From: a virus
Virus record (IMG/VR): IMGVR_UViG_3300035667_000007
Coordinates: 1-32,337 of that record
DNA length: 32,337 nt
Direction: 5' to 3' (one strand)
Part shown: positions 1 through 32,337 of the stretch, one piece after another
Layout of the letters: each line of letters starts with the position of its first letter
How positions within the stretch are numbered: the first letter of the stretch is position 1
Notes under the pieces: model-generated
Database searches by the model: none
The model's input: only the letters and a program-made list of their open reading frames with translations
Told to the model about the DNA's origin: nothing
Made by a program: the position numbers and the translations under genes

Positions 1-72
1 CCCAAAAATATCTCCGGCGGAATTTTCCCGGGGAAGTTTCGAATCGGGGGTCGATCAACCAAGGAGAATCCA
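1..72. other. Left edge of window, non-coding
   Basis: No gene is visible in these 72 bases. The stretch contains short GC-rich runs (TCTCCGGCGGA, TTTTCCCGGGGAA) and ends with the ribosome binding site AAGGAG of the first gene. TTTTCCCGGGGAA holds a small palindrome, TTCCCCGGGAA-like, which could belong to a terminator of an upstream gene or to a packaging site. Nothing in the sequence decides between these. Confidence 0.3.
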
Positions 73-357
73 ATGGGTCAATCCATCGAACAAGCGATCG
101 TGGTTCCTCAAGCCGCGCTTCGGCAGGGCGTTGCGGTCACTCAGCTTGCTCTGTTCAAGTCGGATGGCACTGTTCATGTCGTTCCTTCTCGAGCCGCCGC
201 TCAGACCGATGTCGGTGCTGTCACTTCAGTGGTCGCAGCTGGCGCTGCTCCTACCAAGGCCGAGTACGACGCTCTTCGTGTCGATGCTCTCGCCACGCGT
301 ACTGTCTTGAACAGCCTTCTCGCCAAGCTGCGCACCGCCAACGTCATCGCTCCCTGA
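73..357 (+). CDS. Small structural protein, head-fibre-like
   Basis: This 94-residue protein starts with ATG after AAGGAG at a good distance. The N-terminal half is beta-rich and alanine/valine-rich (IVVPQAALRQGVAV, then FKSDGTVHVVPSR). The C-terminal 35 residues form one predicted amphipathic helix (EYDALRVDALATRTVLNSLL, then AKLRTANVI). From memory, phage proteins annotated as head fibre or head decoration proteins often end in such a helix (NxLLxKLRxxGVI), where it is thought to drive trimerisation. The gene precedes a tail fibre cluster, which fits a virion surface role. Assignment rests on the C-terminal pattern only, and a tail-associated role is equally possible. Confidence 0.4.
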   Translation: MGQSIEQAIVVPQAALRQGVAVTQLALFKSDGTVHVVPSRAAAQTDVGAVTSVVAAGAAPTKAEYDALRVDALATRTVLNSLLAKLRTANVIAP

Positions 358-384
358 TTTTCGTTCATCTAGAAGGAGAGCTTC

Positions 385-858
385 ATGCAAGACTTTGGCG
401 ATGGGGTTATGGTGGCTCTTCTTCCGATTGTCTCGGATTGGGCCCAGATTGAATTTCCGCACCTAACTTTGGTTTGGGCGGGCAGTGCAAGCGAGATGCA
501 AGTTTCGGCCAAAGACGAACTGGCCAAAGCAGCACTCTCACTGGCACTGTTGAGTAGACCAGTTACGCTTCGAACTCTAACCAAGGATGTATTCGGCGAC
601 GGTACGGCCGATAACCCAAAGGTAGATGTTCTTCGCTTCCATCCGAACTTGGATCTTTTCAAGATGCGGTCTATTCTTGAAAGTTGGAATGCGAGCGATT
701 TTCCATTCAACCCACACGTTACCGTTGGTCCAGTCGGAACTTGGAATGGCGTTTCTCCGGTCATGGTCGCCTTCGACCGGGTGGCTTTCTGCGTTGGTGA
801 TGAACGTCAAGAGTTTCGTATGTCGACTAGTTTCGATACCGAAAGGGGCGATTGGTGA
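385..858 (+). CDS. 2H phosphoesterase-like protein
   Basis: The 157-residue protein carries two HxTx motifs, HLTL at residues 26-29 and HVTV at 111-114, each within a predicted beta strand (FPHLTLVWAG and FNPHVTVGPVG). Two such motifs about 85 residues apart define the 2H phosphoesterase superfamily (LigT, 2',5'-RNA ligase-like, cyclic phosphodiesterases). In that family the paired His and Thr residues hydrolyse cyclic or 2'-5' phosphodiester bonds. Start ATG 385 follows AGAAGGAGAG. The gene lies between structural genes, and its stop overlaps the next start. The phage protein Acb1 (T4 57B), which degrades cyclic nucleotide signals of CBASS defence, has the same fold and similar size. That role here is inference; RNA end processing is an alternative. 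The superfamily call is fairly sure, the substrate unknown. Confidence 0.65.
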   Translation: MQDFGDGVMVALLPIVSDWAQIEFPHLTLVWAGSASEMQVSAKDELAKAALSLALLSRPVTLRTLTKDVFGDGTADNPKVDVLRFHPNLDLFKMRSILESWNASDFPFNPHVTVGPVGTWNGVSPVMVAFDRVAFCVGDERQEFRMSTSFDTERGDW

Positions 859-1175
859 GTAACAAAGTCATCGTCCATAAAAATCGGACGAATAGACTCA
901 CGATAAATCTTGGCATCGACGTTTCAGGCGATACGCTCACAAGTCAGATCAGAGCCGAAGAGGATCACACCTCTACATTGATCGCCACATGGGTCGTGAC
1001 TTTCGAAACTGATGGTACTGACGGCGTGCTACTGTTGACTCTCGATGATGTCATAACTGCTGCGATCACAGTCGACAGTGGTTTTATGGACATCAAGAGA
1101 CTTTCAGGAGGAGAACCTCTTCCAGTTTTCGATCGTCCCGTGGAGGTAAGCTTCCGAGGAACGGTGACGACATGA
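855..1175 (+). CDS. Small beta-rich protein next to tail fibre
   Basis: I choose GTG 855 rather than the TTG three bases earlier, because GAAAGGGG lies six bases upstream and the start overlaps the previous stop as GTGA. The 106-residue product is rich in short beta strands with alternating polar residues (TLTSQIRAEEDHTSTLIATW, then VTFETDGTDGVLLLTLDD) and looks like a single immunoglobulin-like or baseplate-adaptor-like sandwich. It is translationally coupled to the tail fibre gene through an ATGA overlap at 1172. A role as adaptor or accessory protein of the fibre is inferred from position; I recognise no catalytic motif. Confidence 0.5.
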   Translation: MSNKVIVHKNRTNRLTINLGIDVSGDTLTSQIRAEEDHTSTLIATWVVTFETDGTDGVLLLTLDDVITAAITVDSGFMDIKRLSGGEPLPVFDRPVEVSFRGTVTT

Positions 1176-1996
1176 CTGATGTTGTCGTTCTTGCTCGTAC
1201 CCAAGTGATCGAGGTAAATGAAATGGGCGGTACTGTTTCCGTCGTTAATGCCGGGCCTCAAGGTCCCGCGGGTGCTGGTGCCACGACTCTGGAACCTAGA
1301 GTTGATGACCTTGAAGATGCTGACGTTTCTCACGCGGCTAGCATCGCCACGTTGAACTCTGGCAAGGTAGCTAAGGCCGGGGATACAATGACCGGCCAGC
1401 TTATTCTTCCCGGTACTCCTGGATTCAAGCTCGGTGGAACAACCATCACCGAGACTATTGAGAGTGGCGTAAAACATTTCACTATTGATGGCGTCTTCCA
1501 CGACTTCCATCCAGTCATCTTCCGTTCGCCAGTTGGTCTAGTCGATCACAACGGGACGCTCTCTGGTGGAGCTTCTGGTGGTCTTACCAACGGTGTTCCC
1601 AGGATCACTTTCGCAAAGCCTGGCACCAAGACGATGAAGTGGGTGGAGGGCGCACCAGCTGGCTGGGACAACATGCGTACCAGCTTCTGTTGGAACAAGG
1701 AAGCCGCGGGCTCGGGCAACGTTCACTGGCGAATCAGTGTCCAAATCCTGAACTTCTTGTCGGGAACTACAGACATGGACAATGGCGTCATGTCCACAGT
1801 TTATGATGCTAATGTGGCGGTTCCAGCTACACAAGGTAATGGAGTATATACGATTACTTCCGGCAGCTATGTCACGACACCTCAGGCTTTCGCAATTCCT
1901 CCGGTGTTGCATTGTGCGCTTCAGCGCATTGATGATGCAGGAGACACCTTTGCCGGAGCAGTTTCAGTCGACTTCTTGTCGTCCTCTTTCATTTGA
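1172..1996 (+). CDS. Tail fibre / receptor-binding protein with collagen-like segment
   Basis: This 274-residue protein has a short N-terminal anchor (about 1-28), a brief collagen-like segment (GPQGPAGAG, residues 29-37) and a coiled-coil stretch (VDDLEDADVSHAASIATLNS). Next comes the phage fibre signature KAGDTMTGQL at about residues 71-80, and a C-terminal beta-rich domain of about 150 residues with many aromatic and Gly/Ser turns. KxGDTMTGxL repeats are a hallmark of tail fibres. The C-terminal domain is the likely receptor-binding part. The start overlaps the previous stop as ATGA. It lies just before the acidic protein and the endolysin, so the adsorption and lysis genes are grouped upstream of the terminase. 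Confidence 0.75.
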   Translation: MTDVVVLARTQVIEVNEMGGTVSVVNAGPQGPAGAGATTLEPRVDDLEDADVSHAASIATLNSGKVAKAGDTMTGQLILPGTPGFKLGGTTITETIESGVKHFTIDGVFHDFHPVIFRSPVGLVDHNGTLSGGASGGLTNGVPRITFAKPGTKTMKWVEGAPAGWDNMRTSFCWNKEAAGSGNVHWRISVQILNFLSGTTDMDNGVMSTVYDANVAVPATQGNGVYTITSGSYVTTPQAFAIPPVLHCALQRIDDAGDTFAGAVSVDFLSSSFI

Positions 1997-2013
1997 TCCC
2001 GAAAGGACCCATC

Positions 2014-2253
2014 ATGGGTATTGAGATGCCGAATCCCGACGAGTTCCCTGAGCATAACAGCTACACGACTGTCCCGGACGATCAGGTGAACCAGCGAACC
2101 AGCAACGCGGAAGACTTCGCCGAGAAGACGGACGATCCCGACGACTTCGTTGATCAGGTCAAGGATGGCGAGGTCGTTGACGAGCCTGCTCCTGAGCAGA
2201 CCGATCCGCAGCCTGAGCAGCCCGACAACCAGGAGAACACCGAGGAGCGATAA
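2014..2253 (+). CDS. Small acidic protein of unknown function
   Basis: I prefer ATG 2014, which has AAAGGA seven bases upstream; a TTG at 1993 would overlap the previous stop and has no ribosome binding site. The 79-residue product is mostly Asp, Glu, Pro and Gln (EKTDDPDDFVDQVKDGEVVD, ending EQPDNQENTEER) and is predicted to be disordered. There is no signal peptide, membrane segment or recognisable domain. It is coupled to the endolysin gene, whose ATG overlaps this stop by one base. A chaperone-like or linker role is conceivable, but nothing supports a specific function. Confidence 0.6.
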   Translation: MGIEMPNPDEFPEHNSYTTVPDDQVNQRTSNAEDFAEKTDDPDDFVDQVKDGEVVDEPAPEQTDPQPEQPDNQENTEER

Positions 2254-2966
2254 TGGCTCATGCTTCATGGGGCCCAGGTTGGCCTCATTGTCAGTACAGC
2301 AAGATCAACCACAACTTTTCTGTCGTTACCAAGTGGGGGCGCGTAAGTTTCCCCGGAGGCGTTCGTCGAGAAGCTGAGGAGCTGATCACTCGTCTGGTTA
2401 GGGAGACCGCGAACCGAGGCTATCGTTTCGGTCGTGAAGGCAATCCTTCGCATGGTTGCTGGGGGTTCTCCTGCCGTGCTATCGCCGGCACATCCGAACC
2501 GAGTAATCATTCGTGGGGTCTTGCAATCGACGTCAATGCTCCGAGCAATCCCAGGTCATCTAGGCTGATAACGAACATGCCTCCGTGGATGCCCGATCTG
2601 TGGAACGCGTACGGCTTCCGTTGGGGCGGCGATTACAAGTCCAACCCCGACGCCATGCATTACGAGTTCATGGGTTCTGTCGGTGACATGATTCGATTCA
2701 CTCAGCTGGCTCGAAAGAACCTGCTTGGGGATGCTCGTACGACACCGGGCCCGAACGATTTCCCAGGAACTATCAAGATGGGCTCCCGTGGTCCTGCCGT
2801 TCGAAGCTGGCAAACCCAACTCAAGCGAGTTGGTTACGGCCTGAATGTTGACGGTGTTGCCGGTCCCACGACCAATCACTATCTCATCGATTTCCAGAAG
2901 AAGCACGGGCTGGCTGCGGATGGCATCGGTGGTCCCAGCACCTGGCACAAGCTCATCCATACCTAG
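2253..2966 (+). CDS. Endolysin: M15 peptidase plus peptidoglycan-binding domain
   Basis: The 237-residue protein cleaves peptidoglycan peptides at the end of infection. Residues about 35-150 form a VanY/M15-type zinc peptidase. SNHSWGLAIDV carries His86 and Asp93, and MHYEF carries Glu138 and His136, matching the His, Asp and His zinc ligands with a nearby Glu. Residues about 175-235 form a PG_binding_1 domain (GSRGPAVRSWQTQL, VDGVAGPTT, LIDFQKKHGLAADG). There is no signal peptide, so release needs a holin; the only clear holin candidate is far away at 20186. The exact bond cut (L-Ala-D-Glu or a cross-bridge bond) cannot be read from sequence. Confidence 0.9.
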   Translation: MAHASWGPGWPHCQYSKINHNFSVVTKWGRVSFPGGVRREAEELITRLVRETANRGYRFGREGNPSHGCWGFSCRAIAGTSEPSNHSWGLAIDVNAPSNPRSSRLITNMPPWMPDLWNAYGFRWGGDYKSNPDAMHYEFMGSVGDMIRFTQLARKNLLGDARTTPGPNDFPGTIKMGSRGPAVRSWQTQLKRVGYGLNVDGVAGPTTNHYLIDFQKKHGLAADGIGGPSTWHKLIHT

Positions 2967-2985
2967 ATCGTAGAAAGGAGACCAA

Positions 2986-3303
2986 GTGGCAGGAACTCGT
3001 AGGCCTCGTCGCAGGCCCGCTACTACCGATGAGGGTAGAGAAAACCAGTTGGTCACCTTAGCTATTGATCTGGTCGAGAAGCAATTACTCGACGGAACCG
3101 CATCGTCCCAAGTCATCAGCCATTATCTCAAAGCGGGTTCTGCCAGAGAAAGATTGGAAAAAGAACGCTTGGCTCGGGAAAACCAGTTACTTTCGGCCAA
3201 GGTTGAAGCCATGGAATCTGGCAAGCGAGTGGAAGAACTCTACGCGGATGCACTAGAAGCCATGAAATCTTATCGCGGAGAACCGACCGATGACGCAGAT
3301 TAG
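2986..3303 (+). CDS. Putative terminase small subunit or DNA-binding protein
   Basis: GTG 2986 follows AAAGGAG five bases upstream. The 105-residue protein has a very basic N-terminus (AGTRRPRRRPATT), a helical central part (LVTLAIDLVEKQLLDGTASS, then QVISHYLKAGSARE) and a long charged coiled-coil helix (RLEKERLARENQLLSAKVEA). Proteins of this form often lie before the HNH gene and the terminase in actinophages, and are sometimes annotated as terminase small subunit. A basic DNA-binding N-terminus plus an oligomerising coiled coil fits that role. The large terminase is about 1.5 kb downstream with five genes between them, which is looser than usual. The function is inferred from position and composition. 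Confidence 0.4.
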   Translation: MAGTRRPRRRPATTDEGRENQLVTLAIDLVEKQLLDGTASSQVISHYLKAGSARERLEKERLARENQLLSAKVEAMESGKRVEELYADALEAMKSYRGEPTDDAD

Positions 3304-3703
3304 AACATATTCTGACCTTAGAAGTCTTAATACGTTTGAGGAAAGGTTTGAATATTTGAAGCTGGGTGGATCCGTCGGACGTTCCACATTCGGATTTGAT
3401 CGCCATATTAATCAGAGGTTTTACACATCTATGGTGTGGAAAAGGACCCGAGAAGGTGTTATTGTAAGAGATAATGGCTGTGACTTGGGTATACTTGGCC
3501 GAGAAATTTACGTAGATATCCTCATTCATCACATAAATCCGATGGCTGTGGACGATATTCTTAACGGGGAAGAGTGGTTAATTGACCCGGAATACTTGAT
3601 CACGACAACCAAAAGGACACATAATGCCATACATTATGGTGTTGATTTACAACATCCAGAGGTTGTTACGGCAAGAAAACCGGGCGACACACAGCTTTGG
3701 TAG
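3290..3703 (+). CDS. HNH endonuclease
   Basis: This 137-residue protein contains an HNH nuclease core: DILIHHINPM (His80, His81, Asn83) forms the beta hairpin and first metal site, and THNAIHYG (Asn112, His115) the second half. Upstream, RFYTSMVWKRTREGVIVRDN is the usual lead-in of this phage HNH family. The start overlaps the previous gene by 14 bases. Phage HNH proteins next to the terminase often act together with it in DNA packaging cleavage, as in HK97-type and related phages; others are free-standing homing nucleases. The base composition is more AT-rich than its neighbours, which fits either mobility or recent acquisition. Confidence 0.85.
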   Translation: MTQIRTYSDLRSLNTFEERFEYLKLGGSVGRSTFGFDRHINQRFYTSMVWKRTREGVIVRDNGCDLGILGREIYVDILIHHINPMAVDDILNGEEWLIDPEYLITTTKRTHNAIHYGVDLQHPEVVTARKPGDTQLW

Positions 3704-3722
3704 TTCTAGAAGGGAGCAATCA

Positions 3723-4040
3723 ATGGACGAAAACGAGCAGATCAAGGCCCCGGTGCCTCCCACTCAATTTGTCGTGAAGACGGATCCATACGAAGGTCTT
3801 TCCGATCTGGCTCCGAAGGATGATCCAGATATTCCGATGAATGGTCCAGCGGAGGATTGGACTGGCGATCCTTCGGAGGAAAATGCGGGTGGGTCGAAGG
3901 ACCTCACCACGGTTGCCAAGGAAGTTCTGGCCGGTGACTGGGGTCTGGGCCAAGAGCAGCGGGTCGCTCTTGCCAACGCGGGCTACGATCCCAACGAAGT
4001 CAAGGCCGAGACGGTTCGTGTCTTGAACGATAAGGGGTAA
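3723..4040 (+). CDS. Small protein with CW_7-like domain
   Basis: ATG 3723 follows AGAAGGGAG; longer in-frame starts lie inside the HNH gene and lack a ribosome binding site. The 105-residue product has a disordered acidic and Pro-rich N-terminal 58 residues. Its C-terminal domain matches the Cpl-7 (CW_7) cell-wall binding repeat: DLTTVAKEVLAGDWGLGQEQ followed by RVALANAGYDPNEVKAET, with the typical VAxEVxxGxWGxGxxR and AGYDxxxV pattern. In lysins this repeat binds peptidoglycan, but here it stands alone within packaging and head genes, with no catalytic domain. It may have been reused in the virion or in scaffolding. Confidence 0.6.
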   Translation: MDENEQIKAPVPPTQFVVKTDPYEGLSDLAPKDDPDIPMNGPAEDWTGDPSEENAGGSKDLTTVAKEVLAGDWGLGQEQRVALANAGYDPNEVKAETVRVLNDKG

Positions 4041-4064
4041 TCTCTAAGGAGGTGAGGAAGTACA

Positions 4065-4427
4065 GTGGCAAGCATCCTAACCACTACTAAGAAAGTCCTA
4101 GGTCTAGACGAGGCTTACACCGCGTTTGACTTGGACGTTACCACACACATTAATACTGCTTTCTCCACTCTTAGTCAGGTGGGTGTTGGGCCAGACGAGG
4201 GCTTCTTCATCGAAGATAGTACGACCGAATGGGACGCGTTCGACGTTCCGGCCAATCAGTTGCACATGGTCAAGTCGTATGTTTACTTGAGGGTTCGGAT
4301 GCTATTCGATCCGCCTGGTACATCTTTCCTCATCGAAGCCATGAACAACCAGATCAAAGAGCTCGAGTGGAGACTCAACATGTTCCGTGAAGTGGCTCTT
4401 CCAGATCCTGAGGAGGTCACTCCATGA
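4065..4427 (+). CDS. Head-tail connector protein (gp6-like)
   Basis: GTG 4065 follows AAGGAGGTGAGG. The 120-residue protein matches the pattern of phage head-tail connector (adaptor) proteins: LDVTTHINTAFSTLSQVGVG, the acidic IEDSTTEWDAF, then VKSYVYLRVRMLFDPPGTSF and a C-terminal helix IKELEWRLNMF. These form the helical ring that sits under the portal and joins the head to the neck. It lies upstream of the terminase here, whereas in most siphoviruses it follows the capsid gene. It is coupled by an ATGA overlap to the next gene. Confidence 0.7.
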   Translation: MASILTTTKKVLGLDEAYTAFDLDVTTHINTAFSTLSQVGVGPDEGFFIEDSTTEWDAFDVPANQLHMVKSYVYLRVRMLFDPPGTSFLIEAMNNQIKELEWRLNMFREVALPDPEEVTP

Positions 4428-4789
4428 AGCTTATCGGAGAGGATATTCTCGAACACTTCGGTGTTAAGGGTCAGAAGTGGGGAGTTCGTAAGGGCAAGTC
4501 AAGTGGCTCCTCTACCGCACGCACGACATTTGCCAAAGCCCCGAAGCATCTCAGTGATGCAGAGCTCGGCAAGCGCATTACGCGAATGCAAATCGAGAAG
4601 CAATACAACCAACTGAATCGGAAAGACGTTTCGGAAGGTAAGAAGATCGTAACTGACATTCTAGCTGGCACCGGCAGACGAGTCGCCACAACGGTGCTTA
4701 CTGGCGCTTCGCTTGTGGCCATCAAGACTGCGCTCAACGCCAAGTTCGGCGAAGGCGTGGCATCGGAGGCAACTCGACGACTTAAGTAG
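4424..4789 (+). CDS. Small protein with HFGVKGQKWGVR motif
   Basis: The 121-residue basic protein opens with ILEHFGVKGQKWGVRKGKSS (residues 8-27). This short tag recurs at the ends of many otherwise unrelated phage head and tail proteins as HFGVKGMKWGVR. The rest is a Lys/Arg-rich helical region followed by a hydrophobic, Ala/Thr-rich segment (VATTVLTGASLVAIKTALNA, about residues 88-107) that could be a membrane-interacting helix. The start overlaps the connector stop as ATGA. Position between connector and terminase suggests a head-associated or internal virion protein. The tag has no function that I know of. Confidence 0.55.
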   Translation: MKLIGEDILEHFGVKGQKWGVRKGKSSGSSTARTTFAKAPKHLSDAELGKRITRMQIEKQYNQLNRKDVSEGKKIVTDILAGTGRRVATTVLTGASLVAIKTALNAKFGEGVASEATRRLK

Positions 4790-4800
4790 AAGGAGTGTAG

Positions 4801-6546
4801 ATGTCATTATCTAATACTGCAACTCCTTACTACTACGGTAGGTTCCGAGAGTCTGTTCTAAGAGGAGAAATTCCTGTAAACAGGGAAATCTCTTTAGAAA
4901 TGAATCGTATCGATGCGCTAATCGATAACCCTAACATCTATTACGATGACAAGGGTATCGAGGGGTTCATCAAGTATTGCGAATTCGAACTTACGTTGAC
5001 GGATGGAAGTGATCTAAAACTTCTAGAGACCTTCAAACTGTGGGCCGAGCAAATCTTTGGTTGGTACTATTTCGTTGAAAGAAGCGTATACACACCGAAC
5101 GAGGACGGTCACGGTGGACATTACGTCAACAAATTAGTTAAGAAACGGTTAACGGTTAAACAGTACCTAATCATCGCTAGAGGTGCTGCCAAATCGATGT
5201 ATGCGTACTTAATACACGCATACTTCTTAAACGTGGATACTTCGACCACGCATCAGATTACCACTGCTCCTACAATGGCACAGGCCGATGAGGTCATGTC
5301 CCCATTTAGGACGTCCATCATTCGAAGCAGAGGACCTCTGTTTAAGTTTCTAACCGAGGGATCTCTACAGAACACCACGGGTTCTCGGGCACAGAGACAG
5401 AAGTTGGCATCAACCAAGAAGGGCATTGAGAACTTCTTGACCGGCTCCCTGCTTGAAGTTCGTCCTATGGCGATCAATAAGCTTCAGGGTCTTAGGCCTA
5501 AGGTTTCTACAATCGATGAGTGGTTGTCTGGCGATCTCCGAGAGGACGTTGTCGGAGCAATCGAGCAAGGTGCCTCCAAGATGGAGGATTACTTGATCGT
5601 CGCTATCAGTTCAGAAGGGACTGTTAGAAACGGTTCTGGTGACACCATCAAAATGGAACTCGCCACGATTCTTAAGGGCGACTATCAAGCTCCGCATGTT
5701 TCGATTTGGCATTACAAACTTGACGATGTTGCAGAAGTAGCTGATCCCGCCACTTGGCTCAAGGCAAATCCAAATCTTGGCCAAACGGTTACTTATGATG
5801 TCTATCATCTGGAAGTCGAAAGAGCCGAGAAAGCGCCCGCGACCAGAAACGACATTCTTGCCAAGAGATTTGGTATTCCCATGGAGGGCTATACCTACTT
5901 CTTCACATACGAAGACACGCTCCCGCACAGATCAAGAGAATTCTGGAAGATGCCTTGCGCGTTGGGCGCGGACTTGTCCCAGGGTGACGACTTCTGTGCG
6001 TTTACTTTGCTATTCCCTATCTCCGACTACGCGTTTGGCATCAAAACTCGAAGTTACATTACTGATCTGACGTTGATGAAACTTCCAGCAGCCATGCGGA
6101 TCAAATACGAAGAGTTTATCACAGAAGGCAGCCTTCATGTATTAGAAGGCACCGTACTGGACATGATGATTGTATACGATGATCTGGAAGAGTTCATTCT
6201 GGCTAACGAATACGACGTCAGAGCTCTGGGGTTTGACCCGTATAACGCTAAGGAGTTTGTCACCAGATGGATAGCGGAGAATGGTGAATACGCCGTAGAA
6301 AAAGTCATTCAGGGAGCAAGAACAGAGTCGGTTCCTCTAGGAGAACTTAAGATTCTTGCTGAAGAACGCAAATTAATCTTCGATCAAAGCTTGATGTCCT
6401 TTGCCATGGGTAACGCGGTTACTATGGAAGACACAAACGGTAACCGTAAGCTCCTAAAGAAGAGGGCCGAAGAAAAGATCGATAATGTCTCAGCCATGAT
6501 GGACGCTTATGTGGCCTATAAGGCGTACAAGGAGGCGTTCGAGTGA
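4801..6546 (+). CDS. terL: Terminase large subunit
   Basis: This is the 581-residue ATPase-nuclease motor that cuts concatemers and pumps DNA into the prohead through the portal. The ATPase domain (about 100-370) has the variant Walker A LIIARGAAKSM (residues 123-133) and the Walker B region STIDEW (236-241) with catalytic Glu240. The nuclease domain (about 385-575) shows three acidic positions: LGADLSQGDD (Asp391), LGFDPYNAKEF (Asp479) and KIDNVSAMMDA (Asp561 or Asp568). Length and motif order match the Terminase_1 / HK97-like family. ATG 4801 follows AGAAGGAG. The portal gene begins 35 bases downstream. Confidence 0.93.
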   Translation: MSLSNTATPYYYGRFRESVLRGEIPVNREISLEMNRIDALIDNPNIYYDDKGIEGFIKYCEFELTLTDGSDLKLLETFKLWAEQIFGWYYFVERSVYTPNEDGHGGHYVNKLVKKRLTVKQYLIIARGAAKSMYAYLIHAYFLNVDTSTTHQITTAPTMAQADEVMSPFRTSIIRSRGPLFKFLTEGSLQNTTGSRAQRQKLASTKKGIENFLTGSLLEVRPMAINKLQGLRPKVSTIDEWLSGDLREDVVGAIEQGASKMEDYLIVAISSEGTVRNGSGDTIKMELATILKGDYQAPHVSIWHYKLDDVAEVADPATWLKANPNLGQTVTYDVYHLEVERAEKAPATRNDILAKRFGIPMEGYTYFFTYEDTLPHRSREFWKMPCALGADLSQGDDFCAFTLLFPISDYAFGIKTRSYITDLTLMKLPAAMRIKYEEFITEGSLHVLEGTVLDMMIVYDDLEEFILANEYDVRALGFDPYNAKEFVTRWIAENGEYAVEKVIQGARTESVPLGELKILAEERKLIFDQSLMSFAMGNAVTMEDTNGNRKLLKKRAEEKIDNVSAMMDAYVAYKAYKEAFE

Positions 6547-6581
6547 TGATCGTCCAAACCCAATTAAGAGGGAGGTGAAAC

Positions 6582-7814
6582 TTGGCTTTTCTAGATGGAT
6601 TTAAACGAGTTTGGAACGCCTTCACAAACAGTAACCCTCAGGCCGAAAACGCCGTATATGGATCGACGACATATTATGGCGGTAGCTCTCCATCGAGATC
6701 TCCACTGCGGATTTATAATGAACGATCCATTATTTCCGCCATTTACACGAAGTTAAGCGTCGATGTTGCTGGACTTCTGATTAAACACGTTCAATTGGAC
6801 GAAAAAGATCGCTATATTCATGATATGTCTAGTCCTTTGAATACGTGTCTTACTTTGGAACCAAACCTAGACCAGGGGCCTAGGGCGTTCAGGCAAGACA
6901 TCGTGTTGTCTCTGTTTGATAAAGGAACTGCTGCAATTGTTCCTGTCGATACATCAATTAATCCAGATAAGGGTACTTTCGACATCTATTCTCTTCGAGT
7001 TGGGGAAGTTACGTCTTGGTATCCACAACAAGTCCGTGTTAATGTCTATAATGAGGCCAAAGATAAGGGCCTGCGTGAAGAAATCATTATCGATAAGCGA
7101 AATGTTGCCATAATCGAAAATCCATTGTATTCGGTTATGAATGAACCGAACTCAACGCTTCAACGATTGATCAGAAAGCTTGGCCTTCTGGACGCTGTTG
7201 ATGAACAGTCGAGTTCGGGCCGTTTGGATGTAATCATCCAGCTACCGTACACGATTAAGTCTGATGCGCGTAAGCAACAGGCAGAGGCTCGTCGAGAAGA
7301 CATCGAATTCCAGTTGCGTGGCAGCCAATACGGAATCGCATACATTGACGGTACCGAAAAAGTTACTCAGCTCAATAGACCGGCTGAGAACAATCTTTTG
7401 AAGCAGGTCGAATACCTCACTAACATGCTGTATAACCAACTTGGTCTTACAGAGGAAGTGATGAACGGCACGGCCGATGAAGCGGCTATGCTTAATTACT
7501 TCAATCGCACAATCGAACCAATCCTCGATGCGATTGTTGAAGCTATGCAAAGGACTTTCTTGGGTCCTGGTGGTATAGCGTCGAAGCAGCGCATCCAATA
7601 CTTCAGGGATCCCTTCAAGCTTGTCCCAGTTGCAGATCTTGCGGAGATTGCGGACAAGTTTACCAGGAACGAGATCCTAACTTCTAATGAAATTAGAGCA
7701 GCTATGGGGATTGCTCCTTCCTCCGATCCAAAGGCAGACAAGTTGGTCAACAGCAACATGCCTCAAACAGAACCTGATCAAATCTTAGAAAGGATCCGTC
7801 AAAATGGCAGCTGA
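6582..7814 (+). CDS. Portal protein
   Basis: This 410-residue protein has the HK97-family portal pattern: an N-terminal region, the core LRIYNERSIISAIYTKLSVD followed by VAGLLIKHVQLDE, and a long helical C-terminal wing (EYLTNMLYNQLGLTEEVMNG). The dodecameric portal forms the DNA channel and the docking site for terminase and connector. The start is TTG 6582, placed right after GGGAGGTGA; the nearby ATG 6594 is out of frame. The end overlaps the protease-capsid gene by 11 bases, so the two are probably translated together. Codon use is more relaxed (more A/T at third positions) than in the capsid gene, consistent with low copy number. Confidence 0.88.
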   Translation: MAFLDGFKRVWNAFTNSNPQAENAVYGSTTYYGGSSPSRSPLRIYNERSIISAIYTKLSVDVAGLLIKHVQLDEKDRYIHDMSSPLNTCLTLEPNLDQGPRAFRQDIVLSLFDKGTAAIVPVDTSINPDKGTFDIYSLRVGEVTSWYPQQVRVNVYNEAKDKGLREEIIIDKRNVAIIENPLYSVMNEPNSTLQRLIRKLGLLDAVDEQSSSGRLDVIIQLPYTIKSDARKQQAEARREDIEFQLRGSQYGIAYIDGTEKVTQLNRPAENNLLKQVEYLTNMLYNQLGLTEEVMNGTADEAAMLNYFNRTIEPILDAIVEAMQRTFLGPGGIASKQRIQYFRDPFKLVPVADLAEIADKFTRNEILTSNEIRAAMGIAPSSDPKADKLVNSNMPQTEPDQILERIRQNGS

Positions 7815-9768
7815 AGCTGATTTCAGTGGTTACGCGACCAAGGCGGGGATCAAGTGTTCCGACGGCCGGACTATTATGCCTGGTGCATTCCGTCATCAGG
7901 ACAAGCAGCGGGTCCCGCTCGTCTGGCAGCACGGTCACAGTGATCCCGAGAATGTCCTGGGTCATGCTATTCTCGAGGACCGCAAGGACGGGACGTATGC
8001 GTATGCGTTCTTCAACAACTCGCCCAAGGCGGTGCATGCCAAGGGGCTTGTTGAGCATAAGGACATCAGCATGCTCTCGATTTGGGCCAATCAGCTCATT
8101 GAGCGTGCCGCGAACGTTGTTCATGGATCTATTCGCGAGGTTAGCCTGGTTCTGTCCGGAGCCAATCCAGGTGCTCTGATCGAGAACATTACCATCAAGC
8201 ATTCGGATGGCGATGATACTCTGCTTGATGATGAAGCCATCATCTACAGCGGCATTGAGCTCGAGTTGAAGCATGCCGATACCCCAACCGACACTAAGAA
8301 GGACGACGCTTCTGACGGGGAAGAGACTGTCGAAGACGTCTACGAGACGTTGGATGATAAGCAGAAGAATCTCCTGCATTACATGGTCGGCCGAGCTGCC
8401 GCAACGGGAGACAGTGGCACCAGCGACAATGGCGATTCCGCCGAACACAGCAACGTCAACGATAAGACCAATCAGGAAGGTACTGGCGTGACCACTAATA
8501 ACGTTTTCGAGCAGGGCGGGGACACCAAGGCTCAGCACAGCTCGGTTCTTTCCCACGAGGATGTTAAGGGCATTCTTGCTGATGCGACCAAGAGCGGCTC
8601 GCTGAAGCAGGGTCTTCAGAACTACATGCTGGCCCACGGCATCAACGACATCGAGACGTTGTTCCCCGAGGCCAAGGCTCTGACTTCGGCTCCCGAGTTC
8701 TTCGCTCGACGGACCGAGTGGGTCAACGGTGTTCTTGGCGGAGCGCGCAAGACGCCGTTCTCGCGGATCAAGACCCATTGGGCGGACCTCAACTTCGACG
8801 AGGCCCGGGCCAAGGGTTACGTCAAGGGTACCATGAAGAAGGAAGAGTTCTTCGGTACTGCGAGCCGAGTCACGACTCCTGCCACCATCTACAAGAAGCA
8901 GAAGCTCGACCGCGACGACATCATTGACATCACCGACTTCGACGTGGTGCAGTGGATGCGTGGTGAGATGCGGCTGATGCTCGATGAGGAAATCGCTCGC
9001 GCGATCCTCATTGGCGATGGTCGTGCCGTTGACGACGAGGACAAGATCCCCGAGGGCAACATCCGCCCCATCGCTAGCGATGACGAGATGTACACGGTGG
9101 TTGTCAACGTCAACATCGACGATGCCAGCTCAGACATGACTGAGGTCATTGACGCTCTGACTCTGCAGCGTCAGCACTATCGGGGTACTGGTCTTCCGAC
9201 CATGTACACCACCGAGACGATGATCGCTCGCATGCTCCTCTTGAAGGACACGCTGAACCGTCGACTGTATGCCTCGGTAGCAGAGCTTGCTACCATTCTC
9301 CGCGTCAAGGACATCGTCGCGGTCGAGGTCATGGACACCACGCCCGACGTCGTTGCGATTTTGGTCAACATGGCTGACTACAGCATTGGTGCGGACAAGG
9401 GTGGTCAGGTCACCAACTTCGACGACTTCGACATCGACTTCAACCAGTACAAGTACCTGATCGAGACCCGGATCTCCGGCGCTCTCACCAAGCTGAAGTC
9501 GGCAATGGTCGTCAAGAAGACTGCCAGCGCCAACGTTCTGGTTGTTCCGAACCCGCCGACCTTCAACGGTGAGACCGGTGTTGTCACCATCGTGGCCACC
9601 ACTGGTATCGTCTACAAGAATGGCGTTACCGACGCGACTCTGTCGACCGGTGCCCAGGCTCCTCTGGCTGATGGCGCTAGCCTGATTGTGGTTGCTACGC
9701 CCGCCGCGGGCTACTACCTCGCCTCCAGCGAGGACGATGAGTGGACCTTCACCTACCACGCTGACTGA
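7804..9768 (+). CDS. Fusion of capsid maturation protease, linker and major capsid protein
   Basis: The 654-residue protein combines three roles. Residues about 1-130 resemble an S78-type prohead protease: YATKAGIKCSDGRTIMPGAF, then WQHGHSDPENVLG (His43 or His45 as catalytic base), ISMLSIWANQL (Ser93 as likely nucleophile) and EVSLVLSGANPGA. Residues about 135-235 are acidic and disordered, like a scaffolding delta domain. Residues about 235-575 are the HK97-fold capsid protein. The last 75 residues (from about 578) form an extra beta-rich, immunoglobulin-like domain that probably decorates the shell. No separate protease or scaffold gene is nearby. Codon use is strongly biased to C-ending codons, as expected for the most abundant virion protein. 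ATG 7804 follows AAAGGAT. Confidence 0.87.
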   Translation: MAAEADFSGYATKAGIKCSDGRTIMPGAFRHQDKQRVPLVWQHGHSDPENVLGHAILEDRKDGTYAYAFFNNSPKAVHAKGLVEHKDISMLSIWANQLIERAANVVHGSIREVSLVLSGANPGALIENITIKHSDGDDTLLDDEAIIYSGIELELKHADTPTDTKKDDASDGEETVEDVYETLDDKQKNLLHYMVGRAAATGDSGTSDNGDSAEHSNVNDKTNQEGTGVTTNNVFEQGGDTKAQHSSVLSHEDVKGILADATKSGSLKQGLQNYMLAHGINDIETLFPEAKALTSAPEFFARRTEWVNGVLGGARKTPFSRIKTHWADLNFDEARAKGYVKGTMKKEEFFGTASRVTTPATIYKKQKLDRDDIIDITDFDVVQWMRGEMRLMLDEEIARAILIGDGRAVDDEDKIPEGNIRPIASDDEMYTVVVNVNIDDASSDMTEVIDALTLQRQHYRGTGLPTMYTTETMIARMLLLKDTLNRRLYASVAELATILRVKDIVAVEVMDTTPDVVAILVNMADYSIGADKGGQVTNFDDFDIDFNQYKYLIETRISGALTKLKSAMVVKKTASANVLVVPNPPTFNGETGVVTIVATTGIVYKNGVTDATLSTGAQAPLADGASLIVVATPAAGYYLASSEDDEWTFTYHAD

Positions 9769-9789
9769 TATTCCTAACCAGGAGTTCGG

Positions 9790-10116
9790 ATGAGATTCTT
9801 TGGAGCAGTCGGCTACGGAGAAACTCAAGAAACTCTTCCTGGTTCTGGCGTTTGGGAACCTGTTATCACTGAGGTCCCTTATACCGGCGATGTTCTCCGC
9901 GATGCGGTGGAACAGAGTCCCGGAGATAACGTTGCTGATGACCTTAGCGTTAACAATTCTATAAGCATTGTTGCTGATGCAAAAGCCAATAATCACTTCC
10001 ATAAAATGAAGTACATTATGTGGCAGGGGGTCCGCTGGAAAATTGAATCAGTCGAAGTTCGACCCCCTCGCCTCCTACTTACTTTAGGAGGTGTTTATCA
10101 TGGCCCAACGCCTTGA
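9790..10116 (+). CDS. Head closure (stopper) protein
   Basis: The 108-residue protein starts at ATG 9790 after CAGGAG. Its pattern is that of small neck proteins following the capsid gene: GAVGYGETQETLPGSGVWEP, then ITEVPYTGDVLRDAV, the conserved DDLSVNNSISIVADA segment, and KYIMWQGVRWKIESVEVRPP leading to LLLTLGGVYHGPT. It is likely all beta, like the SPP1 gp16 stopper that closes the portal channel after packaging. The last 17 bases overlap the next gene. Family recognition is from memory of the pattern; position supports it. Confidence 0.65.
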   Translation: MRFFGAVGYGETQETLPGSGVWEPVITEVPYTGDVLRDAVEQSPGDNVADDLSVNNSISIVADAKANNHFHKMKYIMWQGVRWKIESVEVRPPRLLLTLGGVYHGPTP

Positions 10117-10405
10117 ACTTCAAGAACTACTAGTCGAGATTCTTGATAGCAATCATGTATATTTCCAACCACCAAACAATGTAGAAATGGAATTTCCATG
10201 CATTGTTTATATTCGGGAAGGCATCGATTCTAAGTGGGCTGACAATAATCCATATTCTTTGGAAAATCGTTATCTGGTGACTGTAATGGATCGAGACCCA
10301 GATAGCGAAGTTCCCGATAAGCTTGCCGCTTTGCCTAAATGTGTGCATGATCGCTTCTTCACAGCCGACAATCTAAATCATAACGTTTTCAGACTGTTCT
10401 TCTAG
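10100..10405 (+). CDS. Tail terminator / neck protein
   Basis: ATG 10100 is preferred over GTG 10091 because AGGAGGTG at 10085-10092 is correctly spaced for the ATG. The 101-residue protein (LQELLVEILDSNHVYFQPPN, FPCIVYIREGI, NRYLVTVMDRDPDSEVPD) has the alternating helix-strand form of tail terminator or tail-to-head joining proteins that cap the tail tube. It lies between the stopper and the first tail tube gene, the normal place for this function. I see no active-site motif. The codon use is AT-rich relative to the capsid and tube genes. Confidence 0.6.
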   Translation: MAQRLELQELLVEILDSNHVYFQPPNNVEMEFPCIVYIREGIDSKWADNNPYSLENRYLVTVMDRDPDSEVPDKLAALPKCVHDRFFTADNLNHNVFRLFF

Positions 10406-10417
10406 GAGGAGATCAGC

Positions 10418-11071
10418 ATGGCAGTTCTTAGTTGGGATCTGGTTGGTGAGCGGACTTACGAGACCGGCGTCGATCACGGAGTCCTTTACATTCCCGATAT
10501 TACCGGTGTCTACGACAATGGCGTGGCCTGGAACGGCCTTGTCAGCGTCCAGGAGACTCCTTCGGGTGCGGAAGCTACCGCTACCTTCGCGGATAACATC
10601 AAGTACCTGAACCTGGTTTCGATCGAGGAGTTCGGCGCCACCATTGAGGCGTATACGTATCCTCCTGAGTTCAACCAGTTCGATGGACTGGCGACTCCCC
10701 AGCCCGGCGTGGTCGTGGGTCAGCAGGCTCGCAAGACCTTCGGTCTGTCGTATCGTACGCGTCTTGGGGACGATCTCCAGGGTGATGCCGCGGGATACAA
10801 GCTGCATCTCGTTTACGGATGCCTCGCTACCCCGTCGGAGAAGGCCTACAACAGCGTCAACGATTCCCCAGAGGCCATTACCTTCAGCTGGGAGGTTTCG
10901 ACCACTCCTGTGCCGGTTACCGGTCTGCGACCCACGTCGCTTCTGGTCATCGACTCGACCGTGGTTGCTCCTGCTGATCTGACGGCTCTGCAAACGCTGC
11001 TCTATGGTGCCGTCGCCACCGATCCAGCTCTTCCCACCCCGGATGAGGTTATCGCGCTCTTCGCGCCCTAA
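10418..11071 (+). CDS. Major tail tube protein
   Basis: The 217-residue protein is the likely main tube subunit. It has the actinophage tail tube pattern: LVGERTYETGVDHGVLYI, VAWNGLVSVQETPSG, IEAYTYPPEF, KTFGLSYRTRLGD, YKLHLVYGCLATPSEKAYN and GLRPTSLLVIDS. Codons are strongly biased to C-ending, matching the capsid gene and suggesting high expression. ATG 10418 follows TAGGAGGAGA. A paralogue lies at 11648-12451 with the same landmark motifs, more relaxed codons and a C-terminal extension. The chaperone gene lies between the two. Confidence 0.82.
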   Translation: MAVLSWDLVGERTYETGVDHGVLYIPDITGVYDNGVAWNGLVSVQETPSGAEATATFADNIKYLNLVSIEEFGATIEAYTYPPEFNQFDGLATPQPGVVVGQQARKTFGLSYRTRLGDDLQGDAAGYKLHLVYGCLATPSEKAYNSVNDSPEAITFSWEVSTTPVPVTGLRPTSLLVIDSTVVAPADLTALQTLLYGAVATDPALPTPDEVIALFAP

Positions 11072-11093
11072 TTCTGACAAAGGAGAATGGAGA

Positions 11094-11636
11094 ATGCTTA
11101 CTTTGATTATCCAAGGCGACGAATACTTCGACGAAGGATCACAGACATTCACAACTGTCGGTGATGTCGAATTGACGCTAGAGCATTCTCTGATCTCACT
11201 GTCAAAATGGGAGTCAATTCTAAACAAGCCGTTCTTGTCGAAGGAACCAAAACCTCCTCACGAGATTAGGCTTTACATAGAGGCCATGATTATTTCTACT
11301 AATCCTCCTCCAAACATTGTGGATAGATTCGCGCAAGAGCATATGGATGCGGTGAACGCTTACATAGATTCTTCCCAGTCTGCTACGACGTTTGGTAGTA
11401 TGCCTGAAGCTAGAGGTCGGGGCGAAACGATTACTTCAGAACTAATTTACTATTGGATGGTCATGTTCAACATTCCTTTCGAGTGTCAAACATGGCATCT
11501 GAACAGGCTATTTGCGTTAATTCGTATCTGTAACCTTAAGAATTCGAAGCCCAAGAAGATGTCTCGGCAGCAACTCGCCGAAAGAAATCGAACATTGAAC
11601 GAACAACGGCGAGAAAAGCTAAACACCAGTGGATGA
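11094..11636 (+). CDS. Tail assembly chaperone
   Basis: ATG 11094 follows AAAGGAG; a longer in-frame ORF start lies inside the tube gene and is not needed. The 180-residue protein shows the actinophage tail assembly chaperone pattern: LTLEHSLISLSKWESILNKP with FLSKEPK, EIRLYIEAMI, then ELIYYWMVMFNIPFECQTWH followed by LNRLFALIRICN, and a basic C-terminus with KPKKMSRQQLAERNRTLNEQ. These proteins coat the tape measure during tail growth. I see no second overlapping ORF and no slippery site leading to one, so the usual programmed frameshift product seems absent. The gene lies between two tail tube paralogues. Confidence 0.78.
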   Translation: MLTLIIQGDEYFDEGSQTFTTVGDVELTLEHSLISLSKWESILNKPFLSKEPKPPHEIRLYIEAMIISTNPPPNIVDRFAQEHMDAVNAYIDSSQSATTFGSMPEARGRGETITSELIYYWMVMFNIPFECQTWHLNRLFALIRICNLKNSKPKKMSRQQLAERNRTLNEQRREKLNTSG

Positions 11637-11647
11637 TGGGAGGTTAA

Positions 11648-12451
11648 ATGACCAGACTCGTTTGGGATCAAGCAGACGACCGCTTCTATGAAAACGGTGT
11701 TAGCCAAGGCGTGTTTTATGGATCAGACCGTAAAGGGATTCCATGGAATGGTCTTAGTGCTGTCGAGGAAAGCAATAACGATAATCTCGAGCCTCTGTAT
11801 TTCGATGGGTTAAAGTATGGGGACATCGTAACCATTGGCGATTTCGAAGGCAAGATTAAAGCATTTACATATCCCGATGAATTTCTTCCTTATGAGGGCG
11901 TTGCCGCATGGGAACCGGGATTCTATCTGACAAATCAGACAAAGAAAAGGTTTGGTTTGTCTTATAAGACCGAAATAAACAACGGTCAAAGTTCGGGAAT
12001 AGGTTATAAAATCCATCTTATTTATAACGTTATCGCTGTTCCATCGGATAAGGTGTATCAAACGTTATCTTTGAATAGCGATCCTACGGATTTCGAATGG
12101 GCCATCTCGGCGATTCCTGAGCAAGTAGATAGATTTCGGCCAACGGCACACATCGTGATCGATAGTCGTAAAATTGATCCATTGTTGCTTATTGATATTG
12201 AAAACATTATCTACGGGACAGATGAAGTCGAGGCAACTCTTCCGGATCTAAATGCTCTTGTGCGGTTTGTTCAGAAGTGGGGTCGATTTATTGTCACCGA
12301 TAATGGTGATGGCACATGGACTGCAACTTCTCCTCTACCCGGCGCAATTACTATGCTTGATTCCACGACATTCGAAATTACGTCCGATACAGCAATTGTG
12401 TTGACACCGGACACATACGAACTCAGTAGTAGCGCAGAAGAGGAGGTGTGA
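11648..12451 (+). CDS. Second tail tube-like protein with C-terminal extension
   Basis: This 267-residue protein is clearly homologous to the tube protein at 10418. Shared landmarks in order are ENGVSQGVFY, IPWNGLSAVEES, IKAFTYPDEF, KRFGLSYKTE, YKIHLIYNVIAVPSDKVYQ and RFRPTAHIVIDS. It adds about 60 residues at the C-terminus containing a beta-rich stretch (FIVTDNGDGTWTATSPLP). Codon use is much less biased than in the first copy, which suggests lower expression. It may form the tail tip end of the tube, a minority ring, or a decoration on the tube. It follows the chaperone gene by 11 bases and is coupled to the next gene. Confidence 0.72.
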   Translation: MTRLVWDQADDRFYENGVSQGVFYGSDRKGIPWNGLSAVEESNNDNLEPLYFDGLKYGDIVTIGDFEGKIKAFTYPDEFLPYEGVAAWEPGFYLTNQTKKRFGLSYKTEINNGQSSGIGYKIHLIYNVIAVPSDKVYQTLSLNSDPTDFEWAISAIPEQVDRFRPTAHIVIDSRKIDPLLLIDIENIIYGTDEVEATLPDLNALVRFVQKWGRFIVTDNGDGTWTATSPLPGAITMLDSTTFEITSDTAIVLTPDTYELSSSAEEEV

Positions 12452-13074
12452 TGGCTACAGTAACAGGCATGACTGCCGCAGCAATGGAAGCTCTTGCTGA
12501 CGCAAACATTGTCGCCGCGTCAGTGGTTGTCAATGACTTAATTCTTACCACTCGTGGTGGGGATGTCATCAACGCGGGAAATGTTCGTGGTCCTACTGGA
12601 GCTGCGGGGACCAACGGAACTAATGGTGCTGCTGGTGCCACCGGAGCCGCCGGTGCGACAACGATGCTCGGCGACCCCGTCCAAATCGCTACCTCCACGG
12701 TCGCGTTGGCTAGCGATGGCGTTATTGTCGGCCTAGTTAGAAATAATGTTTCCGTAATCATTGGGCATACGTATGGCCTTTTCGTAGATTTCACGGTCGA
12801 TTGGTCTAGTGTCGATGTCGATGCCGAATGGCATTTCTGGGTTAGACTTAATGGTGCGAACCTGGAAAAGGTGGCTGTTCTCAGGCCTATCGTTCTTGGG
12901 GTAAGTCTTCAGCCCGTCAAGGGCGTGGTTTTCTGGGATGCCCCGGCAACTCTGGCCACGGATGATTTCGATGTGTTTGCTGACGAAATTGTGAACGGAG
13001 CAACGGTTACGCCGGGCGGTTCCGCGACCAGCAAGCGCAAGTTCTGGATCGTCGATTACGGAATCGTGCCGTAA
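12451..13074 (+). CDS. Collagen-like minor tail protein
   Basis: ATG 12451 is preferred over the adjacent GTG 12448, since AGGAGG at 12441-12446 lies too close to the GTG. The 207-residue protein starts with a short helix and beta hairpin (AAMEALADANIVAASVVVND, LILTTRGGDVINAGNVRG). A collagen-like run of Gly-X-X triplets follows at about residues 47-69 (GPTGAAGTNGTNGAAGATGA). The C-terminal beta domain of about 130 residues has DWSSVDVDAEWHFWVRLNGA at its core. The layout fits a trimeric fibre or tail tube appendage. It sits in the tail operon between the second tube paralogue and the gp10-like gene. Confidence 0.6.
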   Translation: MATVTGMTAAAMEALADANIVAASVVVNDLILTTRGGDVINAGNVRGPTGAAGTNGTNGAAGATGAAGATTMLGDPVQIATSTVALASDGVIVGLVRNNVSVIIGHTYGLFVDFTVDWSSVDVDAEWHFWVRLNGANLEKVAVLRPIVLGVSLQPVKGVVFWDAPATLATDDFDVFADEIVNGATVTPGGSATSKRKFWIVDYGIVP

Positions 13075-13075
13075 T

Positions 13076-13453
13076 ATGATAAACGCCACGTCCACAGGTT
13101 CCTTCGACAAGACGATCAAATTCCTAGAAAGTCTTGAGCCTAAAAAACTGTTTGCTAGTTTGGAACGTCATGGACGTGCTGGCGTTGATGCTCTTTCTCG
13201 TGCAACCCCTGCTGAGACTGGCGAAACTGCCAAATCTTGGGGATATAGGGTTATTCATACCACAGGTAGACATTCTATAATCTGGTATAATACGCATGAA
13301 GAAGATGGAGTTAATATTGCAGTAATCATACAGTATGGACACGGCACAGGAACTGGTGGTTATATTCAGGGCCACGATTACGTTAATCCCGCCATTCGCC
13401 CTATATTTGACCAGATCCTAGAGGACGTTTGGAGGCAGGTGACAAATGGCTAG
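13076..13453 (+). CDS. HK97 gp10-like neck/tail protein
   Basis: The 125-residue protein has the HK97 gp10 family pattern: an N-terminal helix (FDKTIKFLESLEPKKLFASL), RATPAETGETAKSWGYRV, HSIIWYNTHEEDGVNIAVII, then QYGHGTGTGGYIQGHDYVNP and a final helix. Such proteins act in head-tail joining or tail completion. In most phages the gene sits between the head closure gene and the tail tube; here it is directly before the tape measure gene, overlapping it by 8 bases. ATG 13076 begins two bases after the previous stop. The gene is AT-rich relative to its neighbours. Confidence 0.7.
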   Translation: MINATSTGSFDKTIKFLESLEPKKLFASLERHGRAGVDALSRATPAETGETAKSWGYRVIHTTGRHSIIWYNTHEEDGVNIAVIIQYGHGTGTGGYIQGHDYVNPAIRPIFDQILEDVWRQVTNG

Positions 13454-16400
13454 CGTCGACAATAGAGTAGTGCGGATGGAATTTGATAATGCCGCATTCG
13501 AAAGAAAAATCCAAAGCACTCTCTCCATGCTCGGCCAGCTTAACAAGGCGCTTGAATTCAAAGGCGCTCATAAGGGTCTGGCTGACGTTGGTGCCGCTGC
13601 TAACAAGATCAATCTTGCCCCACTTGGCAACGCGGTCCAGAGTGTTAGCGCGGGATTCATAGCACTCAGTACTGTAGCCATTACTGCACTGGCTGCTATC
13701 ACTCATGCGGCAATTACCGCCGGGGCAGCAGTTGTAAAAGCACTAACCTTAGCTCCAGTTCTCGATGGTTTCAAAGAATACGAACTTAATATTGGTTCCA
13801 TCCAGACCATCTTGGCTAACACAAGAGCGGATGGCACCAGTCTCAGAGAAGTTAATGCAGCTCTCGATGAGCTGAACGATTTCTCGGATAAGACTATTTA
13901 TAACTTTGGTCAGATGACCAAGAACATCGGTACGTTCACCGCGGCCGGTGTCGATCTCGATACTTCAGTCTCTGCCATCAAGGGCATCTCCAACCTGGCA
14001 GCCATATCTGGCTCCAGCGCGGAACAAGCTTCCACAGCAATGTACCAGCTGTCACAGGCAGTGTCGACAGGCACCCTGAAGTTGATGGACTGGAACTCGG
14101 TCGTCAATGCTGGTATGGGTGGCGAAGTCTTCCAAAAGGCGTTGTTCAATACTGGTGTTGCCATGCACACCATTACCGACGCGCCGGTCGGAACGAGCTT
14201 CGAAGAGTGGACAGCTAAGGGTAATAGCTTCCGTGATTCACTTCAGGATGGGTGGCTTACCGGCGAGGTCCTTACTAACACCCTGAAGGGTTTCACCGGA
14301 GACTTGACGGAGGCCCAGCTTCTGTCGATTGGTTATACCAAGCAGCAAGCTGCGGAAATCCTCGAGCTTGGCCGGACTGGTGTCGAAGCTGCCACCAAGA
14401 TCCGGACAATGAGTCAGCTTATAAGCACGGTTAAGGAAACCATCGGATCAGGCTGGTCTGAGACTTTCCGGACGGTCTTTGGCAACTTCGAAGAAGCCAC
14501 CGAACTGTTCACCAACATTAACGACTCTATTAGCGGCTTCGTCAAGAGGAATGCCGATGCTCGTAATCAGCTTCTGTCTGGATGGAAAGAACTCGGCGGT
14601 AGAGATGTCCTGATCAAGGGCCTATCTGACGCGTTCAAGGGTCTTGGGGAAATCCTCAGGCCGATCAAAGAAGCTTTCCGCGATGTATTTCCAGCTACGA
14701 CGTCCAAGCGCCTGTTTGAAATCACCCAATCCTTTGCTGCTTTCACCAAGAGCCTAAGACCCAGTGAAACCACAATTGAGAACATCAAGCGTATATTTAC
14801 AGGGTTGTTCTCGGTTCTGGACATTGGCGTTGAGGTCATTAAGGGCGCAGTAGGTTTCATAAAGGACCTGGTTCTACAGGTAACAGGCCTTGGATCGGGT
14901 AACGTCGTAGAGTTCACGGCGGATATTGCGGACTTCTTTACGCGTCTCCGAGAGGGTCTCGACGAAGGCGCAGCAATTAAGAGATTCTTTGATGATCTAG
15001 GTACGGCCATGCAAGGCCCTATCCAGTACATTAAGGATCTCAAGGAAGCAGTCTTCGGTCTGTTCGATAATTTCGATACGGATCAGTTTGATAAGGTTGG
15101 CGATGCTGCTGGCCGCGTACAGCAACGTTTCGGCCCGCTGGCTAGATTGTTCGAGAGGCTTGCCGGGCTTTGGGAACCGCTTCAGGACCTAGCGGGTCGC
15201 ATTGGTGATATTCTTGACAAGGTTGGCGAAGTCCTCGGTAATTGGTTCAGTGAGCTCGGAGATAAGCTTGCCGATGCAATGGCGCCAGGGGATTTCGACG
15301 CTGTCCTTGACGCGCTGAACGTATCCCTTCTAGGTGGTATTGCCCTCCTGATTTCGAAGTTCCTGAAAGGTGGGATAAACTTTGATATTGGTGGAGGACT
15401 CTTCAGTAAGATCAGCGATTCATTTGAGCAGCTTACGGGCGTACTAAACGCAATGCAGACCAGCATTCGCGCTGACGCATTGCTGAAAATTGCTGCGGCG
15501 GTAACTTTGCTCAGTGCTTCTGTTATCGCACTATCGCTGATCGATTCTGGTGATCTGACCAAGGCGCTTACCGCTATGGCGGTGGGATTTGCCCAGCTCA
15601 TGGGATCTTTCGCCATCATTAATCAGATGGACGTCGGTCTTCTAAGTGGTGCAACTTTCTCGGCTATTGCCGGTGGTATGATTCTTCTAAGTACGGCTAT
15701 TCTGATTCTTTCAGGTGCTGTTGCAGTACTTGGTCATATGAGTTGGGACGATCTACTCAAGGGCCTTCTCGCAGTCACTGTGCTGCTTGGTGTCCTAACT
15801 ACTTCCGCGATCATCCTGTCCAAGAACGCGGGAAACATTATTCTGGCCAGCGTTGGCCTTGTTGCGATGTCTACTGCCATAAGCATCCTTGCTGGTGCAG
15901 TGGCTCTCTTCGCTACAATGGAATGGGATACTCTAGTCAAGGGCTTTGCCGGCGTCACGGCAGGTTTGCTTATCTTGGCCGGCGCAATGCATCTCATGCC
16001 GAAGGATTTGGTTCTGCGCGGAGCAGGTCTGATCCTAATCGCCACGGCCATGAATATTCTTGCTGGTGCGGTTGCTCTCTTTGGTACCATGGAGTGGAGC
16101 ACTATAACTAAGGGATTCCTGGGCATTGCTGGGGGTCTCCTAATCATTGCGGCCGCCATGCGGCTCATGCCTCCGCACATGCTTGCTATGTCAGTGGGTC
16201 TAATTGCCGTTGGCGTTGCTTTGAATCTTATCGCGCTGGCAATCAAGCAATTCGCAGGAATGTCTTGGGAAGAGATTGCTAGGGGCCTAGTTGCTCTTGC
16301 CGGAGCGATGCTTATCCTTGTAGTCGCCACAAGGGCGATGTCTGGCGCGCTAGCTGGCGCTGCAGCGATGATCATTGTTGCGGCCGCAGTAGCAATCATA

Positions 16401-18245
16401 GGTAGAGTATTGGCAGAGTTGGCAGGGATTCCATTTGGTGATCTAATTAAGGCCATCGGCGCCATCGCCGCCGCTTTACTTATATTTGGTGGAGTTGCTT
16501 TCTTGCTTCAAGAAGCTATTCCTGCTTTGTTGGGTCTTGGCGTTGCCATGACGCTTCTCGGCGTAGCATTCGCCTTGTTCGGCCTTGGTGCGCTAGCCGT
16601 AGCCAAAGCATTCAAGCTTCTTGGCGAAGCTGGTCCTAAGAGCGCGGAAGCGCTAACGGCCGCTCTGGAAGCTATAGGTAAAGCTCTACCGTCCCTGCTT
16701 ACGGGGTTTGCACAAGGCGTCCTGGATCTACTTAATGTATTCGTGGATGCTGCTCCCGTTATTGCAAAGGGACTAGGGGTTATCCTTGGTCATATTATCG
16801 ATACACTGACTGAGTTGGTTCCCAAGGTTGCAGATCTTATCTTGGCTTTGGTCAAGGCCATTCTTGAGATACTCGTTGAAGCAATTCCCGACATAGCTGA
16901 CGCTGGTCGAGAGATTCTAATCGGTCTTCTTACGGGCATCAGAGATGATATTGGCGAAGTTGTTGAAGTGGCTCTCCAGGTAATCGAGAACTTCCTCAAT
17001 GCGATTGCCGATAATCTAGAGGACGTTATCGCCGCTGGCGTTGATGTAATTATCGCCTACATTACAGGAATTACAGATAGCGTCGACCAGATCGCGGAAG
17101 CCGCCGGTACTCTGATTCGGACGTTCATTCTTGCGCTAGCAGGACTTAATCAGGACATTATCAATGCCGGAGTTGATGCTCTAGTTGGTTTCCTCACGGG
17201 GATGACCAATAACGTAGCCAAGGTTATCACGGCTGTAGGCACGCTTATTACGACGTTCATCAATGCCGTAGCAAACCTGGCCACTCGAATCGCTACTTCA
17301 GGCACTAATGCGTTGGTTAGCTTCCTAAGTGGGATGACGAATAATACGACCAAGATCGCTACTGCGGTCACAACTCTGATTACATCATTCATCACTTCTG
17401 TGGCCAACAACGCAACGCGGATTGTGACATCCGGTACCAATGCTCTAATCAAGTTCGTTACTGGCATCGCTAACAACGTTGGAAAGGTCATCAAGGCAGG
17501 CGTTTCTGTCGTTATCAGCTTCATTCAGGGTATTGCCAATGCTGCGGTGAAGCTTGCTAGAGCTGCCTCTGATATCCTAATCAACTTCTTGAATGCTCTT
17601 GCTGATGTGATTCGCGATAAGAGTCCTGAGCTCAGGCAAGCCGGTCTGAACATCGCCGGAGCCATCATTGATGGTATTACTGGCGGAATGGCCAGTAAGG
17701 CTAAGAGTGTTGCTGAAGGATTTGCTGCCATGGCTCAAGGCGCTCTTGGTAGCGCCCTTGATATCTTCGGCATCAACTCTCCGTCCACTGTGTTCAGGGA
17801 TATTGGTCATAATGTGGCTGATGCTCTGGCGCTGGGTCTGGATGAGACTGATTCCGCGACCAAGAGTGCTATATCTCTTGCCGAGAGGACCACAAAGGCC
17901 GTCAACGACAGTATTGCTAGGGCTATGACTGAGGTTGATACTCTCCCCGAATTCAATCCAGTTGTCACGCCTGTCCTGGACCTGACTCGAGTTCAGAGTG
18001 GCGCGGAAGCTATCACAGGCCTCCTTGGTGATGGAAGGTCGTTCGCTCCGGATGTCTCGTTCCGTCAGGCAAATGCCATCGCGTCCACGAACATTCCGGA
18101 TGACGATTCTACTGGTGTTAGTGGTGGATCTAACGTTAAGTTCGAGCAGAACATTTATGCGCCTACTCGACTCGCAACTAGCGATATTTACAAGCAGACT
18201 CGTAATCAGATAACGCTGGCCAAAGAGGAGTTGAGCGTGCCATGA
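13446..18245 (+). CDS. Tape measure protein
   Basis: This 1599-residue protein sets tail length and is the largest in the window. The N-terminal region shows the tape measure core (FKEYELNIGSIQTILANTRA, then FGQMTKNIGTFTAAGVDLDT and AIKGISNLAAISGSSAEQAS). The central region (about 680-1060) is hydrophobic with many potential membrane segments and contains a 57-60 residue repeat. Residues 1184-1359 hold four 44-residue repeats. Near residue 1444, INSPSTVFRDIGHNVADALA is the conserved C-terminal motif of many tape measure proteins. At about 1.5 angstroms per residue the tail would be near 240 nm, which is an inference from the usual rule. ATG 13446 follows GGAGG and overlaps the previous gene. 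Confidence 0.95.
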   Translation: MASVDNRVVRMEFDNAAFERKIQSTLSMLGQLNKALEFKGAHKGLADVGAAANKINLAPLGNAVQSVSAGFIALSTVAITALAAITHAAITAGAAVVKALTLAPVLDGFKEYELNIGSIQTILANTRADGTSLREVNAALDELNDFSDKTIYNFGQMTKNIGTFTAAGVDLDTSVSAIKGISNLAAISGSSAEQASTAMYQLSQAVSTGTLKLMDWNSVVNAGMGGEVFQKALFNTGVAMHTITDAPVGTSFEEWTAKGNSFRDSLQDGWLTGEVLTNTLKGFTGDLTEAQLLSIGYTKQQAAEILELGRTGVEAATKIRTMSQLISTVKETIGSGWSETFRTVFGNFEEATELFTNINDSISGFVKRNADARNQLLSGWKELGGRDVLIKGLSDAFKGLGEILRPIKEAFRDVFPATTSKRLFEITQSFAAFTKSLRPSETTIENIKRIFTGLFSVLDIGVEVIKGAVGFIKDLVLQVTGLGSGNVVEFTADIADFFTRLREGLDEGAAIKRFFDDLGTAMQGPIQYIKDLKEAVFGLFDNFDTDQFDKVGDAAGRVQQRFGPLARLFERLAGLWEPLQDLAGRIGDILDKVGEVLGNWFSELGDKLADAMAPGDFDAVLDALNVSLLGGIALLISKFLKGGINFDIGGGLFSKISDSFEQLTGVLNAMQTSIRADALLKIAAAVTLLSASVIALSLIDSGDLTKALTAMAVGFAQLMGSFAIINQMDVGLLSGATFSAIAGGMILLSTAILILSGAVAVLGHMSWDDLLKGLLAVTVLLGVLTTSAIILSKNAGNIILASVGLVAMSTAISILAGAVALFATMEWDTLVKGFAGVTAGLLILAGAMHLMPKDLVLRGAGLILIATAMNILAGAVALFGTMEWSTITKGFLGIAGGLLIIAAAMRLMPPHMLAMSVGLIAVGVALNLIALAIKQFAGMSWEEIARGLVALAGAMLILVVATRAMSGALAGAAAMIIVAAAVAIIGRVLAELAGIPFGDLIKAIGAIAAALLIFGGVAFLLQEAIPALLGLGVAMTLLGVAFALFGLGALAVAKAFKLLGEAGPKSAEALTAALEAIGKALPSLLTGFAQGVLDLLNVFVDAAPVIAKGLGVILGHIIDTLTELVPKVADLILALVKAILEILVEAIPDIADAGREILIGLLTGIRDDIGEVVEVALQVIENFLNAIADNLEDVIAAGVDVIIAYITGITDSVDQIAEAAGTLIRTFILALAGLNQDIINAGVDALVGFLTGMTNNVAKVITAVGTLITTFINAVANLATRIATSGTNALVSFLSGMTNNTTKIATAVTTLITSFITSVANNATRIVTSGTNALIKFVTGIANNVGKVIKAGVSVVISFIQGIANAAVKLARAASDILINFLNALADVIRDKSPELRQAGLNIAGAIIDGITGGMASKAKSVAEGFAAMAQGALGSALDIFGINSPSTVFRDIGHNVADALALGLDETDSATKSAISLAERTTKAVNDSIARAMTEVDTLPEFNPVVTPVLDLTRVQSGAEAITGLLGDGRSFAPDVSFRQANAIASTNIPDDDSTGVSGGSNVKFEQNIYAPTRLATSDIYKQTRNQITLAKEELSVP
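15711..16340 (+). repeat. Degenerate repeat of 57-60 codons in tape measure gene
   Basis: Four successive units begin at about 15711, 15891, 16062 and 16233. Each starts with an AGAVALF-type segment, then MEW or MSW and an LxKG or IxKG turn, and then a hydrophobic run ending near an MP dipeptide. Units two and three are both exactly 57 codons (AGAVALFATMEWDTLVKGF and AGAVALFGTMEWSTITKGF). The first is 60 codons and the fourth is partial. The units would form pairs of hydrophobic helices and may insert in the host membrane during DNA ejection. Confidence 0.7.
16995..17522 (+). repeat. Four tandem 132-bp (44-codon) repeats in tape measure gene
   Basis: The units are 16995-17126, 17127-17258, 17259-17390 and 17391-17522 (residues 1184-1227, 1228-1271, 1272-1315 and 1316-1359). 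Each has the same frame of landmarks: an AG or SG followed by a small residue near position 14, a FLTGMTNN-like segment near position 22, and a TLITTF-like end at position 39-44. Protein similarity is strong while the DNA has diverged, so the repeat is old. Forty-four residues equals four hendecads, the periodicity expected for long tape measure helices. Confidence 0.8.
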
Positions 18246-19093
18246 GACTTACATCTGTGGTTCTGTCCACTTCCGATTTGGTCGAAGAGATTATATTCTC
18301 GCTTGACGAAACTGATCCTAGTAATCGTTATCTCGCTCGAGCTATTGTCGGAATTGACGCAGAAGAGATCATCCCTAAGTTCTATGCTCTTGGCGCTGTC
18401 TCAGGCAGGAAGATGTACGAGTTCACTATGAAGCCCCGAGAGATTGTAGCCCGGGTGTCTCTTAATCCAATGTTTGGCATCAACGAAGATGTTAGCGATA
18501 TTCGGGATGCTATTTATCGTCTCATTTCCGCTAATAGATTCGGTGAGTTGGTCCTTCAATTCCGATCGGGTTCATCCATCGTCTCAGGGATCAGTGGTCT
18601 GATAACGAAGATGGAGGTTCCATATTTCACGAGATCTCCGGAACTTCAAATTACGATTCAATGTAATGATCCAATGTTCCGATCGGTTGTCCCGGCTAGT
18701 TTCGACGAGGATGATCTACCAAGCGCTAATCCAATTAAAATTGTCGATGATGCATCTACTGCGCCTCATGGATTCAGTCTTAAGGTGAAGTTTACTGCGA
18801 CCACGACAACCTTTGCCGTTCAAGATGATCCGACAACGCCGGATTGGAAATTCGAAGTTACTCCATCTTCATCTTTCCTTATTAATGACGAACTTGAGGT
18901 GTCCAGTGAATACGGCAACAAGCGGGTATTCCTGAACAGAGCCATCGGTTCCGATATCGAGCTTATGGACAAGGTTGTGTCCGGATCGGTGTGGCCACAG
19001 ATCTTCCCAGGCCCAAATGTTCTATATTTCCCACAAATCGCCAACTTCGATTGGTTAGAAATAACACATAATTCGGCTTTCTGGGGGGTTTAA
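18242..19093 (+). CDS. Distal tail protein (Dit-like)
   Basis: The 283-residue protein follows the tape measure gene with an ATGA overlap, the normal place for the distal tail protein that forms the hub at the tail tip. The N-terminal part (FSLDETDPSNRYLARAIVGI, GRKMYEFTMKPREIVARVSL, and LVLQFRSGSSIVSGISGLIT) matches siphovirus tail proteins with the beta-sandwich and belt of Dit. The C-terminal part (about 170-283) is another beta-rich domain (FSLKVKFTATTTTFAVQDD). It would hold the tail tube end and the Gp37-like protein encoded next. Confidence 0.78.
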   Translation: MRLTSVVLSTSDLVEEIIFSLDETDPSNRYLARAIVGIDAEEIIPKFYALGAVSGRKMYEFTMKPREIVARVSLNPMFGINEDVSDIRDAIYRLISANRFGELVLQFRSGSSIVSGISGLITKMEVPYFTRSPELQITIQCNDPMFRSVVPASFDEDDLPSANPIKIVDDASTAPHGFSLKVKFTATTTTFAVQDDPTTPDWKFEVTPSSSFLINDELEVSSEYGNKRVFLNRAIGSDIELMDKVVSGSVWPQIFPGPNVLYFPQIANFDWLEITHNSAFWGV

Positions 19094-19095
19094 TC

Positions 19096-20184
19096 ATGGA
19101 TCTAATTAAACTGTCCTCTGTGACTGCTAACGAGACAGAACTAAGTCTTGGTGAAACGATTAATGGATATACCAGTGTAACGTGGGTTGAGCGATATCGA
19201 GATCCAGGCGATTTCAAGATCGAAGCGCGTCTTAGTAGTGGTCTAAGGGATTTATTGCCCATCGGGTCGTTTGTGACTCATCTTAATACCGAAACCGTAA
19301 TGACGGTTGAGAATCATAATATCAAACAGCCTAAGGACGAAGATCCGGAGATCACCATTAGTGGTAGATGTTTCACCAGTTTCCTTGAGAACAGGATTCT
19401 TGGCGATCAAGCGTTGACAAACGAGATCACAGATTACACTTTGGCCTCCGATGCTACATGGGATCAAGCAGTATTACTTATCAATGATCACATCATCGAT
19501 CCAGCCAACGTAAACGGACGCCTTATTGGGGTTGATGTCGACAACACTGCTAGTGGTACTGTTACGACCGAGGCTCGGACCTTGCGCCCTGGTGACGTCC
19601 ATCAAGCGGTCCTTGATATTCTCAAAGTCGATGATTTAGGCATACGGTCTATTAGACCCACTCCTACCGATCCATTGACATATTTCACGATTTATCGAGG
19701 TGACGATATTTCCTCAACTGTTCGTTTCTCTTGGATGAGAGGCGATCTTGAGGAATTAGAGTACTTCTACAGTAATAAGAAGTTCAAGAATCGTGCTATG
19801 GTCATGGGAAGATGGGTTCAGGCCACCATTAACCCTACCGGGGCGCTTAATTACGATCAGCGTACGATGTTGGTAGACGCCAGTTGGATAGATGAGCGGC
19901 AACCCGCATATCCTGCAGGTGGAGCTCTTGCCTTGATCATCGCAGCCATGCAGATCACCGGTGATCAAGCCCTAAAGGCCCAAACCAACGTAGCGATCAC
20001 TCGAGCAGACGTTTCCGAGAACACAAACCTTCGCTATCGGCGAGATTATCAGTTAGGAGACCTAGTTACGGTTGATGGCGACTTCGGATCTTCGGCAGTT
20101 ATGCGCGTTATCGAATATGCCGAAATCGAAGACGAAACAGGCGCAAGTGGACATCCTACACTAGCTATTCCGGGAGAGTTTTGA
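19096..20184 (+). CDS. Tail tip protein, ReqiPepy6 Gp37-like family
   Basis: This 362-residue protein matches the Siphovirus_Gp37 family (PF14594, named from Rhodococcus phage ReqiPepy6). Landmarks are the N-terminal YTSVTWVERYRDPGDFKIEA, then LPIGSFVTHLNTETVMTVEN, PEITISGRCFTSFLENRILG, and a C-terminal YRRDYQLGDLVTV followed by VMRVIEYAEIEDE. The fold resembles tail hub and baseplate (Tal-like) proteins, and these are placed at the tail tip below Dit. The start ATG 19096 is two bases after the Dit stop. Family recognition is by pattern from memory and I am fairly confident of it. Confidence 0.8.
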   Translation: MDLIKLSSVTANETELSLGETINGYTSVTWVERYRDPGDFKIEARLSSGLRDLLPIGSFVTHLNTETVMTVENHNIKQPKDEDPEITISGRCFTSFLENRILGDQALTNEITDYTLASDATWDQAVLLINDHIIDPANVNGRLIGVDVDNTASGTVTTEARTLRPGDVHQAVLDILKVDDLGIRSIRPTPTDPLTYFTIYRGDDISSTVRFSWMRGDLEELEYFYSNKKFKNRAMVMGRWVQATINPTGALNYDQRTMLVDASWIDERQPAYPAGGALALIIAAMQITGDQALKAQTNVAITRADVSENTNLRYRRDYQLGDLVTVDGDFGSSAVMRVIEYAEIEDETGASGHPTLAIPGEF

Positions 20185-20185
20185 C

Positions 20186-20575
20186 ATGGCTGATTTCACG
20201 TTGAGTAATTCCGTTTATGACAAGCTCAAGAAGCTCACTCAAGTCGGACTTCCGGCCATTGGGTCGCTATATTTCGGATTATCCAATATTTGGAACTGGG
20301 CCGGCGCTGAAGAAGTTGTCGGAAGCCTTGCGCTCATTACTACTTTCCTAGGTCTTGTTTTGGGCGCCAGCAGCAAGAATTACGACTCCGATAAAGATAT
20401 TGCTGGAGATTTCGTTATCGACACCAATCCGGACGGCACAAAGGTCGTCAGGCTTGATTTGAACGATGAAGCAAGCAATGTGATCGAGCGAGACCGCATC
20501 ACATTCAAGGTGGTCGATACGGAAAAGCAATTCTGGAACGGTAACGAGGAAGCCTTCGATAACCTCGCAACTTAA
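20186..20575 (+). CDS. Holin, r1t-type
   Basis: The 129-residue protein has two predicted membrane helices, VGLPAIGSLYFGLSNIWNW (about 20-38) and EEVVGSLALITTFLGLVLGA (about 42-61), joined by a short loop. The pattern LKKLTQVGLPAIGSLYFGLS followed by a second helix and ASSKNY matches the phage r1t holin family. It permits endolysin to cross the membrane. The C-terminal tail of about 65 residues (DFVIDTNPDGTKVVRLDLND) is long for the family and looks like a small soluble domain. The gene ends the tail operon and overlaps the first promoter-like element, which starts within its last codons. The endolysin is about 17 kb upstream. Confidence 0.78.
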   Translation: MADFTLSNSVYDKLKKLTQVGLPAIGSLYFGLSNIWNWAGAEEVVGSLALITTFLGLVLGASSKNYDSDKDIAGDFVIDTNPDGTKVVRLDLNDEASNVIERDRITFKVVDTEKQFWNGNEEAFDNLAT

Positions 20576-20593
20576 ACATCCTTTATAATGAGA
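20565..20593 (+). promoter_or_regulatory. Promoter-like element, copy 1
   Basis: TCGCA at 20565-20569, 14 bases, then TATAATGAGA at 20584-20593. An ACAT block lies at spacer positions 7-10. The predicted start point near 20596 gives a 16-base leader to the ATG at 20612. There is no TTGACA-like box. The upstream half lies inside the holin gene's final codons. Confidence 0.7.
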
Positions 20594-20611
20594 ACATAGA
20601 GAGGATGTCTG

Positions 20612-20908
20612 ATGAAGAACATTTTCCAGAAGAGTCCGTCAAAGCTTGACGAACCCATCAACAAGGTTCTGCTGAGTATGGCAGACGTTGAACCAGGTTC
20701 TCCAGAGAGTGACAAGCTGACGAAGCAGTTGGAACGTCTGATGAAGTTGCAGGTTGAAGAGCCCCGCGATGGAATCAGTGCGGACACACTGGCCGTTGTG
20801 GCTGGCAATCTTCTGGGAATCCTGGTCATCGTCGCGTACGAGCAGAAGCACGTGATGGTTTCGAAGGGCCTTGGGCTGATCCTACGGAGTAAAAGCTCCA
20901 GCATGTAG
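20612..20908 (+). CDS. Small membrane protein
   Basis: The 98-residue protein has a charged N-terminal part with a helix (SDKLTKQLERLMKLQVEEPR) and one predicted membrane helix (TLAVVAGNLLGILVIVAYEQ, about 59-78) followed by KHVMVSKGLGLIL. The segment NLLGILVIVAYEQKHVMVSK recurs in small membrane proteins of many actinophages, from memory. ATG 20612 follows GAGAGGATG and is driven by promoter copy 1; a strong hairpin terminator follows. It stands as its own short transcription unit. No function is known to me. Confidence 0.7.
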   Translation: MKNIFQKSPSKLDEPINKVLLSMADVEPGSPESDKLTKQLERLMKLQVEEPRDGISADTLAVVAGNLLGILVIVAYEQKHVMVSKGLGLILRSKSSSM

Positions 20909-20922
20909 TCCCCGCTATGAAC

Positions 20923-20978
20923 GAAAACTCAGAAGCTGTGTGAGATGTAATAGAATCTTGCATGGCTTCTGAGTTTTC
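20923..20978 (+). terminator. Intrinsic terminator
   Basis: A perfect 14-bp stem pairs 20923-20936 (GAAAACTCAGAAGC) with 20965-20978 (GCTTCTGAGTTTTC), with a 28-base loop. The GC core (CTCAGAAGC) followed by TTTT is terminator-like. Its distal end overlaps promoter copy 2, so terminator and promoter share the TTTTCGC sequence. Confidence 0.65.
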
Positions 20979-21001
20979 GCGGGATTTACATGGGATCTAA
21001 T
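20977..21001 (+). promoter_or_regulatory. Promoter-like element, copy 2 (variant)
   Basis: TCGCG at 20977-20981, 14 bases containing TTTACAT, then TCTAAT at 20996-21001. The spacing matches the other four copies exactly, but the -10 box has one change and the following GAGA is replaced by Ts. It would start a transcript near 21008, upstream of the candidate small ORF at 21068. Confidence 0.5.
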
Positions 21002-21067
21002 TTTTTTTGCCAATTTACGAAAAAACACCCCTCTATATGGCTATGTGACGGCCTGTGAGAGGGTAAA

Positions 21068-21178
21068 ATGGGGTCTTATGGCCGAAATTATATGAAACGT
21101 CTTAGAACGCAAAATAGGGGTGTCTCAGACAAAATGGTCATTTTTAGGTCAAAAAAATCCCGGGGGGAGACTTTCTGA
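21068..21178 (+). CDS. Candidate small basic ORF
   Basis: ATG 21068 follows GAGAGGG at a four-base distance. The 36-residue product would be very basic (MGSYGRNYMKRLRTQNRGVS, ending in FRSKKSRGETF). It lies downstream of promoter copy 2 and within a longer inverted repeat. Support is weak: it is short, AT-rich, and overlaps potential RNA structure. It could equally be a non-coding RNA. I recognise no homologue. Confidence 0.25.
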   Translation: MGSYGRNYMKRLRTQNRGVSDKMVIFRSKKSRGETF

Positions 21179-21185
21179 CAACAAT

Positions 21186-21214
21186 TCGCATGTCTTACAC
21201 GGCATATAATGAGA
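21186..21214 (+). promoter_or_regulatory. Promoter-like element, copy 3
   Basis: TCGCA at 21186-21190, 14 bases with TTACAC, then TATAATGAGA from 21205. The predicted start point near 21217 gives a 19-base leader with AAGGAG before the ATG at 21236. No TTGACA-like box is present at the usual distance. Confidence 0.75.
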
Positions 21215-21235
21215 ACTAACCGCTAAGGAGCACGA

Positions 21236-21445
21236 ATGTTTAATCGACAGATCGAGATGCGCCTGGTGAAGAAGAGCAAGAAGAACGCCGACGAGGCGAG
21301 CACCCCCGAGGTTTCGGCCGAAGATATCAACAACATACTTGAAGATGTCATCACCGGAACCGGTAGGGTGATCGTCCAAGTCGCTGCGTCCCTCATGCTC
21401 GTCGACACCGTGCGCAAGATCGTCATCAACCGACTGTCCAAGTGA
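21236..21445 (+). CDS. Small membrane-associated protein
   Basis: The 69-residue protein has a basic N-terminus (MFNRQIEMRLVKKSKKNADE), an acidic middle and a hydrophobic helix (RVIVQVAASLMLVDTVRKIV, about 44-63). Similar short proteins starting MFNRQ occur in many actinophages next to small membrane proteins, from memory. ATG 21236 follows AAGGAG, with promoter copy 3 upstream and a hairpin terminator just after, so the gene is a separate unit. No function is known to me. Confidence 0.65.
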   Translation: MFNRQIEMRLVKKSKKNADEASTPEVSAEDINNILEDVITGTGRVIVQVAASLMLVDTVRKIVINRLSK

Positions 21446-21452
21446 AGTTCAG

Positions 21453-21479
21453 CCTAAGCCCTACATGGGTTTAGGTTTT
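21453..21479 (+). terminator. Intrinsic terminator
   Basis: A 9-bp stem pairs CCTAAGCCC (21453-21461) with GGGTTTAGG (21467-21475), one G-T pair included, loop TACAT, followed by TTTT. Its T tract runs straight into the TCGCA of promoter copy 4. Confidence 0.75.
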
Positions 21480-21507
21480 CGCAAAATATACATGGCCTAT
21501 AATGAGA
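21479..21507 (+). promoter_or_regulatory. Promoter-like element, copy 4
   Basis: TCGCA at 21479-21483, 14 bases with ATACAT, then TATAATGAGA from 21498. The start point is predicted near 21510, giving a leader of about 122 bases to the ATG at 21632, unlike the 16-19 base leaders of copies 1, 3 and 5. Confidence 0.75.
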
Positions 21508-21509
21508 GG

Positions 21510-21631
21510 GGGTGAGACACGAATCTGTAGGTGAAAGACCTACCCACCCGGTGCGGGAGCTGAACCGCAAAATCATAGTTTACGCTGGACTATGAACCTG
21601 AACCTCTTATTCCTTTTTTGTTGGAGGACAT
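21510..21631 (+). ncRNA. Structured 5' leader, possible regulatory RNA
   Basis: The 122-base leader can fold into several stems: GGGTG (21510-21514) with CACCC (21545-21549) enclosing the hairpin GTAGGT/ACCTAC (21527-21532 and 21538-21543); GCGG/CCGC (21553-21556 and 21565-21568); and TCATAGT/ACTATGA (21573-21579 and 21589-21595). A TTTTTT run at 21614-21619 precedes the ribosome binding site. It does not match a tRNA or a riboswitch that I recognise. A GTG at 21512 would open a 27-codon leaderless reading frame, a rival explanation. It may regulate the gene at 21632 and the SGNH hydrolase. Confidence 0.45.
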
Positions 21632-21958
21632 ATGACTGAAGATTACGAACTCATCAGTGCGGGCAATATCCAAAAAGGTGATGAGATTCGAATCGGCGAT
21701 AGCTGGCATACCTGTCGTGGTGTGACTCACCAAGGGATTGAAATCGTCATGGTGATCTTTGACGTCGTCCTCACAACGGGCATGGACAGTTTTATGGTTG
21801 TTCCCATCGATCTTATTATCCCAAAGAGGGTTTACAATGAAGCGAATTCTAATCCTGCTCGTGGTTTCACTGGGGTTTCTGTCGTGCGTGGCTTGCCAAC
21901 CGGAGACAATCGTTACCCCAATCCGGCAGACCCCGGGGACCATCCATCTCGAGGGTGA
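21632..21958 (+). CDS. Small protein, 3' end overlaps SGNH hydrolase gene
   Basis: ATG 21632 follows TTGGAGG. The 108-residue product has a plausible beta-rich N-terminal domain (residues 1-68: SAGNIQKGDEIRIGDSWHTC, IEIVMVIFDVVLTTGMDSFM) and a low-complexity Pro/Gly/Asn-rich C-terminus. The last 122 bases overlap the SGNH hydrolase gene in another frame. The N-terminal part looks real; the C-terminal 40 residues may only be a by-product of the overlap. No family is recognised. Its function may be regulatory or structural. Confidence 0.5.
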   Translation: MTEDYELISAGNIQKGDEIRIGDSWHTCRGVTHQGIEIVMVIFDVVLTTGMDSFMVVPIDLIIPKRVYNEANSNPARGFTGVSVVRGLPTGDNRYPNPADPGDHPSRG

Positions 21959-22475
21959 TTCCGTTACCTTTCTTACCTACTACAACTCCGGCATTCCCGG
22001 GTTCTGGACCTCTGGAGAGTTCGTCCCCGGTTCCAGCGCTGCTGTGAATCCCGCTGGCGAGCCTGCCATGAAGCGCGTTCCGCGCATGGTCGCTCAAGGC
22101 AAAGTCGATAAGCTCGTCTGGGCTCTTGGTCCGAACGATATTCGTATCGCTAAGGGTCGTTGGTCAACGCAGGACCAGTGGATCTGGTACGACGTTCTTG
22201 CGAACAAGGTTCCTTCCTCGAGCTGTATCGTCATCGCCAAGCCCTGGGTCATGCAATCGGGTTGGGCCACGTTCCCCAAGGCGGCTCTGGACGCGCTGAG
22301 CGCCTGGATTGATAACTTCGCCGCGAATCATCCCAATGTCGTGGTGGTGGATTGGAAGCCGATCTTCGAAGCGCATCCTGAATACGCGGCACCTGACGGA
22401 GTTCATATTTCCGGCCAAGCGGCTGCGGTGGCTAGGGACGCCATGTACCGTGAAGGGATTTCGCACTGTGGGTAA
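21837..22475 (+). CDS. Secreted SGNH/GDSL-type hydrolase
   Basis: ATG 21837 follows AAAGAGGG. The 212-residue protein begins with a signal sequence (MKRILILLVVSLGFLSCVAC); the cysteines at 17 and 20 give only a weak lipobox, so both lipoprotein and secreted forms are possible. SGNH blocks are present: EGDSVTF (Ser42, block I), ALGPNDIR (Asn100, block III) and PDGVHIS (Asp187, His190, block V). The block II Gly is not certain. SGNH enzymes are esterases or deacetylases acting on carbohydrates, lipids or acyl groups. Acting outside the cell, it could alter the host envelope. A longer in-frame start lies upstream without a ribosome binding site. Confidence 0.8.
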   Translation: MKRILILLVVSLGFLSCVACQPETIVTPIRQTPGTIHLEGDSVTFLTYYNSGIPGFWTSGEFVPGSSAAVNPAGEPAMKRVPRMVAQGKVDKLVWALGPNDIRIAKGRWSTQDQWIWYDVLANKVPSSSCIVIAKPWVMQSGWATFPKAALDALSAWIDNFAANHPNVVVVDWKPIFEAHPEYAAPDGVHISGQAAAVARDAMYREGISHCG

Positions 22476-22641
22476 GGACATTTATCGGCAGATTAGCGGA
22501 CCGAATTATCTTCCATACACCACCGCTCGTGAGGATCTTGCCAACATCATTGCGCAAGAGACGAGTGGGTTCATTGGCGCATTCCCTGAAGATGAGGATT
22601 ACGATCTCGCCGAGAAGTTTATCGAGGAGATCAATTCATGA
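22468..22641 (+). CDS. Small hypothetical protein
   Basis: GTG 22468 overlaps the end of the SGNH gene by 8 bases, with GAAGGGA upstream. The 57-residue product (GKDIYRQISGPNYLPYTTAR, LANIIAQETSGFIGAFPEDE, ending LAEKFIEEINS) is acidic and probably helical at its C-terminus. An in-frame extension further upstream would be buried in the hydrolase gene and is rejected. It shares the transcript of the hydrolase. No family is recognised. Confidence 0.55.
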   Translation: MGKDIYRQISGPNYLPYTTAREDLANIIAQETSGFIGAFPEDEDYDLAEKFIEEINS

Positions 22642-22730
22642 AATGGCTTAACCGCGCAATCATCGCGGTCATAGTATTTCTCATCCTTCTATATCTCTAT
22701 TTCATTCATCAAGTCCAATTCGGAGGCTGA
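22638..22730 (+). CDS. Tiny single-pass membrane protein
   Basis: The 30-residue product consists of a short basic start and one strong membrane helix (IIAVIVFLILLYLYFIHQVQ). ATG 22638 overlaps the preceding stop (ATGA), and the sequence AGGAG is seen at 22625-22629 (GAGGAGATCAATTCATG). The next gene begins one base after its stop. It fits the small-membrane-protein theme of the region. Function is unknown; an antiholin or regulator of an enzyme partner is speculation. Confidence 0.5.
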   Translation: MKWLNRAIIAVIVFLILLYLYFIHQVQFGG

Positions 22731-22731
22731 C

Positions 22732-22911
22732 ATGGCCGGTTTTGTTATTCTGCCCGACGACATGGATATTCAGTTTCATATCGACACTCCGGACGTTGCG
22801 GCACACATCCGAATGGCCACCAACGGCCGACGCGTTGTCGATCTTCAACTCGACGGTGACGAACTCGAGGCGGCTCTCTGGGGCCTCGAGAACTACAAGA
22901 AGGGAAAGTAA
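22732..22911 (+). CDS. Small acidic protein
   Basis: The 59-residue product (MAGFVILPDDMDIQFHIDTP, RMATNGRRVVDLQLDGDELE, ending LENYKKGK) has a likely mixed strand-helix fold. ATG 22732 follows CGGAGG inside the preceding gene. It is co-transcribed with the tiny genes either side. The overlapping reading frame of this stretch gives a longer basic peptide, but the one given here has the ribosome binding site and codon pattern. No family recognised. Confidence 0.5.
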   Translation: MAGFVILPDDMDIQFHIDTPDVAAHIRMATNGRRVVDLQLDGDELEAALWGLENYKKGK

Positions 22912-22913
22912 TC

Positions 22914-23018
22914 ATGAAGAAGTACAAGCTTCGTAATTTCCTATTCGACGCCTTCATGACCTGCATGACCGGTGGTTTCTGGCTGATCTGGATCTACTGC
23001 CGAGAGCACCGGAACTGA
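22914..23018 (+). CDS. Tiny membrane protein
   Basis: The 34-residue product has a basic start (MKKYKLRNFLFDAFMTCMTG) and a hydrophobic stretch (GGFWLIWIYCREHRN), a pattern I recall from short actinophage proteins with a TGGFWLIW-like core. ATG 22914 follows AAGGGAAAG, and its stop overlaps the next ATG as ATGA-like TGATG (23016-23020). It is likely membrane-inserted. Function unknown. Confidence 0.5.
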   Translation: MKKYKLRNFLFDAFMTCMTGGFWLIWIYCREHRN

Positions 23019-23716
23019 TGATCAAACGCTTCATCAAAGATAACTCATCCGTAATACTTTCGGTTGGCGCTTGTGTGGGCGTTATCTCGACTGCATATTT
23101 AGCTGGTCAAGCAGGGTACCGAACTGCGCACAAGCTTGAGAACGAAGATCCGACGATGGAGCTGAAGGAAAAGGCCAGAATTGTCTGGAGACTCTATATC
23201 CCTACCGGAGCCACTGCAGCAGCCACAATCATATTTGTTGCTGGAATCAAGCACGTGGATGGACGAAAGACACTGGCGGCTCAAACTGCGCTCGCCGTAT
23301 CACAACGAGCTTATGAAAGTTATCGCGCTGAGGTCATCGATGAACTCGGAGAACGTAAGGACCAGACGCTGCTGGCTAGGGTTGCGGAGAAGAAAGTAAA
23401 GGACAATCCTCCTTCGACTATCGTTGCTGTTTCTGGCTCTGGAAGAGTTCTCTGCTGTGAGTTGTTCACAAGTAGATATTTCCTCAGTGATATGGATGCT
23501 CTAAACAAAGCCGTCAATGAGATCAATGCCAAAATGCTCAGGCATGATTACGCGACTCTGGATGATTTCTACTACGAGATCAATCTAGAGAATACAATGG
23601 TGTCAGGGCAATCTGGTTGGAGTTCGGATAAATTGATGGCATTGGAGTTCTCTACAGTGCTCCGTGATGGAGTTCCTTGTCTTGCGTTTAGTTACAACTA
23701 CATCAAGTCATTCTAA
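23018..23716 (+). CDS. Membrane protein, DUF6353-like (paralogue 1)
   Basis: The 232-residue protein has two predicted membrane helices (SVILSVGACVGVISTAYLAG, about 10-29, and TGATAAATIIFVAGIKH, about 63-79), separated by a charged stretch. The C-terminal soluble domain is about 140 residues (ALAVSQRAYESYRAEVIDEL, then FLSDMDALNKAVNEINAKML). The pattern fits the DUF6353 family of phage membrane proteins, with the second copy at 25107. Shared landmarks are the SxAYxxYRxxVxxELGE segment and the FNxLF/LN-type positions. Function unknown. ATG overlaps the previous stop; the gene ends just before promoter copy 5. Confidence 0.6.
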   Translation: MIKRFIKDNSSVILSVGACVGVISTAYLAGQAGYRTAHKLENEDPTMELKEKARIVWRLYIPTGATAAATIIFVAGIKHVDGRKTLAAQTALAVSQRAYESYRAEVIDELGERKDQTLLARVAEKKVKDNPPSTIVAVSGSGRVLCCELFTSRYFLSDMDALNKAVNEINAKMLRHDYATLDDFYYEINLENTMVSGQSGWSSDKLMALEFSTVLRDGVPCLAFSYNYIKSF

Positions 23717-23745
23717 TCGCAAGATTTACACACCCTATAATGAGA
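23717..23745 (+). promoter_or_regulatory. Promoter-like element, copy 5
   Basis: TCGCA at 23717-23721, 14 bases with TTTACACA, then TATAATGAGA from 23736. The predicted start point near 23748 gives a 19-base leader with AAAGGA before the ATG at 23767. It begins at the first base after the stop codon of the DUF6353-like gene. Confidence 0.75.
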
Positions 23746-23766
23746 AGTCTACCGAAAGGAACTATC

Positions 23767-23937
23767 ATGGATGAGATCGATGAGAGCGCGGACGACACCG
23801 CAGTCGCAGAACTGCCGATTGGTCACCAGCTCGGGAAGATGCTGTTTGGCAGCATTGCTGCATTCGGCGCTAACAAGCTGGCCGATCGGGTCTACGACGG
23901 CGCCGTCCGCGCTTATCGAGCCCGTAAGTCCTCGTAA
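23767..23937 (+). CDS. Small hypothetical protein
   Basis: ATG 23767 follows GAAAGGAACT; an in-frame extension to 23740 would start inside the promoter. The 56-residue product is acidic at the start (MDEIDESADDTAVAELPIGH) and contains an Ala-rich helix (GKMLFGSIAAFGANKLADRV) and a basic end (AYRARKSS). It may be weakly membrane-associated. The gene is its own unit between promoter copy 5 and the terminator at 23951. Function unknown. Confidence 0.6.
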   Translation: MDEIDESADDTAVAELPIGHQLGKMLFGSIAAFGANKLADRVYDGAVRAYRARKSS

Positions 23938-23950
23938 GTACAACTTCTAC

Positions 23951-23984
23951 AAAGGGAGAGCCCTAAACATGGGCTTTCTCTTTT
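23951..23984 (+). terminator. Intrinsic terminator
   Basis: A 13-bp stem (two G-T pairs) pairs AAAGGGAGAGCCC (23951-23963) with GGGCTTTCTCTTT (23971-23983), loop TAAACAT, with TTTT at the base. The core GCCCTAAACATGGGC resembles the GCCCTACATGGGT of the terminator at 21453. Confidence 0.8.
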
Positions 23985-24007
23985 GCCTTCAACTTTAAGG
24001 AAAGACT

Positions 24008-24469
24008 ATGCTCAAGCGCGCTATTAGCTATGAGGACTTCGACGGCAACAAGGTTACCGAGGAACTCTACTTCAACATCAGCAAAGTCGAGCTTATTGAG
24101 ATGGAGCTCTCGGAGCTTGATGGGCTCAAGGCCACAATTGACAGGATTGTCAAGGCCGGAGACATGAAGAGTCTGATCAAGGAGTTCAAGAAGATCATTC
24201 TGGACTCTTATGGCGTCAAGTCCGAAGATGGCAAGCGATTCATCAAGTCTGAACAGCTCCGAACAGAGTTTAGTCAGGGTCTGGCCTACGATGCGCTCTT
24301 CATGGATCTGTGTACGAACGAGACCGCCGCGGCCAACTTCATCAAGGGCGTGTTGCCGAAGGACATGATCGCCAAATATGAGGAACTTAACGTCCCGGAC
24401 CAGCCTACGGAAGTCCCTAAGGCATTCAAGTTGCCACCGCAGCCCCCGATGCCTCCCTCCGCTGTCTAA
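24008..24469 (+). CDS. Conserved phage protein of unknown function
   Basis: The 153-residue protein (MLKRAISYEDFDGNKVTEEL, ISKVELIEMELSELDGLKAT, FKKIILDSYGVKSEDGKRFI) has an N-terminal strand-rich start and a mainly helical body with an acidic, Pro-rich end (PPQPPMPPSAV). I recall similar proteins in phages of Firmicutes, where some are annotated near tail chaperone or XkdN-like genes; that link is uncertain. ATG 24008 follows AAGGAAAG. The gene begins the module that runs on to the polymerase; no clear promoter copy precedes it, only the terminator at 23951. Confidence 0.55.
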   Translation: MLKRAISYEDFDGNKVTEELYFNISKVELIEMELSELDGLKATIDRIVKAGDMKSLIKEFKKIILDSYGVKSEDGKRFIKSEQLRTEFSQGLAYDALFMDLCTNETAAANFIKGVLPKDMIAKYEELNVPDQPTEVPKAFKLPPQPPMPPSAV

Positions 24470-24477
24470 GGAGAATA

Positions 24478-25110
24478 ATGCAGGATTATCAGGGTAATTC
24501 CGATAAGGAAAAGAAAGAAGCCAAAGAGCTACCTGAGAAGAACCTTGATAAGGTTGTCACCGGCACGGTTAGCATGAAGCCAAAGACACTTACCACTCGG
24601 TTCAAGAGTATCTTCCTCGGTGGTGATTTTACTACGGCCGCTCAATATGTGGCTTCCGAGGTGCTCCTTCCCGCGCTCAGGAACCTCGTGGTGGACGCAG
24701 TGTCCAAGGGAACCGATCGGGTCATCTACGGAGACTCAAATCTTCGGCGACGTCCACCGACCAACTACAGCCCTCGGATTCGATACGACAATCCGATCAA
24801 CCGAGGCATGACTAGTCAGCGTGCATATTTGCCTGATCAGAGGCCTGCTGGCTGGGCTGGGCAGAGTCGAAAGACCTTTGAGGACGTCATCGTGGCCTCC
24901 AAGGCGGATGCCGACGGTGTCGTCGAACGACTCACCGATATCGTGGATATTTACGAAGTGGTGTCTGTGGCGGATCTTTCTGAGCTGCTGGGGCTTCCTT
25001 CCACGCATATCGACAACAAGTGGGGATGGACACAACTGGCCGCCCTTGAAGTTCGACAGGTTCGAGAGGGTTGGCGAATCTCATTCCCGCCTCTGGAGGA
25101 AATCTCATGA
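24478..25110 (+). CDS. Conserved phage protein of unknown function
   Basis: ATG 24478 follows TAAGGAGA. The 210-residue protein has a charged N-terminus, a central helix (YVASEVLLPALRNLVVDAVS), the segment KGTDRVIYGDSNLRRRPP and a C-terminal domain (RKTFEDVIVASKADADGVVE, VDIYEVVSVADLSELLGLPS, DNKWGWTQL). I recall this pattern from many phages of Firmicutes, in which YGWTxLxxAxVxRVRxGY sequences occur near the end. No catalytic motif is seen. It lies between the two DUF6353-like genes and overlaps the second, so it likely acts with it. Confidence 0.6.
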   Translation: MQDYQGNSDKEKKEAKELPEKNLDKVVTGTVSMKPKTLTTRFKSIFLGGDFTTAAQYVASEVLLPALRNLVVDAVSKGTDRVIYGDSNLRRRPPTNYSPRIRYDNPINRGMTSQRAYLPDQRPAGWAGQSRKTFEDVIVASKADADGVVERLTDIVDIYEVVSVADLSELLGLPSTHIDNKWGWTQLAALEVRQVREGWRISFPPLEEIS

Positions 25111-26027
25111 ACAAAGCAGTACTCAATATGCTAGCCAGTAAGGCAGCCCCTACGCTTCGACGTAGGGTTGGCCGTCAGAAGTTGGTCCTGAAGAAGCAGT
25201 CACCGCATATCTTCTTCGTTGCGGGTATTGCGGGCACGGTCACCAGCACTGTTCTGGCCTGCCGCGCTACACTGAAGCTTCCGGAGACGCTGGAGGAGAT
25301 CGAGAAGGATCTCGCCAACGTCAAGGAAATTCGAGCTTCATACGCCAAGGTCAAGCAGGACAGTTCGGAAGAGCTTCCCGTCCCGGTCAAGGAGATGAAT
25401 CGTGACACGGCTTACGTATACCTTAAGTCGGGCTATCTTCTGGGCCGGCTGTATGCGCCGGCGATTGGGATCGGTGTGCTTTCGATTGGCGCGCTTACTG
25501 GATCCCATGTCTCACTGAGTCGTCGTAATACGTCTCTGATGGCTGCGTACGCTGCTGTCTCCAAGGCATATGACGATTACCGCACTCGGGTCGTTCAGGA
25601 GCTTGGTGAAGAGCGAGAGCTCGACATCTATCATGCGAAGTCCAAGATCGTGGACACCAACAACGGAGACACGGTCGAGGTGGCGGATCCGAGCAAGTGG
25701 TCACCGTACGCACGTTTCTTCGATGATTCTTCGCCTTCCTGGGAAAAGAATGCTGAGTTCAACCGGCTGTTCGTTACTTGCCAGCAAAACTACGCAAACG
25801 AGAAGCTGCGCGCTCAGGGCCATCTGTTCCTCAATGAAGTTTACGACATGCTGGGCATCGAGCGTAGTCAGGCCGGTGCTGTGGTCGGTTGGGTTATCGG
25901 AGACAAGGGCGATAACTACATCGATTTCGGCATGTACGACGTGATCAATGCTCGATTCATCAACGGATTTGAGAGGAACATCCTCCTAGATTTCAATGTT
26001 GATGGAGTCATCTACGACAAGATCTAG
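25107..26027 (+). CDS. Membrane protein, DUF6353-like (paralogue 2)
   Basis: ATG 25107 follows GGAGGAAAT and overlaps the previous stop; the 12-residue extension upstream has no ribosome binding site. The 306-residue protein has two predicted membrane segments (SPHIFFVAGIAGTVTSTVLA, about 32-51, and YAPAIGIGVLSIGALTGSHV, about 111-130) separated by an extracytoplasmic or cytoplasmic loop, then a soluble domain of about 165 residues. Shared landmarks with paralogue 1 include ISTAYLAG/TVLACRA and AYDDYRTRVVQELGE. The soluble domain contains WEKNAEFNRLFVTCQQNYAN and RAQGHLFLNEVYDMLGIERS. Function unknown. Confidence 0.65.
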   Translation: MNKAVLNMLASKAAPTLRRRVGRQKLVLKKQSPHIFFVAGIAGTVTSTVLACRATLKLPETLEEIEKDLANVKEIRASYAKVKQDSSEELPVPVKEMNRDTAYVYLKSGYLLGRLYAPAIGIGVLSIGALTGSHVSLSRRNTSLMAAYAAVSKAYDDYRTRVVQELGEERELDIYHAKSKIVDTNNGDTVEVADPSKWSPYARFFDDSSPSWEKNAEFNRLFVTCQQNYANEKLRAQGHLFLNEVYDMLGIERSQAGAVVGWVIGDKGDNYIDFGMYDVINARFINGFERNILLDFNVDGVIYDKI

Positions 26028-26036
26028 GAGATTATC

Positions 26037-26723
26037 ATGCAGTTTTATATTCGAGAGGAGTTGAGGGTCCCGGCTGCGGTCGGGGTTCTCGCTTTCTCAG
26101 CTGGTGTTGGCGTTGGTTATTTCGTTTGCCATAAGCGGCTGAATGGTCTTCCTTACCAGGTCGAAGAGACAGTCGACGTTGACTGGGAAGAGGAAGATCG
26201 TGAACACAACCAGCTGGCCATGGACTTTGCCATGGCGTCTCGAGAGAACCTAGAGCAGACGGTTGTTGAGGCCGTCACAAGCGCAAAGGTTATTGATTTC
26301 CCTCATCCGGAACCTGATCCTGAGCCAGAAATGGAGACGGTTGAGGACGAGTGGGATCAAGAAGCAGAGGAGGCTGATCGTGGTCCGGATGCTCCGTACG
26401 TTATTCATCGGGAAGAGTTCTTTGCCGGGACGACTGGTTATGCTCAGGACTCTTTGGAATTCTTTGCCGGTGATGGCATCACTTGTGACGACCATCAAGT
26501 CCCGGTCTACAACGCAGACAAGATCCTTGGTCGTCTCGAGTTTGGACGAGGTTCCGGAGACTCAGACATCGTTTACATCCGGAACGAGTCCCTGAAGGCT
26601 GAATACGAGATCACTCGCAATCCGGGAAGCTATCAGACCGAGGTTCTGGGTATCGAAGCTGAGGAAGAGGCCGAGGAAAACGATCTGAAGCATTCTGTCC
26701 GTAGGTTCAGGGACACGGATTAG
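26037..26723 (+). CDS. Membrane-anchored acidic protein, conserved phage family
   Basis: The 228-residue protein has one N-terminal membrane helix (VPAAVGVLAFSAGVGVGYFV, about 11-30), a long acidic linker (PEPDPEPEMETVEDEWDQEA) and a C-terminal domain with the landmarks PYVIHREEFFAG, LEFFAGDGITCDDHQVPVY, FGRGSGDSDIVYIRNESLKA and EYEITRNPGSYQTEVLG. I recall a PYVIxxxEF...IVYVRNExLxxxYEI pattern in phages of Firmicutes, with the same neighbours. ATG 26037 follows TAGGAG. The helix would tether the soluble domain to the membrane, next to the DUF6353-like proteins. Function unknown. Confidence 0.6.
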   Translation: MQFYIREELRVPAAVGVLAFSAGVGVGYFVCHKRLNGLPYQVEETVDVDWEEEDREHNQLAMDFAMASRENLEQTVVEAVTSAKVIDFPHPEPDPEPEMETVEDEWDQEAEEADRGPDAPYVIHREEFFAGTTGYAQDSLEFFAGDGITCDDHQVPVYNADKILGRLEFGRGSGDSDIVYIRNESLKAEYEITRNPGSYQTEVLGIEAEEEAEENDLKHSVRRFRDTD

Positions 26724-26725
26724 TC

Positions 26726-27262
26726 ATGTCCGAGCCTCTTGAAAACCTATATTTCAATTGGCTCTGTTCGAAAGTCCTACAAGTTCGACGCCCGACGCCG
26801 TCATTATCTTTCGATACACTATTCAAGACGCTTCACAACCTAGAATTTGTATGGCTTTTGTCTGGAGATGATAATAGGGCCGAAGACGGAAAGGAACTGC
26901 GTAGAGAATTCTTCATCATGGGAAATATTCCTGACGATGAGGAGTGGCGTACGCAGATCCCTTGCTCCGTCTTTGAGATGCTCATTGGTTTTTCCAGGAG
27001 AGCCGATAAGAATTCAAGAACCAGCGCCAAAGAATGGTTCTGGGAATTCCTTAAGAATCTGAATTTGGCGGAAGCTAATGACGCGTCAGGTATCGAGCCA
27101 AACGAAATTCAAGACGTAATCGAAATGTTACTCTGGAGGACTTACGGACCAGATGGTGATGGTGGACTGTTCCCCTTGAGGGATCCACAGCGCGATCAAT
27201 CAGAGCAAGAGATTTGGCAGCAGTTCTGCGACTATCTTGTGGATCAAAATCGATTGCCTTAA
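26726..27262 (+). CDS. Conserved phage protein of unknown function
   Basis: The 178-residue protein (LYFNWLCSKVLQVRR, LFKTLHNLEFVWLLSGDDNR, IPCSVFEMLIGFSRRAD, SAKEWFWEFLKNLNL, LLWRTYGPDGDGGLFPLRD, EIWQQFCDYL) is soluble and largely helical. I recall the GPDGxGGLFPxxxx...IWxQxxxYL pattern as very common in gut phage genomes, with unknown function. It directly precedes the helicase-primase-polymerase gene (10-base gap). ATG 26726 is two bases after the previous stop. A partner role for the polymerase is an inference from constant neighbourhood. Confidence 0.6.
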   Translation: MSEPLENLYFNWLCSKVLQVRRPTPSLSFDTLFKTLHNLEFVWLLSGDDNRAEDGKELRREFFIMGNIPDDEEWRTQIPCSVFEMLIGFSRRADKNSRTSAKEWFWEFLKNLNLAEANDASGIEPNEIQDVIEMLLWRTYGPDGDGGLFPLRDPQRDQSEQEIWQQFCDYLVDQNRLP

Positions 27263-27272
27263 AGGGGAGGCC

Positions 27273-30200
27273 ATGGACTTCTATACAATTAGAACTAAAG
27301 AAGCCAAAGGCTTTCAGCAGGCTTACCCAGACTGGATTGTCGATTACTACGAGGACCTCATGGTCCGCGGTGGAGGATTCTACGCGGTCTGGGATGAAGA
27401 ACGTGGCACCTGGTCTACAAACGAGTACGATATTCAGCGGGTTGTGGACGCCGACTTGCTGGCATATGTCGAGGAAGCGGAGAAGAGGGGCGTTGTCATT
27501 GAACCTCTTCTCACAAGGAACTTCGGTACCGGCGCTTGGGAGAGCTTCAATCGTTATGTTCGTAACCTTCCCGACGCGTCGCACTTTCGTCAGCTGGACG
27601 AGACTCTAACCTTTGCTAATACGGAGGTGTCCAAGAAGGACTACGTCAGCAAGCGCCTCCCATATTCTTTGGAAGAAGGTAAGACTGATGCTTGGGACGA
27701 GCTTGTCAACGTTCTATATTCTCCAGCTGAACGCGACAAAATCGAATGGGCAATCGGAGCGGTTGTTTCAGGAGCTTCGAAATGGATCCAGAAGTTTCTG
27801 GTCTTCTACGGACCCCCGGGGTCTGGTAAATCTACTATCATCGCGATTATTGAACGACTCTTCGAAGGATACGTTGCAACTTTTGAGGCTAAGGCTCTCA
27901 CTAGCAATAATGGCACTTTTGCGATGGAGCCATTCGAGCACAATCCGTTGGTTGCTATCGAACATGATAGCGATCTATATCGGATTGAAACTAACACGCG
28001 TTTGAACTCCATTGTCGGGCACGATACCATGCTCGTCAATGCGAAGTATCGATCGCCTTTCACGATTCGGCCCAACTCGTTCTTGATGATTGGCACCAAC
28101 AAGCCAGTCAAGATCACGGACGCGAAGTCGGGCATAATGCGAAGGTTGATCGATGTTCATCCGACTGGCGTTAAGGTTTCTCCTGCGAGATATCATGTGC
28201 TTGTCGAGAACATTAAGTACGAGCTCGGCGCGATTGCTCTGAAATGCCTCAATCGTTACAACGAAATGGGCAAGTTCTACTACGAGAACTATGTCCCAAC
28301 GAAGATGATGATGCTGACGGACAGCTTCTACAACTTCATCGAAGCCAACTTTGACATCTTCAAGGCTGCTGATGGCATTCGGCTAAAGCAAATTTGGCAG
28401 ATGTACAAAGAATATTGTGAGGAGATGAACATTGTCAAACGACTTCAATACCACGAAGTTCGAGATGAACTGCACAGTTATTTCGGAGAATTTAAAGATC
28501 GTTGCTTCATCGATGATAAAGAAATGCGAAGCGTTTATCTCGGCTTCAAGGGTCTTCCTGGAGAAGGCCCGCCACCATTTGTTCCAGATTTGTCGTATGT
28601 TGTCGAATTGGGCGAATACGACTCAGCGTTCGATATCGCCTACCCAGGCCAATTGGCGCAGTACGCCAGGCCGGGCGGAGCGCCTGGAAAGAAGTGGGCT
28701 AAAGTATCGACGAGACTCGGAGAGCTGGATACCAAACGCCTGCACTACGTCAAGGTCCCCGAGGAATACATCGTCATAGACTTCGACTTGGTCGATGAAG
28801 ATGGCGAAAAAGACCTGGAGCGAAACATTGCTGCCGCTTCCAAACTACCCCCCACCTACGCGGAGGTTAGCAAAAGTGGCCGGGGCCTGCATCTTCATTA
28901 TATATTTACTGGTGATGTACACGATCTATCAAGCGTTCTGGATGTTGGCATCGAGATCAAGACCCTTCTGGGTGATTCTGCTCTTCGTCGTCAGCTTACT
29001 AGGTGCAACAATCTGGATATCTCTACTATAAGCGGAGGACTCCCCAGGAAAGAGAAGCCTGTGCTGGACACTCAAAGTATTAAAACCGAGAAGGGTCTAC
29101 GCGCCCTCATCGATCGTAATCTTCGGAAGGAAATTCATCCCGGCACAAAGTCGTCGATCGATTTCATCCATCATATCTTGGAGGAGGCGTACGATTCAGG
29201 ACTTCATTATGACGTTAGTGACTTGCGCCCAATTGTACTATCATTTGCAGCGCGAAGCACTAACCAATCCGTTGCTAGCATCCGTGTTGTACAGGATTGC
29301 AAATTTGCCAGCGAGTCATCAATGCCGGAAGCCGACGATGACTCCGGACCAATTGTCTTCTTCGACATTGAAGTATACCCGAACTTGTTTGTAGTCTGCT
29401 GGAAGAAGGAGAACGATAGCGTTGTGGTCAGGATGATCAATCCTACCTCAGCGGACGTCGAGCCTCTTCTTGAGCAGAAGCTGGTCGGATTCAACAACCG
29501 TCGATACGACAATCATATTCTGTACGCGGCGTATCTTGGGCATTCAAATGAGCAGCTGTTCGCGCTTAGTCAGAAGCTCATCGACAAGGACAACTTCACC
29601 GCGATGTTTGGTGAAGCGTACGGTCTGTCTTACGCAGACATCTATGACTTCAGTTCAAAGAAGCAGGGTCTCAAGAAGTTCCAGATCGAACTGGGCATCT
29701 TCCATGTCGAATTGGATCTTCCTTGGGATCGGCCGGTGGACGAAAGTCTATGGCCCAAAGTAGTTGACTATTGCGTTAATGACGTTATCTCAACGGAGGC
29801 TGTTTTCAATGCGCGTAAACAAGATTTCGTTGCTCGAGAGATACTTGCATCTCTCTCTGGTTTGTCGGTTAATCATACGACTCAGCAGCATACTGCTAGC
29901 ATCATCTTTGGCGACGATAGCAAGCCCCAATCAAAGTTTAGATACACTGATCTTAGTGTTGAGTTTCCTGGGTATGTATTTGACGGCGTCAAGAGTCATT
30001 ACCATGACGATGACCCCGGTGAAGGTGGATATGTTTACTCCGAACCTGGATACTATACCAACGTTGCGGTTTTGGACGTGGCGTCTATGCATCCAACATC
30101 GATCCGTGAGCTCAACCTCTTTGGACCCTATACTTCCAGGTTCAATGATCTCGTACGAGCACGCCTGGCAATCAAGCGTAAGGAATACGAAGCTGCCAGA

Positions 30201-31004
30201 TCTATGCTGGACGGTAAGCTCAGCGGATTTATTGGTGACTCTGAGGATGATGCTGCTGATCTGGCTTATGCGCTCAAGATCGTTGTCAACTCGGTCTACG
30301 GATTGACGAGTGCGAAGTTCAACAACAGTTTCAAAGATCCACGAAACATAGACAACATCGTCGCCAAGCGTGGCGCGTTGTTCATGATCGATCTGAAGAA
30401 CGCTGTTCAGGATCAGTGCGAACAAGTCATTCACATCAAGACAGACTCGATCAAGATTCCTAACGCTACTCAGGAAATTATCGATTTTGTAATCGAGTTC
30501 GGGAGGAAGTATGGGTACGAGTTCGAACACGAAGTTACGTACGAGAAGCTCTGCCTTATCAACGATGCGGTATATGTTGCTCGTAGCGATGGCAAGTGGA
30601 CAGCTGTTGGAGCGCAATTCCAACACCCGTACGTTTTTAAGGAACTGTTCTCGCATGAGCCCGTTGAGTTTAACGATCTCTGTGAAACCAAGAATGTGGT
30701 CAAGGGTCGTATCTACCTCGATATGTCCGGTAATGGGAACGTGTCCGAGATGCGACATGTGGGTCGAACCGGGAGTTTCATGCCAGTCAATTATGATGGC
30801 GGGACTCTTTGGAGAATAAGTGATGATGGTAAGAAGTACCACGTCACGGGGACCAGTGGATATTGCTGGCTCGACAGGGACCTTGCGTTGAATCGAGATC
30901 CCAACGGTGACCTCTTCACGGATATGGACTACTTCGAGAATTTGAAGAACGAGGCTATCGCCGCTATTGAGCGATATGTTCCGATCGACGAATTCGTTTC
31001 GTAA
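27273..31004 (+). CDS. SF3 helicase - AEP primase-like - family B DNA polymerase fusion
   Basis: ATG 27273 follows AAAGGGGAGG; the TTG 36 bases upstream lacks a good site. The 1243-residue protein contains a whole replication core. The SF3 helicase (about 100-400) has Walker A GPPGSGKST (180-188), Walker B-like LVAIEHDSD (226-234) and the motif C region FLMIGTNKPVKI near 270-280. The primase-like domain (about 480-620) has YIVIDFDLVD with Asp503 and Asp505 and SGRGLHLHYIF with His540. The polymerase has exonuclease motifs FDIEVYPN (Asp698, Glu700), FNNRRYDN (Asp746) and YCVNDV (Asp837), and polymerase motifs LDVASMHPTSI (Asp935), KIVVNSVYG (Lys1002, Asn1006) and KTDS (Asp1058). The motif C lacks the usual YGDTDS. 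Similar fusions occur in gut phages, from memory. Confidence 0.85.
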   Translation: MDFYTIRTKEAKGFQQAYPDWIVDYYEDLMVRGGGFYAVWDEERGTWSTNEYDIQRVVDADLLAYVEEAEKRGVVIEPLLTRNFGTGAWESFNRYVRNLPDASHFRQLDETLTFANTEVSKKDYVSKRLPYSLEEGKTDAWDELVNVLYSPAERDKIEWAIGAVVSGASKWIQKFLVFYGPPGSGKSTIIAIIERLFEGYVATFEAKALTSNNGTFAMEPFEHNPLVAIEHDSDLYRIETNTRLNSIVGHDTMLVNAKYRSPFTIRPNSFLMIGTNKPVKITDAKSGIMRRLIDVHPTGVKVSPARYHVLVENIKYELGAIALKCLNRYNEMGKFYYENYVPTKMMMLTDSFYNFIEANFDIFKAADGIRLKQIWQMYKEYCEEMNIVKRLQYHEVRDELHSYFGEFKDRCFIDDKEMRSVYLGFKGLPGEGPPPFVPDLSYVVELGEYDSAFDIAYPGQLAQYARPGGAPGKKWAKVSTRLGELDTKRLHYVKVPEEYIVIDFDLVDEDGEKDLERNIAAASKLPPTYAEVSKSGRGLHLHYIFTGDVHDLSSVLDVGIEIKTLLGDSALRRQLTRCNNLDISTISGGLPRKEKPVLDTQSIKTEKGLRALIDRNLRKEIHPGTKSSIDFIHHILEEAYDSGLHYDVSDLRPIVLSFAARSTNQSVASIRVVQDCKFASESSMPEADDDSGPIVFFDIEVYPNLFVVCWKKENDSVVVRMINPTSADVEPLLEQKLVGFNNRRYDNHILYAAYLGHSNEQLFALSQKLIDKDNFTAMFGEAYGLSYADIYDFSSKKQGLKKFQIELGIFHVELDLPWDRPVDESLWPKVVDYCVNDVISTEAVFNARKQDFVAREILASLSGLSVNHTTQQHTASIIFGDDSKPQSKFRYTDLSVEFPGYVFDGVKSHYHDDDPGEGGYVYSEPGYYTNVAVLDVASMHPTSIRELNLFGPYTSRFNDLVRARLAIKRKEYEAARSMLDGKLSGFIGDSEDDAADLAYALKIVVNSVYGLTSAKFNNSFKDPRNIDNIVAKRGALFMIDLKNAVQDQCEQVIHIKTDSIKIPNATQEIIDFVIEFGRKYGYEFEHEVTYEKLCLINDAVYVARSDGKWTAVGAQFQHPYVFKELFSHEPVEFNDLCETKNVVKGRIYLDMSGNGNVSEMRHVGRTGSFMPVNYDGGTLWRISDDGKKYHVTGTSGYCWLDRDLALNRDPNGDLFTDMDYFENLKNEAIAAIERYVPIDEFVS

Positions 31005-31018
31005 TCGAGAGAGGAGCG

Positions 31019-31312
31019 ATGAGATCCTCAGAGATTCAAATCGGTTCGCAATATAAAGTGCGTCGTTATAATAAACGTGTTGCTACCTTAACCACACAAG
31101 GCATAGGTTTCGATGCGTTCTGGTCATACTGGATAGCTACTGTCGTAGGTCGCGAAGGGCGTCGTTACGTGATCGAATGGTCCGAGGCGGCGCCGCTTCA
31201 CGATCTCAAAACCCAGATGGCCCAGAATTCGGGTCCTTGTAAGATGGAATGGACGACGCAGATTATTAGAGACATAGTCACTCCCGCGCAGATAATCGAA
31301 AAGGTTGGTTAA
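31019..31312 (+). CDS. Hypothetical protein
   Basis: ATG 31019 follows GAGAGGAGC. The 97-residue product is basic with a likely small beta-barrel core (IQIGSQYKVRRYNKRVATLT, WIATVVGREGRRYVIEWSEA) and a C-terminal helix (TPAQIIEKVG). The hydrophobic and basic alternation is compatible with a nucleic acid-binding fold such as OB or SH3, but there is no diagnostic motif. It starts 14 bases after the polymerase gene and is probably part of the same operon, as is the next gene two bases on. Confidence 0.6.
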   Translation: MRSSEIQIGSQYKVRRYNKRVATLTTQGIGFDAFWSYWIATVVGREGRRYVIEWSEAAPLHDLKTQMAQNSGPCKMEWTTQIIRDIVTPAQIIEKVG

Positions 31313-31314
31313 TC

Positions 31315-31746
31315 ATGATCCGTAAAATTATGCAATATTGGGGAATGGTCCACGATCGGGTCCTTATTCGTACCAAGCCGATGGGCTCGATGAACCAGAT
31401 TCGGTGGGGAATGGAGATCGCGCAGGACATCTTCGGCGCTGGTGAGCAGAAGAAGCTTCGTCACAAGCATCTGATTCGGCCTGTTGAACGATACCCAAGG
31501 AACGGAGAGGTGCTCTGGAATCGACTTCCTGCCCCAATCGGTTCTCTCGTCATTCGCCGGTCATTTGATCCCTACGACAAGGATATGACCACCGGAGAAA
31601 TCCGGGACTGGCTTTTCAACCACATCATCTTTGATGGTGCTGGTGGGATGGTTGGTCTTTACGACGAGGGACAGATACTGTTCGCCCAGGAGGGTTGGCA
31701 GTGTGAGGTCGACTGGTTCTACCGCGTGAAGATGCATCATGCCTGA
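31315..31746 (+). CDS. Hypothetical protein
   Basis: The 143-residue product (IMQYWGMVHDRVLIRTKPMG, MEIAQDIFGAGEQKKLRHKH, GEIRDWLFNHIIFDGAGGMV, FAQEGWQCEVDWFYRVKMHH) is basic with many aromatic residues. ATG 31315 is two bases after the previous stop. The C-terminal part looks like a compact beta-rich domain and could bind nucleic acid or protein. I recognise no family. Its last bases overlap the next gene by 8 bases. Confidence 0.6.
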   Translation: MIRKIMQYWGMVHDRVLIRTKPMGSMNQIRWGMEIAQDIFGAGEQKKLRHKHLIRPVERYPRNGEVLWNRLPAPIGSLVIRRSFDPYDKDMTTGEIRDWLFNHIIFDGAGGMVGLYDEGQILFAQEGWQCEVDWFYRVKMHHA

Positions 31747-31936
31747 CCAACTGGTCTGTCGGACATGTATCGCTTTCTATACGAAAATCAGGGAGCCTCT
31801 TGCCAGAGCGGCTGAAGAACTTGCCGATGTTTCCAACTGGTCAAAGGGAAATCTTATCAAGTCGTATATGCAAGGGTACCACGAGTCGGGTCACGATGAA
31901 GATTATGCTCTGAAGGGAGATAATGATGACCATTGA
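31739..31936 (+). CDS. Small hypothetical protein with one CxxC motif
   Basis: The 65-residue product begins MPDQLVCRTCIAFYTKIREP, so it has one CxxC pair (Cys7 and Cys10), a helical middle (ARAAEELADVSNWSKGNL) and an acidic, His-rich end (GYHESGHDEDYALKGDNDDH). One CxxC plus distal His residues could bind a metal in a small zinc-ribbon-like fold, but a second cysteine pair is absent. ATG 31739 overlaps the end of the preceding gene. Function unknown. Confidence 0.5.
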   Translation: MPDQLVCRTCIAFYTKIREPLARAAEELADVSNWSKGNLIKSYMQGYHESGHDEDYALKGDNDDH

Positions 31937-32132
31937 CACTTCTGATGTGCAAACTTTCCTGGGTCCTCAGTTCGTCGAGTTCACGAACGGCCGCGTCCGG
32001 AAGATCGATGTCGAGGGATTCACTCGGGACGTCAACGGCTGGATCATGCTGCTTGTGGGAACTGACGGCAAGATCTACAACTTCAACAATATCATCGGCA
32101 TGAAGAAAGAGAAGCCTAAGGGGTTGAAGTGA
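31926..32132 (+). CDS. Small hypothetical beta-rich protein
   Basis: Two ATGs are adjacent (31923 and 31926). GAAGGGAG at 31912-31919 is better spaced for 31926, giving 68 residues (MTIDTSDVQTFLGPQFVEFT, VRKIDVEGFTRDVNGWIMLL, DGKIYNFNNIIGM). The product is likely a small beta-barrel. It overlaps the previous gene by 11 bases and the next by 4. No family recognised. Confidence 0.5.
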   Translation: MTIDTSDVQTFLGPQFVEFTNGRVRKIDVEGFTRDVNGWIMLLVGTDGKIYNFNNIIGMKKEKPKGLK

Positions 32133-32337
32133 CGGTTGAAGTAATCAAAGTCATTGATGGCTTCGATATCCAGATGATGGTGGAAAAGATCAAGTGGCGC
32201 CAAGAAAGATATGGCGAAGAGTTGATGTTTTCTGTCGGCGTCGTCCTTCTTAATTTCGGAGACAGGTATGTTCAAGTAAGTTGCCTAGGAGGCGAGTGGC
32301 ACGGAAAGAAGGGTGATCTGAAAGCTCGAGAGGGTGT
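32129..32337 (+). CDS. Hypothetical protein, cut by window end
   Basis: GTG 32129 overlaps the previous stop as GTGA, with AAGGGG five bases upstream. The open frame runs to the window edge without a stop and gives at least 69 residues (MTVEVIKVIDGFDIQMMVEK, RQERYGEELMFSVGVVLLNF, LGGEWHGKKGDLKARE). The C-terminus is missing, so length and domain content cannot be judged. It probably belongs to the same operon. No family recognised. Confidence 0.45.
   Translation, partial: MTVEVIKVIDGFDIQMMVEKIKWRQERYGEELMFSVGVVLLNFGDRYVQVSCLGGEWHGKKGDLKAREG

Follow-up and report, generated by a model that had tools for sequence, protein, structure and literature searches.

A fixed-geometry promoter-like element in a phage lineage is probably read by the phages' own single-chain RNA polymerase

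The window examined here, the whole of a 32-kb virus fragment (32,337 nucleotides), contains five + strand copies of an element in which a TCGCR box and a TATAAT-type hexamer lie a fixed distance apart, with no accompanying -35 sequence. What reads such an element? The original prediction took the copies to be promoters recognized in a phage-specific manner, and offered three readings: a phage activator of host RNA polymerase, a spacer that serves as the operator of a repressor, or an atypical preference of sigma. The promoter elements, their fixed geometry, the missing -35 and the phage-specific recognition all hold up. On the three proposed modes of reading, comparison points in another direction: the element tracks a phage RNA polymerase (RNAP) across host phyla, its hexamer departs from the consensus for sigma-A, and the bases GAGA beside TATAAT appear to be transcribed.

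The repeated family in the window is real. The pattern TCGCR-N6-ACAY-N4-TATAATGAGA occurs exactly four times, at 20565, 21186, 21479 and 23717, and never across 100 dinucleotide-preserving shuffles (0 expected); the fifth site, at 20977, fits except for its TCTAAT hexamer and the loss of GAGA. The best TTGACA match at these sites is 3/6 at spacers 16-18, as the claim of no -35 implies. The TG of an extended -10 is absent from all of them, and a sigma-70 scan returns fewer hits than in shuffles. The best sigma-70-like match on the + strand of the scanned part, TTCGCA-N16-TATAAT at 31045-31072, lies inside a 97-aa ORF (31019-31312), has the wrong spacing and falls outside the family. Rfam gathering and tRNA searches of the window gave no matches.

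The features around the copies all lie on the + strand. Copy 1 (TCGCA-N6-ACAT-N4-TATAAT-GAGA, 20565..20593, inferred start ~20590) precedes a 98-aa ORF (20612..20908), and seven other lineage members carry relatives of this ORF. A terminator-like hairpin, read from the sequence as CTCAGAAGC...GCTTCTGAG plus TTTT (20928..20977), abuts the degenerate copy 2 (TCGCG-N6-ACAT-N4-TCTAAT, 20977..21001), which is probably a decayed or inactive promoter. The ~180 nt at 21000-21185 are non-coding, include a stretch, CCCGGGGGGAGACTTTCTGACAACAATTCGC, that resembles the corresponding region of Zeina (L008 ~3090) and ReqiPoco6 (L009 ~2670), and are possibly an origin or other cis element. Copy 3 (21186..21214, inferred start ~21211) precedes a 69-aa ORF (21236..21445) and then a predicted terminator, CCTAAGCCC-TACAT-GGGTTTAGG-TTTT (21453..21479), whose final T doubles as the T of TCGCA in copy 4 (21479..21507, inferred start ~21504). 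Copy 4 leads into a structured non-coding RNA, which it is predicted to drive, and not directly into a gene; a 108-aa ORF (21632..21958) lies 3' of this RNA. Copy 5 (23717..23745, inferred start ~23742) precedes a 56-aa ORF (23767..23937) with its ATG at 23767 and a 25-nt leader. Three sites thus lead genes, as originally described, but the 16-19 nt once given for their leaders assumed a start 6 nt downstream of the hexamer, which the RNA evidence below contradicts; the distances from hexamer end to start codon are 22, 25 and 25 nt.

The terminase, portal, capsid, tape-measure and DNA primase/polymerase of the window match those of Gordonia cluster DJ and Streptomyces phages, as well as phages of Arthrobacter, Curtobacterium, Microbacterium, Lactococcus and Faecalibacterium, with a largely common gene order. 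The fragment ends ahead of the expected RNAP gene. It is assigned to the RNAP-encoding lineage because the two closest matches to its DNA primase/polymerase (27237..31004, + strand; 67-70% identical) sit in RNAP-encoding contigs.

The search of related phages that the original prediction called for recovers ~5-33 copies each in Gordonia, Rhodococcus, Streptomyces, Arthrobacter and Microbacterium phages, with the maximum of 33 in Arthrobacter phage Paella. Judged by sequence, the element is a lineage-wide class of putative promoter. It recurs in arrays of small genes, which in actinophages separate the tail genes from those for replication. The logo of 237 distinct exact sites reads TCGCA-R-RWWWW-ACA-Y-G-N-C-Y-TATAAT-GAGA-CCCC, and the columns upstream of it carry at most 0.2 bit. 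Among fetched loci with at least one exact match (the loci being selected by the pattern, their other sites not), the 14-nt spacer between TCGCR and TATAAT occurs 417 times and every other spacer from 8 to 23 only 0-2 times.

The surroundings are as regular as the element. At 502 distinct relaxed sites, a Shine-Dalgarno sequence and start codon lie 12-75 nt downstream in 73% (19% at random positions), with a median leader distance of 26 nt, and a terminator-like hairpin lies no more than 70 nt upstream in 46% (8% at random positions). These enrichments define the unit as terminator, promoter, short leader and one small gene. Some promoters are followed by a structured small RNA, and a tRNA lies behind the promoter in ReqiPoco6 and apparently also in Lactococcus P078. 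At one locus (L243:11441-11490) a hairpin and T-run fall within ~45 nt of the promoter, and the RNA would therefore be only ~40 nt. At four others (L218, L348, L342, L346) near-identical terminator hairpins (e.g. GGAGAAATCTGCGGCTC) are repeated several times per phage, behind small genes. In 257 Gb of bacterial and archaeal genomes, 14 stretches match where ~7.5 are expected by chance (18 specified bases), and one of the 14, in which five copies occur, resembles a phage contig. The element is no host signal or regulon; its host matches are at chance level.

The RNA genes bear on the start site. Small-RNA genes have a 5' end that pairs with their terminator. When stems are chosen solely on bases from the fifth after TATAAT onward, nine strong sites are found (1.3 expected), and GAGA is paired in 32/36 cells at these nine; a wider stem scan gives 25 strong stems, nearly all taking in GAGA. 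Because of this pairing GAGA appears to be transcribed, which would place the start at or before its G and not 6-7 bases downstream. At sigma-A promoters transcription begins 6-7 nt downstream of the -10, and the GAGA-terminator pairing argues indirectly against a start 6-8 nt after the hexamer. The RNA of the window (21504..21620, + strand) is supported by a fold z of -2.9, homologues and covariation. Its 5' GAGAGG pairs with a CCUCUU adjoining its terminator, its core GAGACRCGAAUG is kept in phages of Gordonia, Rhodococcus and Arthrobacter as well as in environmental contigs, and its basal helix carries changes on both sides in 4/5 pairs; it has no Rfam match.

A candidate reader is found in the motif-bearing phages themselves. 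These end with a ~900-aa gene, annotated as an HTH protein or RNA-dependent RNA polymerase, whose product belongs to PHROG 4291 (E = 0). The catalytic DxDGD aspartates are present within GADFDGD, invariant in alignments of 4, 35 and 9 sequences, and HTH or sigma-region-4-like domains lie near both ends. An AlphaFold2 model (pLDDT 78.7) has the two-barrel core fold. Over residues ~226-701 it matches QDE-1 (Z 18, 360 residues) and two RNAPs of Thermus phages, P74 gp62 and P32 gp64 (Z 13.8). No homology to YonO is detected by sequence (hhalign probability 1.5%), and the protein is therefore placed in a separate family of single-chain two-barrel RNAPs. In ~28/37 loci an element of the same geometry, often with AGAAGG replacing GAGA, lies 858-954 nt upstream of the polymerase gene, ahead of a VRR-Nuc/Cas4/RNAP operon. 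This variant promoter ~0.9 kb upstream suggests self-activation. A possible link between the TCGC box and the recognition helix of the N-terminal HTH (ESSVR vs PGSVT in P078) was weighed and set aside: it involves one change only, and Bing departs from it.

Element and polymerase occur together. Among IMG/VR contigs picked by DNA pattern alone, 27/28 encode the polymerase; the remaining contig is not a counter-example, as it ends after helicase/HNH genes, before the expected gene. The polymerase is likewise encoded in 15/15 named phages tested, across clusters, and INPHARED tallies of motif and polymerase by genus are 55/55 for Gordonia, 54/54 for Streptomyces, 4/4 for Rhodococcus and 4/4 for Microbacterium, from BLAST with an actinophage query that misses divergent Arthrobacter, Curtobacterium and Firmicutes polymerases. 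Every near-complete carrier tested encodes a PHROG 4291 polymerase. Because the DNA polymerase co-occurs with the element equally well (27/28), and all carriers form one phage lineage with other core genes in common, co-occurrence alone cannot single out the RNA polymerase.

The reverse comparison starts from the polymerase. Of 18 contigs chosen on polymerase homology alone, 17 carry the geometry (CGCR-N6-ACA-N5-TATAAT, at most one mismatch), with 82 sites on the polymerase strand, one on the opposite strand and five control matches. Two phages besides these 18 were likewise taken for their polymerase: Lactococcus P078 has eight copies of a TTTTA-like-N6-ACAT-N4-TATAAT-GARA form, and Faecalibacterium FP_oengus a 12-member repeat family, typically RCGCG-N6-ACAG-N4-CTTTAT-GGA. 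De novo motif discovery without the consensus returns the same geometry in several contigs, with hexamers TATTAT, CTTAAT, TGTTAT and CTTTAT and, in some motifs, TTTTA replacing TCGCA; in other polymerase contigs the motifs found were terminators or ribosome-binding sites, and G060 yielded none. The geometry thus follows the RNAP across phages of Actinobacteria, Lactococcus and Faecalibacterium. Constant among polymerase carriers are CGC, CA, the spacings and the final T before G. Position 2 of the hexamer, in contrast, is not always the A that sigma-A requires. The -10 signature TAnnnT is found in the window and not in family members with CTTTAT, CTTAAT or TGTTAT. This drift argues that sigma-A is not the common reader.

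Geometry, co-occurrence, hexamer drift and GAGA transcription all come from sequence comparison; the elements are probably promoters of the phage-encoded single-chain two-barrel RNA polymerase (PHROG 4291, ~900 aa). One alternative is that host RNAP-sigma-A uses TATAAT as its -10, aided by a phage activator on TCGCR/ACAY, much as T4 MotA acts near -30. Such an arrangement would account for a perfect sigma-A hexamer in actinophages and Lactococcus phages and for a rigid upstream box in place of a -35, and other unknown core proteins, including the 82-aa protein right after the polymerase, do co-occur with the element. It is nonetheless unlikely, as CTTTAT, CTTAAT and TGTTAT in some members lose the conserved -10 A, transcription of GAGA leaves no discriminator for sigma-A, and no sigma or activator-like gene is annotated in the genomes examined. 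Host or dual use of TATAAT may occur in actinophages and Lactococcus phages. Actinobacterial sigma-A promoters often lack a -35, and the copies could be promoters of this kind, silenced or timed by a phage repressor with TCGCR-N6-ACAY as its operator. Repeated operators do occur in other actinophages, as the stoperators of cluster CA (PMC13313380). Against this, the element ends in every case in a promoter-like hexamer, with a single spacing, the carriers appear mostly lytic, no conserved repressor was seen, and the hexamer drift and the start-site argument from GAGA apply here too, making this reading very improbable.

A variant compatible with the preferred explanation is that the polymerase needs another phage-encoded factor to read the promoter. 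In all genomes compared, the gene immediately downstream of the polymerase encodes a conserved protein of 82-89 aa (e.g. L131:25965-26213; E 1e-12 to 1e-26), with orthologues also in Lactococcus and Faecalibacterium phages, and the two-barrel RNAPs of jumbo phages have a separate promoter-recognition subunit (PMC7618050). Set against this, the polymerase already has HTH domains at both ends, and no recognised domain was found in the small protein; the involvement of such a factor is a tentative possibility.

If the polymerase reads the element, it probably recognizes, possibly through its terminal HTH domains, TCGCR (-25 to -21) and ACAY (-14 to -11); these two boxes are 11 bp apart and face the same side of the helix. 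It would then melt the A/T-rich hexamer (-6 to -1), and transcription would begin at the first G of GAGA or beside it. We infer that the polymerase itself makes these contacts, and infer likewise the domains that make them and their timing in infection. Each promoter, following a terminator, would drive one small gene, tRNA or small RNA, so that each unit would be transcribed on its own. The polymerase may activate itself via the variant promoter ahead of its own operon; the first supply could be virion-borne, come from host RNAP on TATAAT or arise by read-through. The full account is of a single-chain two-barrel RNAP that, with built-in sigma-region-4-like HTHs, reads a rigid 29-bp bipartite promoter without sigma and starts immediately downstream of the hexamer. 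It would switch on its own operon and transcribe arrays of as many as ~30 one-gene accessory units, in phages whose hosts span at least two bacterial phyla. As a whole, this account has about an even chance of being correct.

Promoters of such a kind are known from other phage RNAPs, and for the PHROG 4291 family no earlier description was found. The element itself has been seen in close relatives: in Gordonia cluster DJ phages a MEME-found motif of 50 bp (Vardy) or 43 bases (Conley), containing TATAAT and located in central intergenic gaps, was read as a sigma-70 -10 (PMC9671010, PMC10868162). Those papers drew no connection to a phage polymerase, to other clusters, to phages of Firmicutes or to RNA genes, and a literature search found no earlier report linking motif and polymerase. 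The closest phage structures to the polymerase model (Z 13.8) are the virion and non-virion RNAPs of P23-45, single-chain two-barrel enzymes for which ONT-cappable-seq has mapped distinct promoter motifs (PMC10770324). They form a different polymerase family, and their motifs, one AT-rich and one weakly conserved and GC-rich, are unlike the present element. YonO of SPbeta, a single-chain two-barrel phage RNAP with DNA-dependent activity, shares the fold class only, with no detectable sequence homology; its authors left its promoter and its need for other factors open (PMC5467207). No convincing element was seen upstream of SPbeta yonK, the region of the mapped YonO start (chromosome position 2225998, for which coordinate conversion is unsafe). 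The nearest start-site analogue is the two-barrel phiKZ nvRNAP, whose late promoters, (-3)TATG(+1), end at the start-site G as TAT/AAT then G does here; that enzyme is multisubunit, and its very short consensus lacks upstream boxes, unlike the present element (PMC7618050). Rigid, spacer-invariant promoters with TATA by a purine-rich start, as here, are also typical of T7-type polymerases. In these, TATA lies next to the start as TATA|GGGAGA; the T7 polymerase fold is unrelated to that of PHROG 4291, and the likeness is one of analogy only.

These results give an uncharacterised polymerase family a directly testable candidate promoter. YonO was the first such single-chain phage polymerase shown to work, and the gap over its promoter shows the use of a polymerase-promoter pair. 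The present phage group, which is large and cultivable, pairs a polymerase with a rigidly conserved matching candidate promoter in hundreds of natural variants, suited to in vitro tests, and the two together would make a compact orthogonal transcription system. In phage genomes, the element provides a DNA signature by which arrays of small accessory genes, and of small RNAs, can be recognized.
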